Shown: piece after piece, positions 1 to 64,000 of the stretch
How positions within the stretch are numbered: the first letter of the stretch is position 1
How the letters are laid out: each line of letters opens with the position of its first letter
Origin: Leptolyngbya sp. NIES-3755
Lineage (GTDB): Bacteria > Cyanobacteriota > Cyanobacteriia > Leptolyngbyales > Leptolyngbyaceae
Direction: 5' to 3'
Length of the DNA: 64,000 nucleotides
Assembly: GCA_001548435.1 (NCBI GenBank)
Contig: AP017308.1
Location: forward strand, 815,030 to 879,029
The notes under the pieces: model-generated
Seen by the model: only the letters and a program-made list of their open reading frames with translations
Told to the model about the DNA's origin: nothing
Database searches by the model: none
Program-made: the position numbers and the translations under genes

Positions 1-2
1 AA

Positions 3-1547
3 CTAATCTACCGCCATCTTGCGGATACTATGCCACAAATTCTCTGGACAGCAAATCCAGATGGCGGGGTCGATTACTACAATCAGCGGTGGTACGACTA
101 CACAGGGATGACTTACGAGCAAACGCAGGGATGGGGCTGGAAACCTGTCTTGCATCCCGACGATCTGCAACGGTGTATCGATATTTGGAGCGAAGCAGTA
201 CAAACTGGTGGGTTCTATCAAATTGAGTATCGCTTTCGTCGGGCTTCAGATGGTCAATATCGCTGGCATTTAGGACGCGCCTTTCCACTGCGGGATGAAG
301 CTGGAACTATCATTAAATGGTTTGGTTCTTCAACCGATATTCATGACCAAAAGCAAGCGATCGAAGAACGCGACCAAGCCCTAGAGCGAGAACGCGCCGC
401 CCGCACTGAACTTGAAAAAGCCAGTCGGATCAAGGATGAATTTCTTGCCGTTGTCTCTCACGAATTGCGCTCTCCCCTCAATCCGATTCTGGGCTGGTCT
501 CGGTTGCTCAGAAGTAAACCTTTCGATGATGTGAGCCGCGATCGCGCCCTCGAAACAATCGAACGCAATGCTAAACTCCAATCGCAACTGATTGATGACT
601 TGCTCGATGTTTCGCGAATTCTGCGCGGCAAATTGAGCGTTGCGATCGCGCCCGTGAATCTAGTCAGTGTGATAGAAGCTGCGATCGAAACAATAATAAT
701 TGCTGCCGAAACTAAATCAATTCAGATTCACAAACACTTTGAGCCGCAAGTTGGCAGAGTTGGGGGAGACTTCAACCGCCTTCAGCAGGTGATCTGGAAC
801 CTGCTCACCAATGCCATCAAATTCACACCCGAAGGTGGGCAAGTCGAAATTTATCTCACTCAAACTGAGCAGTCTGCTCAAATCCAAATCCGAGATACGG
901 GCAAAGGCATTCGTGCTGATGCACTCCCTTACATTTTTGAACGATTTCGCCAAGCGGACAATGGCACGACCCGACAATTTGGCGGACTGGGACTCGGACT
1001 TGCAATTGTTCAGAACATTGTTGAAATTCACAAAGGCACAATCAAAGCCGATAGTGCTGGAGAGAATCAAGGTGCAACCTTCACAGTCGAGATTCCCTTA
1101 TTTGCTCAACCCATTACAGAAGTAGCCTACGCACCTCCAGTAGAGGACATCCAAGACAGTGAACGACCCCTTTCCGGGCTAAAGCTATTAGTCGTCGATG
1201 ATGAAGCAGACGCACGAGAGTTAAACCAGTTCTTACTAGAGCAATATGGTGCAACGGTCAAAGTCGCAGCCTCAGCAACAGAGGCTCTACCGCTCGTGAC
1301 TCACCTACTGCCCGATCTGATTGTGAGTGATTTGGGAATGCCGTTAGTAGATGGCTATGAGTTTATTCAACGAGTGCGCCAACTTCCTGCTAACCAAGGG
1401 GGAGAAATTCCTGCGATCGCGCTCACAGCGTATGTCCGCGAAGAAGATCGAATCGCGGCGATCGCGGCGGGATTTCAGGCACATCTAACAAAACCACTTG
1501 AACCTACAGAATTATTAAAAACAATTCTGCGATTAAGCAGAGGCTGA
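3..1547 (+). CDS. PAS hybrid histidine kinase, 5' end outside the window
   Basis: This is the 3' part of a sensor kinase. The frame stays open to the left edge (codons from base 3), and the ATG at 30 lies inside a PAS domain, so it is not the real start. Visible in order are a PAS domain with PAC motif (first ~110 codons), a short coiled coil, a HisKA domain with the phospho-accepting His in SHELRSP (near base 459), a HATPase domain with an NAIKFTPEGG N-box and a GLGLGLAI G-box, and a C-terminal receiver with its Asp in SDLGMP (near base 1329). The kinase and receiver parts resemble the larger kinase at 53298-57386, so the two are paralogs. The protein should be cytosolic in this part; its signal is unknown. 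Confidence 0.93.
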   Translation, partial: LIYRHLADTMPQILWTANPDGGVDYYNQRWYDYTGMTYEQTQGWGWKPVLHPDDLQRCIDIWSEAVQTGGFYQIEYRFRRASDGQYRWHLGRAFPLRDEAGTIIKWFGSSTDIHDQKQAIEERDQALERERAARTELEKASRIKDEFLAVVSHELRSPLNPILGWSRLLRSKPFDDVSRDRALETIERNAKLQSQLIDDLLDVSRILRGKLSVAIAPVNLVSVIEAAIETIIIAAETKSIQIHKHFEPQVGRVGGDFNRLQQVIWNLLTNAIKFTPEGGQVEIYLTQTEQSAQIQIRDTGKGIRADALPYIFERFRQADNGTTRQFGGLGLGLAIVQNIVEIHKGTIKADSAGENQGATFTVEIPLFAQPITEVAYAPPVEDIQDSERPLSGLKLLVVDDEADARELNQFLLEQYGATVKVAASATEALPLVTHLLPDLIVSDLGMPLVDGYEFIQRVRQLPANQGGEIPAIALTAYVREEDRIAAIAAGFQAHLTKPLEPTELLKTILRLSRG

Positions 1548-1857
1548 TTACAAACTGAAGTGAGCAAAAAACTAGGAAAAAAGCTGTATCTACAGCAAAT
1601 GGATAGGCTTAGAAATTTCAAAAGCTCGGATGTATATCTCAAGTTATTACTGAGGTAGCACACTGCCACACGCTAAATCTCATGGCACTAAAACTTCGCT
1701 CCAGCTTAACCGTAAATATGCTTATACAGCTTGTAATAAGCTATCAGTGAGGTTACGGGTTTTGAGCGTTAACGACCGCAGGAATACGGGAATACTTGAT
1801 TGGCTTCATTTTCTTGAATAGAAGTCGTTCAGCTAGTGTGTTTCTCAAGTAGCCCCT
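1548..1857. other. Intergenic region, no gene seen
   Basis: These 310 bases separate the kinase from the helicase gene. I see no RNA gene, no convincing terminator and no copy of the tRNA-Gly 3' end that would mark the left border of an integrated element. A weak promoter for the helicase gene may lie here, but no clear -35/-10 pair stands out. Confidence 0.5.
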
Positions 1858-4800
1858 ATGCCCCGTATTTTTGACAACATTGAACAACCACTGCTTCAGG
1901 AGCTTCGTGCTGTCCTAGAATCGGCAAATCGAGCAGATTTTTGTGTTGGCTATCTCAGGCTGACTGGATGGCAGCAGATTGATGATTTGATTGAGCGGTT
2001 TGCTGGAGGCGACGGTGCTTGTTGTCGCCTTTTGGTAGGGATGCAAACCTTGCCGAAAGATGAGTTCAGTTTTGCACGAGCTTTGAATTCTGGAGAGCAG
2101 AGTATTGGACTTCAGGAGGCGAAACGGCGGATTCGAGCGATCGCTAGCGAGTTTCGGAATCAACTCATCAGCGGGGTTCCCTCGAATCGAGATCAGGAAG
2201 CACTGCGGCGATTGAGTGAACAGTTGAAATCGAAGAAAGTCATTCTCAAACTCTTTCTCCGACATCCGCTCCATGCCAAGCTCTATTTGGTGCATCGTCC
2301 TGTGCATGGGAGTTCGATTATGAGCTACTTGGGCAGCAGTAACCTGACGATATCGGGACTGAGAAATCAAGGGGAATTGAACGTCGATGTGCAAGATCCA
2401 GATGCTTGCACGAAGTTACAGAATTGGTTTGACGATCGCTGGACAGATAACCGCTGTGTTGATATTTCTCAGGCACTAGCAGAGATTATTGACGAAAGCT
2501 GGGTGCAGGAGAGACTGCCGTATCATATCTACCTCAAAATTGCTTATCACCTATCGCAGGAAGCACGGGCTGGAATTTCACAGTTCACGATTCCACGCGA
2601 ATTTCAAGGACGATTGCTGGAGTTCCAGGAAGCTGCTGTCAAGATTGCTGCGCGTCATGTGAATAAGCGGGGTGGTGTTCTGATTGGGGATGTCGTCGGG
2701 TTAGGTAAAACATTGATCGGTGCAGCGTTAGCCAGAATTTTTGAAGATGATTACGGCATTAGTACGCTGATTATTTGCCCAAAAAATCTCGTTCAGATGT
2801 GGCAACGCTATGTTGACGAGTATGGATTAAGAGCCAAGATTGTTCCATATAGCCAGGTGATTAAGCGGTTGCCAGAAATTCCGGCTCGGTTCCGATTGGT
2901 GATGATTGATGAGAGCCACAACTTACGCAATCAGGATGGGAAGCAATATCGAGCCATTCAGCAATACATTCAAGAAAGTGATAGTAAGTGCATTCTGCTG
3001 TCTGCTACACCTTACAACAAGAGCCGCAGCGATCTTGCAGCACAACTCAAGTTATTTGTTCCAGAAGATCGGGATTTGGGGATTCGTCCTGAGCAGTTGA
3101 TTGCTCAGTTAGGGGGTGGTGCATTCGGAGAAGTAACGTTCAAAACAAAATATCAATGTCCCGTCCGATCGCTCTCTGCCTTCGAGAAGAGTGACTATGC
3201 CGATGATTGGCGTGAGTTGATCAAGCAGTACATGGTTCGACGAACCCGAAGCTTCATTAGAGAAAACTATGCGAAAGATGATGGCAGAAAGTATTTAGAG
3301 TTTCCAGACGGATCGCGATCGTACTTCCCTGAACGATCGCCTAAAACGATTAAATTCACCATTGGTCACACTAAAACGGATCAGTATGCTTGTCTGTATT
3401 CCGATGATGTGGTACGGATTGTCAATGCACTGAATTTGCCTCGGTACGGTTTGGTGAACTATCTCATATCTTCGCCTAGAAAAGCGATGACGACAGCCGA
3501 AGAACAACAGATTCGAGGGCTGTCTCGCGCAGGACGGAGACTAATGGGCTTTTGCCGCACTAACTTGTTTAAGCGGCTGGAGAGTAGTGGCGCATCGTTT
3601 ATTCAATCGATCGATCGACACATTTTACGGAACTATATTTTCTTGCACGCAATTCAGAACGGTTTGGATATTCCGATTGGCACTCAGGATGCTGAGTTAC
3701 TCGATAGCCGCAACCGGGATGAAGATTCGGATTCCGCGATCGCAGTTCTTCTAGGTTCAGAACTGGAAGACGAGCATATCGATGAGCTAGAGTCTGATGA
3801 GTCATTGCTGCGGGAAGATGTTTACCGCTCTCGTGCGGCTGAGATCTACCAAACCTACGCAACGGTGCATCGCAATCGATTTAAGTGGTTGCGTTCAGAT
3901 TTGTTTGCAGAACAACTAGAGCAGGATTTGGCGGCAGATGCTCAAGCGTTAGCCCGAATTCTAAACGAATGTGGAGACTGGAATGCGAAAAAGGATCAGA
4001 AACTACTTGCTCTGATTGATCTGTTAACGTGGGTGCATCCAGATGAAAAGGTACTAATCTTCACCCAGTTTGCGGATACAGCACGGTATTTAGCAAATCG
4101 ATTAGAGGCAGAGGGGATTGATCACGTTGGAGTTGTGACTGGACAATCGAAGAATCCAACTGCGATCGCAGAAAGATTTAGTCCACGAAGCAATAAACAA
4201 CAGTTGGCGGATGAGGAACTGCGTGTCTTAATCGCAACCGATATTTTGAGCGAAGGGCAGAACCTACAAGATTGTGCGATCGTGGTTAATTATGATTTAC
4301 CTTGGGCAATCATTCGATTAATTCAACGAGCCGGGCGGGTGGATCGAATTGGGCAGCAGTCGTCAGAGATTTTGTGCTATTCATTCTTGCCTGCGGATGG
4401 TGTTGAACGCATTATTCGCTTACGGAGTCGTCTGAGGGATCGTCTAAAAGAGAATGCGGAGGTCGTTGGAACAGATGAGGAATTTTTTGAGGGCGAAGAA
4501 AGTAATCGCCTGATGCTGGATCTCTATCACGAGAAGTCAGGGGTTTTAGACGAAACAGAGGATTTAGAAGTTGATTTAACCTCAGAGGCTTACCAGATTT
4601 GGAACAATGCCATCACGCATGATCCATCGCTGAAAGAGACGATCGAGCGCATTCCTAATGTTGCTTATGCGACTCGTGCTTACACGCCAACCAAGACCCA
4701 TCCTGAAGGAGTTTTGCTCTATATGCAAACCGCAGAAGGGAATGATGCGCTGGCATGGGTTGATCGTTCTGGTAATCCAGTGACGCAATCTCAGTTAGCA

Positions 4801-5247
4801 ATTTTGAGAGCAGCGCAGTGTGAGCTAGATACACCTGCGATCGCGTGTGATCCTCAGCACCATCAATTAGTGGCAACCGGAGCAGCGTTCATTGCTAAAG
4901 AAGAGAAGAGTTCGGGTGGGCAACTGGGTTCGACGAAAGGCGCTCGTGCAAGAACCTATGAGCGACTGAGACGCTATTTGCAAGAGGTGAAGGGAACACT
5001 CTTCGATACCGATGATTTGAATCGAGCCTTTGAGAATTTGCTGCAATATCCGCTGTGTTCTTCAGCGATCGATAAGCTGAATCGGCAGCTTAAAAGTGGG
5101 ATTGATGATCCCAAGTTAGCTGAATTGGTGGTGGATTTACACAAGGATGGTCGCTTGTGCCTAGTACAAGAAGAAGCAGAACAGCGAGAACCCCGAATAA
5201 TTTGCTCAATGGGACTGTTTGATTTGCTTCCTAGCAGTGAACTCTAG
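1858..5247 (+). CDS. PLD-like domain plus SNF2-family helicase (defence-type)
   Basis: A 1129-residue protein with two parts. The N-terminal ~230 residues are phospholipase D-like, with an HAKLYL motif around residue 139 followed by GSSNLT, the HxK and GxxN pattern of PLD nucleases. A superfamily 2 helicase follows, with Walker A GLGKT (~280-285), a DESH box (~350), an ATPY motif III, and a C-terminal RecA lobe with LIFTQF, ATDILSEGQNLQ and QRAGRVDRIGQ (~825). SNF2/HepA-type helicases of this build are usually coded beside large adenine methylases in restriction-like systems, as here. The gene is 31 bases upstream of the methylase gene on the same strand. No clear ribosome site precedes the ATG. 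It appears intact although its methylase partner is broken. The DNA-translocating or nuclease role is inferred from the family. Confidence 0.88.
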   Translation: MPRIFDNIEQPLLQELRAVLESANRADFCVGYLRLTGWQQIDDLIERFAGGDGACCRLLVGMQTLPKDEFSFARALNSGEQSIGLQEAKRRIRAIASEFRNQLISGVPSNRDQEALRRLSEQLKSKKVILKLFLRHPLHAKLYLVHRPVHGSSIMSYLGSSNLTISGLRNQGELNVDVQDPDACTKLQNWFDDRWTDNRCVDISQALAEIIDESWVQERLPYHIYLKIAYHLSQEARAGISQFTIPREFQGRLLEFQEAAVKIAARHVNKRGGVLIGDVVGLGKTLIGAALARIFEDDYGISTLIICPKNLVQMWQRYVDEYGLRAKIVPYSQVIKRLPEIPARFRLVMIDESHNLRNQDGKQYRAIQQYIQESDSKCILLSATPYNKSRSDLAAQLKLFVPEDRDLGIRPEQLIAQLGGGAFGEVTFKTKYQCPVRSLSAFEKSDYADDWRELIKQYMVRRTRSFIRENYAKDDGRKYLEFPDGSRSYFPERSPKTIKFTIGHTKTDQYACLYSDDVVRIVNALNLPRYGLVNYLISSPRKAMTTAEEQQIRGLSRAGRRLMGFCRTNLFKRLESSGASFIQSIDRHILRNYIFLHAIQNGLDIPIGTQDAELLDSRNRDEDSDSAIAVLLGSELEDEHIDELESDESLLREDVYRSRAAEIYQTYATVHRNRFKWLRSDLFAEQLEQDLAADAQALARILNECGDWNAKKDQKLLALIDLLTWVHPDEKVLIFTQFADTARYLANRLEAEGIDHVGVVTGQSKNPTAIAERFSPRSNKQQLADEELRVLIATDILSEGQNLQDCAIVVNYDLPWAIIRLIQRAGRVDRIGQQSSEILCYSFLPADGVERIIRLRSRLRDRLKENAEVVGTDEEFFEGEESNRLMLDLYHEKSGVLDETEDLEVDLTSEAYQIWNNAITHDPSLKETIERIPNVAYATRAYTPTKTHPEGVLLYMQTAEGNDALAWVDRSGNPVTQSQLAILRAAQCELDTPAIACDPQHHQLVATGAAFIAKEEKSSGGQLGSTKGARARTYERLRRYLQEVKGTLFDTDDLNRAFENLLQYPLCSSAIDKLNRQLKSGIDDPKLAELVVDLHKDGRLCLVQEEAEQREPRIICSMGLFDLLPSSEL

Positions 5248-5278
5248 CAACTAACACAGTGTTTGCACCAGCATTCGC

Positions 5279-6343
5279 GTGGATGTAGTTGTCCCCCCGC
5301 ATCTAGCTATGCAAGTTAATCGCGATTCCAAAGGAAGTTTGCTTCGCAATCGAGTCCGTAAACTCCTGAAAGGCTTCAAGTTTGAGCAGCTATTTATTGA
5401 TGAGCTAGGTTGGGATGAGTGTGACCAATCTCTACCGCTTAAATTAGCTGATAGCTTGTATGAGTTGAACGCGATCGCACAGAAACGCGGATTGATTGCC
5501 TATGTCTGTAATGCCGATTGCAATGGCAAAATCCCAGACTCTAGCACTCGTGGCAAGATTGATACGGAGGTCACGAAATTTAGTCGTGAACATCTGATTA
5601 TTTTTGTCGATCGTACTAACTCTGAGCAAAAATGGCAGTGGGTTCGGCGTGAAGTTGGAACGACCACGCGACGACGAGAACTATCGTTTCACAAAGGGCA
5701 AGACGGAGAAGCGATCGTACAACGTCTCGAAGCGATCTCGTTCTCGCTGGAAGAGGAAGATGATTTAACTTCGGCAGAGGTGCAACGTCGTACTCGTAAA
5801 GCATTTGACATTGATCAGGTTACTAAAAAGTTCTACACCCGCTTCGCGAAAGAACATCAGGCATTTTTGAGCTTTATTAATGGAATGCGATCGCAGCTTG
5901 ATCACGAGTGGTATGCGTCATTAATGCTCAATCGCTTGATGTTTGTGTACTTCATTCAGAAGAAAGGCTTTCTCAATGGAGACACGGACTATCTAAGGCA
6001 TCGCTTAGAGGAGTGTCAAGCTCAGTATCAAGGCAAAGACCAATTCTATTCGTTCTATCGCTATTTCTTGCTCAAGCTGTTTCATGATGGCTTGGGTAGT
6101 CCAAAGCGGGATAATGAGCTAGAAACCCTGCTCGGTCGAGTTCCTTACCTCAATGGTGGATTGTTTGAGGTGCATGAGCTTGAGAAAGAATATCCGAAGC
6201 TTCAGATTCCTGATGAAGCATTCGAGCGGATTTTTAGCTTTTTTGATGAGTATCAATGGCATCTGGACGATCGACCATTGAAGAACGATCGAGAGATTAA
6301 CCCAGACGTACTAGAGGGTGTTATGAACTTTTCGCTAAACTAG
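5279..6343 (+). pseudogene. N-terminal part of an N6-adenine DNA methylase, cut by an IS
   Basis: This is the first ~345 codons of a large Eco57I/PglX-like DNA methylase. The true coding sequence runs to the CTAG at 6311-6314. The last nine codons before the TAG stop at 6341-6343 are insertion-sequence DNA. The fragment contains the helical N-terminal region of such enzymes (for example LNRLMFVYFIQKKGF and YLNGGLFE) but no catalytic motif. Joining base 6314 to base 8014 restores an uninterrupted frame reading NPDVLGYIFEKYINQKQMG, giving an ancestral protein of about 1121 residues. The start is uncertain: GTG at 5279 or ATG at 5309, neither with a good ribosome site. Alone this fragment cannot methylate DNA. 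Confidence 0.85.
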
Positions 6344-7160
6344 GGATATGACAAGAAAACCATATCCGACTGATGTTAGCGACGATGAATGGACATTCGT
6401 CGCCCCGTATTTGACCTTGATGAGTGAGGAAGCGCCACAACGAGACCATAGTCTGAGAGAAGTATTCAACGGACTACGTTGGATGGTGCGGGCTGGAAGT
6501 AGCTGGCGACTGATGCCTCACGATCTTCCGCCTTGGCACACGGTCTATCAACAAATGCAACGATGGATCAAAGCAGGTGTGTTTGAGACCATCGTGCATG
6601 ACCTGAGAGAACTGCTGAGATTGTTGGAAGGACGCAACGCCCAGCCGAGCGCGATGATTTTGGACAGTCGCACCTTGCAATCGAGTATCGAAAGTGGCGA
6701 ACGAGCGGGCTACGATGGGGGGAAGCGCAAAAAAGGCAGCAAGGTACATTTGGCAGTTGATACGTTGGGACATCTATTAGCGATGGTTGTCACTGCTGCA
6801 AATGAGCAAGACCGAGCGCAAGTCGCAGCGTTGACTCAACAAGTGCAAGCGGTCACTGGAGAATCCGTCGAAGTTGCCTTTGTGGATCAAGCTTACACGG
6901 GGGAACAACCCGCCAATGACGCAGAAGCGCATGGGATTCGCTTGGAAGTTGTAAAGCTTCCTGAAGCGAGGAAAGGGTTCATTCTGCTGCCTCGACGTTG
7001 GGTCGTCGAACGAAGTTTTGGCTGGATGTCACGATTTCGTAGATTGGTACGAGACTATGAGCGTTTACCAGAGACGTTAGCTGGGTTTCATCTGATTGCC
7101 TTCGCTGCACTCATGGTCAATCGCTTTGTTGAAACCTGTTTTCAAAGTGCATAACACCCT
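6315..7160 (+). mobile_element. IS5-family insertion sequence, copy 1
   Basis: An 846-base element between CTAG copies at 6311-6314 and 7161-7164. Its ends are inverted repeats: left AGGGTGTTATGAACTTT, right (read inward) AGGGTGTTATGCACTTT, differing at one of 17 positions. It holds one transposase gene filling nearly all its length. CTAG fits the YTAR target of part of the IS5 family. The exact group (IS427 or IS1031-like) needs a database comparison. Because the repeats are followed by CTAG, a TA or CTA duplication with one more base of repeat on each side is also possible. Confidence 0.9.
6348..7154 (+). CDS. IS5-family DDE transposase, copy 1
   Basis: A 268-residue transposase. The DDE residues can be assigned as D106 (ILDSRT), D180 (FVDQAYTG) and E221 (VVERSFGW, with the R three residues before and the usual Y-(2)-R-(3)-E-like signature blurred). 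The N-terminal ~75 residues form the DUF4096-type helix-turn-helix start common to this family (YPTDVSDDEW, WRLMPHDLPPW). All domains are present, with no frameshift, so the element may still be active. It is about three quarters identical in protein to the neighbouring copy at 7197, so they are related but distinct elements, not a fresh tandem duplication. Confidence 0.95.
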   Translation: MTRKPYPTDVSDDEWTFVAPYLTLMSEEAPQRDHSLREVFNGLRWMVRAGSSWRLMPHDLPPWHTVYQQMQRWIKAGVFETIVHDLRELLRLLEGRNAQPSAMILDSRTLQSSIESGERAGYDGGKRKKGSKVHLAVDTLGHLLAMVVTAANEQDRAQVAALTQQVQAVTGESVEVAFVDQAYTGEQPANDAEAHGIRLEVVKLPEARKGFILLPRRWVVERSFGWMSRFRRLVRDYERLPETLAGFHLIAFAALMVNRFVETCFQSA

Positions 7161-7181
7161 CTAGAGGGTGTTATGCACTTT
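7144..7181. repeat. 38-base perfect palindrome at the IS-IS junction
   Basis: The right end of IS copy 1 and the left end of copy 2 face each other across one CTAG and form a perfect palindrome: 17 bases on each side (AAAGTGCATAACACCCT and its complement) around CTAG. Such a structure can extrude a cruciform and could act as a terminator or a recombination-prone site. It is read directly from the sequence. Confidence 0.95.
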
Positions 7182-8009
7182 TGTTAAACTGGAGGCATGA
7201 GTAGAAAGCCTTATCCCACAGATGTCAGCGACGAAGAATGGGTATTTGTCGCACCATACTTAACATTGATGAGCGAAGATGCACCGCAGCGCGAACACAG
7301 TCTGAGAGAAGTGTTTAACGGTTTACGATACGTGGCGAGAAGCGGAGGAGCGTGGCGACTAATGCCGCATGACTTGCCGCCGTGGGCAGCGGTGTACCAA
7401 CAAACGCAGCGGTGGATGAAAGCAGGGGTGTTTGAAACGATGGTACATGACCTGCGCGAATTGTTACGGCTTCTGTCTGGACGCAACGAGCAACCGAGTG
7501 CCGTGATTCTAGATAGTCGCACCTTACAGTCTACGCTTGAGAGCGGACATCGAGCAGGGTACGACGGCGGGAAACGCAAGAAAGGCAGCAAAGTCCATAT
7601 TGCGGTGGACACATTAGGGCAACTGTTAGCGTTGCACGTCACGCCTGCGAACGAGCAAGACCGTCACCAAGTCCAAGTTCTGGTTGAGCAAGTGCAACAA
7701 GTCACCGGAGACAACATAGAAGTGGCGTTTGTTGATCAAGCTTATACCGGAGAACCAGCGGCACAAGCGGCAGAACAGCAAGGAGTTCGATTGGAAGTCG
7801 TGAAACTGCCGGAAGCCAAGAAGGGCTTCGTGCTGCTTCCTCGTCGGTGGGTGGTCGAGCGTAGTTTTGGCTGGATGTCCCGGTTTCGGCGGTTAGTGCG
7901 AGATTATGAGCGTCTAGCTGAAACTTTAGCAGGGTTTCACCTGGTCGCGTTTGCGATGTTGATGGTCAAACAGTTTGTTGAACTTCGCTTTCAAAGTTCA
8001 TAACACCCT
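7165..8009 (+). mobile_element. IS5-family insertion sequence, copy 2
   Basis: An 845-base element flanked by CTAG at 7161-7164 and 8010-8013. Left end AGGGTGTTATGCACTTT, right end (read inward) AGGGTGTTATGAACTTT. It has the same orientation as copy 1. Its outer end matches the outer end of copy 1, and its inner end matches the inner end of copy 1, so the pair is symmetric. It probably inserted at the CTAG copy left by the first insertion, or the reverse. Confidence 0.9.
7197..8003 (+). CDS. IS5-family DDE transposase, copy 2
   Basis: A 268-residue transposase collinear with copy 1 throughout, with the same motifs (ILDSRT, FVDQAYTG, VVERSFGW) and no internal stop. Differences are spread along the protein and include many synonymous changes, so the copies diverged before reaching this locus. 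Expression probably starts from within the element; the ATG at 7197 follows GGAGGC, a good ribosome site. Confidence 0.95.
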   Translation: MSRKPYPTDVSDEEWVFVAPYLTLMSEDAPQREHSLREVFNGLRYVARSGGAWRLMPHDLPPWAAVYQQTQRWMKAGVFETMVHDLRELLRLLSGRNEQPSAVILDSRTLQSTLESGHRAGYDGGKRKKGSKVHIAVDTLGQLLALHVTPANEQDRHQVQVLVEQVQQVTGDNIEVAFVDQAYTGEPAAQAAEQQGVRLEVVKLPEAKKGFVLLPRRWVVERSFGWMSRFRRLVRDYERLAETLAGFHLVAFAMLMVKQFVELRFQSS

Positions 8010-8013
8010 CTAG

Positions 8014-10343
8014 GCTATATCTTCGAGAAGTACATTAACCAGAAACAGATGGGAGCGTACTATACAAAAGAAGATATCACGGAGTACATTAGCAAAAATA
8101 CAATCATTCCTTTTCTGTTCAATGCAGCAGAGAAAGCTTATCCATCTGCATTTCGACCAGAGAGTGCTATCTGGAATTTGCTGAAAGAGAATCCCGATCG
8201 ATACATCTATGATGCTGTACGTAAGGGAGTAATTGATCGCTCTGGAACAATCATTGCACTGCCTGATGAGATTGCTGCTGGAGTTGACACTGTGGCTCAA
8301 CGGAATGGATGGAATCGCCCAGCAGATGAAGAATTTGCTTTACCGACGGAGACTTGGCGGGAATTTGTGGCGAGGCGCGATCGCGCTCTTGAGGTTCGTC
8401 AGAAGTTGAGCAATGGGGAAATTTGCTCGATCGATGATTTCATTACCTATAACTTAGACCTTCGCCAGTTTGCTCAAGATGCGATCGGAACTTGCGAAGA
8501 TCCAGAGTTGCTCAGAGCTTTCTATGGTGCTATTTCTAATGTGACCTGTCTCGATCCAACTTGTGGATCGGGTGCGTTTCTCTTTGCCGCAGCAAACATT
8601 TTAGAACCTCTCTATGATGCTTGTTTAGAGCGAATGCAAGCATTTTTGGATGATCTGCAACGTTCAGATCAGAAGCATCGCCCGGAGAAGTTCAAAGATT
8701 TTCGTCAAACGTTGGACTTTGTTGGCATTCATCCAAACCGTAAGTACTTCATTCTCAAGTCGATTATCCTTAACAATCTCTTTGGTGTGGATATTATGCG
8801 GGAAGCAACAGAGATTTGTAAGCTCCGTCTGTTTCTCAAATTGGTTTCAGAAGTAGAACCAAACTCTGCGCTACCGAACTATGGTCTAGATCCATTACCT
8901 GATATTGATTTCAATATTCGAGCAGGAAACACACTGGTTGGATTTGCAAACTATGAAGAAGTAAAGCAAGCTGTACAAGGGGCGCAACAAAAGAAGCTTG
9001 ACTTGTTTGGCGATATGGAGAAGCTAGACGAGCGGGCTGAAATTGCCGATCGTGCCTTTCAAATGTTTCGTAAAATGCAGACTGAACAAAGCATGAAACC
9101 AGGACAGTTTACCAGTGGAAAGGCTGAACTGCGCGAAAGGTTGAAAGAGCTAAATCATGAATTGAATCGCTATCTTGCTTCTCAATATGGTGTAGGTAGT
9201 GGTAAGCCAAAAGCCTTTCAAAAATGGCTTGATGATCATCAACCCTTTCACTGGTTTGTAGAGTTCTATGGAATCATAAGAAGTGGCGGCTTTGATGTAA
9301 TTATTGGTAATCCGCCGTATGTTGAACTTTCTAAAATTCGATCAATTTATGTCCCTCAAGGTTTTCAAACAGAGTCTTGCGGTAATTTGTATGCCTTGTG
9401 CTTAGAAAGGTCTATCAATATATTAGGAGGTTCAGCATGGCTAGGGTTTGTAGTTCAACAGCCTCTTGTATCTACCCAAAGGATGCAAGCTGCTAGATCT
9501 ATTCTGCTAGACAATTCAGCATTAGTCTTTTCAAGTACATACGATGATAGACCAAGCAAGCTTTTTGATGGTATTCATCACGCAAGAATTGCAATTACGA
9601 TTTCTCAAAAAACTAGGAAGTCCCACGATGCAGCACTGTACGTAACCTCATACAATAAATGGTACAAGGAGGAAAGAAAAAAGCTATTTGCTTCTTTAGC
9701 TTATACTAGAAGCTTTGAGCATCAAATTCTTTCATGCTTCCCAAAAATCCGATCATCAATTGAATCATCAATCGTCCACAAGCTGTCCTCAACATCTAAA
9801 TATTTCCAAGATTGGATTTTTAATGGTAATAGCGAACATAGAGTCTACTACAAGATTACTGGTGTAGGACACTGGTTCACAATTACATCAAGACCACCAA
9901 AGTTTTTTAGACAAGGTGATGAGTCTTCATCGACACGAGAAAGCTTTATTTGTTTTGAAAATGTAGCAAGAAGAGATCAGGCACTTGTTATCCTGAATAG
10001 TTCACTTTTCTACTGGTTCTACCAAGTTAGAACTAATTGCAGGGACTTCAATCCTTCAGACTATAAAACTTTTCCCATAATCACTTCTCTCTCTCATGAA
10101 GACTTTTCTGCTTTATCTGAGCAGCTACAGTCTTGTCTTGACCGCTCTAGCTCTTTTATTAACGTCTCACATAGTAAGACTGGAGCAATACAAGTGGAAC
10201 AATTTAAACCGCGTGAAGCTAAACCAATAATCGATGAGATCGATCGCGTCCTAGCCAAACACTACGGCTTTACTGACGAAGAACTCGACTTCATCATCAA
10301 CTACGACATCAAATACCGTATGGGACGCGATGCCAATGACTAA
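8014..10343 (+). pseudogene. C-terminal part of the N6-adenine DNA methylase
   Basis: This is the catalytic half of the split methylase. The first in-frame ATG is at 8049, within the GAYYTKEDI segment, but the natural reading continues from the left fragment. It carries SAM-binding motif I (LDPTCGSGAFLF, near base 8554) and the catalytic NPPY (near base 9310) of N6-adenine methylases. A target-recognition region and a conserved tail (KHYGFTDEELDFIINYDIKY) follow. If translated from 8049 it would be a 764-residue protein with both catalytic motifs but without the N-terminal third; whether that folds is unknown. The stretch ~9310-10200 is visibly A+T-richer and poor in HIP1 sites, as expected of an exchanged recognition domain. 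The stop overlaps the next gene by 14 bases. Confidence 0.87.
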
Positions 10344-10965
10344 TGAGCTATCGCATCTTAGTTCTGATGCAACTGACTATCCCTATCCAGAATCATTAAG
10401 AACTTACCGATATTCCAAGACTTTGCCGACCATTAGCGCGATCGGTAATCTCTCGATTCTGCAAAACAAAACGATCGCCCTCTTTTGCTCAATTCAATGC
10501 CCTGGCGACTTGATCCTCAAAACCTACGATCTTGCTGTAGCCCTGCGAGAACAGCAGCAAACCGTAATCAGCGGATTTCATTCCCCAATGGAGCAAGAAT
10601 GCCTCACATTGCTTCTCCGTGGCACTCAACCCGTTATCTATTGCCCTGCGCGGAGTCTAGACAATCTGCGGCTAAAATCTGAGTGGAAAACCGCGATCGA
10701 GCAAAATCGCTTACTTCTACTTTCCCCATTTGCCACTCATCAGCATCGCGCCACTGCCGAACTTGCCCAAACTCGCAATCAGTTTGTTGCTGCGATCGCC
10801 GATGCCATTTTCATCGCCTACGCCAACCCAAACGGAAAAACGATCGCCTTCGCCCAACAGATCTTAGCTTGGGACAAGCCTCTGTTCACATTCGAGAGCG
10901 ACAATAACCGTGAGCTAATCGCGATGGGCGCAAAGCCTCTTGAGCCTCCTACATTATTTATGTGA
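10330..10965 (+). CDS. DprA/Smf-like Rossmann-fold protein
   Basis: A 211-residue protein with a single DprA-type fold. The strand-loop IALFCSIQCPGD (residues ~48-60) aligns with the GSR loop of DprA, VISGFHSPMEQECLTLLLRG with the VSGLARGID..AH..AL segment, and ELAQTRNQFVAAIADAIFIAYAN with the RNRIIAGLSDAVLVVEA segment. True DprA binds single-stranded DNA and loads RecA. Here the HTH and SAM domains of full-length DprA are missing and the GSR and GID residues are changed, so a different ligand is possible. The ATG at 10330 lies inside the methylase 3' end (14-base overlap), implying translational coupling and membership in the helicase-methylase cassette. The family call is by motif; its role in this cassette is inference. 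Confidence 0.75.
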   Translation: MPMTNELSHLSSDATDYPYPESLRTYRYSKTLPTISAIGNLSILQNKTIALFCSIQCPGDLILKTYDLAVALREQQQTVISGFHSPMEQECLTLLLRGTQPVIYCPARSLDNLRLKSEWKTAIEQNRLLLLSPFATHQHRATAELAQTRNQFVAAIADAIFIAYANPNGKTIAFAQQILAWDKPLFTFESDNNRELIAMGAKPLEPPTLFM

Positions 10966-11188
10966 TGATTCATACCCGTGGAGGAGAAAACAAGATCACG
11001 CCTGTCCGCAGACTCTTTCAAGATTGCTGTTAAGCAAAAATATCAGTACATACACACTGATGGTGTGATCGAAGCAACCCCGCTTCTCTAAAATCCGATA
11101 AGCTCAATGAAAAGATATTTGAGTTGCAACTACCAAGGTTATGCTTTTTGTTACTGGGCTTGTTAGGTGTGAGTGGTGCTTGGATCGT

Positions 11189-11577
11189 TCAGATGCAAAC
11201 CGAATATTTCAGCTTCATCGTGTTCGGACTGCACTGGGGTCGCTTGAACTCGATGAATTTCTCCCACAAATCTGCCAGTGAGGTTTTCGGTGGAGCGATC
11301 GAACTCACTTTAGTCGCCGTACTCAGCGCAGATTGGGCTTGTACTTTTCTAACGTTGGATCGAATCGCTCGTAGAGAATATCTTTCTCGATCTCGCTCGC
11401 TTTCAGTTGAGCAAGACGCTGATTCGTTGCCGTATCAACTAAACCCGTGGACAAATAATGGCGCTTGCCGCCGTAGCTAAAGACAAGTTGTAACCGCCCA
11501 TTAGAACTCTTAACTTTTACTGTGCCCTTGAACGCTTTCCCTGGAGTGTTTGAGTACATAAAAATCTCCTGGGGCAA
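11189..11577 (-). pseudogene. Tyrosine recombinase (integrase) N-terminal fragment, frameshifted
   Basis: Read on the minus strand, 84 codons from 11577 encode an arm-type DNA-binding domain (KAFKGTVKVKSSNGRLQLVF, then GGKRHYLSTGL). The frame stops after EKYKPNLR near 11323. A one-base shift after KYKP continues with QSALSTATKV and SLADLWEKFIEFKRP and CSPNTMKLKY, the core-binding SAM-like domain of cyanobacterial phage-type integrases, until TGA at 11189-11191. The catalytic domain with the R-H-R-Y residues is absent. A single A lost from a short A run in the codons after KYKP would explain the shift. The fragment starts 150 bases downstream of tRNA-Gly, a standard attachment site arrangement. 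Confidence 0.75.
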
Positions 11578-11727
11578 GGGGTTTTAGCTTTACCCCAATA
11601 AACGACCGGAATCGCCTGAAAAACACCCAAACGCTAGTACTATCGCACCAACCTTTTTGCCAAGAAAATATTGCAAAGATCGCTCGAAAGCTTAGGAGAT
11701 CAGGACTCTGAGAGGCATCTGTTAGAA

Positions 11728-11799
11728 AGCGGGTAACGCGATTCGAACGCGCGACATTCACCTTGGCAAGGTGACGCTCTACCACTGAGCTATACCCGC
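11728..11799 (-). tRNA. tRNA-Gly (anticodon GCC)
   Basis: Read on the minus strand, the sequence begins GCGGGTATAGCTCAGTGG and folds as a full cloverleaf. The acceptor stem is GCGGGTA with TACCCGC, the anticodon arm is CACCT-TGCCAAG-GTG with anticodon GCC, and the T-arm contains GTTCGAATC. The discriminator is T and CCA is not encoded. The 3' end faces the integrase remnant and the defence cassette, so this gene probably served as the attachment site. Confidence 0.97.
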
Positions 11800-11950
11800 A
11801 TTTAGCGTTCTATTAATATCCCAGATCCGTTTGGAATTGTCAAGCTTAACTGATGAAAAAATTGGAAGCTCGATCGCTAAATCATCCGTCAAATTCACGC
11901 CATCAGAGATAAGATTAGTATGAATATTCTTATGATGATAGCCAGATTCA

Positions 11951-12445
11951 ATGGTTCAGTATACCCTCGCTCAAAGCCCCGAAATCATTCTCACAGTTCC
12001 CGGTAAAGACTCGCCAAAAGCACGCGACAAGGCGATGGATCAACTGATGGAATTAATGGACGAGGGCAAGCTTCCGACGGATTTAGCCGATGGTTTCGGT
12101 CCGCAGAATTTTATCGAAGTCAAAGATCCAGGAAGTCAACCTGCAAGCGACGAGGATGCAATCACTCAAGCTGTTCAGACTTTGAGCAGTTTGGCAACCC
12201 TGAAATTAAAGGCGCAGGAATCGAAATCGGAAGCGCTTCAAGTTCGCCAGCAGATCGATATTCTCTTTACAGATGATGCTGTCACTGAGGAAGAAATTAA
12301 TGGATTGAAAGAAGGCTTTAAAGTGCTGAAGAGTTATGCACAGACGAATTTGAGATATCGAGAAGCGCGATCGCAAGCCGAAGAAGCCCGAACCATTCTC
12401 GATCGAGCACTGCAATCTTCAGAACCAGACTCGAAAAAGAAATAA
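11951..12445 (+). CDS. Conserved cyanobacterial protein of unknown function
   Basis: A 164-residue acidic, Gln/Glu-rich soluble protein with no signal peptide or membrane segment. The N-terminal half has a short beta-like stretch (YTLAQSPEIILTVPG). Residues ~75-155 are largely helical and coiled-coil-like (repeated ALQVRQQ, KVLKSYAQ, REARSQAEEAR). I recognise no catalytic motif. Its codon use and HIP1 content match the chromosome, so it lies outside the accessory island. Confidence 0.8.
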   Translation: MVQYTLAQSPEIILTVPGKDSPKARDKAMDQLMELMDEGKLPTDLADGFGPQNFIEVKDPGSQPASDEDAITQAVQTLSSLATLKLKAQESKSEALQVRQQIDILFTDDAVTEEEINGLKEGFKVLKSYAQTNLRYREARSQAEEARTILDRALQSSEPDSKKK

Positions 12446-12505
12446 CGCTAGGACTTCCTGAATGGCTTGTATTATCATCAAGGAAGTTAAGAAATCTTTA
12501 CAAAA

Positions 12506-13405
12506 ATGACGACGACTGATCAAGTAAAGACACTTCCCCCACTGGAAAAGTTGATCTGGGATTGGAACGGGCATTCGATTCGGTACACCGTCATGGGTAC
12601 GGGTCAGCCCCTTGTTTTGGTGCATGGGTTTGGAGCCTCGATCGGACATTGGAGGAAAAATATTCCAGTACTGGCAGAAGCCGGATATCAAGTATTCGCG
12701 ATCGACCTTTTGGGATTTGGTGGATCTGATAAACCTGCTTTGGATTACACAGTTGAACTCTGGGTCGAATTGCTGAAAGATTTTTGGGCAGCGAATATTC
12801 AGCGTCCGGCAGTGTTTGTGGGGAATTCGATCGGCGGATTACTCTGCATGATGGTGTTAGCGCAGCATCCCGAAATTGCAGCGGGTGGAGTTTTGCTGAA
12901 TCCAGCAGGTGGATTGAATCACCGTCCAGATGAGTTAAATCCGCCGCTGCGATTTGTGATGGGAACCTTTTCTAAATTGGTCGGCTCGAAGCAGTTCGGG
13001 CGATGGATGTTTGATCAAGTGCGGCAGAAAGGGCGAATTCGCAATAGTTTGAGACAGGTTTATCGCAATCCGGACGCGATTACGGATGAATTGGTTGAGT
13101 TGCTACATGAACCCTCTTGTCATCCGGGAGCACAGCAGGTTTTTGCCTCGGTTTTGATGGCTCCTCCTGGACCGAGACCGACTGAACTTTTACCGCAAAT
13201 TCAAGTGCCGCTGTTGGTGATTTGGGGAGAAGCTGATCCGTGGACTCCGATCGCAGGTTCAAAGATTTATCAATCGCTGGTTGAGTCCCAACCCGTGGAA
13301 TTTACTTCCATTCCAAATACGGGACATTGTCCACATGATGAGCGTCCAGAGATTGTGAATCCGTTGATTGTTCAGTGGCTCGATCGCACTGTCGGTAAAA
13401 ACTAG
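12506..13405 (+). CDS. Alpha/beta-fold hydrolase
   Basis: A 299-residue hydrolase of the AB-hydrolase 1 family. The oxyanion-hole motif LVHGFGASIGHW is at ~38-49. The nucleophile is S108 in GNSIGG, the acid is the Asp of WGEADPW (~246), and the His is H274 in NTGHCPHDE. This pattern is shared with many cyanobacterial and plastid esterases, including pheophytinase-like enzymes, but the substrate cannot be read from sequence. No signal peptide is seen, so it is probably cytosolic. It follows the unknown gene by 60 bases and may share its transcript. Confidence 0.9.
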   Translation: MTTTDQVKTLPPLEKLIWDWNGHSIRYTVMGTGQPLVLVHGFGASIGHWRKNIPVLAEAGYQVFAIDLLGFGGSDKPALDYTVELWVELLKDFWAANIQRPAVFVGNSIGGLLCMMVLAQHPEIAAGGVLLNPAGGLNHRPDELNPPLRFVMGTFSKLVGSKQFGRWMFDQVRQKGRIRNSLRQVYRNPDAITDELVELLHEPSCHPGAQQVFASVLMAPPGPRPTELLPQIQVPLLVIWGEADPWTPIAGSKIYQSLVESQPVEFTSIPNTGHCPHDERPEIVNPLIVQWLDRTVGKN

Positions 13406-13494
13406 GCGGTTTCACGGAACACCCTCATTGGTTAGACAGGTTAGGCTCTGAGTTGAAATTCCTGAAACTCTGTCTTGAAACAGTGGGGGTGTCA

Positions 13495-14679
13495 ATGAAC
13501 CTAGAGATCAGTCCGAAGCATGACCTGTCCAATGCTCCAGAACGCGAAACCTTGATGCCGATCGATGAATTGCCTGAAACGAGCGACTCTCCCAATCTTG
13601 ATCTTGTTGAGGCAAATCGGTTATTGCAACAGGGAATGGAATTGAATCAGCGGGGAGAGTTGCAAGCCGCGATCGCAACTTTACAGCGAGCGCATCTGAT
13701 CTTCTGGGAAGTGGGAGATCAACAGGGTACGAAGCAAGCATTGGAAGGCTTGGGACTGGTTTGCTACACAATGGGCGAATATGCCAAAGCGATCGATTAT
13801 TCGCAGCGTAGTTTGGTGTTAGCCCAACGGATTCGACACTATCTCAGCAGCGTGAAGATTCTTGGAACGTTGGGGAATGCGTATCGACATCTGGCAGATC
13901 ATGACAGAGCGATCGATTATCAGAAACAGAGTTTGACGCTGGCACAAGAGCTTCGAGATCAGCGGAGTGAAATGGCGGCTTTGAACAATTTGGGGCTGGC
14001 GTATAAAGCCGCGAACGATCCACAAGCTGCAATTCAATGTGAGCGGAAAGCATTAGAGATTGCTCAAGACTTGCAAGACTATGTGGCGACAGGTCAGATT
14101 TTGAAGAATCTTGGCAATGCGTATTATGCTCTGGGAGATTTTGAGCAAGCGATCGCATATTATCAACAGCGATTGGCACTTGCACGTCAATTGGGCGATC
14201 AACGGTTAGAAATGCAGGTTTTGAGAAATTTGGGAAATGCCTGTAACGTCATGGGAGAGCACGAGAATTCGATCGTGTACAACCTCAATCGGTTAGAGAT
14301 TGCGAAGACGTTGAACGACGATCGCACTCAGGAGCAAGCATTGGGAAGTCTGTGTGTCGCTTATGAGGCACTTGGACAAACACAATTGGCGATCGAATGT
14401 TACCAAGACCGATTGCAATTAGCGAGACAGCATCAAGATGAGCGGTTGGAATTCTACATCTTGAGCAATCTAAAAGCAGCATTTTCGATGTTGGGAGATT
14501 ACAGCAAAGCGAGTATAGTCCTCAATTGCATCACGCTTAACGAACGATCGTTCTTACTTGCTCGAATGCGAAGTCTCCTAAGACTTTATGAGCAGCGGTG
14601 GTTGGGTGAATTCCATCCCAGAATAAATAACGATCGCAGTTTGCAGAAGAACCCAGACAAGCGGCAGTCACATTGGTAA
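13495..14679 (+). CDS. Tetratricopeptide repeat protein
   Basis: The ATG at 13495 is preceded by GGGGGTG, so it is preferred over a TTG at 13453 in the same frame; the protein is 394 residues. Residues ~35-350 are about eight 40-residue TPR units of the Rapsyn/LGN style (LGNAYRHLADHDRAIDY, LGNAYYALGDFEQAIAYY), alternating with ALA-type helices. This makes a scaffold for protein contacts. The last ~48 codons run antisense through the 3' end of the GDSL gene at 14537-15427. That tail (for example NNDRSLQKNPDKRQSHW) does not look like TPR, so the original stop has probably been lost or moved. Confidence 0.88.
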   Translation: MNLEISPKHDLSNAPERETLMPIDELPETSDSPNLDLVEANRLLQQGMELNQRGELQAAIATLQRAHLIFWEVGDQQGTKQALEGLGLVCYTMGEYAKAIDYSQRSLVLAQRIRHYLSSVKILGTLGNAYRHLADHDRAIDYQKQSLTLAQELRDQRSEMAALNNLGLAYKAANDPQAAIQCERKALEIAQDLQDYVATGQILKNLGNAYYALGDFEQAIAYYQQRLALARQLGDQRLEMQVLRNLGNACNVMGEHENSIVYNLNRLEIAKTLNDDRTQEQALGSLCVAYEALGQTQLAIECYQDRLQLARQHQDERLEFYILSNLKAAFSMLGDYSKASIVLNCITLNERSFLLARMRSLLRLYEQRWLGEFHPRINNDRSLQKNPDKRQSHW

Positions 14680-15427
14680 AGCCGAATTGTCCTGGGTTTT
14701 TGATTGCATTTTGATAAATACCAAACACATCAAGTTCTGCGATCGCAATGTCTGGTTTGCGAAATTGATTGAGCGTGGTTGCGAGTGACTGATTGTATGC
14801 GATCGCAAAGTTGGTTAATTTCTGTGAGGCTTCTGTATTACGAGTCGCAGGTAATTGTCCTAAGTTTGGCAGATTTGCCACCAAAAGCCGTTTTGCGCCA
14901 GATTCAATGAGAGATTGTAACGATTGTCTCAGGTTCTCGATCGACCGAGTTGGCGTTTCGGTGCTGTAAAGATAATCATTTGCACCCGCCCAAATCACAA
15001 AAAGCGCTTGTGGATTAATCTTCGGCTGATTTTGCACAAAGGTTTGAACTTGAGCGAGAACACCTGGAACGCTATTAAGTCCATTTGTCCCCGTTGTTGC
15101 GCCACCCCACGCAAAGTTATCAAAGCGATCGTTAGACAAATCTAATTTTGTAGCCAGTTCTTCTACCCAAACTCTTCCATTCGAGTAGCGTCCCTCAAAG
15201 TAAGGTGGAGCGGGAAATTCACCCCCTGTTGCTCGAAAGACATTGCCATTATCAGACAGACTATCTCCGAAGACATAAAGCTGATTAATCGGTTGAATCG
15301 TGGGTTGCTGAACGGTAGGTTGGGGCTGTGGTGATCGAGTAGAAATCATAATTGCGATCGCTGCCACAATTAGAACGGCAACGACAAATAAGGCGATTTT
15401 TGGGAGTCGAAACGGACGCTTCATCAC
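14537..15427 (-). CDS. SGNH/GDSL-family lipase/esterase, membrane-anchored
   Basis: A 296-residue hydrolase. An N-terminal membrane anchor or uncleaved signal (IALFVVAVLIVAAIAIMIS) is followed by a Pro/Gln linker. Block I is VFGDSLSDNGN with the catalytic Ser, block III is IWAGANDYL, and the C-terminal FWDGIHPT carries the catalytic Asp and His. The family cleaves esters of lipids or polysaccharide acyl groups, probably in the periplasm here. Its conserved end overlaps the TPR gene by 143 bases tail to tail; the conservation of the FWDGIHPT block shows this gene owns the overlap. Confidence 0.92.
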   Translation of the reverse strand: MMKRPFRLPKIALFVVAVLIVAAIAIMISTRSPQPQPTVQQPTIQPINQLYVFGDSLSDNGNVFRATGGEFPAPPYFEGRYSNGRVWVEELATKLDLSNDRFDNFAWGGATTGTNGLNSVPGVLAQVQTFVQNQPKINPQALFVIWAGANDYLYSTETPTRSIENLRQSLQSLIESGAKRLLVANLPNLGQLPATRNTEASQKLTNFAIAYNQSLATTLNQFRKPDIAIAELDVFGIYQNAIKNPGQFGFTNVTAACLGSSANCDRYLFWDGIHPTTAAHKVLGDFAFEQVRTIVR

Positions 15428-15450
15428 TACTCACACCATGGAACAAGCTC

Positions 15451-15486
15451 AAAAAAGAGGAGTTCCTGTCTGTAGAAACTCCTCTT
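15451..15486 (-). terminator. Intrinsic terminator, minus strand
   Basis: A 10-base perfect stem, AAGAGGAGTT with AACTCCTCTT, encloses a 12-base loop. On the minus strand it is followed by TTTT. It would end transcripts of the LabA-like gene (15636-16244) before the GDSL gene, whose start is at 15427. Confidence 0.75.
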
Positions 15487-15589
15487 CACAATACTTAGGA
15501 TTTAGAGAGGCTTAATCTCTCTTTGGACTAATGCGGCACATTTGCGCCTTTCATTACAGTGTATGAGAACAATATGGGTCAGTAATCGG

Positions 15590-15615
15590 GGGTGTTGCAC
15601 TGTGACACCCTTTTT
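15590..15615 (+). terminator. Hairpin with T-run, plus strand
   Basis: GGGTGT pairs with ACACCC around a nine-base loop and is followed by TTTTT on the plus strand. No plus-strand gene ends just upstream, so it may stop antisense transcripts or end a small plus-strand RNA from 15490-15590, which also contains the short hairpin AGAGAGGCTTAATCTCTCT. Confidence 0.45.
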
Positions 15616-15635
15616 ATGTAACACCCTTTTCTATT

Positions 15636-16244
15636 TCAAGGTACGACCAACTCATCGCGCTGGATTAAGTCCTTGATTTTTGCCAAATCCACATAGCGAT
15701 CGGCAATATTGACCAAGCTATCGCTCGTCATCGATTGCAGACTGACGACTTCGACTTGAACACCCCGATATGCGATCGTATTCACGGCATAAGTGAGATC
15801 GCCATCGCCACTAAGTAGAATCATCGTGTTGCAGTATTGTGCAAGTTCCAACATATCGACCGCAATTTCGACATCTAGGTTCGCATGTTTCGACCCATCT
15901 GCATTTTGAATTAAATCTTTGGTGACGACTCGATAGCCGTGACGACGCATCCAGAGCAGAAAACCCTGTTGTTTTTCATTGTGAGGATCAACGCCTGTGT
16001 AAAAGTAGGCTCTTAACAATCGCCGACCCGCTGCGAGATAGCCTAATAGTTTCGAGTAGTCGATTTCGAGACCGAGTTGCATCGCTGCGTAGAACAGATT
16101 GGAACCATCGATGAAAATGCCAACGCGATCGTGAGATGAATCTGGGTCGCTTAGCACAGTCGAGGGAGGTCGAGCCGAAATCGGATGAACTGCTTCATCG
16201 ATCGAAGAAACAGCCCGACGGTGTGGACGGGGTACAAGTTGCAT
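15636..16244 (-). CDS. LabA-like NYN domain protein
   Basis: A 202-residue protein with an N-terminal ~40-residue tail and a NYN (PIN-like) nuclease domain. Acidic residues of the predicted active site are visible: GIFIDGSNLFYA (Asp ~45), NLDVEIAVDML, and LLSGDGDLTYAV. NYN proteins of the LabA/DUF88 group include LabA, which acts in circadian clock output in Synechococcus; most members are thought to be RNA-binding nucleases. Whether this copy works in the clock is unknown. A minus-strand terminator lies 150 bases downstream and a folded leader just upstream. Confidence 0.87.
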   Translation of the reverse strand: MQLVPRPHRRAVSSIDEAVHPISARPPSTVLSDPDSSHDRVGIFIDGSNLFYAAMQLGLEIDYSKLLGYLAAGRRLLRAYFYTGVDPHNEKQQGFLLWMRRHGYRVVTKDLIQNADGSKHANLDVEIAVDMLELAQYCNTMILLSGDGDLTYAVNTIAYRGVQVEVVSLQSMTSDSLVNIADRYVDLAKIKDLIQRDELVVP

Positions 16245-16267
16245 AAAATTTATTGGTGAGTTTAATA

Positions 16268-16318
16268 AAGCCTGCTCATCTCCAGTGAGAGCACTTTTTA
16301 GTGAATAAACGCAGGCTT
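16268..16318 (-). promoter_or_regulatory. Possible structured 5' leader of the NYN gene
   Basis: AAGCCTGC (16268-16275) pairs perfectly with GCAGGCTT (16311-16318). Inside lie two smaller hairpins, CTCA with TGAG and CACT with AGTG, giving a three-way-junction shape. It lies 24-74 bases before the ATG at 16244. It could be a leader structure or a weak plus-strand attenuator. No known riboswitch motif is recognised. Confidence 0.35.
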
Positions 16319-16644
16319 GTCTGGCTTCGACCTCGCCAGCAACTCATCGTGTCGGAGAAATGAGTCGATATACCTTGCGTCGGGTCAGATACCGGAGAAA
16401 CTCAAGACTATTTTTAGGTTTTACCGTGGTTTTTCAGTTTGGAGGCAGATTATTACGAGACCCGATACGATTTTTCATGTTTGTTCTTTTTAGTTCAAAG
16501 GAATATGAATCGGGTGAGGTGAGGGATTCATTCTGAAACGTGAAAAATCTGGAAATCCCTGATGTAGCGGAATCTAATACAGTAGAGAGGTATTGTGTTC
16601 CAACTGGTGCGACTGAATTAGCACGATCGTTTGGGGGAGTTGAG
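16319..16644. other. Intergenic region before the protease gene
   Basis: About 325 bases between divergent genes. An upstream in-frame GTG at 16540 extends the protease frame by 35 codons, but those codons do not look like the family and have no ribosome site. Promoters for both directions must lie here, but I see none clearly. Confidence 0.45.
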
Positions 16645-18114
16645 ATGTTTACTGCGCTTACAATTTTAGTAGCTGTAGGAATTTTAGGATGGGGCTTTAA
16701 TCGGGCACGTCCTTACGGCAAAATTGGCATTCTGGCATGGCTTCAGTCAGTGGTGCTGATGGCTCCGTGGATTTTGTTCTTTGGCTTGTTTGCCGCAGGA
16801 ATTTACCTCAATCTGGCGGGAATGCTGCTGCTGTTTGTGGTTTCGACTAGCGTGTATATCTGGATTGGACGACAGTTACGGGCAGAAGGACAAGAATTTT
16901 TGGCAAAACGAGCGGCGGCAAAAGTGGCAATTGAATCTGCCCTTTCCGATTCTGATTCGGGAACCTCGCCTGCCCCGGCTCCAGTTCCTCAACCTAATCC
17001 CGTTTCGATTCCCAATGAAGATCTGCAAACGATCAAAGGGATTTTCGGAATCGATACGTTTTTCCTGACTGAAACGATTCCGTATCAGGATGGAGTCGTT
17101 TTTCAAGGCAATCTGCGCGGTGAACCTGAACCGACTTTGGCAAAATTGACCGACAGTTTGACGGCACAATTGGGCGATCGATATCGGTTATTCCTAATCG
17201 AAAACCAAGATGAAAAGCCTGTGGTAATTGTCTTGCCGAGTAAGAACGACCCAAAGCCGTTGAATCTGACACAGACATTGTTATCGATCGTGCTTTTCTT
17301 GGCAACGATCGCAGCGAGTTTGGAAACGGGTGGCATTCTCTTAGGATTCGATTTCTACGGTTCTCCAGAGCGCTATTCAGAAGTGCTGCCGTTCAGTTTA
17401 GGAATTCTTAGTGTTTTATTGGCGCACGAATTGGGACACTGGATCGCAGCAAAGCGTTATCAAGTTCGGATGAATTTGCCATTTTTTATTCCAACCTGGC
17501 AAATTGGATCGTTTGGTGCAATTACTCGATTTGCGTCGCTGCTTCCGAGTCGAACGGCTCTGTTTGATATTGCAGTGGCAGGACCGATCGCAGGCGGGTT
17601 AGTGGCGTTTGGAATGCTAATTACAGGTCTGTTTCTGTCTCACGAAGGATCTGGATTCAAAGTTCCAACTCAGTTCTTTGAAGGTTCGATTCTGGTCGGA
17701 ACATTAGCACGAGTGATTATGGGAACGGCGGTTCAACAATCGATCGTAGACGTGAATCCGCTCGTTGTTCTGGGCTGGATTGGATTAGTCGTGACTGCGA
17801 TTAATGTGATGCCAGCGGGACAGCTTGACGGTGGACGAATCGTTCAAGCCATTTATGGACGAAAGATCGCGGGTCGGGCAACGGTCGCAACGATCGTCAT
17901 TCTCGGTCTGGCTTCGTTGGTTAATCCGTTGGCACTGTATTGGGCGATCGTGATTGTGGTTCTGCAACGGAATCCAGAGCGTCCGAGCTTGAATGAAATT
18001 AGCGAACCGGATGATGCACGAGCAGCGATCGCATTAGTGGTTTTATTTTTGATGGTGACGATTCTTTTACCCCTGACTCCGAGCCTTGCTGGAAGGTTGG
18101 GAATTGGTGGATGA
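16645..18114 (+). CDS. Site-2 protease (M50) family, EGY1-like
   Basis: The ATG at 16645 is preceded by GGGGGAGTTGAG and starts a 489-residue membrane protein. After an N-terminal pair of membrane helices and a soluble insert (~100-215), the catalytic core carries the zinc motif HELGH at about H261-H265. The distal NVMPAGQLDGG supplies the third ligand Asp. The GAITRF and AGPIAGG segments are typical of cyanobacterial and chloroplast EGY-type S2Ps. Such enzymes cut membrane-anchored substrates, for example anti-sigma factors. Seven or more hydrophobic helices are visible. The substrate here is unknown. Confidence 0.92.
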   Translation: MFTALTILVAVGILGWGFNRARPYGKIGILAWLQSVVLMAPWILFFGLFAAGIYLNLAGMLLLFVVSTSVYIWIGRQLRAEGQEFLAKRAAAKVAIESALSDSDSGTSPAPAPVPQPNPVSIPNEDLQTIKGIFGIDTFFLTETIPYQDGVVFQGNLRGEPEPTLAKLTDSLTAQLGDRYRLFLIENQDEKPVVIVLPSKNDPKPLNLTQTLLSIVLFLATIAASLETGGILLGFDFYGSPERYSEVLPFSLGILSVLLAHELGHWIAAKRYQVRMNLPFFIPTWQIGSFGAITRFASLLPSRTALFDIAVAGPIAGGLVAFGMLITGLFLSHEGSGFKVPTQFFEGSILVGTLARVIMGTAVQQSIVDVNPLVVLGWIGLVVTAINVMPAGQLDGGRIVQAIYGRKIAGRATVATIVILGLASLVNPLALYWAIVIVVLQRNPERPSLNEISEPDDARAAIALVVLFLMVTILLPLTPSLAGRLGIGG

Positions 18115-18146
18115 GGAAAATTGTTGCTTCGTTTGTAGCGGCTTCT

Positions 18147-18180
18147 GCCCCCTAAATCCCCCAATTTGGGGGACTTTGAG
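18147..18180. repeat. Dispersed CCTAAATCCCCC repeat
   Basis: GCCCCCTAAATCCCCCAATT is followed by TGGGGGACTTTGAG. The core CCCCCAATTTGGGGG folds back on itself. This is a common intergenic repeat in filamentous cyanobacteria. Related pieces occur twice, in opposite orientations, within the palindromic element at 45367-45547. It may also help end protease transcripts. Confidence 0.75.
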
Positions 18181-18224
18181 AATTTAGAACGTTTAGAGTT
18201 AACATCTCTTTTTCGCCCTCGATT

Positions 18225-18953
18225 ATGATTGATGCTCCTCAGATTTTTTTATTAATCGACCTCAATACTTTTTTCGCCTGTAAGCCTTACGAATGGCTGG
18301 AATTTAGCAAAGTTGGACGCTGTTATGTGCCGCAAATTGTTTATGAAGAGCTAGACGCTTGGGCAACGAGTCGGAGTCAATCACACGAATCTAGAATTGC
18401 TAGAGAATTTCGTCGATTCATGCTCGAAAGCGATTGGCAATTAACACGAGGAGCTTCGCCCACCCCTACGGGAACGCTAATTTCAACTGAATCTAGACCG
18501 ATTACTCGGCGGGCGCGACTTGCCTTAGATGTGAAAAATTCGGCTGAAGATTTAGCTCGATCGAGCATCGGTCGATTAGTCGTTGTTGTGTCAAACGATC
18601 GAGCTTTAATTCAGCAAGTTCTCGCTCTGAATTTAGATAATCTCACGGGCATTCCAGTCAGTACACTCCTAACTTGGAGCCGAAGCAAGCGACAACCTCC
18701 GATCGTGCTTCAACAGGTACGATCAATGCAAACCCATTCTCTACTCCTGACAACTGGGAGTTCTCGCACTTCAATCTCTCGCGTCGATTCTCCGAAGTTG
18801 CCCCCCCATCCGGTGTATCAGAACTCGTGGGTCGATCGTTTGATCCCGCTGTTCATCATTCTGGGTGGACTCACTTTGGGATGGATCATTGCCCATTCGT
18901 TGATGCTGTCTCAGACTGCGGGGAAACCAACGGTCGAACTTCCTCGTCATTAA
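18225..18953 (+). CDS. PIN-domain protein with C-terminal membrane anchor
   Basis: A 242-residue protein. Residues ~5-150 form a PIN-like nuclease domain (FLLIDLNTFFACK with the first Asp, then YVPQIVYEELDAW, then VVVVSNDRALIQQV). A ~50-residue Ser/Pro-rich linker follows, then one membrane helix near the end (LIPLFIILGGLTLGWIIAHSL). Unlike the VapC-like toxins at 22194-24589 it has no small partner gene in front, so it is likely a housekeeping RNA-processing or quality-control nuclease tethered to the membrane. That role is inference. Confidence 0.8.
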   Translation: MIDAPQIFLLIDLNTFFACKPYEWLEFSKVGRCYVPQIVYEELDAWATSRSQSHESRIAREFRRFMLESDWQLTRGASPTPTGTLISTESRPITRRARLALDVKNSAEDLARSSIGRLVVVVSNDRALIQQVLALNLDNLTGIPVSTLLTWSRSKRQPPIVLQQVRSMQTHSLLLTTGSSRTSISRVDSPKLPPHPVYQNSWVDRLIPLFIILGGLTLGWIIAHSLMLSQTAGKPTVELPRH

Positions 18954-18982
18954 ATCTACAAAGAAATTTTTTCGGTTGTCTT

Positions 18983-19744
18983 ATGCGTCCCCAGTTGCCC
19001 TTGAAGCTAATTTCCTCGATCGCGCTCATCAGCACACTCTCTTTGATGAGCGGAATTCCATTGTTGCAAGCCTCCGCTGCTCCAGCGCGATCGACAACGG
19101 AATTACTCGATTACGCTTATCCGAAATCGCTGAGTTGGAGAGTTCGACGGGATTTGGCTCGACGAGTTGGCATTCCTGCAAACAATCTGCGAGTGATGGA
19201 AGCTCAGCGGCAAACCTGGAGAGATGCTTGTCTAGAACTCGCTGCACCTGATGAATTGTGTGCTCAGCAATTGGTGGAAGGTTGGCGAATCGTCGTGGCA
19301 CATGGACAGCAAACTTGGACGTACCACACCGATGCAAATGGTCGATCGATGCGATTAGAATCTGCCGATCGCGCTGTGACTCTGCCGCGAAATGTCGTTT
19401 TTCGATCGCAGTCTTCAGGCGGTTTCGCGGGTCAATCTTACGAAACGGTTCTCTTCACCGATGGCAGAGTTCAACAAAAACTCACCTTTGTTGGTGGAAA
19501 AAATGCTCCGGTTCGCTCTTGGCGAGTTTCTCCTGAGAGAGTTCGAGCATTTCAACAATTGCTCGATCGAGAACAGTTCCAAACTTTCAATCAGAAAACT
19601 TTTCCTGCCACCCCAGGAGCCGCAGATTTCTTCGTCGTTCGCTTGACCAGTCCGAATAGCAGCGTCGAGTATGCCGACATTGAGCAAGAAAAATTACCTC
19701 GATCGCTCAAAACCGTCATTCAAGCTTGGGATTCGTTGCGGTAA
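18983..19744 (+). CDS. Conserved secreted cyanobacterial protein
   Basis: The ATG at 18983 begins a typical signal peptide (KLISSIALISTLSLMSGIPL, with a cut likely after ASA), so upstream in-frame starts inside the PIN gene are rejected. The mature ~220 residues contain a segment with two Cys (ACLEL and ELCAQQ) and a VLFTDGRVQQ beta-rich region. I do not recognise a named family or catalytic site. It lies 29 bases after the PIN gene and 80 before the phosphatase gene, on the same strand. Confidence 0.82.
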   Translation: MRPQLPLKLISSIALISTLSLMSGIPLLQASAAPARSTTELLDYAYPKSLSWRVRRDLARRVGIPANNLRVMEAQRQTWRDACLELAAPDELCAQQLVEGWRIVVAHGQQTWTYHTDANGRSMRLESADRAVTLPRNVVFRSQSSGGFAGQSYETVLFTDGRVQQKLTFVGGKNAPVRSWRVSPERVRAFQQLLDREQFQTFNQKTFPATPGAADFFVVRLTSPNSSVEYADIEQEKLPRSLKTVIQAWDSLR

Positions 19745-19824
19745 ACACGGGCAGCACTACTGTTAGTTTCTCGGATGCTGCGGGTACGTTTCGTAAAGAC
19801 TTTACAACGCATCCGAGGAATTGC

Positions 19825-21474
19825 ATGAGGCGGGAATCAAGCCCCAAGCTGAAACTATTAATCGTAGACGATGAGCCAGATAATCTCGATTTGCTTTACC
19901 GCACATTCCGTCGAGATTACACGGTGATTCGGGCAGAAAGCGCGATCGAAGCGCTCAAAGTCTTGGACGAACAGGGCGAAGTCGCAATCATCATCTCAGA
20001 CCAGCGAATGCCCGAAATGCTGGGAACCGAATTTCTCAGCCGTACTGCCGATCGCTTTCCCGACACGATTCGGATTGTTCTCACGGGATATACCGATGTT
20101 GAAGATCTGGTCGATGCAATCAATTCAGGCAAAGTGTTCAAGTACATCACCAAGCCGTGGAAACCCCAACAGCTTGAAGTTGTCGTTTCACAAGCCGCAG
20201 AAACTTATCGCATTCTGAAGCAGCGAACCGCCGATCTCCGTCGTGCCCTACGCCGCGAATCTTCTCTCAACGCGATCATGACGGCAATTCGCGAATCGCT
20301 CGATTATCAAAACATGCTGCACACAATCGTTGAAACGATCGGGATTACCTTTGAAGCGAGTTGCTGCCTGTTGCATCCGATCGAAGACGATCATCTACGA
20401 TCGTACTCTGCAATGTACTGTGCAGAAGAGATTCCAATCGGAGAGAGTGAAGTCGATCGTCAGTCAGAACTTGTCCAGCGCGTTTTTCTCGATCGATCAA
20501 CTCAGTTGACCTCAAATCATCCCCCGCATCTCGTCCTGCCGATCAGTTATCAGCAAGAACTCCTCGCGATTCTGTCATTGCACCGATCGATCAATCAGCC
20601 CATGTGGTCAGCCGAGGACATTGATTTAATCGGAGTGGTCTCAGAGCAAGCTGCCCTGGCGATTTCTCAAGCGAGATTGTATCGTCGCACTCAACAGCAA
20701 GCCGAACAAATCCGTGCAGAATTAGCCGTAGCCCGTCAGATTCAAACCAATCTCTTGCGGCAAACGCTTCCCACGTTAGAAAAGCTCAAAGTTCAAGCAT
20801 GCTGCCATCCAGCCCGTGAAGTCGGCGGCGATTTCTTTGAAGTCTTCTATCATCCTCAAGGCGATCTCTGGTTAGCGGTGGGCGATGTCTCTGGAAAAGG
20901 AGTGCCAGCCGCGCTATTTATGGCAAGTGCGATCTCAGTTCTGCGTCGAGAACTGTCACAGGAGATCTCCCCAGAACCCGATCAAGTCATGCGAAACCTG
21001 AACAGCATTCTTTCCGAGGATTTGATGGGAACTAACTGTTTCATCACAATGGTGTTAGCCCGGTATACGCCTGCTACCAATCAGCTTGTCTATGCGAATG
21101 CGGGACATATCTATCCGCTCGTCTGGTCAAAACAAACGATCGAATCGAATATTGAACCGACCTATCTCAAAGTCCGAGGTGTCCCACTTGGAATTCTGCC
21201 AGACTGGAAAGCGATCGCAGGCAGTCTTACCCTAAAGGATGGCGAAATTTTCCTGCTCACCAGTGATGGAATTACCGAGGCAACGATTCAACCGGACAAA
21301 GCATTGAGTCGATCGATGGATACGGCGGGTGCGATGTTACGACAAACTGGACTTTGGAAACTGCTCCGGCAAACCGGGGAACGCTTGGATCTCAAGCAGC
21401 TTCTGGCTCAAATTCAAGCCCACAATGCGATTCAAGAAGATGACCAGACGATTCTCTCCCTGGAGGTTTTGTGA
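19825..21474 (+). CDS. Response regulator-GAF-SpoIIE (PP2C) phosphatase
   Basis: The ATG at 19825 has GAGGA eight bases upstream; the frame opens earlier, but that stretch lies in the preceding gene. The 549-residue protein has a receiver (1-125; D59 in IIISDQRMP, Lys in TKPWKP), a coiled coil, a GAF domain (~150-300), and a SpoIIE/PP2C domain with metal-binding Asp in REVGGDFFEV, AVGDVSGKGVPAALF and LTSDGITEA. It should dephosphorylate an anti-sigma antagonist when the receiver is phosphorylated. The downstream RsbW-like kinase begins three bases after the stop, so they form a partner-switching pair. No antagonist (STAS) gene is present here. Confidence 0.93.
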   Translation: MRRESSPKLKLLIVDDEPDNLDLLYRTFRRDYTVIRAESAIEALKVLDEQGEVAIIISDQRMPEMLGTEFLSRTADRFPDTIRIVLTGYTDVEDLVDAINSGKVFKYITKPWKPQQLEVVVSQAAETYRILKQRTADLRRALRRESSLNAIMTAIRESLDYQNMLHTIVETIGITFEASCCLLHPIEDDHLRSYSAMYCAEEIPIGESEVDRQSELVQRVFLDRSTQLTSNHPPHLVLPISYQQELLAILSLHRSINQPMWSAEDIDLIGVVSEQAALAISQARLYRRTQQQAEQIRAELAVARQIQTNLLRQTLPTLEKLKVQACCHPAREVGGDFFEVFYHPQGDLWLAVGDVSGKGVPAALFMASAISVLRRELSQEISPEPDQVMRNLNSILSEDLMGTNCFITMVLARYTPATNQLVYANAGHIYPLVWSKQTIESNIEPTYLKVRGVPLGILPDWKAIAGSLTLKDGEIFLLTSDGITEATIQPDKALSRSMDTAGAMLRQTGLWKLLRQTGERLDLKQLLAQIQAHNAIQEDDQTILSLEVL

Positions 21475-21477
21475 CCG

Positions 21478-21918
21478 ATGCGTACTGAGCTTCATATCCC
21501 CAGCGATTTAAGATTTCTCACCATTGTGGAGCGGTGGCTACTCGATAGTTTAGCGATCGAACTGGGCGATCAGGTGGATTGGTCAAGCCAGTCAAGTCGC
21601 TTACGATTAGCACTCGTGGAAGCCTACTCGAATGTCGTGAGACACGCCCATCGCAATCAGCCGGATCTGCCCGTGATTCTGCGTTTGGAATTAAGAGGTC
21701 GAGATTTAGCGATCGAGATTTGGGATCACGGTCAAGGCTTCGATCTTTCTACATATCTCGCACCTTCCCCCGAAGCAATGCAGGAACACGGCTATGGTTG
21801 GTTGATTCTGAACCGCTTGATGGATCGGGTTGAATATCAATTACAGGTCAACGGTCGCAATTGTCTGAAACTTCAGGCGAATTTGATGAGTGTAGGAAAA
21901 TTAGCGATCGCTGAGTGA
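21478..21918 (+). CDS. RsbW-like anti-sigma factor / Ser-Thr kinase
   Basis: A 146-residue GHKL ATPase. The N-box is RLALVEAYSNVVRHAH, the G1 box EIWDHGQGFD and the G2 box GYGWLILNRLMD. This is the RsbW/SpoIIAB class, which binds a sigma factor or phosphorylates an STAS antagonist. It is coupled to the SpoIIE-type phosphatase upstream (three-base gap). The target is not encoded in the window. Confidence 0.9.
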   Translation: MRTELHIPSDLRFLTIVERWLLDSLAIELGDQVDWSSQSSRLRLALVEAYSNVVRHAHRNQPDLPVILRLELRGRDLAIEIWDHGQGFDLSTYLAPSPEAMQEHGYGWLILNRLMDRVEYQLQVNGRNCLKLQANLMSVGKLAIAE

Positions 21919-22047
21919 AATGCTGTGTTTGATGAGTTGAAAGCATTAAATTTTGAAGCGATCGCTATGTTTGCTTCATGAGATTCTACGTTTGATAAAA
22001 AAGGAATTAGAGAGACAACGATCAACTCTTTGCCTCTCCATTTCTTC

Positions 22048-22186
22048 TTAACTCGCTTCAGATTTCAACAATCGATCGAGCAACGATGCCGGACGCTGTG
22101 CATAATTCCACACAAACGCATGACGAAATGCAGCATCCTGACACGCCTGCTTCTTCAATTTTATCGGTGCAGACAGCAACATCTAC
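22048..22186 (-). pseudogene. Remnant of a duplicated deaminase gene
   Basis: On the minus strand the last 32 codons read QDAAFRHAFVWNYAQRPASL and on to LLKSEAS-stop, matching the end of the deaminase at 25740-26765 with a single change (A to V). Just upstream, VDVAVCTDK matches VDIAICTDN of that protein after a deletion of roughly 25 codons. Flanking sequence past the stop (AGAGAGAC and CCTCTCC) is also shared. It is therefore a decayed copy in direct orientation, 3.7 kb from the intact gene. Confidence 0.85.
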
Positions 22187-22193
22187 GCTAATG

Positions 22194-22640
22194 TCAAAGC
22201 ACCAACTCTCCGATAATTACAACGCCTAGCTCCTGTACTCGCTTTAAGGCAGCATCATTTGTGAGAAACACATCACATCCAGCTACAATTGCGATCGCAA
22301 TCTGTAAAGCATCTGGTAATTTCAAGTTGTATTTCGCTCTTATTTCTGCTGCTTTTTGTCCCACTGCTGCATCAATCGGCTGAAAAATGGTGTTTTCTCC
22401 GTTCACGATCGCCGCAGTAAATTCCTGTTGCAGTGTGACTAATCCTTGGCGAGTCGGAGCAATTAAACACTCTGCAAGCGTAATCGGCGAGGTTACAGCT
22501 TGAAATGTATGATTTTGAATTCGTTGAAAAATACATTGGACGATCGCAAAGTAACTGACATTTCGTTCAACATAGTAGATGACTGGAGCCGTGTCTAAGA
22601 AAAGCCGGGTTACACCATTAAAGGCTTGCTCGAATTGCAC
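22194..22640 (-). CDS. PIN-domain toxin, VapC-like (module 1)
   Basis: A 148-residue PIN ribonuclease. Acidic residues visible are LFLDTAPVIYYVE (first Asp), TLAEC (Glu), LKLPDALQIAIA (Asp) and VFLTNDAAL (Asp). It starts at a GTG directly after the antitoxin stop, giving a tight toxin-antitoxin pair on the minus strand. VapC toxins cleave tRNA or rRNA in the cytosol when the antitoxin is lost. The 3' end abuts the deaminase remnant. Confidence 0.87.
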   Translation of the reverse strand: MQFEQAFNGVTRLFLDTAPVIYYVERNVSYFAIVQCIFQRIQNHTFQAVTSPITLAECLIAPTRQGLVTLQQEFTAAIVNGENTIFQPIDAAVGQKAAEIRAKYNLKLPDALQIAIAIVAGCDVFLTNDAALKRVQELGVVIIGELVL

Positions 22641-22877
22641 TTATTGTGCTCGAACCTGGCGATCGCGGTCGTCCCATTCATCGCGAAGTTGATTCACCCA
22701 TACTTGAGCATCTTCGCCATTGAGCAGATTCGGTGCGATTCCTGCTAAGTCCTGCCAAGACTTCTTCGGCTGAACTTCAAGGGTTTGCATCTGCTGAACT
22801 TGTTCGACCAGTTGCGATCGTTCTTCGGGTGTGAGTTGAGCAATTTCATCTAAGACTTGCCGTAGTCGAGGACTCAT
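22641..22877 (-). CDS. Putative antitoxin of module 1
   Basis: A 78-residue protein with a helical start (LRQVLDEIAQLTPEERSQLVEQV) and a short acidic, Trp-containing C-terminal tail (WVNQLRDEWDDRD) of the kind that wraps around PIN toxins. GGAGAG precedes the ATG. It ends where the toxin begins. The clear DNA-binding fold of AbrB or RHH antitoxins is not obvious. Confidence 0.8.
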   Translation of the reverse strand: MSPRLRQVLDEIAQLTPEERSQLVEQVQQMQTLEVQPKKSWQDLAGIAPNLLNGEDAQVWVNQLRDEWDDRDRQVRAQ

Positions 22878-22896
22878 AATCTCTCCAAATCGCGGT

Positions 22897-22931
22897 TCAA
22901 CGCTGTAGCTTGATTGTAGCGGCTGCGATCG
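22897..22931 (-). promoter_or_regulatory. Shared repeat, copy 1: likely promoter/operator of module 1
   Basis: A 35-base repeat (begins TCAACGCTGTAGCTTG, ends GCGATCG). Read on the minus strand it contains TACAAT, a good -10 box, about 35 bases before the antitoxin ATG at 22877. Copies 2 and 3 are at 23769-23803 and 24637-24671; copy 3 is identical to this one and copy 2 differs at one base. The -35 side is poor, so an activator or extended contacts may be needed. Confidence 0.6.
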
Positions 22932-22941
22932 CTAAATCCTA

Positions 22942-22968
22942 ACACGCCTGCAATTCCTCAAATCCAAT
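22942..22968. repeat. Short deaminase-gene remnant
   Basis: These 27 bases (ACACGCCTGCAATTCCTCAA and on) match the deaminase gene near 25834-25860 with two differences. They correspond to the part missing from the remnant at 22048-22186, which breaks at the same ACACGCCTGC. Module 1 thus appears to have landed within, or been rearranged with, the duplicated deaminase copy. Confidence 0.65.
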
Positions 22969-22974
22969 GAATCG

Positions 22975-23406
22975 TTACGGAGACACCCAATTTTCTAAAG
23001 CCAGATTAACAACCAATGAGAAATCGCGCTGATTTCTGGTGGCGATCGTCGCTCCTATTGAAAGGGCAATCGCTGAGATTCTCATATCTTTCACGAGTCG
23101 CTTCTTGTTCAGTTCAGGTTGTTCTCGTAGAAGTTGCTGATAGCGATCGTAAGCAACCGCATCAAAGTTCAGGATCGTTGCAGATTTGAAGAACTCTGTG
23201 GATGTCCAAAGCTTCGTGTAAAGCTTAACAGGATTTTGACTGAGACGAGGATCATTGATTTCGCTAATCCAGCCATTAAAGATTTCCTGCACCGTAATGA
23301 CAGTGATCGCCCAGTTTAATCCGGTCTCATTTAATTTCGCAATGACTTTTGGATGTCCACCGAGAAAAAGCGAAACGTGATCAGTGTCAAGAATCCGTAG
23401 CGTCAT
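22975..23406 (-). CDS. PIN-domain toxin, VapC-like (module 2)
   Basis: A 143-residue PIN ribonuclease with RILDTDHVSLFLGGH (first Asp), TVQEIFNGW (Glu), VKDMRISAIALS (Asp) and ATRNQRDF (last acidic cluster). It overlaps its antitoxin by four bases (ATGA), the usual translational coupling. It is similar in layout to the toxin at 24167-24589, so modules 2 and 3 are related. Confidence 0.9.
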   Translation of the reverse strand: MTLRILDTDHVSLFLGGHPKVIAKLNETGLNWAITVITVQEIFNGWISEINDPRLSQNPVKLYTKLWTSTEFFKSATILNFDAVAYDRYQQLLREQPELNKKRLVKDMRISAIALSIGATIATRNQRDFSLVVNLALENWVSP

Positions 23407-23756
23407 TCGATATCATCCAAAGAATACGCAGGAGAATCATCATCGATTTCTCGTTCTTCTCGGAGTGCTTTAACGATCGCTGCAAAATCAGCATCATTCT
23501 TAAACACGCCTGCAAATTTCATCCAAGGTTTCTCGGTTTCTTCAGGTGGATTCAAGTCAACCGCGAGAACTTCGAGGCTAGACAACCGCTCTGATAGAAG
23601 TTGCTGGATTGCTGCGATCGCTTCTTCACGAGTGGCACGACTCACTGCACAATCGATTAGTGCTGGAACTGATGCCCGAATCTGTCCATCGGATTGTGGC
23701 TCTAGCAGAATGTGAAGTGAAGCACTGGATTGAATTGGAGAAACATGGAGATTCAT
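23403..23756 (-). CDS. Putative antitoxin of module 2 (HicB-like start)
   Basis: A 117-residue protein. Residues ~12-65 (LHILLEPQSDGQIRASVPAL, then ATREEAIAAIQQLLSERL) resemble the HicB/DUF1902 fold that often partners small toxins. The C-terminal half is acidic (FKNDADFAAIVKALREEREI) and probably contacts the PIN toxin. The toxin gene overlaps by four bases. Transcription probably starts in the repeat just upstream. Confidence 0.82.
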   Translation of the reverse strand: MNLHVSPIQSSASLHILLEPQSDGQIRASVPALIDCAVSRATREEAIAAIQQLLSERLSSLEVLAVDLNPPEETEKPWMKFAGVFKNDADFAAIVKALREEREIDDDSPAYSLDDIE

Positions 23757-23768
23757 AGCGATCGTGGC

Positions 23769-23803
23769 TCAACGCTGTAGCTTGATTGTAGCGGATGCGA
23801 TCG
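23769..23803 (-). promoter_or_regulatory. Shared repeat, copy 2: likely promoter/operator of module 2
   Basis: Same 35-base repeat as at 22897, with GCGGATGCG for GCGGCTGCG. The -10-like TACAAT (minus strand, near 23785-23790) lies about 30 bases before the antitoxin ATG at 23756. A further 11 bases (GCGATCGTGGC) on the gene-proximal side are shared with copy 3. Confidence 0.6.
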
Positions 23804-23885
23804 TTGCTGACTCTGTTTCGATGCTAAGACAGCCTCGAAAGATTAGAATTAATCCATTGGGTTCTGGATAGGAGATTTGTTACTT

Positions 23886-24170
23886 ATGAGTTCTCAGTTT
23901 GAACAGGTTCTTTATCAAGTCCAGCAACTCTCTGCTAGAGAGCAACTCCAACTCATCCATCACCTCGTTAATCAAAACCTTCCAGCACTGTCTAGTCCCG
24001 TCAGTAAAGAACACGATTTCGGAAAAATCGCCCAATCACATTCAATCATCGGTAGTTTTGAAGATGACCCGCAATTCGATCAATTTTTAGAAGCGATCGC
24101 TCAATATCGGCGTGAACTAGATGCCGAGTTGGAGGTAGAACAAAATGATCTTAATCACCCTGCGGCATGA
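23886..24170 (+). CDS. Putative antitoxin of module 3
   Basis: The ATG at 23886 with AGGAGAT nine bases upstream is preferred over a TTG at 23877. The 94-residue protein has a helical start (FEQVLYQVQQLSAREQLQLI) like that of module 1 and an acidic tail (FEDDPQFDQFLEAIAQYRRE). The last four bases overlap the toxin start. It is divergent from modules 1 and 2. Confidence 0.82.
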   Translation: MSSQFEQVLYQVQQLSAREQLQLIHHLVNQNLPALSSPVSKEHDFGKIAQSHSIIGSFEDDPQFDQFLEAIAQYRRELDAELEVEQNDLNHPAA

Positions 24171-24589
24171 CGCTCTACATTTTGGATACAGATCATCTCT
24201 CACTAATTCAACGTCGTCATCCGATCGCGTCTGAGTGTTACAAAGCTCACAATCCGAAACAGCTCTTCATTACGGCGGTTACTGCTGAAGAACAGTTGCG
24301 TGGGCGATTGACAGTGGTTCATCAGACGAGCCAGCAACCGACTAAATTAATTGCTGCGTATGCAAATTTGCTGAAAACCTTGACTGATCTGCAAGCGTTG
24401 AATGTCCTAACATTTGATGAAATTGCCGCACAACATTTTCAGCGTCTTCGTCAAGCTAAACTCCGTATTGGAACCCAGGATTTGAGAATCGCCTCAATTG
24501 CTTTAGGACATTCTGCAATTCTCGTGACTCGGAATCGGCGTGACTTTCTACAAGTACCTGACTTGATTCTGGAGGATTGGACGATATAG
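24167..24589 (+). CDS. PIN-domain toxin, VapC-like (module 3)
   Basis: A 140-residue PIN ribonuclease with YILDTDHLSLIQRRH (first Asp), TAEEQLRGR (Glu), IGTQDLRIASIAL (Asp) and LVTRNRRDF (terminal acidic cluster). It overlaps its antitoxin by four bases (ATGA). All catalytic residues are present. Similar proteins are common in multi-copy sets in cyanobacteria. Confidence 0.92.
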   Translation: MTLYILDTDHLSLIQRRHPIASECYKAHNPKQLFITAVTAEEQLRGRLTVVHQTSQQPTKLIAAYANLLKTLTDLQALNVLTFDEIAAQHFQRLRQAKLRIGTQDLRIASIALGHSAILVTRNRRDFLQVPDLILEDWTI

Positions 24590-24636
24590 CTGAGTCTCTG
24601 AAGCCTTTGATCAGTCCAGCGAATTGCGATCGTGAC

Positions 24637-24671
24637 TCAACGCTGTAGCTTGATTGTAGCGGCTGCGATCG
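24637..24671 (-). promoter_or_regulatory. Shared repeat, copy 3 (orphan)
   Basis: Identical in its 35-base core to copy 1 and extended by GCGATCGTGAC as in copy 2. On the minus strand it points into the 3' end of the module 3 toxin gene, and no minus-strand gene follows. It may be left from a lost module or drive an antisense transcript across the toxin gene. Confidence 0.5.
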
Positions 24672-24679
24672 CCAATTCT

Positions 24680-24763
24680 CTAACAATGCCCATCACCCGC
24701 CGCGGAGCACCTCTCAAACTTCACCGATCACCTCTCAACGATCGGGGGCATGGGCGTTGTTAG
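24680..24763. repeat. 84-base inverted-repeat (MITE-like) element
   Basis: CTAACAATGCCCAT (24680-24693) and ATGGGCGTTGTTAG (24750-24763) are inverted with one mismatch in 14. The interior holds two copies of CACCTCTCAA 20 bases apart. It is too short to encode a protein. There is no T-run, so it is not a simple terminator. Confidence 0.6.
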
Positions 24764-24770
24764 CCTGCTT
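24757..24770. repeat. Inverted repeat flanking the DUF4336 gene, left
   Basis: TTGTTAGCCTGCTT here is the exact complement of AAGCAGGCTAACAA at 25678-25691. The pair brackets the DUF4336 gene (24776-25591). It overlaps the right end of the 84-base element. Confidence 0.6.
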
Positions 24771-24775
24771 GCTAT

Positions 24776-25591
24776 CTACGATAAACGAGCAGCAGCTTCA
24801 CGTAACCGCTCAACGCAGTTTGTTGTAATCGGCTCACCGTGAGCAACAGAAATCACACAAAGAGATGGGACACAATCAGCTAAATTTTTCAGCCACTCAC
24901 AATACGCAATTCTATCAGTCATAAAAAAACGCTTGCCTAACGCTGTGATACCAAAATAGCCACTTGCTCCCAGCCAACCAAGGATTAATTTGTTTCGAGG
25001 CACATACCTGTCTAGGTAGGACTCCGTTAAGTTAAACAAAATATCTGTGAAAATCAGTGCTTTTCCGATAGGTAGCGGTAATTCATACACTAACTCTTGT
25101 GGACGAATCCCCACGGGTCGATGACAAACGATCCCGTAGTTCGGTAACAGTTCTTCTGCAATTGCATCGACTGGAACGACTTCTTCTACATAGGATTTAG
25201 CGACTTCTGGAGCAACTACTAATAATTCTGGATAACGCTGCTTGTAAACCTTTGCATCAATTCGATGAATTCGATTAGGGACAATCATAATTTTGGGGAT
25301 TCCCAAAGATTCCAACTGCACTACCCCTGCTTCATTTAGGGCGATCGCACTGTGAATCAACAACGTCGAATCTGGCAGTTTATAAATTACCATTTCTCTC
25401 GGTGCTTGCCCTGCACTCGGCAGAATACCTGTGACGTGCCAGAGATTAGGCGTTAATTCTTGAATTGGGCTGTGTGGTAAGACATGAGCTATCCATTCAT
25501 CAGTAACGCTATCCCCTCGAACCTGACGAGGTTTGACGAACGAGAAGAATGAATAGAATAGCTCCGATACATCTCTTTTCTCTTGAGTCAT
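24776..25591 (-). CDS. DUF4336 protein (metallo-beta-lactamase-like fold)
   Basis: A 271-residue protein matching the DUF4336 pattern: LTPNLWHVTG, then REMVIYKLPDSTLLIHSAIAL, then IMIVPNRIHRIDAKVYKQRYP, and later ALIFTDILFNLTES. The fold resembles metallo-beta-lactamases, but the HxHxDH motif is not seen, so enzyme activity is doubtful. No signal peptide. It stands alone on the minus strand between inverted repeats in the accessory patch. Function unknown. Confidence 0.82.
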   Translation of the reverse strand: MTQEKRDVSELFYSFFSFVKPRQVRGDSVTDEWIAHVLPHSPIQELTPNLWHVTGILPSAGQAPREMVIYKLPDSTLLIHSAIALNEAGVVQLESLGIPKIMIVPNRIHRIDAKVYKQRYPELLVVAPEVAKSYVEEVVPVDAIAEELLPNYGIVCHRPVGIRPQELVYELPLPIGKALIFTDILFNLTESYLDRYVPRNKLILGWLGASGYFGITALGKRFFMTDRIAYCEWLKNLADCVPSLCVISVAHGEPITTNCVERLREAAARLS

Positions 25592-25677
25592 GAGCGCACT
25601 TCTAACAATGCTATGTGAATTTTAGACTGTCGAACGCCTCACAGATATTCTCCAAACGACTTCCATCAGCCGAAACG

Positions 25678-25691
25678 AAGCAGGCTAACAA
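25678..25691. repeat. Inverted repeat flanking the DUF4336 gene, right
   Basis: AAGCAGGCTAACAA, the exact inverse of the copy at 24757-24770. It lies in the 148-base gap between the DUF4336 gene and the end of the deaminase gene. The gap also holds the hairpin-like end of the deaminase transcript (GAGAG with CTCTC, near 25700-25730). Confidence 0.6.
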
Positions 25692-25739
25692 AAGAAATAG
25701 AGAGACAGCGATCGACACACCGCCCCTCTCCAATTTTTT

Positions 25740-26765
25740 CTAACTCGCTTCAGATTTCAACAATCGATCGAGCAATGAAGCCGGACGCTGAGCATAATTC
25801 CACGCAAACGCATGACGAAATGCCGCATCCTGACACGCTTGCAATTCCTCAAACCCAATCACATCTTGAGTTAAGAGCGTTTCATACTCAAACGGCAACC
25901 GCACATCATTCAATCCCGCATTATCGGTACAGATCGCAATATCCACACCTGCATCGAAACACTGATCAAACACCTGTTTCAGTTGACGAATTTCCTCAAG
26001 CGTTCCTGTTTTCAAATAGGTGGTTGGGCAGACTTCCAAACATTGCTTCCTCTGCGCGACTTCTCCCAGCAAATGCGGGTAACGCAGCGGGATTTGAATG
26101 CCGTGTCCAATTCGATCGAGAAACGGCAGCAGTTCGGGATAATTGCCTTCGGTTTCGTACAAATGGCAAGTGGTGTGCAGATTCAGCGATCGAGCATATT
26201 CAAACAGTTCGATAAATTCGTCCAATCGCTCTGCATAATACGAATCGCCGCCCGCCAAATCGATCGCGCAAATATATTCGGGCATCTGAGCCGCCAAATC
26301 CACGATCGCTCGATTCACCTCATACGGTAATTTCGAGTGCATACAGAGAATTTGACTACTGACGATCGGGTATTCTTTCAACCGACTTGATCGACCAACA
26401 ATCTGAGCAATTTCGGTCATCTGCTCGATTCGACGTGACTGATCTAAATTTGGATTCGTTCGCAAATAAGGCGTATAGCGAAGTTCTAGATACGCCAAAT
26501 TCTCGAAAATGTACGCACCCCGCATCAAACGGTAGATGAAATACGGAAGCGCTTCAGCAGTTTGGACTCCTTCTACGATCGTATGAAGTTCTAGATACTC
26601 ATCCAATGTATTGCGCGGTCGAGTATAAAAATCTTCAAACTCAGGATAATTAGAAAAGCGATCGGTCAGTTCCGATTCGCTGCGTTCTAAATAGCGCCAC
26701 AAGATGCGAGGTACAACCGAACCGCCCAGGTGACGATGCAATTCTGCGTATAAAGCCACGGACAC
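25740..26765 (-). CDS. Adenosine deaminase-family amidohydrolase
   Basis: A 341-residue TIM-barrel hydrolase with ELHRHLGGS (metal-binding HxH), CHLYETEG (catalytic Glu), RIGHGI (His) and AICTDNAG (metal-binding Asp). Classical adenosine deaminases have Asp-Asp in the last motif; here the second Asp is Asn, a position that contacts the base. The substrate may therefore differ from adenosine, for example a modified nucleoside. Length and order of motifs fit the family. The start ATG lies opposite the ccsA promoter region. The end of the gene was duplicated 3.7 kb away (22048-22186). Confidence 0.88.
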   Translation of the reverse strand: MSVALYAELHRHLGGSVVPRILWRYLERSESELTDRFSNYPEFEDFYTRPRNTLDEYLELHTIVEGVQTAEALPYFIYRLMRGAYIFENLAYLELRYTPYLRTNPNLDQSRRIEQMTEIAQIVGRSSRLKEYPIVSSQILCMHSKLPYEVNRAIVDLAAQMPEYICAIDLAGGDSYYAERLDEFIELFEYARSLNLHTTCHLYETEGNYPELLPFLDRIGHGIQIPLRYPHLLGEVAQRKQCLEVCPTTYLKTGTLEEIRQLKQVFDQCFDAGVDIAICTDNAGLNDVRLPFEYETLLTQDVIGFEELQACQDAAFRHAFAWNYAQRPASLLDRLLKSEAS

Positions 26766-26953
26766 CTCTGATATTTGATTCTGATGATTGTTCTCTATTC
26801 TGACTTGACTTTTTAATCTTGGCTGGCACTTTGCAATACCAAAATCAAACTTTCAACCTGAAGTACGACCAACCGTAAAACCCTCAGTGCCTCCACAGGC
26901 TTATACAATGAGAAATAGACCGCCAATTTGAATGACTTTTAAGGGAAACAGAA

Positions 26954-27913
26954 ATGGATTTGGTTGCACTCCAAGGAATTTTAGACAACTTGTCCTTTGC
27001 CGTTTTATTCGCGACGATGCTGATTTACTGGATTGGTGCAGCCTTTCCACAGATTCCCTACGCCTCGACTCTGGGAACCGCTGGAATGGCGATCGCGAAT
27101 CTCTCAACGGCTACGCTACTTGCCGCTCGCTGGATCGAAGCGGGATATTTTCCCCTCAGCAATCTTTATGAATCGCTCTTTTTCCTCGTCTGGGGCATTA
27201 CAACGATGCACCTGATTGCAGAAAATATGAGCAAGAGCAAACTGGTTGGAGTCGTTACGGCTCCGGTGGCGATGGCGATTACGGCATTTGCAGCGCTGAC
27301 TTTGCCTGATACGATGCAGGCTTCGGCTCCTCTAGTTCCGGCGTTGAAATCAAATTGGTTAATGATGCACGTCAGCGTGATGATGTTGAGTTATGCCACG
27401 TTGATGGTTGGATCGTTATTAGCGATCGCATTTCTAGTCGTGACTCGCGGACAAAATATCGAACTGAAAGGAAGCTCGATCGGTACAGGCAGCTATCGCG
27501 AAAAATCCTATCAACTCCACCGCTCCGAAGAAGTTGGCATCAATTCAGGCGGAACGGCAGTTTTAGAAAAAACAACGCTTTCCCCGCAACGTCTGACGCT
27601 TGCTGATACTTTGGACAACATTAGCTATCGAGTGATTGGACTCGGATTTCCGCTTTTGACGATCGGCATTATTGCAGGTGGTGTTTGGGCGAACGAAGCT
27701 TGGGGATCGTACTGGAGTTGGGACCCGAAAGAAACTTGGGCATTCATTACTTGGCTCGTGTTTGCGGCTTATCTGCACAGTCGAATTACGAAAGGTTGGC
27801 AGGGACGAAAACCCGCACTTCTGGCATCAGCAGGATTTGTCGTCGTTTGGATCTGTTATCTGGGAGTGAATCTTCTGGGTAAAGGACTCCACAGTTACGG
27901 ATGGTTCCTATAA
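26954..27913 (+). CDS. ccsA: Cytochrome c assembly protein CcsA (ResC/CcsB-type)
   Basis: A 319-residue membrane protein of the System II cytochrome c pathway, which carries heme across the thylakoid membrane to apocytochromes with Ccs1. The WWD heme-handling signature is [14 protein letters not shown] (~255-268), and about seven to eight hydrophobic helices are visible. Conserved His appear in [12 protein letters not shown] and in the final HSYGWF. A soluble loop separates helices 5 and 6. Databases name the same family ccsA (plastid) or ccsB. A TATACAAT at 26902-26909 could be its -10 box. Confidence 0.93.
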
Positions 27914-27946
27914 TGTCACAGAGAACGCGATCGATGAGGAATGAGA

Positions 27947-28339
27947 ATGGATAACGGATTTACCCCAATGAATGAAGATGAAGTCTTGTTCGTCGATCGA
28001 GGTCGCGTGTTGATGAACAATCCCACCTTCAAAGTCAGCGAATTTCTCGATCAACTGGCACAAGTCATCAGTGAGCAGTCCGATGAATGGTCAGAGGATA
28101 GCGAAGCCTGGTTCGATGAAGGATTAGAGTGTGAAGCTTTACGATTTAATTCGGGAACTGGATGGCAACGGGGCAGAGTCCGAATTCGATTGGAGTTTGC
28201 ACCAGCGAGACAGCCAGAACGATTACCAGAACGCTCTTCGGCTCGTCAACCGGAACCTTTGACTAGACTGGAACCGTTATCCGATCGTCCTCGCCCTCGC
28301 AACATCGACGATATTTACGCGGACGAAGACAATTATTAA
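27947..28339 (+). CDS. KGK-domain protein
   Basis: The ATG at 27947 is seven bases after GATGAGGA and is preferred over an ATG at 27941. The 130-residue protein contains the KGK domain seen mostly in cyanobacteria (DEVLFVDRGRVLMNNPTFKV, later GWQRGRVRIRLEF). A Pro/Arg/Glu-rich tail follows. The function of the domain is not known. It sits between ccsA and tilS, eight bases before tilS, so it is likely cotranscribed. Confidence 0.85.
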   Translation: MDNGFTPMNEDEVLFVDRGRVLMNNPTFKVSEFLDQLAQVISEQSDEWSEDSEAWFDEGLECEALRFNSGTGWQRGRVRIRLEFAPARQPERLPERSSARQPEPLTRLEPLSDRPRPRNIDDIYADEDNY

Positions 28340-28348
28340 TTTCTGAAT

Positions 28349-29314
28349 ATGGCGAATTTCTGGACACCAATCCACGCTCAAATTCATCGAACAATTCGCC
28401 ATCGCAATCTACTACAGAAAAATCAATCGATTCTAATTGCCGTCTCTGGTGGACAAGATTCGCTTTGTCTGGCTCAATTGATGATCGATTTGCGATCACG
28501 TTGGAATTGGTATCTCGCGATCGCGCATTGTGATCATCGCTGGCGTTCCGACTCTCAACAAAATGCCGAACATGTCGCAACCCTAGCCAAACAATGGAAT
28601 TTACCTTTTCATCTAAAAACCGCAGATTCCATTCCCGGCAATGAAGCAGAAGCGCGAAACTGGCGATATGCTCAACTTCAACTCATTGAAGGATTTAGCG
28701 CGATCATCACTGGACATACGGCAAGCGATCGGGCTGAAACACTGCTATTTAACTTAATCCGAGGGAGTGGAGCCGACGGATTACGATCGCTAAATTGGAC
28801 ACGATCGCTCAGTCCAACTCAAACTCTAGTCCGTCCATTATTAGAATTAACTCGCGCTCAAACGGGTGAATTTTGCCGCGATCGCAATCTGCAAATCTGG
28901 GAAGACAGCACGAATTCAGATTTAACCTATTCCAGAAACCGAATTCGCCAAGAATTGATTCCCTATCTGAAAACGCATTTTAATCCCCAAACCGAGCAAC
29001 ATCTCGCACAAACGATCGAGCTTTTATCCGCAGATGTTGATTATCTGGAGGATGCCGCGCAGGAACTCTACAAAAAAGCGATCTCAAAAGAAGGCTTCGA
29101 TCGTAAAGTTCTCCGTCAAGCTCCGATCGCGCTTCAACGTCGAGCAGTACGACACTTTCTAATTCAATCTCTCAACTTCAACCCAAATTTTGAGCAAGTT
29201 GAAAAATTCGTCGCGCTAATTACTGCTCCAAATCGATCGCGGACAGATCCATTCATCGGAAAAACGATCGCAGAAGTTTCTGGCGATTTCATTCACTTGA
29301 AAGAACTACCTTAA
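28349..29314 (+). CDS. tilS: tRNA(Ile)-lysidine synthase
   Basis: A 321-residue N-type ATP pyrophosphatase. The PP-loop SGGQDS is at residues 33-38, followed by HCDHRWRSDS and the GHTASDRAETLLFNLIRG segment. The enzyme attaches lysine to C34 of tRNA-Ile(CAU), so that it reads AUA codons. The length matches cyanobacterial TilS, which lack the long C-terminal domain of the E. coli enzyme. It converges on hmpF with a four-base stop overlap (TTAA). Confidence 0.95.
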   Translation: MANFWTPIHAQIHRTIRHRNLLQKNQSILIAVSGGQDSLCLAQLMIDLRSRWNWYLAIAHCDHRWRSDSQQNAEHVATLAKQWNLPFHLKTADSIPGNEAEARNWRYAQLQLIEGFSAIITGHTASDRAETLLFNLIRGSGADGLRSLNWTRSLSPTQTLVRPLLELTRAQTGEFCRDRNLQIWEDSTNSDLTYSRNRIRQELIPYLKTHFNPQTEQHLAQTIELLSADVDYLEDAAQELYKKAISKEGFDRKVLRQAPIALQRRAVRHFLIQSLNFNPNFEQVEKFVALITAPNRSRTDPFIGKTIAEVSGDFIHLKELP

Positions 29315-31017
29315 GCCATCACAAATTCTGGCTTCTGAGTCAGGCTAGAAATCACCGCTTTCATTTCCTCGATCGCTGCATATTGCCCGCCCGATTGTGC
29401 GATCGCTTCGAGATGCTGACCCATTGACGCGATCGAATCTTGAATCGGCTGTAGCATTTCCTGATACAACGCCACTCGACCTGCAATTTCCGCTGCTGCA
29501 ACTCTTTGAGCCTGCAATGCTTCTTCAATTTGCTTCAATTCGTTGCGTTTTTCATCCTGTTCGCCAGTTTGACCATTCACCTGATCTTGAGCTTGCTGCA
29601 TTGCCGCTTCAATTTCTCGAATTTGGACTTCGATTTGCTGCAATTCTTCAGACTGCTTTTGGCGTTGTGCTTCGATTTGAGCAAACACGATCGAAAAATC
29701 AATTCCGTCGCCATCCGGTTCAGCTCCACCCCGACGCACTAACACCATCTTGTGCTGGCGCAAAATGACTTCTTTCTCTTTCAAACTGCGACGTTGACCG
29801 ACTAAAGTTTGATGCAGAAACTCATAAGCATCTTGTTCATCAACGAGTTCCGTTTCCAAACTCATCCGATCGAACTCACTCGCCTGAGCAATCTTATCTT
29901 TGAGTCCCTGAATCTCTTTCTCTTTCAGCCGTAGTTCTTCTTCCTGTCCGTGTACGAATTGAGAGGACTGATCGAACTCACGCTGAATTCCCTCAACGAT
30001 CGATTGAAGTTCCTCAAGCGACATATTTTCCAAAGCTTGAACATCGATCTGAGGCGAATCGCCGTTTGCGCCATCGATCGTATTCTGAATTTTCTGGTGC
30101 AAATCGCTGTGGTATTGAATTTGCGCGTTTAGCGATCGAGCAATTTCCTGTTTAGCTGCCAAAATCGATCCTTGTGATTTCACTTTGATTTTGGCTTGTT
30201 CAAGTGCTTCTTGAGCCTGATACCAAGTTTGCCACTGTTCTGCAATGTTGTGTGCTTGTTGCTCAATCTCGTGCTGCATGTGTTGAGCTGATTGACTTTG
30301 CTCTTCCAGAGTTTGCCAATGATGAGCCAGCAAACTTTGCTGATAGTCAAGCAACTCGTGACACTGCCGCATGACTTCTGGAGAAGTGCCCGATTCCATT
30401 AAGCGATCGAGCAATTGATAAAGTTCTTGTGCCTTCGCTTCATCCAACACACAAGCACCCAGCAATTCAGCCTGCCGCTCTTCTAACTGCTGCTTTTGTC
30501 CGTGTAACTGTTCCCATGCCCCTTGTAACTCTTGGCGATTGCGCTCCAATTCTTCCTGTTGGCGCAACACTTCATCTCGCATCGCCACAAATTCTTGGCG
30601 TTGCTGATCCATCTGCTGACATTCAGCCTCAATAATTTTGAGTTCTTCCTGCCGAGCTTCCATTTCCATTTCGCGGCGAGTCAACTCCTGACTTTGATAG
30701 GTCAGCGACTCGTTCCACTGCTCGATCTCAGCCTCCTTTGTCTTGATCTTGTCTTGGAGCCGAGAGAACGTCTGCAACATATTTGCGATCGGGCGACCTG
30801 CTTCCTGAACGCGCTGCACCTGCTTGTTGCCAGTCAGATCAACGAGCAAAAGCGTCCCAGGGCTGAATTTACCTGCTTCATCTGCCGCTATGACTTCTTC
30901 TGCGGTGATCGCGCTCCAATTCTGTTCCCCACGCTGACAAGCCAGTAACTTCAGTTCAGACTTGCCACCGCCCATGATTCCGCCTTTCTTCTGAACCACT
31001 TCTGCTAGATACAGCAC
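29311..31017 (-). CDS. hmpF: Pilus motility protein HmpF, coiled coil
   Basis: A 568-residue protein starting at GTG. The N-terminal ~85 residues are a compact conserved head (MLYLAEVVQKKGGIMGGGKS, then LKLLACQRGEQNWSAI). Residues ~90-540 are almost all Gln/Glu-rich heptad coiled coil with two breaks. This matches HmpF, which in Nostoc is needed for type IV pilus-driven gliding and forms filaments near the cell poles. It is transcribed away from the chemotaxis genes that begin at 31204, sharing a 186-base control region with them, as in other hmp loci. Confidence 0.88.
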   Translation of the reverse strand: MLYLAEVVQKKGGIMGGGKSELKLLACQRGEQNWSAITAEEVIAADEAGKFSPGTLLLVDLTGNKQVQRVQEAGRPIANMLQTFSRLQDKIKTKEAEIEQWNESLTYQSQELTRREMEMEARQEELKIIEAECQQMDQQRQEFVAMRDEVLRQQEELERNRQELQGAWEQLHGQKQQLEERQAELLGACVLDEAKAQELYQLLDRLMESGTSPEVMRQCHELLDYQQSLLAHHWQTLEEQSQSAQHMQHEIEQQAHNIAEQWQTWYQAQEALEQAKIKVKSQGSILAAKQEIARSLNAQIQYHSDLHQKIQNTIDGANGDSPQIDVQALENMSLEELQSIVEGIQREFDQSSQFVHGQEEELRLKEKEIQGLKDKIAQASEFDRMSLETELVDEQDAYEFLHQTLVGQRRSLKEKEVILRQHKMVLVRRGGAEPDGDGIDFSIVFAQIEAQRQKQSEELQQIEVQIREIEAAMQQAQDQVNGQTGEQDEKRNELKQIEEALQAQRVAAAEIAGRVALYQEMLQPIQDSIASMGQHLEAIAQSGGQYAAIEEMKAVISSLTQKPEFVMA

Positions 31018-31160
31018 ACTAATAGCCTCTCATGTTCGATGCCCAATGCTTTGATTAATGTGCCCGGATTGTTTGCGTTCTACCCATTGCGATCGAAAAA
31101 ATTATCGGCTTTGCAAAATCTTGCTCTTAGAAAATTCCGGTGCACCCAAGCATTAATAGA

Positions 31161-31166
31161 TACAAT
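31161..31166 (+). promoter_or_regulatory. Possible -10 box of the hmp operon
   Basis: TACAAT lies 38 bases before the ATG at 31204. The -35 region has no good match, so an alternative sigma factor or activator is likely. Only the hexamer and its position support this. Confidence 0.3.
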
Positions 31167-31203
31167 GTGTGGACAATTCACGCGGGTTTAGTGGCATAGC
31201 TCC

Positions 31204-32406
31204 ATGCAAGGACAGCTAAGTGAAATTGACATTTTGAGTATTCTGCAACTGATCGAACTCGGTCAGCGAACGGGCGAATTATTTGTTGAGGCATATTCGG
31301 GCAGTACGCATCGCTTATCTCGTCAGCATCCGTCCTGGTTCGTCTTTTTCCTCAATGGTCAAATTATTTACGCAGGCGAGACCGAATCCGATTTCTCTCG
31401 TCTGCGAGATTACTTACATCGTTATCGATCAGAATCTACGATCGACCAAATTCCCGCATCGTCGATCGCAACTTTCAATACGCCTGAATACGGTTGTCTC
31501 TGGGCACTTCTGGAAAATCACCTAGTGACTCCCGACCAGGGACGAAAGATCATCCAGGGCATGGTGCGTGAAACCTTGTTTGATTTGCTCAGTCTGCATC
31601 AAGGCTCATTTGTGTTCGAGCTGGGAAATCCGCTGACTCCACAATTGCTCACGATGGAGATTGCGCCACTCGCGACAAAAATACTGAAGCAAGTCCAAGA
31701 CTGGAAACAGCTTCACCCGTATTTACACTCTCCCGATCAATGTCCCACGATCGGGAATTCGATTCTATTAAAAGCGGCAATTCCTGATACTACTTTTCAA
31801 GCGCTCGATCGCTATGCCGACGGGAAAACCTCGATTCGCCAAATCGCCCGATATCTGAATCGCGATATTTCTACCGTTGCGAGGGCAATCTATCCGTATG
31901 TTCAGCGAGGATGGTTGCAACTCAGCAATCCTACTGTGCAATCCTCACCGCCTCGCACTCCGAAGGCTCCCAAAGTCGTCTGTATCGATGACAGTCCAAC
32001 GGTCTGCAAGGCAGTAGAATTAATGCTGAATCGCAACGGCTACGACATCAGTACGATCGAGAATCCACTGACTGCCCTGAGTTTGGTGTTCCAACTCAAG
32101 CCCGATCTGATTCTCTGTGATATTACGATGCCAGAACTCGACGGATACGAAATCTGTGCGATGTTGCGGCAAGCAAGCGCATTTCGGCAAACTCCGATTA
32201 TCATGCTGACGGGCAAAGATGGATTTATCGATCGAGTCCGAGCGCGAATGGTCGGAGCCACAGATTATTTAACCAAACCGTTTGGAGAACATGAAATTTT
32301 GATGCTACTAGAAAAATATATTGGGGTTGGTCAACCCGAACATCTAACGACCACACAGCAAGTTTTAGACGCGCTCGAAGCCGAATTAAATTTGAATGCC
32401 TCGTGA
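31204..32406 (+). CDS. hmpA: PatA/PilG-type response regulator (DUF4388 + receiver)
   Basis: A 400-residue regulator. The N-terminal DUF4388/PatA domain reads QGQLSEIDILSILQLIELGQ. A middle helical region (~120-245) has a winged-helix look. The C-terminal receiver (~258-385) has its Asp at about 306 (CDITMPELDGYE) and Lys in TKPFGEHE. In hmp/pil systems this is the first output regulator of the CheA-like kinase and acts on the pilus motors. First gene of the + strand cluster. Confidence 0.87.
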   Translation: MQGQLSEIDILSILQLIELGQRTGELFVEAYSGSTHRLSRQHPSWFVFFLNGQIIYAGETESDFSRLRDYLHRYRSESTIDQIPASSIATFNTPEYGCLWALLENHLVTPDQGRKIIQGMVRETLFDLLSLHQGSFVFELGNPLTPQLLTMEIAPLATKILKQVQDWKQLHPYLHSPDQCPTIGNSILLKAAIPDTTFQALDRYADGKTSIRQIARYLNRDISTVARAIYPYVQRGWLQLSNPTVQSSPPRTPKAPKVVCIDDSPTVCKAVELMLNRNGYDISTIENPLTALSLVFQLKPDLILCDITMPELDGYEICAMLRQASAFRQTPIIMLTGKDGFIDRVRARMVGATDYLTKPFGEHEILMLLEKYIGVGQPEHLTTTQQVLDALEAELNLNAS

Positions 32407-32535
32407 AAATACCAGTTTTTGCGACAGTATCAGTTTAATTCAGTAATTGCGGGTACTTTAGTTAGTAATGATTCAAGGTAAACAGGGGCTAGTTTCTCCC
32501 GTCATCGGTTCAGCAAAGCTCACAGGTAGGGGGTT

Positions 32536-32901
32536 ATGAGTACAGTTTTAGTCGTGGAAGATAGCGTCACTCAGCGAGAAATGATCACCGATCTGCTCAA
32601 AGGCAGTGGGATCGAGGTGACGATCGCGACCGATGGCGTTGAAGCCTTAGAACACATTCAGGGGCATTGTCCTGATTTGGTTGTGTTGGATATCGTCATG
32701 CCTCGGATGAATGGTTACGAGGTCTGTCGTCGGCTCAAAGCTGATCCCAAGACCCAGAAAGTGCCTGTAGTGATGTGTTCCTCTAAAGGGGAAGAGTTCG
32801 ATCGCTATTGGGGAATGAAGCAAGGGGCGGATGCCTATATTGCCAAACCCTTCCAGCCCACCGAACTCGTCGGTACGGTGAAACAATTGTTGCGCGGTTA
32901 G
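32536..32901 (+). CDS. hmpB: CheY-like receiver (PilH type)
   Basis: A 121-residue single receiver domain. D52 lies in VVLDIVMPRMNGYE, the acidic pair in VVEDS, Thr/Ser in VMCSSKG and Lys in AKPFQP. It has no output domain, so it acts by protein contact or as a phosphate sink for the kinase. GGGGG precedes the ATG. The CheW gene follows 11 bases later. Confidence 0.92.
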   Translation: MSTVLVVEDSVTQREMITDLLKGSGIEVTIATDGVEALEHIQGHCPDLVVLDIVMPRMNGYEVCRRLKADPKTQKVPVVMCSSKGEEFDRYWGMKQGADAYIAKPFQPTELVGTVKQLLRG

Positions 32902-32912
32902 GAACAGAGGTA

Positions 32913-33443
32913 ATGGTAGGAAGTCCAGATTTCTTAACAGGAAGAGGGCAGGATCAAGCCCCGGAATTTCAGGAGCTAGAAAGCCCCGAAGGTGAGTTGC
33001 ATTTGCGATTCTATACGCCTTCCGGGGCTGAATTTGCGTTACCTGCGACTGGAATTCGCGAGGTGTTATCGCCTTCACCGGATCGAATTACGCCTGTTCC
33101 AAATGTTTCGCCATTGTTGCTCGGAACGCTAAACGTTCGAGGTCGCGTGGTTTGGGTTGCAGATCTGGGTCAATTTCTAGGAGATGCGGCGGCACTCAAT
33201 ACGGATCGTCCAGAAATTTCGGTAATTGCGGTCGAAGATCAAGATATCATGCTCGGTTTGGCAGTCGATCGCATTCTTGGAATGGAATGGCTTGATATCG
33301 AAAACGTGCAAGCCGCAACGGCTGTTCCTGACAGTGTTGCACCGTTTTTACGGGGTGAGTGGATTCTGGATAAAGAAGGGGGTCAATGCTTGCGCCTGCT
33401 CGATCAGGTTTCCATATTGCGATCGGCAAGGTGGGCGGCATGA
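32913..33443 (+). CDS. hmpC: CheW-like coupling protein
   Basis: The ATG at 32913 with GAGG upstream is chosen over an ATG at 32808 that would lie deep in the CheY gene. The 176-residue protein has one CheW domain (FYTPSGAEFALPATGIREVL, then LLGTLNVRGRVVWVADLGQF, then LAVDRILGM). It links the chemoreceptor to the CheA-like kinase. An N-terminal ~25 residues are disordered. Confidence 0.92.
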   Translation: MVGSPDFLTGRGQDQAPEFQELESPEGELHLRFYTPSGAEFALPATGIREVLSPSPDRITPVPNVSPLLLGTLNVRGRVVWVADLGQFLGDAAALNTDRPEISVIAVEDQDIMLGLAVDRILGMEWLDIENVQAATAVPDSVAPFLRGEWILDKEGGQCLRLLDQVSILRSARWAA

Positions 33444-33698
33444 AAATGTCAACGCAAGATGTACGGAACTCAGCGGAATATGTTGATTTCGTGAAGGAAC
33501 AGGGGAACTATTTTGAAGAGGAGAGTTTCCCGATCGAGATACACTTAAATGCTGAGTCTTACAAATCCGAGGGCTTAAAAAACTTTTTGAGAAGCTTCTC
33601 CACGATAAGTAACACCATGTATTATTCTCACTTTACCCTAACTGCTCCCATTTTCAAATTCGGTTTTCAGCGCAGCACGTACTTGCAGGAGGAGGCAT
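33444..33698. other. Gap between the CheW and receptor genes
   Basis: An A+T-richer gap of 255 bases. An open frame (ATG at 33440 overlapping the CheW stop, running to 33715) could encode about 91 residues, but it overlaps the receptor ribosome site and start and shows no known domain. The palindrome GAGAAGCTTCTC lies near 33590. A secondary promoter for the receptor gene is possible. Confidence 0.4.
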
Positions 33699-36314
33699 AT
33701 GGCACGAACGAATGAGTTTGCCCAAGAATATCAACAGGCAGAACGCGCCTACATGCAGGGCAAGTATGAAGAGGCGGCAGGCATTGTCGATCGTTTAGTC
33801 GATCGCTATCCTGACGATCCAAGTGCTCGATTACTGCGCGGTCACATCTACTGCTATGGATTGCAGAAATACGATGTGGCACAAGAACAGTATCAAACCG
33901 TTCTCAACCTTACCGCTGACCCCGAATTTGTGGATTATGCCAATAGCGGACTCGCTTATGCAGGTCAGTTCGCGGATGGTGGAGCAGACAGTTTTGCAGA
34001 TACGAACTTAGAAACCGATTACTCATCTTTCGGAGAAGCTCACAACGCTGATTCCTTTGAAGCGAGTTCTCTTGATAACTTCGTATTCCAAGATGATTTC
34101 AGTGCAGAGACCGAAGACGCTTCTCCATTTGGCGATCCTTTCGGTGCAAGCCGCAACGGAAACGGTTCAACGAATCAAGATCAATTTGGTGCAGACGATC
34201 CGTTTAGTGCAGATCACAACGGAAGCGCTTTCGCAAGTGAGCCGACTTCTACCAGCGACTTTGCAAATGTTCTCGATGATTTCGATCAAGTGTTTGCAGC
34301 CGATGATGAACCGTCACACGGCAGTATGACCACAGTTTCAACTGATCCGGGAATCTCTGAGGGTGATATCGCTCCGAATCGAAGCTCGATCGCAAGTCGT
34401 GACACCAGTGAAGATACTCTTTTCATGGCGGCTCCTGGTTTCTACGATGAGAAGGCTGCCGCAGAATTCGACTTTCCAACCGAACAAAGCAAATTTGCAC
34501 CAATCTACGACGAGCCTCAAGCTACGCCAGCTTCAACCCCTGGTAACCAAAGCAACGTCGATTTTCTAGATGATTTTGAAGACTTCGACGATCTCGGCAA
34601 TCTCTCAGACTTCGACCTATCCGAAGATTCCGCAGGCTTCACCAGTCCTTCAGTGGGAAGCGCTTTCGGATTCACCTCGAATATGTCAGCCGCTTCAGAC
34701 AGTGCCGAAATCGATTTTGGTCAAAATCCTAATTTCACCTCGAACGGTACAGACTCGAAGCTTCGCGAAGACGAACTTTTCAGTATGTCTAGTACGACTG
34801 ATTCAGTTCCTAGCTTTACCACTCAGTTAGATGCACCTGTCGCAGAGCCTACTCCAACCGTTGAGCAGGGCTGGTTAGCACCGATCGAGAATGCGTCGTT
34901 TGCCACCAAGCAGATGATTACAGCAGGAGCGGCAGGAATCGTTTCAGCAGTTGCGGTCGCAGTCGTTAGCTTCGTTTCCGCAAACCAAGCGGCACAGCAG
35001 AACAATGGAGCCGTTGTTTCTCAACTCCGCACGACTGGCATCATAATGGCGCTGGCAGGCGGAATTTGCGGGGGTGGAACAGCGTTGGCAGTCGGTCAAC
35101 TGACAGCCCGACACATGAAGCGATCGACAGAAGACCTCAGAAAGCAATTCCAAGCCGTTTCTCAAGGGAATTTCAACGCTCGTGCAGCCGTTTTCGCGGA
35201 GGATGAATTGGGTCATCTCTCGACCGAGTTCAATCAGATGACTCGCGTTATCTCGACTACAACCAGCGAAGCGCAACGTAAAGCAGAAGAGCAAGAGCAA
35301 GCAAAAGAAGATTTGCAGCGTCAAGTGATTCGACTGCTGGACGATGTGGAAGGTGCAGCACGTGGAGACCTGACTGTTCAAGCGGAAGTCACCGCTGACG
35401 TGTTGGGAGCCGTTGCTGACTCTTTTAACTTAACGATTCAGAACCTGCGCGAAATCGTTCAACAGGTGAAACAGGCTGCCCGCCAAGTGAGCAAGGGTTC
35501 AACCGAAAACGAGATGTTTGCGCGAAGTCTGTCTTCGGATGCTTTGAGACAAGCTGAAGAACTGGCAGTGACGCTGAACTCAGTACAGGTGATGACGAAT
35601 TCGATTCAGCGGGTGGCAGAAAGCGCTCGTGAAGCTGAAGAAGTCGCAAGAACCGCATCTTCGACCGCTCTCAAGGGTGGTGAAGCTGTAGAAAGAACTG
35701 TAGCCGGGATTCTGGAAATTCGGGAAACGGTGGCAGAAACGACTCGTAAAGTGAAACGATTGGCAGAATCTTCTCAAGAGATTTCCAAGATCGTTGCATT
35801 GATTTCTCAGATTGCATCCCGGACGAACCTTCTGGCGTTGAACGCGAGTATCGAGGCAGCACGGGCAGGAGAAGCAGGACGTGGATTCGCGATCGTTGCA
35901 GATGAAGTTCGACAGTTGGCAGACCGAGCCGCAAAAGCATCGAAAGAAATCGAACAAATCGTTTTACAAATTCAGGGTGAAACGGGATCGGTAATGACCG
36001 CGATGGAAGAAGGAACTCAACAGGTTATTGAAGGAACTCGACTCGCAGAACAAGCGAAGCGATCGCTCGAAGACATTATTCAAGTTTCGAGTGTGATCGA
36101 TACCTTGGTGAGATCGATTACTGCCGATACAGTTGAGCAGACCGAAACCTCTCGAAACGTTGCTCAGGTGATGCAATCTGTGGAATTGACCGCGCAAGAA
36201 ACTTCGCAAGAAGCACAGCGCGTATCCGGTTCACTGCAAAATCTGGTGGGCGTTGCGCGAGACTTGCTCACCTCAGTAGAACGATTCCGAGTCGAAACAG
36301 TAGAGCGCAAGTAA
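33699..36314 (+). CDS. hmpD: Methyl-accepting chemotaxis protein with TPR and acidic N-terminus
   Basis: An 871-residue receptor preceded by AGGAGG. Residues ~1-95 are TPR-like ([20 protein letters not shown]). Residues ~100-385 are an acidic Asp/Ser/Phe-rich low-complexity region. Two hydrophobic helices (~405-430 and ~445-465) are separated by a very short loop, so there is no large outside sensor domain. A HAMP domain (~470-525) is followed by the methyl-accepting signalling helices, with the tip [20 protein letters not shown] and [12 protein letters not shown]. Signals probably enter through the cytoplasmic N-terminus. In the hmp system this receptor feeds CheA through CheW. It is a PilJ homolog. 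Confidence 0.92.
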
Positions 36315-36509
36315 GCGATCGTACTGAACTTTGTGCGCCATTTTAGGGACTTCGGTTACAGTGAAGCCAATACACTGAAATCGTTTTTACAAGGGGTTGA
36401 CCCACAACCCGCAACGACCGAAATTTGGTCATCTTCATCCCAGAGACTTCCGCGTTCAACTTGAACCAGGCTCGACGGAGATTACTCATTCACAGAAAGG
36501 GACATTGCG

Positions 36510-39500
36510 ATGCAGCCGGAACAACAGCAGCGAATCATGGGCTATTTCATTGAGGAGGCAAAAGACCATCTCAATACGATCGAGCAAGGTTTGCTGAATC
36601 TGCAAGGCATGATGGCAGATCCAGAACTGGTTAACGAAGTCTTCCGAGCCGCTCACTCGGTCAAAGGTGGCGCGGCGATGTTGAGCTTGCACAGCATCCA
36701 GAAAACGGCTCACCGTCTAGAGGACTATTTCAAGATTTTGAAAGAAGCTCCGACGATTAAGCCCGATCGTAAACTGGAAACGCTGTTGCTCAAAGTGTTT
36801 GATGTCTTGAAAGAGCATTTAGAACAGCTACAAATGCCCGCTGGATTGGATGAAGAGACAGCACAAGCGTCGTTAAAAGAGCTAGAACCTGTATTCTCAG
36901 AAATTGAACAGCATCTCACTCAATTAGAACGACAAGCAACGAGCGTTCCATCAGACGATCGAACTGTGATACAAACGGAAACTGTTGTTCAGGACAATGC
37001 TCTTCTGCTAATTTTCCAAAACGATGTCCCGGCACAACTGCGCGAAATGCTGCAAACATTCCGGCAGGCAGAAACTACCTTGAATGCTCGTGAACGGTTA
37101 CAAGAGATTTGCTTGGGGCTGCAAGGTTTGGGCGATGCGTTTGGATTAGTGCAGTGGAGTCAGTTGATTGAGACTGCGAATCGAGCGATCGCGAATTCTG
37201 AAAATGCTTATCGAGAGCTTGCACCGCTGGTCATCACTGAGATTAAGCAAGCTCAAGGATTAGTTTTAGCAGGACGGGCGAAAGAGATTGCACCGAGTGA
37301 ACAGCTAAAAGCGATGGCTCCAGTGCAGTCTGCAACGGATGAGATGGATCTGGAATTGGCGGACTTCTTTGCGATCGCAGACAGTGATTCTTCTGATGAG
37401 CTTGATTTCGCAGGGTTGGATTTTGCAGCAACCGATTCGGTCGAAGATTCGAGCTTAGATAGTTTGTTTGAGTTGCCAGGGTTGGAGGCGCTCTCGGTAG
37501 ACTCAGGAGAAATGAGTTTAGATGGGATGTTCGATTCGATGGAAATGGAAGAAGTACCCGCCGCGATCGAGAATCGGAAAGGTCCCGACATGGGTATGGA
37601 CGAGTTGAACAGCCTTGCTGATTTGTTTGAGAGCAATGTGCCCGAATTGGGAGACACTTGGCAACAAGAAGAAATTTTGGATTCTTCTATGCTCTCTAGC
37701 TCGCTCGAAGATGCACAAGAGGCTGATGATTTCGCAAACTTCTTGTCGGCTTCCTCTGAAAGTAATGGAACTCAAACAGGTGACTTAGCAGATTTGTTTG
37801 GAAATGATCTACTAGAAGAACTGAATACGACTGATTCAGCATCTTTAGAGACTGTGGATGACTTTGAGTTACCAGATTTCTCTGAGGATGTAACAGAGTT
37901 CGGAACGATTCCTGTCATTCCTCCTGAGAGTACATCGCCAGTTGAAGGGAATGGTGCAGCACTAGATTTAGGTTTTGATGACTTAGATCTAATGACAGAG
38001 GGCGCAAGTGACTTCGAGGAAGATGAAAGTTCTCTCGATAATCTTGGTGAACTGTTTGCTGGGCTGAATGATACAGATTTAGGGTTGTCTGCATCCGATC
38101 AGGCTAATGAGTTAGAGCAGGTAGATGGCTTTGATTCAACTGAGTTGGATGGAATGTTTGAAATGGATGCTTCCGAAGGTCTCGGTTTGGATGCACTTGA
38201 ATTGAATAATATTTCGGATGAGCCGATTGCCTCATCTCAGCCTGCAAACGAAATTGCTGCTGATCCTTGGGATAGCTTGGAGCTTGAAACCGAATCGATC
38301 GATTTCGCTCTGTCTGAGCAATTTGAAATACAGAATGGTGCTGCGAAGGATGCAAGCGAGTTGAAGCTGGATGATATTTCAGGCGAGGATTTGGAGTTAT
38401 CATCACTAGAGTTAGACACTCCAGAAGATAGTGTTTTGGATGCTCTGTTTTCTGGAGATTTGACTGATGAAGCATCGATCGAGGATTTATCCTTTGATGC
38501 AGATGAGTCTGAGATTTCATCAGAAGATTTAGAGCTTGATCAATTACTCGATGAGCCACTGTCAGAACCTGAAGCAACTTCCGATTTGGATGACTTGAGC
38601 TTAGATGAAGAAATTGACTTCAGCTTGAATGGGTTTAGCAGACTCAATGCAGATGAAAAGGAAGTGCTAGGGCTTGAAGAAGGTGCAAGTGAAGAATCGT
38701 TGAGTGAGCCAGCAGATCCTTTTGCAGATTTACTCGATTTTGCAGCACCCGAATCTTTGCTAGACAGTGAAGTAAATTCTACGAATGGTTTGTCTGCTAG
38801 TGCAGAAGATTCATTGACTGATTTGCTGGAATTGCCATCTGAAGAATCAATTAGCCTAGAAATTGATGGCGCTTCGACTGAGGAGCTACCCTCTGAAGCA
38901 GAAGATCCATTCGCTGATCTGCTCAGTTTGTCATCGCCTGAAGCCGTGATGAATTTAGAAAATGATTTGCTCAACTTATCATCATCTGAAGCAGAGATCG
39001 CCTTAGAAACTGACAATTTATCAACTGAGGCGATACCGTCTGAAACAGAAGATCCATTAGCTGATCTGCTCGATTTTTCGTCTACTGAATCCCCGATCGA
39101 CTTAGATAATGACTTGCTTGGTTTGTCATTGACCGAGGCAGCGATCGGCTTAGAAACTGACAATTCATCAATCGAAGAGCAATCTGCCGCAGAAGACTCA
39201 CTAGATACTTTGCTTGATTTCTCATCTGAATCCTTGAGCGACTTAGACAGTGATCTTGCTCTCGAATCCTTGATCGACTTAGGAACAGATAACATTTTTA
39301 CTGAGGAGCCACCATCTGAAGCAAGAGATTCATTCGCTGACCTGCTCGATTTTTCGTCTGAATCCTCCGACTTAGAGACTGATACTGGACTACTCGATTT
39401 AGAGAATTTAATTGGGAATCAAACCTCAACTCAAGGAGCGTCATTTGATCAGGATTTGGATGATTTGCACAATCAGTTCGATTTGAGCGCTGTAGAACCA

Positions 39501-42125
39501 GAAACGGCAGAGATCAAGGCTGATGAGGAGTTTGATTTGGGCTTTGTGGAAAACTCAACTGCATCTGAAGATGATTTTTCAGACCTTAGCTTAGACCTGT
39601 TTGGATCTGATGCCGCAGATCAGGAGAATAGCGCAAGCTACCAAGATGAGTTCAATTTGGATGACATTACTAGCGATACTTCTGGTGATGTGAGTTTGGA
39701 TGATCTTGATTCGCTGCTGGCAGATGAAGATGTGGCAAGTGAACCGTCCAACGATAATTCGCTGCTAAGTCTTGGAATGGGAGCAGCCGCGATCGCGACT
39801 TTGGGCGCAGGATTCGCAGCAATGCAATCCAATGATGAATTAGATAGTCTGGATGACTTTTTGAATGCGAGTGAATCATCTGATAGTCAAGAGACCACAG
39901 ATTTAGATGAGCTTGACTCGCTACTCGATGAAGCACCAAGCCACGAAGCAGCCATTAGCGACAATTTCGATGATCTAGAATCTCTACTTGCGGATGCTCC
40001 AGAAGCAACGCCTCAAACTAATATTGCTGCGACCAATGAGACGGATGCGGAATTCGGCGATCTAGAGAAGATGCTAGAAGAATCCGACATGACGATGGGT
40101 AGCGCTGCGAAAAGTCGGGCGGCGGCTCCACAGGGGCGGCGTTCAACTCGCGCTGCTAAAGGATTCAGTGAGCAAACGATGCGGGTTCCGATTAAGCATC
40201 TTGATAACCTGAGCAATTTGGTCGGGGAATTAGTTGTTAACCGGAATAGCCTAGAGCAAGATCAGGAGCGTTTAAGACAGTCGCTCGATAACTTGTTGTA
40301 TCAAGTGCAGCAATTGAGCGACGTGGGACAGCGGATGCAAGATTTGTATGAGCGATCGCTGTTAGAAAGTTCGCTCTTGGCAAGTCGGCAGAACCGAAGC
40401 GTTCCGTTTGGTAGCTCGGAACGAAATTCGGGCAATGGAAACTCGATCGGGGTTGAATATGATCCTTTGGAAATGGATCGCTTCACCGGATTCCACTCAC
40501 TGTCTCAAGAAATGATTGAGTTGATTGTGCGGGTGCGGGAGTCATCGTCTGACATCGAATTTATTGTCGATGAAACAGATCAAGTGACGCGGATGTTCAG
40601 GCAGGTGACAACACAATTGCAAGAAGGATTAACGCGATCGCGAATGGTTCCGTTTGCTCAGACTGCCGATCGATTACCTCGTGCCGTTCGTGATATCGCG
40701 ATGAAGTGCGGGAAACAGGCAGAACTCGTTATTGAAGGACGGGACACGCTGATCGACAAGATGATTCTGGAACATCTTTATGATCCGATGACGCACCTGG
40801 TGAATAATGCGATCACACATGGAATTGAAGATCCAGAAGTTCGTCGTGCCGCAGGAAAGTCACCTACGGGCAAGATTACGATTCGGGCATTCCATCAAGG
40901 AAACCAAACGGTAATTTCGGTTTCGGATGATGGCGCGGGCGTGGATGTTGAACGAGTGAGATCGAAAGCGATCGAGAAAGGTTTAATCACGGCTGCTGAA
41001 GCGAAGAGTGCTTCCCGTCTGGATATTTATGATCTGTTGTTCCATCCTGGATTTAGTACGAAAGATCAGGCAGATGATTTTTCGGGTCGTGGGGTTGGAA
41101 TGGACGTAGTTCGTACCAGTTTGAGCGAGATTCGAGGCACGATTAGCACCGATTCAAGTCAGAACAAAGGAACGACTTTTACGATTCGATTGCCGTTGAC
41201 GCTGAGTATTTCTAAAGCGTTGTGCTGTATTAGCGATCGTGCCCGAATTGCATTCCCGATGGACGGGGTGGAAGATATGCTCGACATTCCGAAAGAGCGA
41301 CTTCAAACTGATGCGGAAGGAAAGCCTTGTATTACTTGGCGCGATGCAGTGTTACCGGTTCGACCCTTGAGAGAACTACTGAATTACAATCGTCATCTGA
41401 GTCGGGGAACCGTTTACGGTGGGAATCAAGAAGACGACATGGTGTCGATCGTCATTCTGCGAAGTGCGGGTAATTATCTGGCGCTGCAAGTCGATCAGGT
41501 CTTGGGCGAACAGGAAATTGTAATCAAACAGCTTGAAGGTCCAGTGCCAAAACCGATCGGGGTTGCGGGTGCGACAGTGCTGGGAGATGGGCGAATTATG
41601 CCGATCGCGGATGTGCTGGAATTGATTGATCTCTCGGTGGGTCGGATTCGACGCGATGCGGGTTCGATGTGGGAGACAGGAACGGCTCAGCCTGTGGTCG
41701 AAGTTGTGGCAGCGAAGACCGAGCCAATGGTACTCATCGTGGACGACTCGATCACAGTGCGCGAATTGTTGTCGATGACGTTCAACAAAGTGGGTTATCG
41801 AGTCGAGCAGGCTCGCGATGGTCAGGAAGCCTGGGAAAAACTGCGATCGGGTCTACCTTGCGATATCGTGTTCTGCGACATTGAAATGCCGAGAATGGAC
41901 GGATTGGAACTGCTGTCGCGGATTCAGAAGGACCCGAACTTGTCCAATTTACCGATTGCGATGTTGACTTCACGGGGTGCAGACCGACATCGGCAAATGG
42001 CAGCTTCTCTCGGTGCGAGTGGGTACTTCACTAAGCCGTATTTAGAAGAAGCGCTGTTGGATGCGGCTCAACGGATGTTGAAAGGAGAAGTTCTGATTTC
42101 TGCCAATAATTCTGGGAACAGTTAA
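36510..42125 (+). CDS. hmpE: Giant CheA-type hybrid histidine kinase
   Basis: A 1871-residue kinase. An HPt domain at the N-terminus carries H49 (AAHSVKGGAAML). A second HPt-like region (~165-255) lacks a clear His. Residues ~270-1190 are an acidic, Asp/Ser/Leu-rich repeat region with units such as DPFADLLDF and DLETD, broken by one Ala/Gly-rich patch (~1090-1105). Then come the dimerisation domain (MRVPIKHLDNLSNLVGELVV), the ATPase (NNAITHGIEDPE, SDDGAGVD, GRGVGMDVV), a CheW domain, and a receiver with Asp in VFCDIEMPRMDG. It is the PilL/HmpE kinase of the motility cluster. The 900-residue linker is unusually long. Confidence 0.93.
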   Translation: MQPEQQQRIMGYFIEEAKDHLNTIEQGLLNLQGMMADPELVNEVFRAAHSVKGGAAMLSLHSIQKTAHRLEDYFKILKEAPTIKPDRKLETLLLKVFDVLKEHLEQLQMPAGLDEETAQASLKELEPVFSEIEQHLTQLERQATSVPSDDRTVIQTETVVQDNALLLIFQNDVPAQLREMLQTFRQAETTLNARERLQEICLGLQGLGDAFGLVQWSQLIETANRAIANSENAYRELAPLVITEIKQAQGLVLAGRAKEIAPSEQLKAMAPVQSATDEMDLELADFFAIADSDSSDELDFAGLDFAATDSVEDSSLDSLFELPGLEALSVDSGEMSLDGMFDSMEMEEVPAAIENRKGPDMGMDELNSLADLFESNVPELGDTWQQEEILDSSMLSSSLEDAQEADDFANFLSASSESNGTQTGDLADLFGNDLLEELNTTDSASLETVDDFELPDFSEDVTEFGTIPVIPPESTSPVEGNGAALDLGFDDLDLMTEGASDFEEDESSLDNLGELFAGLNDTDLGLSASDQANELEQVDGFDSTELDGMFEMDASEGLGLDALELNNISDEPIASSQPANEIAADPWDSLELETESIDFALSEQFEIQNGAAKDASELKLDDISGEDLELSSLELDTPEDSVLDALFSGDLTDEASIEDLSFDADESEISSEDLELDQLLDEPLSEPEATSDLDDLSLDEEIDFSLNGFSRLNADEKEVLGLEEGASEESLSEPADPFADLLDFAAPESLLDSEVNSTNGLSASAEDSLTDLLELPSEESISLEIDGASTEELPSEAEDPFADLLSLSSPEAVMNLENDLLNLSSSEAEIALETDNLSTEAIPSETEDPLADLLDFSSTESPIDLDNDLLGLSLTEAAIGLETDNSSIEEQSAAEDSLDTLLDFSSESLSDLDSDLALESLIDLGTDNIFTEEPPSEARDSFADLLDFSSESSDLETDTGLLDLENLIGNQTSTQGASFDQDLDDLHNQFDLSAVEPETAEIKADEEFDLGFVENSTASEDDFSDLSLDLFGSDAADQENSASYQDEFNLDDITSDTSGDVSLDDLDSLLADEDVASEPSNDNSLLSLGMGAAAIATLGAGFAAMQSNDELDSLDDFLNASESSDSQETTDLDELDSLLDEAPSHEAAISDNFDDLESLLADAPEATPQTNIAATNETDAEFGDLEKMLEESDMTMGSAAKSRAAAPQGRRSTRAAKGFSEQTMRVPIKHLDNLSNLVGELVVNRNSLEQDQERLRQSLDNLLYQVQQLSDVGQRMQDLYERSLLESSLLASRQNRSVPFGSSERNSGNGNSIGVEYDPLEMDRFTGFHSLSQEMIELIVRVRESSSDIEFIVDETDQVTRMFRQVTTQLQEGLTRSRMVPFAQTADRLPRAVRDIAMKCGKQAELVIEGRDTLIDKMILEHLYDPMTHLVNNAITHGIEDPEVRRAAGKSPTGKITIRAFHQGNQTVISVSDDGAGVDVERVRSKAIEKGLITAAEAKSASRLDIYDLLFHPGFSTKDQADDFSGRGVGMDVVRTSLSEIRGTISTDSSQNKGTTFTIRLPLTLSISKALCCISDRARIAFPMDGVEDMLDIPKERLQTDAEGKPCITWRDAVLPVRPLRELLNYNRHLSRGTVYGGNQEDDMVSIVILRSAGNYLALQVDQVLGEQEIVIKQLEGPVPKPIGVAGATVLGDGRIMPIADVLELIDLSVGRIRRDAGSMWETGTAQPVVEVVAAKTEPMVLIVDDSITVRELLSMTFNKVGYRVEQARDGQEAWEKLRSGLPCDIVFCDIEMPRMDGLELLSRIQKDPNLSNLPIAMLTSRGADRHRQMAASLGASGYFTKPYLEEALLDAAQRMLKGEVLISANNSGNS

Positions 42126-42151
42126 GGGAGAGATTCTTCTAATACTTAAAG

Positions 42152-42180
42152 GGTGGGACGCGGCTGTTCCACCTTTTTTA
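42152..42180 (+). terminator. Intrinsic terminator of the hmp operon
   Basis: GGTGGGAC pairs with GTTCCACC (one G-T pair) around a six-base loop, followed by TTTTTT. It lies 27 bases after the stop of the kinase gene. Confidence 0.88.
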
Positions 42181-42741
42181 TGAAATTCGGAAAAAATCTG
42201 CAAATCTGTCGATCGGTAGAGTCTTTTTTGCGATACCCTACAAATTCAAGGACAAATCTATAGATTTAATCAAAGTCTCTTTGAAGAAAGATGTCTAAAT
42301 CAAAATTTATTTATTTTGGATTTTGGTAGAAAAAGAGACAAGATCGAATTTTTCGTGTTTTCTGAGATCACGATCGTACTTTTGGTAGATTTCGTAATAT
42401 CCGAACACGGAGACGACGCAATTCAAGCAAGACTGTCCGAACCCTGCTACAGCGTTATGTAGAGATAGATCACCGCAAAGGGTAGAAACAACGCTGAAGG
42501 ATATTTTGGGCGCTTCGACAATCTATTCCCAGATAGGTACTTTTGCCGAAATCATTTCGTAGTATTTACGTAGCACTCATTCGATCAGAGTGGTGTTTTT
42601 CACGCTGTCAAGTCGGAATGCCCGTCTTGGCAAATTTTGAAATTTCTATTAAATCTGACTTAGCTCTCCTAGGAAGCAAATGAACGAGAGTCTCTTTCAT
42701 GTGTGAGGCGACCAAGCTGTTTGACCTTGTAGGAGGTTTTT
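42181..42741. other. Long A+T-rich intergenic region before the glycosyltransferases
   Basis: About 560 bases with no convincing gene. A weak hairpin CACTC with GAGTG followed by GTGTTTTT lies at 42574-42598. AGGAGG lies just before the ATG at 42742. The length suggests a long leader or a small RNA, but no known family is recognised. Confidence 0.5.
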
Positions 42742-43809
42742 ATGAGAATCGCTCAAGTGACCCCGTTATGGGAGCGTGTCCCGCCCCCAGCTTACGGTGG
42801 CATTGAATTAGTAGTGAGCCTGTTGACTGATGAGTTAGTGCGTCGAGGTCATGAAGTCACGCTATTCGCGACGGGTGACTCGATCACATTGGCAAATTTG
42901 GAGTCGGTGCATCCTCGCGCAATTCGGACTGATCCGACCGTGAAGGAATACCAAGTCTACGAAAGTATGCAGCTTGGGCACGTATACCAACGATCGCATG
43001 AGTTTGATGTAATCCATTCTCACATGGGATTTGCGACATTGCCCTACGCGCAATTTGTGAAAACGCCCACGGTTCATACGCTACATGGCGTATTTACCTC
43101 GGATAACGAGAAGCTGTACTCGTATGCTCGATCGCAGAATTATGTGAGTATTTCTAATGCTCAACGCAAACCAGAATTAGGTTTGAACTATGTAGACACG
43201 GTGTACAACGGCATTGATGTGGACAGCTACAAGTTCTATGCTGAGCCAACCGAGCCGTATTTGGCATTTCTCGGTCGGTTGTCGCCAGAAAAAGGACCCC
43301 ATCACGCGATCGAGATTGCGAAGCGGACGGGAATGCGGCTGAAAATGGCAGGCAAGATCGATATCGTCGATCAAGAGTTTTACGATGAGGTTCTGGCTCC
43401 ACAGATTGATGGAGAGCAGATTCAGTACCTCGGTGAAGCGAACCACGTGCAGAAGAATACGCTCATGGGAGGAGCGGTTGCGACGTTGTTCCCGATTACC
43501 TGGAAAGAACCGTTTGGCTTGGTGATGGTCGAGTCGATGGCAGCAGGAACACCCGTGATTGCAATGCGACTGGGATCTGCACCGGAAGTCATTAGTCATG
43601 GCAAGACCGGATTTTTGTGTGACACCGTTGAGGAGTGCGTCACTGCTCTGGAACGAGTGAAAGATCTCGATCGTGCAATGTGTCGTCAGCATGTGATTGA
43701 ACAGTTCAGCGTTCAGCGAATGACAGACGGATACGAAGCTGTATACCGCCAATTGCTGGGTGAAAAGGTGTTTAAAGGAAACGGGCAATTGGTGACTCAA
43801 CTCAATTAA
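42742..43809 (+). CDS. Glycosyltransferase family 4 (GT-B)
   Basis: A 355-residue GT-B enzyme. The N-terminal Gly-rich loop is PPPAYGGIELVV, and the C-terminal donor-binding part is FLGRLSPEKGPHHAIEIAKR, then FPITWKEPFGLVMVESMAAG, with the EX7E motif. GT4 enzymes use activated sugars to build polysaccharides or glycolipids with retention. AGGAGG is placed well before the ATG. It is 80 bases upstream of a second GT4 gene, so they likely work together, but the acceptor is unknown. Confidence 0.9.
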   Translation: MRIAQVTPLWERVPPPAYGGIELVVSLLTDELVRRGHEVTLFATGDSITLANLESVHPRAIRTDPTVKEYQVYESMQLGHVYQRSHEFDVIHSHMGFATLPYAQFVKTPTVHTLHGVFTSDNEKLYSYARSQNYVSISNAQRKPELGLNYVDTVYNGIDVDSYKFYAEPTEPYLAFLGRLSPEKGPHHAIEIAKRTGMRLKMAGKIDIVDQEFYDEVLAPQIDGEQIQYLGEANHVQKNTLMGGAVATLFPITWKEPFGLVMVESMAAGTPVIAMRLGSAPEVISHGKTGFLCDTVEECVTALERVKDLDRAMCRQHVIEQFSVQRMTDGYEAVYRQLLGEKVFKGNGQLVTQLN

Positions 43810-43889
43810 GCAACAGAGAACACTGTGCAATGAAGGGTAAACAGATTTATCCTTCGTTCTCTCTTGCTCGAATTATTGGAGGTGGAAGT

Positions 43890-45260
43890 ATGGTTTTAAT
43901 CAACGAAAAGTTAGCTAGTGTGCAACCTCGATCGAACAATCCAAGACAAGCGATCGCGCTCATTTCTGAACATGGTGATCCAGCGGCTGAGATTGGTCGG
44001 GAAGAGGCAGGTGGTCAAAATGTTTATGTTCGCCAAGTCGGAGAAGCGCTCTCTCGGTTGGGCTGGCAAGTAGATATGTTCACGCGGAAAGCAAATCCGG
44101 ACGATGAGACGATCGTGCAGCACAATCCACACTGCCGAACAATTCGTCTGAAAGCAGGTGAAGAGAAATTCATTCCAAGAGATCAATTGTTTGAGTTGAT
44201 GCCGGAATTCGTTGAGTCGTTTCTCGCCTATCAATCCAAGCATCACTATCCATTAATTCACACGAACTATTGGATGTCGGCTTGGGCAGGTTTGGAAGTG
44301 CAGAAAACTCACAATGTGGAATTGATTCACACCTATCATTCGCTGGGTGCAGTCAAGTACCAAGCAGTTCCGAATCGTCCTGCGATCGCGGACACTCGTT
44401 TAGCAGTTGAGAAGCAAATTCTAGAGCAAGCGCGTTGTATTGTGGCAACGAGTCCGCAAGAGGAAATGATGCTGCGATCGCTCGTTTCCGACCAGGGGCG
44501 AATCGAAGTGATTCCTTGCGGAACTGACCTGAGCAAATTCCATACCATTCCAAAGCTAGAAGCACGGCAGGAATTGGGATTGAAGCCAACCGATGAAGTT
44601 GTATTGTATGTTGGACGATTCGATCCGCGTAAGGGAATTGAAACACTGGTGCGATCGTTTGGGTTAATTAAACGAAACGCGGCTGATCCATCACATTTAC
44701 GATTAATGATTGTCGGTGGTAGTGCTTCTGATAAATCCGATGGACAGGAACGCCAACGGATTGAACAATTGGTGCATGAATTGGGAATTGCAGAGAACGT
44801 GATCTTTGCGGGAAGAGTCGGGCACGATCGCTTACCGTTGTACTACACGGCGGCGGATGTGTGCGCGATTCCGAGTCATTATGAACCATTTGGACTGGTC
44901 GCGATCGAAGCAATGGCATGTGGTACGCCTGTCGTCGCTTCGGATGTTGGCGGCTTGAAGTTCACTGTTGTTCCGGGTGAGACTGGCTTGCTGGTTCCGC
45001 CTCAAGATTCAGCCGCGTTTGCAATGGCGATCGGGCGAATTTTGGATGATGAACTGTGGGCGAGAAAGTTACGCAAACGGGCATCGGAACGGGTGCAGCA
45101 GAATTTTAGCTGGACTGGCGTTTCGGCGCAGTTGAGTGACTTGTATCGAAGGTCGCTGGCGGAGTCGATTATGGGCGATGGAGTCGTTTTGGCTCCGAGA
45201 AAAGTCGCTTATTCCAGAGTGAATTCGATGCCTGCGAAGAGTTTGACGAAAGTTTCGTAG
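43890..45260 (+). CDS. Glycosyltransferase family 4, sucrose-synthase/SPS-like subfamily
   Basis: The ATG at 43890 with GGAGGTGGAAGT upstream is chosen over an ATG at 43830. The 456-residue protein has the N-terminal GGQNVYVRQVGEAL and FTRK motifs shared by sucrose-phosphate synthase-type enzymes, and the C-terminal YVGRFDPRKGIETLV and PSHYEPFGLVAIEAMACG with the EX7E motif. The subfamily suggests a nucleotide-sugar donor, but the product cannot be set from sequence. No membrane segment. It ends before a strong terminator. Confidence 0.88.
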   Translation: MVLINEKLASVQPRSNNPRQAIALISEHGDPAAEIGREEAGGQNVYVRQVGEALSRLGWQVDMFTRKANPDDETIVQHNPHCRTIRLKAGEEKFIPRDQLFELMPEFVESFLAYQSKHHYPLIHTNYWMSAWAGLEVQKTHNVELIHTYHSLGAVKYQAVPNRPAIADTRLAVEKQILEQARCIVATSPQEEMMLRSLVSDQGRIEVIPCGTDLSKFHTIPKLEARQELGLKPTDEVVLYVGRFDPRKGIETLVRSFGLIKRNAADPSHLRLMIVGGSASDKSDGQERQRIEQLVHELGIAENVIFAGRVGHDRLPLYYTAADVCAIPSHYEPFGLVAIEAMACGTPVVASDVGGLKFTVVPGETGLLVPPQDSAAFAMAIGRILDDELWARKLRKRASERVQQNFSWTGVSAQLSDLYRRSLAESIMGDGVVLAPRKVAYSRVNSMPAKSLTKVS

Positions 45261-45288
45261 CTCTAGTTTGAAAATTTAGGGAGTCGCA

Positions 45289-45319
45289 CGAAGTCCACGA
45301 TTTGAGGGCTTCGTTTTTT
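45289..45319 (+). terminator. Intrinsic terminator of the glycosyltransferase pair
   Basis: CGAAGTCC pairs with GGGCTTCG (one G-T pair) around a nine-base loop, followed by TTTTTT, 29 bases after the stop codon. Confidence 0.85.
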
Positions 45320-45366
45320 GTTGATGCGATCGTGCGAGTTGATATAAAGACGCATGACGAGGTGTA

Positions 45367-45547
45367 TTATACCAAATTGATTTTTGAGTGCTACAGATCT
45401 TGGAAGCCCCGTAAATCCCCCACGAGTAGGGAACTTTGAGTGGAAAATTTCCCACAAACACAGATCTTTTTCAGGTTTCAAAGTCGCCCAGAATGGGGGA
45501 TTTAGGGGGCGAAGGATCTGTGGCATTAACAAATTGATTTGGTATTA
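45367..45547. repeat. 181-base palindromic MITE-like element
   Basis: The outer ends are imperfect inverted repeats (TATACCAAATTGATTT left; AAATTGATTTGGTATTA right). Inside, CAGATC, then CCCCGTAAATCCCCCA on the left face GGGGGATTTAGGGGGC and GGATCTG on the right. It has no coding capacity. Its CCTAAATCCCCC cores belong to the dispersed repeat also seen at 18147-18180. Confidence 0.72.
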
Positions 45548-45684
45548 GTGAATTGGTATCGACTCATCCAACTCAAACTCCTGAAAATTTCTTGTTATCC
45601 TGAACTGGTACTGCTATTCTATTTCAGTCGAACTGCTCCAGGAATTGGGGCATTCTAAGCAATACCGTTGCTGCTGCCTGAATT

Positions 45685-47933
45685 ATGTCCATTTCTTCCC
45701 CGACTGCACTCGAATCTTTGTCACTCGAAGAAGCCCTCAAACATTACTTTGGGTATGACAGTTTTCGTCCAGGACAACGGGAAATCATTGACCACACATT
45801 ATCCAATCGCGATCAGTTGGTGATTATGCCAACGGGAGGCGGAAAGTCGATCTGTTTTCAGCTTCCAGCATTGCTTAAACCCGGATTGATGATCGTGGTG
45901 TCGCCGCTGATTGCATTGATGCAGGATCAGGTGGAATTGTTACGCGATAACGGAATTTCAGCCACATTCTTGAATAGTAGTTTGTCCTCAGAAGAACGTC
46001 GATCGAGAGGTCGCGCTGTGATGGAAGGACGAATTAAATTGCTCTATGTTGCACCAGAGCGATTGTTAAGTGAAGACTTCTTGCAAGGGGTCATGCCGCA
46101 TATTGTCGAGCGAGTTGGAATTTCGGCATTTGCGATCGATGAAGCCCATTGTGTGTCCGAATGGGGACATGACTTTCGACCGGAATATCGACAGTTGAGT
46201 GTTTTGCGATCGCGCTATCCAAATATTCCAATCATTGCACTGACAGCAACAGCAACGGAACGAGTTCGAGAAGACATTGTTCAACAGTTAAACTTACATC
46301 AGCCTCGAATTCATGTTTCGAGCTTTAATCGCACTAATCTTTACTACGAAGTTCGCCCGAAGACTAAGACGGTTTATCAGGACGTTGTTAAACATATCAA
46401 GGAAACTCCAGGTTCAGGAATTATTTATTGTTTAAGTCGGAAGCGAGTTGAAGAGATTGCAACAAGACTCAAGCAGGATGGCATTGCTGCACTTCCCTAT
46501 CACGCAGGATTGGATAACGAAACGCGGAAAGAGAATCAGACGCGATTTATTCGAGATGATGTGCGAGTGATTGTTGCCACGATCGCGTTTGGTATGGGAA
46601 TTAATAAGCCTGATGTTCGGTTCGTAATTCACTACGACATTCCGAAGAATATTGAAGGTTACTATCAAGAATCAGGACGTGCAGGACGAGATGGAGAGCT
46701 TTCGACCTGTACTCTGTTTTATAGCTATGCGGATGTGAAAACGATCGAGTACATCATTTCGCAGAAAGTTGATCCGAACACAGGTGATCCCCTTGAAGAT
46801 GAGCAGCGGATTGCAACACAACAATTGCGCCGAGTGATCAATTTTGCAGAAGCTACAGAATGTCGTCGCACGATTCAGCTTTCTTACTTTGGTGAAAATT
46901 TTCCAGGTCATTGTGAAAACTGTGATAACTGTAAGTTTCCGAAACCTGTTGAAGATTGGACGGTGGAAGCGCAGAAATTTCTCTCTTGTGTGGCTCGATT
47001 TGCTCAGCGCGGACGGGCATTTGGAATGAATCATACGATCGATGTCCTACGCGGTTCCAAAAGCAAGCGAGTTTTAGACAATCATCATGAGACTCTCAGC
47101 ACTTACGGAATCGGGAAAGATATCAGTGCAGAAGATTGGAAAATGTTGGGTCGATCGTTGATTCATCAACGCTTAGTCGATGAGTCGAGTGATGGTTATT
47201 CTGTCCTGAAACTGAATGACCTGAGTTGGGAAGTGCTTCGGGGAGAGCGGAAAGTTAGTATTGCCATTGATAAACAAAAACCCGCATTGACTGTTCCACA
47301 AATTACGCCTGTTGATACACCAGAATCCGAACAGTTGTTTACTCGACTGCAACAACTCCGAAAACGGTTAGCAGATGAACAATCCGTACCACCTTATGTC
47401 GTGTTCTCGAATGCAAGCTTGCGATTAATGTCACAGCAACAACCGCAAACCCGTCAACAGTTCTCGAATATTTCTGGAGTGGGAACTCGGAAGTTAGCAC
47501 AGTATGGCGAAGTATTCTTGGCAGAGATTCGATCGTTTAGACAAGAAATCGGGTTGCCTGTACAGACTGAGACTGCACCAGAACCAAAAGTGACAAAGCT
47601 CGATTCTGCTCCTGTGCCACCGGGTGCAAATGAAGCGACTTACACTCAGCTTTATACGCTTGAATTGTTCCAGCGAGGGATGAAGCCGTCAGACATTGCA
47701 GAGGAACGGAACCTGCGATTAAGCACTATCATGACGCACTTGGCGGAATTGATTGAGATGAAGTATCCGGTGGAACTCGATCGATTAATTTCGAGCGATC
47801 GACAAGCGAAGATTCTCGAAGCCGTTCAGCAAGCGGACGAGTTTTCATTGGCTAAAATTCGCGATCGTCTAGATGAAACGTATGGTTGGGATGAAATTCG
47901 ATTAATGCGATCGTGGTGGAATGCTCAGAACAG

Positions 47934-47937
<4 letters not shown>
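45685..47937 (+). CDS. recQ: ATP-dependent DNA helicase RecQ
   Basis: A 750-residue 3'-5' helicase. RecA lobes carry MPTGGGKS (Walker A), DEAHC and SGRAGRDG. The RecQ-Ct zinc-binding part has four Cys in ECRRT and HCENCDNC, then a winged helix, an HRDC domain (~550-630) and a C-terminal helix-turn-helix-like tail (KPSDIAEERNLRLSTIMTHL). It unwinds DNA in recombination repair and fork rescue. It converges on the TM2 gene with a four-base overlap. Confidence 0.95.
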
Positions 47938-50512
<2,575 letters not shown>

Positions 50513-50521
50513 TTACGATTA

Positions 50522-50628
50522 TCCCTTGCCCAGTAAACAGAGCTTAGTGTACTGCGGAAAATCACTCCTCTATCAAAAAAGTGATTTCACCAAAATTTTA
50601 GTACGCTAGCACTATTTAAGGCAAGGGA
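50522..50628. repeat. 107-base structured element between hemA and ligA
   Basis: TCCCTTGCC at 50522-50530 is the exact inverse of GGCAAGGGA at 50620-50628. An inner pair is AATCACT and AGTGATT, and between them GCTTAGTGTACT roughly complements AGTACGCTAGC. The whole gap folds into one imperfect hairpin. It could be a MITE or an mRNA structure. Confidence 0.55.
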
Positions 50629-50635
50629 AAAGAAA

Positions 50636-51922
50636 TTAAGCTTTTGCTTGTTGTTGGTCGAGGTTAAACAACAATTCCAAGGTTTCCATCGCTTGTCGTC
50701 GCGCCTCAATATCTTGTTGTGCCCGCAATTGCACCATCGGATCATGCAGAATCTTGTTCACAATCCCTTTGGTCAATGCCTCGATCACTTCGCGATGCCG
50801 ATCGCCAAATTCAGTTCCCAATCGCGACAAGGCTTTTTCTAGTTCCTGTGCCCGAATCGCTTCGACTTTATCGCGCAGACAGCTAATCGTCGAAACCGTT
50901 TCCAGCGATCGCCACCAAGTCTCAAACGCTTCTACTTCTTCGTCTAATAAAGCTTCAGCTTCCATCGCCATCTGACGACGACTTTCCTGATTCTGAGCAA
51001 CGACAGCTTTGAGGTCATCGACGTTAAATGCTCGAACGGTGGGCAATTCATTCACGTCGGATGCTACATTTCTCGGAACTGCAATATCAATCACCATCAA
51101 GGGCTGATTCGGATCAAGTACAGGTTCGAGATTGGCTCTCTCAAGAATGGGTTCGGTCGAAGAAGTACTGGTGAATACGATATCGGACTGCGCGATCGCA
51201 TCCATCATATCGGCGATCGGTAACAGTCTCAGATGAGCATCCGGGAACAGATTCGCGAGTTCACGAGCACGTTCCATCGATCGATTCAAAATCACAATGT
51301 TCGTCGCACCCTTCGACAATAGATGCTGCACCAATAAGCGCGACATTTTCCCTGCACCAATGATGGTCACTCGCTGATCGGCAAGCTGATCAACTTTCAT
51401 CTGTGCCAATTCAACCGCTGCCGAACTGATCGAAACAGCACCCGTTCCAATGCTCGTCTCGGTTCTAACTCGTTTTCCAGCGCTAATGCCTTGTTTAAAT
51501 AACTGATTCAAAATCCGTCCAATGCCACGATGCTGTTGTCCCAATTTGTGGCACTGTTTCACCTGCGCGAGAATTTGTCCTTCACCCAGAACCAAACTAT
51601 CAAGACCCGAAGCCACTCTCATCAAGTGCATCACCGCGTCCTGATGCAGCAATGTGAAGAGATACGGACGCAAGCGAGAACTTGGCAACTTACTGTGTTC
51701 TGACAGAAATTGATTGACTTCGCGGATTCCTTGCTCCGTGTCCGAAGTCACTAGATAAAGCTCCAAACGATTGCAGGTACTCAGAACCGCGACCTCTTCG
51801 ATATGCGGATAGCTACAGAGTTCAGCGATCGCTTTATCACAAACGGGTTCTGGGATACTCAGTTTCTCACGAACTTCGACGGGTGCAGTTTTGTGAGTTA
51901 GCCCAACGACAGCAATGTTCAT
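50636..51922 (-). CDS. hemA: Glutamyl-tRNA reductase
   Basis: A 428-residue enzyme that makes glutamate-1-semialdehyde from Glu-tRNA, the first committed step to heme and chlorophyll. The catalytic C50 is in LSTCNRLE, the motif [14 protein letters not shown] follows, and the NADPH-binding Rossmann region is [10 protein letters not shown]. The C-terminal dimerisation helix is complete. On the minus strand 98 bases after glpX; a hairpin separates them. Confidence 0.96.
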
Positions 51923-51967
51923 ATTAAAAAGCGCTCTAATAAATCAATCAAGGTGAAGGACGATGAA

Positions 51968-52006
51968 GAGAGAATGAAAGCTGAAAACGCTCTCTTCCAT
52001 TCTCTC
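51968..52006 (-). terminator. Hairpin between glpX and hemA
   Basis: GAGAGAATG pairs with CATTCTCTC around a 21-base loop. No T-run follows on the minus strand, so it may stabilise the glpX transcript end or partly limit read-through into hemA, rather than act as a full terminator. Confidence 0.4.
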
Positions 52007-52020
52007 TCTAGATCTCAGAT

Positions 52021-53058
52021 TTAGTGCAACTGAACGATCTTCGGCTGATCAAACATGTGGATCGTGTCTACAAATCGTGCCGTTTTCGATTGGCTGGAGA
52101 TTACCAAGGTCTGAGTTCTCGCGCCACCTTTGAAGAACCGCACCCCGTTCATGATGTTGCCCGGAGTGATGCCAGTTCCAGCAAACAGCACGGTTTCACC
52201 TGATGCCAGTTCTTCAGCCGAGTAGACTTTATCTGGATCGGTGATGCCCATGTCTTTGAGGCGAGCAATGTTCGCTTCTTTGCTTTCTCCAATCAGTCCA
52301 GTTTGGACGATTTCTGGATCGTAGATCAATTGTCCTTGGAAGTGTGCCCCCAAACAGCGAAGTGCTGCGGCTGAAATCACACCTTCAGGAGCCGCACCGA
52401 TTCCCATCAGGGCGTGAATGTTGGTTCCAGCAAATCCACAATTAATCGCTGCGCCGACATCCCCATCGCTGATCAGTTGAACTCGTGCGCCTGCTTCCCG
52501 AATTTCTTTAATCAAATCCTTGTGTCGATCGCGTTTCATCACCACGACGACCAGTTCATCGATCGAGCGATCGAGACATTCAGACAAGATCTTCAGGTTC
52601 TCGGTCGCAGACTTATTAATGTCTACTTTGCCTTTTGCAGCAGGAGGAGCCGCCAGTTTCTTCATATAGAAGTCAGGAGCCGCGAACAAGCCGCCCTTTT
52701 CAGAGATTGCTAACACTGCCATCGATCCGGGCTGACCGTAAGCACAAAGGTTCGTACCTTCACAGGGGTCAACGGCGATATCGATTTCGATCAATTCATC
52801 GACGTTACAGTAATTTGCCGCATCCGGTTGAGAACAAATTCCCACTTCCTCGCCAATAAAGAGCATCGGAGCATCATCACGCTCACCTTCTCCGATCACG
52901 ATCCGACCGCGCATATAGATCTTGTTCATGCGTTCCCGCATCGCTTCTACTGCCACTCGATCGGCTTCATTCTTATCGCCTTTTCCCATGAGACGCGCCG
53001 AGGCGATCGCCGCCTGTTCCACGACTTCAATAATTTCTAAACCAAGCGTGTTTTCCAC
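52021..53058 (-). CDS. glpX: Class II fructose-1,6-/sedoheptulose-1,7-bisphosphatase
   Basis: A 345-residue GlpX-type phosphatase. In cyanobacteria it is the Calvin-cycle F/SBPase. Start GTG at 53058 with GGAGGA eight bases upstream. Metal- and substrate-binding motifs are [44 protein letters not shown] and [10 protein letters not shown]. The length is normal. Known enzymes are tetramers and are redox- and AMP-regulated in some species; no regulatory site is read here. Confidence 0.96.
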
Positions 53059-53297
53059 GAAATAAGTCCTCCAACTGCTGATTTATCGCCGTTTTCATGG
53101 GCAATCTCAGTTATCAATCCTACCAAAAGGCGGTTCTTCAATTCGCGATCGACCTTTTATTAAGTTTGGTCAAGCAATTGTGAGATAAGAATCCGGTTGC
53201 AGTACCTCTCTCATGAGACAGATGACGTTTTCCCTCATTCGGTAGAAAGTCAAAATAAGAGCGCGTTTGCATTCTGTCCGTTCGTCTTCTCAGTCCC

Positions 53298-56200
53298 ATG
53301 AATCACCAGGTCGAAGCCCCTCGCCTTACTCGCTCAGCAGTCTCTCCAGTTGGAACTTTTCTTCAATTTGCCGATGGTCGGGTGCAAGCCTGTGATGCTG
53401 GAGTAGAGCAATTATTGGGATGTCCAGCAGAACACTTCATTGGAAGTACGCTGGAGGATTCACTTTGGCGATCGATTCGTTCGGATGGCAACTCGATTCA
53501 GCCAGAACAGTTTCCGTCGATCATGGCGCTTCGGACTGGACAATCGCAACAAGCCGTAATGGGATTTTATCCGCGAGATGGAGATCTCGTTTGGCTGCAA
53601 GTCGATGCGACTCCTTTATTTCAGGGTGAAACGCCTTATGCTGCGGTAGTAACGCTGCGACCTGCGGTGACTCAACGCCCAGAACGATCGCAGTTAATGT
53701 TGATCGAGCAGAATCGCGTGTTGGAATTGATCGCGACAGGTCGATCGCTCGATGAGTGTTTGACAGCGGTGTGTGATGCGATCGCTCGACTCAATCCGGG
53801 GACTTGTGCCTGTTTTCTGCTAACAGATGCGGATCGTCAAAGTTTTCCGCGATCGATTACTCCAAGTTTGTCGCCTTCATTCGGACAAGGACTGAAGGAT
53901 GCCCCGATCAATGATCTTTGTATTGGAACTTGTGGAGAAGCGGTTTATCGGGGTCAGCCGATCGCCTGTGTGGACATTGCCAATGATTTACGCTGGTCGC
54001 AGGAATGGCGGGACTTGTGTATCGCACATGGGATTCTGGCGTGTCATTCTGAGCCTGTGATGGGAATTGATCAGTTGCCGCTCGGATCGTTAATGCTGTG
54101 TTTTGATCGACCCCGCAACCCGACCGAGTGGGAATATCAATTAGCAGCATTTGGAACTCAGGTTGCGAGTATTGCATTTGAGCGCGATCGCGTTTTTGCT
54201 CAAAATATTCAAACTCAGGAAGAACTTCAGCACACGAATCAAACCCTAAGTACTTTAATTTCAGCTTCTCCGTTACCGATCGTGGTCATCGAGCCAGATA
54301 GCAGAGTTAAACTTTGGAATCCAGCCGCAGAAAAAGTTTTTGGTTGGACAGAAGCAGAGATTTTAGGCGAATTCATCCCGATCGTGCCACCGGATAAGCT
54401 TGATGAATGTCAGCAACTCAGAGCCGCTGTGGTTCAAGGACAGACATTTTTTGGGATCGAGACTTATCGATCGAAGCGTAATGGAGTCCAGATCAGCGTC
54501 AGTGTCTCTGCTGCCCCACTTTATGATGATCAAGGCAAAGTCCAAGACATCATGCTCATTTTCCAGGATGTTACCGAGCGACAACGGGCAGAAGGATTAA
54601 TTCGTCAGAGTGAAGCGCGATATCGAGCCTTGATCGAACTCTCACCGCAGATTGTCTATCTCAGCAATCCGAATGGCATGATCGAGTACTGCAATCAGTG
54701 GGGACTGGATTTTACAGGTCGATCGCTCGAAGAATTGCAGGGATACGGCTGGGCAGACTTGATTCATCCGGATTATCGCGATCGAACTTACACCGCTTGG
54801 AACAATTCCATGCAAGGCAATGCGAAGTATGAAGTCGAAGTGCCGTTTCGCCGAGCAGATGGACAATATCGCTGGGTGTACTCTCATGCTTCCCCAGTGC
54901 GAAATGAACGCGGCGAGATTGAATACTGGATTGGAATTGTACTGGATATCCACGATCGTAAAGAGGCAGAACTCGCGGTTTGTCGTCGAGAAGCTGAGTT
55001 CCGATTATTAGCAGAATCGCTGCCGCAAATTGTTTGGGTGACAGATGCAGAAGGTAAAACCAGCTATGTCAATGAGCGGTGGACTGAATTCTCTGGATTA
55101 ACGTTAGAAGAAACTGCCACTCCAGAGATTCAGCAAAACGTCTTTCATCCTGATGATCTCGATCGTGTTTATCGTGAATGGGCGATCGCGTCTGATACTC
55201 GATCGATTTACCGTGTCGAAGCCCGAATGCGGAATTACAAAACTGGCGAATTTCATTGGTTTCTAATCCGCTGTGAACCTTTTATTGATGAAACTGGAAA
55301 TTTGCTCCGCTGGTTTGGTACTTCGACGGATATCACCGAAACCAAGCGCCGCGAACTGCATACCGCGTTTTTGGCAGAAATTAGTCAGGAATTGATGGTC
55401 GATCGTCTTGAACCCGAAATGATGCAAGTTTTAGGCGAAAAGATTGGTCAATTCTTCAACGTTTCCAATTGTGCGTTTGCCAAATTTGATTCCAGTCTTG
55501 ATATTGCGATCGTTTATCACGATTGGTGCAGAGATGAAACGGCTGTCAGCTTAGTCGGAGAATACCCGGTGGCTGAATTTGCTGCTGTGGAACTCTGGGA
55601 ACGCATGGAAAACAGTCAGCCTGTCGTGATCAATGATGTGGATGCTGATCCTCGAACCGCCATCTTTGCCGAACGGTATCATGCGATCGGGGTTCGGGCG
55701 TTTATGAATGCCCCGTTTGCGAGTGAACGTGGAATTCAATTCGCGATTGTTCTACATCAGTCACATCCGTATGAATGGCGACAGGATGAGATTGAACTGT
55801 TAGAGCAGTTGACCACGCGGATTTGGGCGTATTTGGAACGCGATCGCATTGATGAAGAACTGCGGCAAAAAACAGCCATCTTAAATACCATCAATGAAGC
55901 GACGGCTGCTTTGGTATATGTGAAAGATCTCCAAGGACGCTATGTTTACGCCAATCCTGCTGCACTTGAAGTCCTGGATAGACCCGCGACTGAAGTGATT
56001 GGTTTTTGCGATCGCGAGTTGTTCTCAGAGTCCATCGAAACGATCGTCGAAACGGATCAACGGATTATGAATTCCGAGCAGGTGGAAGCGATCGAAGAAA
56101 CCATTGATGGAATCCGGACATTTCTCAGCGTCAAAGCACCTCATCGGAACGAAGCGGGTGAAGTGATCGGGTTGATTGGCGTTTCAACGGACATTAGCGA

Positions 56201-57386
56201 TCGCGTTCAAATTGAACGCGATCGTGAACGAATTTTGCAGCAAGAACAAGCCGCACGAGAGGCAGCCGAACAAGCGAACCGAATCAAAGACGAATTCTTG
56301 GCAGTGCTGTCTCACGAACTACGATCGCCGCTGAATCCAATTCTCGGTTGGACAAAGATTCTCAGAACAGGCAATCTCAACCCAGAGCGGGCGGCTCACG
56401 CGCTTGAAACGATCGAGCGCAATGCTCAACTGCAATCCGAACTGATTGAAGATCTCTTAGATGTTGCCCGGATTCTGCAAGGCAAACTCAGTCTGAATGC
56501 TCGTCCAGTGAATGTTGTCATGATGATCAACTCTGCGATCGAGACAGTTCGACTGGCAGCAGAAAGTAAAGGAATCGCAATTGAAACTCACTTATCCGAA
56601 GTGGGAGAAGTGTCAGGAGATGCCACTCGTCTCCAGCAAATTGTTTGGAATCTACTCTCAAATGCAGTGAAGTTCACGCCATCTGGGGGACGAGTTACTG
56701 TTCAACTCGACTCGATCGATCATCAAGCCCAGATCACGATAACCGATACAGGGAAAGGCATTTCCCCAGATTTTCTCCCCCACGTCTTCGATTATTTCCG
56801 CCAGGAAGATGGTACAACGACTCGCAAATTTGGTGGCTTAGGATTGGGATTAGCCATTGTGCGTCACTTAGTCGAACTCCACGGGGGAACGGTAGCTGTA
56901 GCCAGTGAAGGCGAAGGACTAGGAGCAACGTTTACGGTTACTTTGCCTTTGATCAATGTTGAAGTGACACCAAGTAAAGCGATCGAGCAATCAAATCCGA
57001 ACGATCTCCGAGGAATGCGCTTACTGATGGTTGATGATGATCCCGATTCGCGTGAGTTTATTGGATTTGTTCTCGATCAAGCGGGTGCACAAGTCACGAT
57101 CGCAAGTTCAGGCACAGAAGCATTTTCACAATTAACGCGATCGCGTTTTGATGTGCTGATCAGTGATATCGGAATGCCAGATATGGATGGCTATATGCTG
57201 CTCAAACAAATCCGAAAATTACCCACGGAACAAGGGGGAAGAGTGAATGCGATCGCGCTTACAGCCTATGCGGGTGAGTTCAATCAGCAACAAGCCCTCC
57301 AAGCTGGATTCCAGGCGCATTTAGCTAAACCGATTGACCCAGAGCGATTGGTTCAAGAAGTATCGAAATTACGCGATCGACTATGA
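53298..57386 (+). CDS. Multi-PAS/GAF hybrid histidine kinase
   Basis: A 1362-residue soluble sensor. In order: PAS (~20-115), GAF (~140-300), PAS (~325-430), PAS (~435-560, NPNGMIEYCNQWGLDFTG), PAS (~565-690), GAF (~700-850), PAS (~870-985), HisKA with H1006 (SHELRSP), HATPase (NAVKFTPSGG, GLGLGLAI), and a receiver with Asp ~1290 (SDIGMPDMDGY). The third PAS and the kinase end resemble the gene at 3-1547. The GAF domains show no bilin-binding Cys-His in an obvious position, so a phytochrome role is unsupported. Confidence 0.92.
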   Translation: MNHQVEAPRLTRSAVSPVGTFLQFADGRVQACDAGVEQLLGCPAEHFIGSTLEDSLWRSIRSDGNSIQPEQFPSIMALRTGQSQQAVMGFYPRDGDLVWLQVDATPLFQGETPYAAVVTLRPAVTQRPERSQLMLIEQNRVLELIATGRSLDECLTAVCDAIARLNPGTCACFLLTDADRQSFPRSITPSLSPSFGQGLKDAPINDLCIGTCGEAVYRGQPIACVDIANDLRWSQEWRDLCIAHGILACHSEPVMGIDQLPLGSLMLCFDRPRNPTEWEYQLAAFGTQVASIAFERDRVFAQNIQTQEELQHTNQTLSTLISASPLPIVVIEPDSRVKLWNPAAEKVFGWTEAEILGEFIPIVPPDKLDECQQLRAAVVQGQTFFGIETYRSKRNGVQISVSVSAAPLYDDQGKVQDIMLIFQDVTERQRAEGLIRQSEARYRALIELSPQIVYLSNPNGMIEYCNQWGLDFTGRSLEELQGYGWADLIHPDYRDRTYTAWNNSMQGNAKYEVEVPFRRADGQYRWVYSHASPVRNERGEIEYWIGIVLDIHDRKEAELAVCRREAEFRLLAESLPQIVWVTDAEGKTSYVNERWTEFSGLTLEETATPEIQQNVFHPDDLDRVYREWAIASDTRSIYRVEARMRNYKTGEFHWFLIRCEPFIDETGNLLRWFGTSTDITETKRRELHTAFLAEISQELMVDRLEPEMMQVLGEKIGQFFNVSNCAFAKFDSSLDIAIVYHDWCRDETAVSLVGEYPVAEFAAVELWERMENSQPVVINDVDADPRTAIFAERYHAIGVRAFMNAPFASERGIQFAIVLHQSHPYEWRQDEIELLEQLTTRIWAYLERDRIDEELRQKTAILNTINEATAALVYVKDLQGRYVYANPAALEVLDRPATEVIGFCDRELFSESIETIVETDQRIMNSEQVEAIEETIDGIRTFLSVKAPHRNEAGEVIGLIGVSTDISDRVQIERDRERILQQEQAAREAAEQANRIKDEFLAVLSHELRSPLNPILGWTKILRTGNLNPERAAHALETIERNAQLQSELIEDLLDVARILQGKLSLNARPVNVVMMINSAIETVRLAAESKGIAIETHLSEVGEVSGDATRLQQIVWNLLSNAVKFTPSGGRVTVQLDSIDHQAQITITDTGKGISPDFLPHVFDYFRQEDGTTTRKFGGLGLGLAIVRHLVELHGGTVAVASEGEGLGATFTVTLPLINVEVTPSKAIEQSNPNDLRGMRLLMVDDDPDSREFIGFVLDQAGAQVTIASSGTEAFSQLTRSRFDVLISDIGMPDMDGYMLLKQIRKLPTEQGGRVNAIALTAYAGEFNQQQALQAGFQAHLAKPIDPERLVQEVSKLRDRL

Positions 57387-57638
57387 ACCTTTTTGATTCT
57401 GCGATCGAAACCGTCCCTCAATAAAATCTCGCTGTTTCAAATGCTTCGTCTTGCGTCCTGTGACTCGTTCGCGCCACATTCTGAAGCTCGATTCTTTCAT
57501 CTCCCGCCGCATTAATGCGATCGTCTGTTTTTCATCGAGTCCGAATTGCAGTTCAATGGCTTCAAAAGGGGTTCGATCTTCCCAAGCCATTTCGAGAATT
57601 CTATCGATCGTTTCACTATCTAACTCTGGTAATTTCAT
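57381..57638 (-). CDS. DUF2805/TIGR03643 protein
   Basis: An 85-residue protein (ATG at 57638; a GTG one codon earlier overlaps the xisI stop). Motifs ILEMAWEDRTPFEAIELQFG and MRREMKESSFRMWRERVTGR are diagnostic of the family, a small HTH-like fold of unknown role. It converges with the large kinase with a six-base overlap. Last gene of the minus-strand run. Confidence 0.87.
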   Translation of the reverse strand: MKLPELDSETIDRILEMAWEDRTPFEAIELQFGLDEKQTIALMRREMKESSFRMWRERVTGRKTKHLKQRDFIEGRFRSQNQKGS

Positions 57639-57641
57639 CAC

Positions 57642-57977
57642 TCACCCTACGGCATACTCTGTGAACTGTCGTTTAAACGGCGATTGAAATGCGAGAACGA
57701 TATCCCGCTTTGGTATACCTCGCTCCTCTAATTCAAGCGCAACTCCCCCTTCTGTGCCATCATGCTGAATCCAGATTTTGTCGTTTTTAATGTCAACCTG
57801 AACGACGCAACCATAGACCCGTCGCTTATTCGACCAACCTGCATGAACAAGTTGATAGCGATTGCGCTCTTTGTCAAAAATCAATTGCGCCTCAACCTCT
57901 TCATTTAGCGCCTTATACTGACTATGCTCGGTTAGAATCTCTTGAACAATCTGCCGATATTTTGCTATGTCTGCCAT
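57642..57977 (-). CDS. xisI: XisI-family protein
   Basis: A 111-residue protein with the family pattern YRQIVQEILTEHSQY, LIFDKERNRYQLVHAGW, and IWIQHDGTEGGVALEL. XisI is one of the excision controlling factors of the fdxN element of heterocystous cyanobacteria. Family members are widespread, and here no nif element is near, so that role does not apply directly. The start overlaps xisH by 13 bases. Confidence 0.9.
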   Translation of the reverse strand: MADIAKYRQIVQEILTEHSQYKALNEEVEAQLIFDKERNRYQLVHAGWSNKRRVYGCVVQVDIKNDKIWIQHDGTEGGVALELEERGIPKRDIVLAFQSPFKRQFTEYAVG

Positions 57978-58381
57978 CTCACAATCACCTCAGTTTCTGG
58001 CTGATAAACAATCAATCGAACACCATAGCGCTCCACTAATCGACGGGGCAATTCTAAACTAAAAAACGACTGAGCAACATCATCAGGAATCGCTAAATAT
58101 AGTTTACGATCTGGGTCTGTTTCTTCTAACGCAAGTTGATATTTCAAAAATTGTCCCAGAGCAGTACTAAACTCTGTTGTTTCTGATGCTCCGATAAAGC
58201 TTTTGATTTCTACTGCAATTCTTTCATCGTTTTTCTCAGCCGCAATAACCTTTTCAGCCCCTAAATCAATGTATAGTTCTACACCTCCAAAGCGCAGAAA
58301 TAAAGGATCATGCGTAATCTGCCAACCCTCTTTCTGCAATCCACGTTTCACGGCATCATGAAATAGATCTTTCGCTGGCAT
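57965..58381 (-). CDS. xisH: XisH-family protein (PD-(D/E)XK-like fold)
   Basis: The ATG at 58381 (MPAKDLFHDAVKRGLQKEGW) is the family start; a longer frame from 58429 lies in the preceding gene. The 138-residue protein has the nuclease-like ELYIDLGAE and IAVEIKSF, the D-x(n)-ExK site of PD-(D/E)XK enzymes. XisH works with XisI in the fdxN system. It overlaps the Uma2 gene by 26 bases and xisI by 13, so the genes are coupled. Confidence 0.9.
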   Translation of the reverse strand: MPAKDLFHDAVKRGLQKEGWQITHDPLFLRFGGVELYIDLGAEKVIAAEKNDERIAVEIKSFIGASETTEFSTALGQFLKYQLALEETDPDRKLYLAIPDDVAQSFFSLELPRRLVERYGVRLIVYQPETEVIVRWQT

Positions 58382-58970
58382 TGTTATTGCCCTGAATCGC
58401 TTGCTGAAAAGTTTTGATTGCATCAACATGATTCACCATATTGATACAGCGTAAGAGCAATTCGAGATCGAGTCCCGGAACTGCTTCACTGTTCGATATC
58501 TTTTCGTATCGAAGTTGCTCACCTTCTGAACGCAAATGATAGACCTCCAAAACGCCATCTTCCCAGAACCATACTTCTGAGATTTTGAGCCGTTTGTAAG
58601 CTTTGAGTTTATCGATGCCGCCACTCGTGAAGACGACCTCGATCGCTAAATCCGGACGCGATCGACCCGGTGCAAGCTTGTACGATTCATCTGCCTCTCG
58701 CTTTACAGATCCAATACTTTCTAACGTCATTGAACCTGTAGGAGTAAAGTCAAACCCTACTTGAAACAAATAGAGTCCTAAAAGAGCATTGATTCGTGCT
58801 TTGAGTACTTCATGCGGTTCACCGGGCATTTGTCGAATCTCCAGCGTTCCATCTAAAAAAGAAAGGCGATAACCCGGTCGATCGAGTAATTGCTCAACCG
58901 CTTTAAATTCCTGCCAGGTCAGCGATTCAAATAGCATTGGAGTTGGCTTTTGAGAAAGCGCGATCGTCAT
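58356..58970 (-). CDS. Uma2-family endonuclease
   Basis: A 204-residue PD-(D/E)XK protein of the Uma2 (DUF820) family, strongly expanded in cyanobacteria. Motifs are YRLSFLDGTLEIRQMPGEPH, GRSRPDLAIEVVFTSGG (Asp and Glu of the site) and KRLKISEVWFWEDGVLEVY (Lys and Trp). Their role is unclear; many are thought to be nucleases of mobile origin. It follows the next Uma2 gene by four bases. Confidence 0.9.
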   Translation of the reverse strand: MTIALSQKPTPMLFESLTWQEFKAVEQLLDRPGYRLSFLDGTLEIRQMPGEPHEVLKARINALLGLYLFQVGFDFTPTGSMTLESIGSVKREADESYKLAPGRSRPDLAIEVVFTSGGIDKLKAYKRLKISEVWFWEDGVLEVYHLRSEGEQLRYEKISNSEAVPGLDLELLLRCINMVNHVDAIKTFQQAIQGNNNASERSIS

Positions 58971-58974
58971 AGAA

Positions 58975-59610
58975 CTACTCCTGGTTTAGCTTCTGTCTCA
59001 AAGTGCGAATGGCTGCACTGGTCGATCGCTCTGAGGCAATTTGCTCACATTCTGCAACAATGTCCAGAATCGGAACATTTGGGAAAAAGCGACTCTTTTC
59101 CTGAAGCACATAAGCATCATTCTCGAATCCATAAATCCGAAGTTGCTTTTTCTTGTACATCCACACTTCTGGCACTTTGAATGGTAGATAGTCATCAACT
59201 TTGCTGTAGCTAGTAACATCCATTTCAATGACTAAATCAAACGGTGGATCAACTTGCCAATCAATTCGATATTTACCTGATCCAATCCGCCAGTTGTTAA
59301 TGTAGAAGCAAACATCTGGCTCGATACCGTATGCCTCTGGTAAGGTCATGGTGACAGGAGTGTAAGCACTATATTCCTGCTCCAAATGATCCAGAATTGT
59401 TTTTACAATATCGCCGAGTAGATTTGCGCCATATCCATGAACGGGTAAGGGTGACATCAGTAGAATCTCTCCATCTCGATACTTCATTCGAGGGATCGAT
59501 CCGTCTCCTCGTTGTTCACTCAAGGTGATGTAGTCTTGCCAAGTTCCCGGAAGTTTTAGAACGGCTCCGGGAGGCAGTTCAATACGATCGCGTGATACTA
59601 ATGCAAACAT
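58975..59610 (-). CDS. Uma2-family endonuclease
   Basis: A 211-residue Uma2 protein, distinct from its neighbour. Motifs are MKYRDGEILLMSPLPVHGYG, GIEPDVCFYI, PFDLVIEMDVTS and YLPFKVPEVWMYKKKQLRIY. The Asp, Glu and Lys of a PD-(D/E)XK site can be placed, so it may be active. It begins 12 bases after pepP, with AAGGAG before the ATG. Confidence 0.9.
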   Translation of the reverse strand: MFALVSRDRIELPPGAVLKLPGTWQDYITLSEQRGDGSIPRMKYRDGEILLMSPLPVHGYGANLLGDIVKTILDHLEQEYSAYTPVTMTLPEAYGIEPDVCFYINNWRIGSGKYRIDWQVDPPFDLVIEMDVTSYSKVDDYLPFKVPEVWMYKKKQLRIYGFENDAYVLQEKSRFFPNVPILDIVAECEQIASERSTSAAIRTLRQKLNQE

Positions 59611-59622
59611 CGCTCATTCTCC

Positions 59623-60933
59623 TTATCGTTCCATTGCTTCAACGGATTTCGGAACTGCTGCGGTCAGTACTTCATTTCCAGTGTCAGTGACTAGCACATC
59701 ATCTTCAATCCGAATGCCAATTCCTCGCCAGCGATCAGGCACTTCCGGCTGTCCTTCTAAAGGTTCAAAGTCCGATCGAATATAAATTCCTGGTTCCACT
59801 GTGATCACTTGTCCCGCTTGGAAGTTCAGCCAGTTTTCACCAATTTTCCGTGCTCCTGCATCATGCACATCTAATCCGAGCCAATGTCCAGTTCCGTGCA
59901 TAAAGAAAGCTTTGTACTTCTCTTCTTTGATGATTTCTTCAATGTCTCCTTGCATTAAACCAAGCTCCATTAAGCCTTCAGTAATCACTCGCACTGCTGT
60001 ATCGTGAAACTGATTCCAAGGATTTCCAGGCTTGATTTGCTCGATCGCTGCAAGTTGCGCTTTCAACACTAATTCATACAAAATCCGCTGCTCCTCAGTA
60101 AACTGATCGCCTACTGGATAAGTCCGAGTAATATCCGAGTTGTAATAGTTGTAAGAACATCCCGCATCAATCAGCAATAGTTCACCGTCTTGCATTTGTC
60201 GATCGTTCTCGGTGTAGTGCAGAATGCAGGAATTATTCCCGGAAGCCACGATCGAGGGATAAGCAATTCCTTGCCCGCCTCTCAGCCTGAATAGATGTTC
60301 CATCTGCGCCTGAATTTCATACTCATACAGTCCAGGCTTACGAATGTCGATCGCTAAATTATGAGCTTCCGCCGCAATTTCCACGGCTCGTCGCATCTCA
60401 GAGAGTTCATATTCGCTTTTCACCACTCGCATTGGATGGAGCGTGAAAGCAGGATCTTCGATCGCGGTAGGTCCAACTCCATTTCGATCGTACAGCGCAA
60501 GAAACCGCTGCCAAAGTCTGAGAACTCGATTATTAAATCCTTGATCGCGTCCGAAGTGATAGTAAAGCCGTTCTGCTTTAGTCACATATTGCGCCAATTT
60601 TTCATCCAATTCGTTAATCGGATAAGCCTCATCGGCTCCATACTTCTCCTTCGCCGCTTCGACTCCAATTCGATAGCCTGTCCAAGTTTCCTTCAGTCGA
60701 TCCTTCGGCTGCACGAACAGAATAAACTTATGCTCCTCATGCCAAGGTGCAAAGACCGCAACCGCATCCGCTTCATTAAATCCTGTAAGGTAGAAAAAAT
60801 CGCTATCCTGGCGATAATTGTATTCCACATCATTGTGCATGACAGCCATCGGCGCACTGCGGAAAATCGCGGTTCCGTTGCCGATTTTAGACATAAAGCG
60901 ATCGCGGCGTTGCTTGAATTCGGAATGGAGCAT
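59623..60933 (-). CDS. pepP: Xaa-Pro aminopeptidase (aminopeptidase P)
   Basis: A 436-residue creatinase-fold metallopeptidase removing N-terminal residues before proline. The N-terminal domain reads FYLTGFNEADA. Metal ligands are in LLIDAGCSYNYYNSDITRT (two Asp), MHGTGHWLGLDVHDAG (His), TVEPGIY (Glu) and GIRIEDDVLVT (Glu). Cytosolic. First gene of the six-gene minus-strand run; the rest is unrelated in function. Confidence 0.95.
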   Translation of the reverse strand: MLHSEFKQRRDRFMSKIGNGTAIFRSAPMAVMHNDVEYNYRQDSDFFYLTGFNEADAVAVFAPWHEEHKFILFVQPKDRLKETWTGYRIGVEAAKEKYGADEAYPINELDEKLAQYVTKAERLYYHFGRDQGFNNRVLRLWQRFLALYDRNGVGPTAIEDPAFTLHPMRVVKSEYELSEMRRAVEIAAEAHNLAIDIRKPGLYEYEIQAQMEHLFRLRGGQGIAYPSIVASGNNSCILHYTENDRQMQDGELLLIDAGCSYNYYNSDITRTYPVGDQFTEEQRILYELVLKAQLAAIEQIKPGNPWNQFHDTAVRVITEGLMELGLMQGDIEEIIKEEKYKAFFMHGTGHWLGLDVHDAGARKIGENWLNFQAGQVITVEPGIYIRSDFEPLEGQPEVPDRWRGIGIRIEDDVLVTDTGNEVLTAAVPKSVEAMER

Positions 60934-61028
60934 GAATCTAAACTAAAAATGAGCTTCAGCCTTTATTTTAGGGCGGATCTCGCAGGTGATCTGCTCATTT
61001 CCTAGTATTCAAGGCGACTAGAGGAAAT

Positions 61029-61214
61029 TTAATCGGAGATTTTAACGCGATCGCGCAATTGGGGGTGCTTGAGAGGTTGTGAAATTAATATTCTTCCGCT
61101 TGCTGTCTGCCGCTCTTTCAAATCGTCACAAATCGCCTTCAGGTCATAGTTAAAAGCTTTGACGTGTTCCTCTCGAATTTTATAAATTTCCTCTAAGACT
61201 TCATCCTTCAACAT
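61029..61214 (-). CDS. Small conserved protein (antitoxin-like)
   Basis: A 61-residue protein. LEEIYKIREEHVKAFNYDLKAICDDLKERQ is a helical pattern common in small cyanobacterial proteins encoded beside toxins, but no toxin gene adjoins it. GGGAG precedes the ATG. Function unknown. Confidence 0.6.
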   Translation of the reverse strand: MLKDEVLEEIYKIREEHVKAFNYDLKAICDDLKERQTASGRILISQPLKHPQLRDRVKISD

Positions 61215-61325
61215 TTTCAGACTCCCATTAATTCATACGGCATACAGATCGTTGGCAATTCGTAGTTAAACAGTTTTGCTTATTTAAATTAGGGTGTTAG
61301 GCAAGTTAATCGGGGCTTACTTCAA

Positions 61326-61862
61326 TTAATCAAAAGAATAGCCGATAAAGAAAATCTCGCTCGGCTGATTACCTGCGTAGACAATGATGTATCTAGCTGT
61401 CCCTCGCCCAATGCTGCTCCAGAGATTACCAGAAGCTTCAGGGTTTGCATCACCAAAAACAACTGACTCAACCATTTCATGAGTCGGTTGCTCAGTTCCA
61501 AACAAATCGACTAATTCTGCTGAAGCGAGTGGAAAAGCAGTTTGGAATCCACCAAATTTGTCGTAGTCTCTTGCTTGCAGTGCTGTGACCAGTTCCGCGA
61601 TCGAATAGCGATAGGGGGTGTCTGAAACCTGAAAAATGTCAAGAATTGACCGTGTTCCGTCATACTCAGACGCTTCTAATGCAGCCTCGATCGAGGGATG
61701 TTGTGCCCCAGGAGTTGGGGAGTCTTCGCTTATCGGAAAATCTAACATCCATATTACGGGATTGTAGCGACCTGCTTGAAATTCCTGCTCTCGAAGTGCT
61801 TGCAGGGCTGCATTTAGGTCTGGCTGATATTTGGCGTAGTACCAGTAAGCATGTCCTCCCAT
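61326..61862 (-). CDS. Hypothetical protein
   Basis: A 178-residue soluble protein starting MGGHAYWYYAKYQPDLNAAL. It has Trp- and Tyr-rich beta segments (TARYIIVYAGNQPSEIFFIG) and no known motif, signal or membrane helix. The gene before it in the same direction ends at 61029. It may belong with an accessory island, since the area is A+T-richer. Function unknown. Confidence 0.72.
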   Translation of the reverse strand: MGGHAYWYYAKYQPDLNAALQALREQEFQAGRYNPVIWMLDFPISEDSPTPGAQHPSIEAALEASEYDGTRSILDIFQVSDTPYRYSIAELVTALQARDYDKFGGFQTAFPLASAELVDLFGTEQPTHEMVESVVFGDANPEASGNLWSSIGRGTARYIIVYAGNQPSEIFFIGYSFD

Positions 61863-62013
61863 TTTATTCTCCAGCTAAGTGCTTTATGACTGAATTATAG
61901 TTCATGCGTCCTGTTAAATTGTCTATTTTCATCATAAGCCTTGATTTTTACGATTCTAGTTAGTACGCCTGCTCAAGCTGCACTAAGATAGAACAATTGC
62001 TTTGGACTGGGGT

Positions 62014-63711
62014 ATGGATCTAGAGAAGCCATTAGGGTCAGTGATTCAAGGATCTCTGAGCCAAGGATTAGAAGTGCGACTGCACCCGGATGTGTCAGTC
62101 GAGGAAATGCGAGTCGGAAAATTCTTGGTCGTGCAGGGAACTCGATCGCGGTTTTTCTGTATGCTGACCGATGTTTCTCTCGGAACTTCTAGCCAGCGCA
62201 TTATTGCGAATCCTCCAGAACCGACGAATTTGTTCCTTCAAGAAGTTCTGGCAGGCAGCGGAACTTACGGCACGATCGAGCTTTCTCCGATGCTGATGTT
62301 CACACCGACGGAACAACCTGTTAAAAAGAAATCTTCTTCAAAATTGGCATCGTTTGAAGCGAATTCGAGTGAAGCGATCGAGCTTCTACCTGTGAAAACG
62401 ATTCCGAGCCACTTTAGTCAGGTGTATGACGCGAGTGAGCGAGATTTCCGGGCGGTATTTGGTTGGGAAGATGATCCGCATCGACGGAATTTCGCGATCG
62501 GGCAGCCGATCGATATGGATGTGGCGATTTGTTTGGATCTCGATCGCTTTGTGGAACGCAGTAATGGTGTATTTGGTAAATCTGGAACCGGAAAATCTTT
62601 TCTCACTCGATTGTTACTGGCTGGTATTGTTCGCAAACAAGCGGCAGTGAATTTAATCTTTGATATGCACTCAGAATATGGCTGGGAGGCAACTAGAGAA
62701 GGCAAACAGTTCAGTACTGTAAAAGGCTTGCGACAGTTGTTTCCAGGACAAGTGCAGATTTTTACGCTTGATCCAGATTCTACTAAGCGTCGAGGTGTGC
62801 GAGATGCTCAAGAACTCTATGTGAGCTATGACCAAATCGATGTTGAAGATTTGATGCTCGTTCGAGGTGAGTTAAACCTTTCTGAAGCTGCATTGGAAAA
62901 CGCGATCATTCTGCGGAATGAATTTGGTAAAGCTTGGATCAATCGCTTGCTGACAATGAGCAATGGTGAAATCCAAGAGTTCTGCGAAACCAAGATGGGG
63001 AGTAAGTCCTCGATCATGGCACTTCAGCGAAAGTTGAATCGCTTAGATGAACTCAAGTACATTCGGAATAGTTGCCCGCATAACTATGTGAGTCAGATTT
63101 TGGAATGTATTGAAAGCGGAAAGCACGTTGTGATCGAATTTGGATCACAGTCGAATTTGCTATCTTATATGTTGGCAACAAACATTATTGCGCGGCGAAT
63201 TCACCAAGCTTATGTGCGGAAAGCTGAGAAGTTCTTGCAAACGAAAGATGTTAGCGATCGACCCACACAATTAGTGATTACGATCGAAGAAGCTCACCGA
63301 TTTCTCGATCCTTCCACCGTTGGACAAACCATTTTTGGTACGATCGCTCGTGAAATGCGGAAATACTTTGTCACGTTGCTAGTCGTAGATCAGCGTCCAT
63401 CCGGCATTGATAACGAAGTCATGTCACAGATTGGAACTCGGATCACAGCACTATTGAACGATGAGAAAGATATTGATGCAATTTTTACCGGGGTTTCGGG
63501 GGGACAAAGTTTACGATCGGTCCTTGCCAAACTCGATTCCAAACAACAAGCATTAATTCTCGGTCACGCAGTACCAATGCCTGTCGTCGTGCGAACTCGT
63601 CCTTATGATGAAACGTTCTACAGTGAAATTGGAGATACCGCTTGGGAAGAGCTACCCGATGTTGAAGTCTTCCGAGCGGCTGAGGCAGCGAAAGCAGATT
63701 TAGGATTCTAA
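62014..63711 (+). CDS. HerA/DUF87-family ATPase
   Basis: The ATG at 62014 is preferred over a TTG at 62002. The 565-residue protein has a beta-rich N-terminal HAS-barrel-like region (to ~170) and a RecA-like ATPase with Walker A GKSGTGKS (~188), Walker B LVITIEEAHRF, and an arginine-rich VDQRPSGIDNE segment. HerA ATPases form hexamers that move DNA, often with NurA or SIR2/DUF4297 nucleases, but no nuclease gene adjoins. It converges with the aldo/keto reductase with a four-base overlap (CTAA). Confidence 0.85.
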   Translation: MDLEKPLGSVIQGSLSQGLEVRLHPDVSVEEMRVGKFLVVQGTRSRFFCMLTDVSLGTSSQRIIANPPEPTNLFLQEVLAGSGTYGTIELSPMLMFTPTEQPVKKKSSSKLASFEANSSEAIELLPVKTIPSHFSQVYDASERDFRAVFGWEDDPHRRNFAIGQPIDMDVAICLDLDRFVERSNGVFGKSGTGKSFLTRLLLAGIVRKQAAVNLIFDMHSEYGWEATREGKQFSTVKGLRQLFPGQVQIFTLDPDSTKRRGVRDAQELYVSYDQIDVEDLMLVRGELNLSEAALENAIILRNEFGKAWINRLLTMSNGEIQEFCETKMGSKSSIMALQRKLNRLDELKYIRNSCPHNYVSQILECIESGKHVVIEFGSQSNLLSYMLATNIIARRIHQAYVRKAEKFLQTKDVSDRPTQLVITIEEAHRFLDPSTVGQTIFGTIAREMRKYFVTLLVVDQRPSGIDNEVMSQIGTRITALLNDEKDIDAIFTGVSGGQSLRSVLAKLDSKQQALILGHAVPMPVVVRTRPYDETFYSEIGDTAWEELPDVEVFRAAEAAKADLGF

Positions 63712-64000
63712 GCGACTCCTGCTCCAGCCGCTTGAATCAATACATCCGGTTGATAGCCCGTAGGCTTGAGACCTACAGAAGCACCGCCATGAATCATGCC
63801 CTGAATGTCATTCTCAAAGAAGCTGTAAGGGAACTGAGATTCAGGACGGCTCACTTGCTCTAATCGATCGCTCAATTCTTTCGGAATCTCGAAATTCAAA
63901 GCTTCTAAATTGTCCTTTAACTGTGATAGCTTCGTCGCGCCCACAATCACAGAAGCAATTCCCGGACGATTCACTGTCCAATTGACTGCTACTTGCGCCA
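63708..64000 (-). CDS. Aldo/keto reductase, 5' part outside the window
   Basis: The last ~97 codons of an NADPH-dependent aldo/keto reductase. The frame is open to the right edge and reads AQVAVNWTVNRPGIASVIVG, the typical C-terminal strand-helix that binds the cofactor phosphate. An in-frame GTG at 63974 is internal. The catalytic Tyr, Lys and His lie outside the window. Confidence 0.9.
   Translation of the reverse strand, partial: AQVAVNWTVNRPGIASVIVGATKLSQLKDNLEALNFEIPKELSDRLEQVSRPESQFPYSFFENDIQGMIHGGASVGLKPTGYQPDVLIQAAGAGVA

Follow-up and report, generated by a model that had tools for sequence, protein, structure and literature searches.

The XisH and XisI proteins of the fdxN element of Anabaena PCC 7120 were reportedly studied by Ramaswamy in 1997 and by Hwang in 2014. 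Both xisH and xisI are needed for excision of this element (PMC4874684), and a model of excision by XisF, XisH and XisI has been described (PMC4874684, PMC4853749, PMC5311408). The same pair occurs in a Thiomargarita genome that is described as having no xisF homologue (PMC4853749). In Moorena, XisH and XisI are listed as ‘cloud’ domains of predicted toxins associated with eCIS (PMC11297309). For the Uma2 family (COG4636), whose paralogues form cassettes, the term ‘likely solo toxin’ has been used in cyanobacteria (Makarova 2009, PMC2701414); the main text of that paper contains neither the word XisH nor the word XisI. Solved structures of XisH and XisI homologues comprise 2OKF, 2INB, 2NLV, 2NVM, 2NWV and 3D7Q.

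Type II toxin–antitoxin systems include RelBE, VapBC and HigBA. Their antitoxins commonly, though not universally, autoregulate via a DNA-binding domain, and a toxin-first gene order is found in a minority of them. The xisHI pair described here, from Leptolyngbya sp. NIES-3755, is probably a self-contained mobile nuclease/inhibitor module of the toxin–antitoxin type, a reading drawn from sequence comparison in which the toxicity of XisH and its inhibition by XisI are putative.

The window is the whole stretch of DNA analysed, 64,000 nucleotides in length. Pfam assigns the six genes of the run pepP–Uma2–Uma2–XisH–XisI–DUF2805, which lies entirely on the minus strand (Table 1), with scores above the cut-offs used (25 bits for XisH and XisI, 27 for Uma2). 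The Uma2–Uma2–XisH–XisI run behind pepP reported in the first-pass annotation is thus borne out by matches and coordinates, and both of its overlaps, of 26 and 13 bases, are confirmed by the coordinates, their sizes assuming that XisH starts at the methionine of MPAKD at 58381. The DUF2805 gene, which lay within the range of that annotation and was unnamed there, may start at the GTG at 57641 or the ATG at 57638. In a profile search the genome holds 12 XisH loci, 18 XisI loci and 89 Uma2 matches; since the families are this common, their co-occurrence by itself tells little.

Table 1. Features of the pepP–DUF2805 gene run (window positions)
Feature	Position	Strand	Evidence and remarks
pepP, Xaa-Pro aminopeptidase	59623-60933	-	AMP_N PF05195 139.3 bits + Peptidase_M24 PF00557 223.3 bits; left border of the slot
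Uma2a, predicted PD-(D/E)XK endonuclease	58975-59610	-	PF05685 75.7 bits
Uma2b, predicted PD-(D/E)XK endonuclease	58356-58970	-	PF05685 51.4 bits; PADLOC PDC-S17 236 bits
XisH, PD-(D/E)XK nuclease-fold protein, proposed toxin	57965-58381	-	PF08814 187.5 bits
XisI, small alpha/beta protein, proposed XisH inhibitor	57642-57977	-	PF08869 154.8 bits
DUF2805/TIGR03643 protein	57381-57641	-	PF10985 117.5 bits; right border of the slot
Uma2b/XisH overlap, 26 bases	58356-58381	-	
XisH/XisI overlap, 13 bases	57965-57977	-	
Inserted xisHI cassette	57639-58392 (about)	-	empty-site comparison with L223, L224, L225

In three congeners (G161, G160 and G159) the same locus reads pepP–Uma2–Uma2–DUF2805 without XisHI, and in G107 it reads pepP–Uma2–DUF2805; orthologues of Uma2a are present at the locus in all four and those of Uma2b in G161, G160 and G159. 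In two other members of the family (G033 and G153) DUF2805 directly follows pepP. By pepP and a histidine kinase, G161 is the genome closest to that of the window, while by Uma2a (86% versus 81%) and DUF2805 (97.7% versus 96.5%) G107 is slightly closer than G161. G107 lacks Uma2b, which implies either a loss in that genome or repeated gain.

Comparison with the empty sites of close relatives (L223, L224 and L225) delimits the insertion. Homology runs from 58559 to 58393 or 58392 (79–89%) and resumes at 57639 or 57638 (86–96%), leaving an insert of about 754 bp, with junctions uncertain by a few bases, that consists nearly exactly of the two ORFs. It spans from 11 bp upstream of the xisH ATG to 3 bp past the xisI stop; xisHI is its sole content, and no recombinase gene is found inside it. 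The cassette encodes the C-terminal 11 residues of Uma2b, GNNNASERSIS; in L223 the Uma2b frame runs to QAIQQ and stops at a TGA sharing bases with the ATG of DUF2805. The 26-base Uma2b/XisH overlap is a by-product that came with the insertion of XisHI. We infer that the direction of change at the slot was gain of XisHI rather than its repeated loss, and Uma2a and Uma2b are older occupants of the slot, separate from the XisHI module. The 13-base XisH/XisI overlap, together with the ATG start of XisI, is found in 11 of 11 near relatives (L279–L288 and L148); the xisHI core aligns with such relatives over 618–743 bp, and none of the 11 shows a match to the sequence flanking the window copy. The empty sites show that a bare two-gene cassette can occupy a gene run although it brings no recombinase, and that an overlap hinting at a functional unit can be a mere by-product of insertion.

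Gene neighbourhoods were compared across 28 genomes chosen for the presence of XisH and for few contigs: 12 in set 1 (at most about 10 contigs) and 16 others in set 2 (up to about 220). A further, named set holds the best 80 by similarity of at least 566 XisH-coding stretches found in one scan, whose search pattern includes both the catalytic E and the catalytic K; it has one or more genomes in common with set 1, since L328 and L099 occupy the same position on an 802,978-base contig. Uma2 lies near XisHI at 13 of 107 set 1 loci, which also take in regions with a broken XisH or with XisI alone, against 62 of 1,325 random positions (about 5%), an excess of about 2.6-fold; against 8 of 159 control positions the Fisher p-value is 0.03. 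Sixty random control regions were drawn and 53 used, seven being left out; control L202 overlaps the end of the XisHI region L145, and no XisH or XisI was found in the controls. The Uma2 profile recovered 7 of 7 known Uma2 matches in the five regions of the window genome that were compared. The density of Uma2 per 100 kb in set 1 is 4.7 at 0–500 bp from XisHI, 3.5 at 500–1500 bp, 0.6 at 1.5–3 kb, 3.3 at 3–5 kb and 1.35 at 5–7.5 kb, with a control value of 1.30; in the named set it is 7.8 at 0–500 bp and 3.9 at 500–1500 bp, Uma2 being within 1.5 kb at 17 of 82 loci. Four or five of these 17 represent one related Nostoc block.

It is highly improbable that Uma2–Uma2–XisH–XisI constitutes one multi-gene nuclease system, even though the genes overlap and Uma2 is in excess beside XisHI. 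That excess includes the Nostoc block, whose XisH is close to that of the window and in which Uma2 sits just upstream of XisHI; tblastn at E 1e-4 nevertheless links this Uma2 with neither Uma2a nor Uma2b. Around XisHI in general, gene order, strand and Uma2 type are all mixed. The empty sites contradict a single system directly, with the Uma2 pair kept in G161, G160 and G159 in the absence of XisHI, and the overlap of Uma2b with XisH was produced by insertion. The first-pass annotation had proposed a single functional unit that included Uma2, and this does not survive the comparison; a partnership of Uma2 with XisHI was rejected because the enrichment is weak and the site occurs without XisHI in relatives. 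A chance association between the two had been named in that annotation as evidence against such a unit, and the association is indeed near random, with a mild excess left over. Our reading of the excess is that both families accumulate at shared permissive sites.

The nearest relatives of the window XisH, among the best 80 of at least 566, are 68.6–72.5% identical to it and come from Nostoc, other Nostocales, Richelia and Leptolyngbyaceae. The eight intact paired XisH of the window genome are 31–56% identical to one another. XisH is present on 36 of 72,556 plasmid records and in two viral contigs, and in none of 50,697 phage records. A search for PF07508, carried out in the window genome, gave one large serine recombinase (C1:6087945), which lies hundreds of kb from any XisHI; no XisF-type recombinase of this family shares an element with xisHI in this genome. 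A role in fdxN excision fails to explain these copies, because the single recombinase lies far from every XisHI. It has to be asked, nonetheless, whether XisHI controls site-specific recombination as a pair, as in the fdxN element, with XisI acting as a recombination directionality factor and XisH serving the serine recombinase XisF as a nuclease or scaffold. Such a role is the published one for the fdxN element (PMC4874684, PMC4853749, PMC5311408), and the conserved nuclease residues and the pairing of the genes are compatible with it. With 12 XisH loci to one distant PF07508 recombinase, an insert that carries no recombinase, and the xisHI of Thiomargarita described without an xisF homologue (PMC4853749), we regard it as decidedly unlikely; nor does it give a reason why XisI outlives XisH, as set out below.

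XisH matches the solved structures 2INB (E 4.3e-42) and 2OKF (E 4e-41) by sequence, and its model superposes on 2okf_A with a TMq of 0.89 and an rmsd of 1.2, which places it in the PD-(D/E)XK fold. We take D39, E58 and K60, placed by alignment to the motif familiar from the superfamily, to be the catalytic residues; among the intact XisH of set 1 they are conserved in 71, 73 and 73 of 73 copies, respectively. XisI matches 3D7Q and 2NLV by sequence. Its model (pLDDT 92.4) aligns to four XisI entries with Z 17–19 and belongs to the XisI fold, the alignment to 2nlv_A covering 111 residues with Z 19.3 and an rmsd of 1.3. No DNA-binding domain was recognised in XisI, and beyond the XisI entries no listed VIA-align row or chain exceeds Z 4.3. 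Kinship of XisI with known immunity or antitoxin proteins was considered and rejected, the first non-XisI Foldseek row having E 0.11 and TMq 0.28; that row is a chain of a T6SS effector-immunity complex. Among the PDB matches listed there is no XisH–XisI complex, and the designed proteins of known structure that Uma2b matched by sequence were dismissed as spurious hits. Long open frames containing XisH (459 and 284 amino acids) or XisI (301 amino acids) occur, none of which fuses the two.

The pairing of the two genes was counted by calling a copy intact if it covers, free of stops, at least 118 of the 134 profile positions for XisH or 90 of the 110 for XisI, and a pair if both lie within 1 kb on the same strand, which is thus built into the definition. 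Merging of gene fragments reduced XisH from 102 to 96 and XisI from 122 to 121 in set 1, and from 99 to 92 and from 123 to 120 in set 2; loci at contig edges are included. Across the 28 genomes, 135 of 136 intact XisH have an XisI in this position, and for 134 it is intact. Loci with a broken XisH and an intact XisI number 38, as against one with the reverse. The 96 XisH loci of set 1 comprise 71 with both intact, 18 with a broken XisH and intact XisI, one with an intact XisH and broken XisI, one XisH of intact length without XisI and five broken XisH alone. In set 2 (92 loci) all 63 intact XisH have an intact XisI; a broken XisH accompanies an intact XisI in 20, the reverse is found in none, both are broken in two and a broken XisH stands alone in seven. 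Under stricter length limits the set 2 comparison is 20 versus 3. Binomial p-values overstate the independence of these counts, because loci share descent.

XisI is downstream of XisH in 90 of 90 paired loci of set 1 and 83 of 85 of set 2, and directly so in 82 of 82 named and viral loci. A second XisI is found in four runs (three HII, one hII); no second intact XisH shares one XisI, the one hIh run having two XisH fragments. XisH and XisI coevolve: their mirror-tree correlation is 0.687 (n=71), while the maximum over 1000 permutations is 0.192.

The two exceptions to intact pairing differ in kind. The sole full-length XisH without a nearby XisI (G008 C10:139020) has Gln in place of Asp39 and departs from the family at 10 of 33 conserved columns. 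Two paired XisH have likewise lost the catalytic Asp (Asn in G091 C1:2118459, Tyr in L281), so this change is not restricted to the unpaired copy. The other exception (G000 C1:3627594) is an open XisH that keeps D, E and K, departing at two conserved columns (L to P and F to L), beside an XisI with an internal TAG; the 16 other intact XisI of that genome could protect in trans. If Anabaena xisI mutants are viable, a simple lethal-toxin model would need such protection in trans.

One-sided decay would equally follow if XisI had a second useful role. XisI may accordingly be a stand-alone regulator useful to the host, with XisH a dispensable, non-toxic partner that decays neutrally. XisI alone can indeed persist, there being 40 intact copies (15 in set 1, 25 in set 2) without XisH within 1 kb on the strand, yet XisI without XisH is often broken too (12 and 10 copies). 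Neutral decay would also not yield an invariant E58 and K60 and an almost invariant D39 in set 1, and intact XisH without XisI is nearly absent, the single case having lost Asp39. On balance we consider this explanation unlikely.

The nuclease/inhibitor module that we favour would work as follows. XisHI would travel between genomes as a bare cassette of about 740 bp and would have been inserted, most simply in the window lineage, at the junction between an older Uma2 gene and DUF2805. XisH would be a small PD-(D/E)XK nuclease that harms its host when unrestrained, and XisI, translated from the next, overlapping frame, would restrain it, most simply by binding. When a module decays, XisH would go first and XisI stay. 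We infer that XisH cuts DNA, that this cutting is harmful and that XisI inhibits by binding XisH directly; host or module would then benefit through addiction or defence. One-sided decay, pairing and conservation of the catalytic residues agree with the earlier suggestion of a toxin–antitoxin-like system in which XisI partners or controls XisH. Three points count against the module: the order with the proposed toxin first, the lack of any similarity of XisI above noise to another known fold, and the requirement for both genes in fdxN excision. XisHI might alternatively be an anti-phage defence module and not an addiction module, acting by abortive infection or by DNA cleavage released once XisI is inactivated. 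The nuclease/inhibitor anatomy, the many diverged copies per genome and the horizontal spread agree with defence, as does the neighbouring Uma2b through its match to PDC-S17, presumably a phage-defence candidate judging from the profile name. PADLOC, however, gives no match for XisH, and for XisI only one to part of GajB (E 0.0019). We think defence a possible but minority explanation; it is compatible with the nuclease/inhibitor module, and the two are not mutually exclusive.

Many genome annotations label XisH and XisI ‘element excision factors’; in the window genome, the PF07508 search shows no fitting recombinase near any copy. We tentatively suggest, at slightly less than even confidence, that xisHI is a large, unrecognised mobile nuclease/inhibitor family of the toxin–antitoxin type, of which one copy was secondarily used in the fdxN element. 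Such a family would occur in roughly half the genomes sampled from its class, to which record labels add Beggiatoa-like gammaproteobacteria, Chloroflexales, Bacteroidetes and others. The role of XisI within the fdxN element would be to restrain a nuclease that helps or licenses recombination. Should XisHI form a pair of the toxin–antitoxin type, hundreds of genes would carry the wrong name (at least 566 XisH-coding stretches), and there would be a fresh reason why fdxN excision needs two proteins beyond the recombinase. In the literature covered, mostly without subscription journals, no paper combines ‘fdxN element excision’ with ‘toxin-antitoxin’, and among the matches listed no proposal of XisHI as a toxin–antitoxin pair was recognised.

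Compared with XisH and XisI of the Anabaena PCC 7120 fdxN element, the proteins belong to the identical families, PF08814 and PF08869. They differ in that the window genome has no XisF-type recombinase nearby and the cassette sits in a pepP run; here there are also many copies per genome, with a one-sided decay like that of toxin–antitoxin systems. XisHI resembles type II toxin–antitoxin systems in being a small, adjacent, co-oriented and co-inherited pair with overlapping frames, in its horizontal spread and plasmid copies, and in a strict pairing in which the second gene outlives the first. As expected of a toxin, intact XisH is accompanied by intact XisI in 134 of 136 cases, the remaining two being one without the catalytic Asp and one that keeps D, E and K. 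Unlike those systems, its first gene encodes a PD-(D/E)XK fold, presumably acting on DNA, and XisI has no recognised DNA-binding domain, its neutralising action being a proposal. With the predicted toxins associated with eCIS in Moorena, it has the XisH and XisI domains in common (PMC11297309). The Uma2a–Uma2b tandem is itself a cassette of the kind described for Uma2/COG4636, from which XisH differs in having a dedicated partner (PMC2701414).

XisH and XisI form an overlapping gene pair, for which a toxin–antitoxin-like role is predicted with strong comparative support from their pairing and one-sided decay, as the first-pass annotation had tentatively proposed. The gene run and overlaps described there stand: all genes lie on the minus strand, with overlaps of 26 bases between Uma2b and XisH and 13 bases between XisH and XisI. 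DUF2805 shares a 6-base 3'-end overlap (57381-57386) with a convergent multi-PAS hybrid histidine kinase (53298-57386), and PADLOC matches PDC-S17 to Uma2b (236 bits) and Uma2a (86 bits; window 58356-59610). All three families are well represented in the genome, with 89 Uma2 matches, 12 XisH loci (9 intact) and 18 XisI loci (16 intact); XisH is present in 76/146 sampled genomes of the same class.

Gene run around the XisH–XisI pair (window positions)
Gene	Position	Strand
pepP	59623-60933	minus
Uma2a	58975-59610	minus
Uma2b	58356-58970	minus
XisH	57965-58381	minus
XisI	57642-57977	minus
DUF2805/TIGR03643	57381-57641	minus

Pairing was compared in 12 genomes (set 1) and 16 further genomes (set 2). 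Both genes are intact in 71 and 63 pairs, respectively. A broken XisH accompanies an intact XisI 18 and 20 times, whereas the reverse occurs once and never; both are broken in two set 2 pairs. XisH of intact length stands without XisI once in set 1 and never in set 2, and broken XisH stands alone at 5 and 7 loci. Lone XisI is intact at 15 and 25 loci and broken at 12 and 10. Tested against length share, the asymmetry gives binomial p=0.0002 (set 1) and 6e-6 (set 2), or p=0.001 under stricter limits in set 2 (20 vs 3), values that serve only as guides since the loci have common ancestry. Among the XisHI runs counted, an intact XisH is followed by two XisI three times and a broken one once, one XisI is flanked by two XisH fragments, and no run has two intact XisH before one XisI. 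XisH and XisI distances are correlated (r=0.687, n=71), and XisI lies directly downstream of XisH in 82/82 loci from other collections. Tandem pairs occur in four genomes (G008, G048, G046 and G108), both pairs being intact in two cases and the second decayed in two. At L094:6511-7887 (G048 C11), a 459-residue open frame begins with a long uncharacterised N-terminal region and carries XisH at its C-terminal end; XisI and a second XisH–XisI pair follow it. At L141:7495-8397 (G107 C3), XisI without XisH shares its open frame with a preceding stretch that by eye resembles the ATPase domain of a histidine kinase, cut short, as would be expected had XisI inserted into a kinase gene.

The putative catalytic residues E58 and K60 are present in 73/73 intact XisH of set 1 and D39 in 71/73, the exceptions being the one intact-length XisH without XisI (Asp to Gln, with 10/33 conserved columns altered) and a paired XisH (Asp to Asn). 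A third loss of Asp39, to Tyr, at locus L281 is also paired. The intact XisH beside a broken XisI (G000 C1:3627594) retains D, E and K, with two conserved columns deviating. All three occur in 81/82 loci of the other collections; these loci were picked by similarity and by a pattern holding E and K, so the presence of these two residues there adds no independent support. The predicted XisH structure (pLDDT 91) matches XisH proteins of solved structure and has weak matches to nicking enzymes and type IIS restriction enzymes; that of XisI (pLDDT 92) clearly matches XisI proteins only.

The proposed mechanism is inferred at three points: cleavage by XisH, harm from that cleavage, and binding by XisI. 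Free XisH would be a PD-(D/E)XK nuclease harmful to its host, and XisI, made from the overlapping frame, would restrain it. This would explain why XisH is almost never kept without XisI and is outlasted by it, why most copies conserve the catalytic site, and how the pair can land in unrelated places.

The pepP–Uma2–Uma2–XisH–XisI–DUF2805 run appears to have been built up in steps. Orthologues of Uma2b and DUF2805 were sought in 42 family genomes, and the genes around them were set against those of the window. In G033 and G153, DUF2805 directly follows pepP; among congeners, G107 has pepP–Uma2a–DUF2805, and G161, G160 and G159 have pepP–Uma2a–Uma2b–DUF2805. G158 has pepP and DUF2805 in a different order, and at the remaining DUF2805 loci flanks of 1.5 kb showed no pepP. 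XisHI is present at just one of the 27 DUF2805 loci compared, that of the window genome. DNA homology with locus L223 runs up to window base 58393 and resumes from 57638, giving an insert of ~754 bp: the two ORFs with a further 11 bp before xisH and 3 bp after xisI. In L223 the DUF2805 start overlaps the Uma2b stop (ATGA); in the window this stop is gone and Uma2b reads 11 residues from the cassette, hence the 26-base overlap. The proposal that Uma2-Uma2-XisH-XisI is a single unit therefore falls, since congeners hold the Uma2 pair without XisHI and the overlap came from insertion. Since XisHI is missing from this position in four congeners, the simplest history would be a single gain by the lineage of the window genome. 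The nearer congener is G161 by pepP (96.8% vs 93.7% identity for G107) and by the histidine kinase next to DUF2805 (84.6-85.9% vs 79.4%), but not by Uma2a (81.0% vs 86.3%) or DUF2805 (96.5% vs 97.7%).

The check suggested there, on co-occurrence of Uma2 with xisHI, shows a genuine but small excess, without a fixed arrangement. Uma2 lies within 1.5 kb in 13/107 XisHI regions (12 genomes) vs 62/1,325 random positions, or 8/159 with three positions per control region (p=0.03), and in 17/82 loci of other collections; its order and strand vary. A block of Nostoc loci has Uma2 immediately upstream of XisHI, but tblastn at E 1e-4 matched this Uma2 to neither Uma2a nor Uma2b. The excess is best read as Uma2 and XisHI using common landing places.

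In named genomes the nearest XisH (best 80 of 566) are 68.6-72.5% identical and belong to Nostoc, other Nostocales, Richelia and Leptolyngbyaceae; that of sampled genome G121 is 72% identical. The genome's own intact paired XisH (n=8) share 31-56% identity. Against 11 relatives, the XisHI core gives alignments of 618-743 bp with 65-71% DNA identity, and the 13-base overlap is common to 11/11; flanks of the window copy of up to 2.5 kb each side gave no match in these relatives at the settings used. XisH occurs in 36/72,556 plasmid records and 0/50,697 phage records. Pairs also occur in contigs labelled KSB1, Gammaproteobacteria, Chloroflexales, Pyrinomonadaceae, Bacteroidetes, Parabeggiatoa and Thiotrichaceae (L289, L292, L320, L336, L346, L348, L358), mostly MAGs, whose taxon labels may hence be wrong.

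The role of XisH/XisI in fdxN-element excision is real for one Anabaena copy, as far as the parts consulted of PMC4874684, PMC4853749 and PMC5311408 describe it, but does not fit the XisHI of this genome, because its one large serine recombinase lies hundreds of kb from any of them. XisH and XisI are named among domains of predicted eCIS toxins in the consulted part of a 2024 paper (PMC11297309). Uma2 was already termed a likely solo toxin, found in paralogue cassettes, in the portion consulted of Makarova 2009 (PMC2701414), a description that the Uma2a–Uma2b tandem of the window fits.
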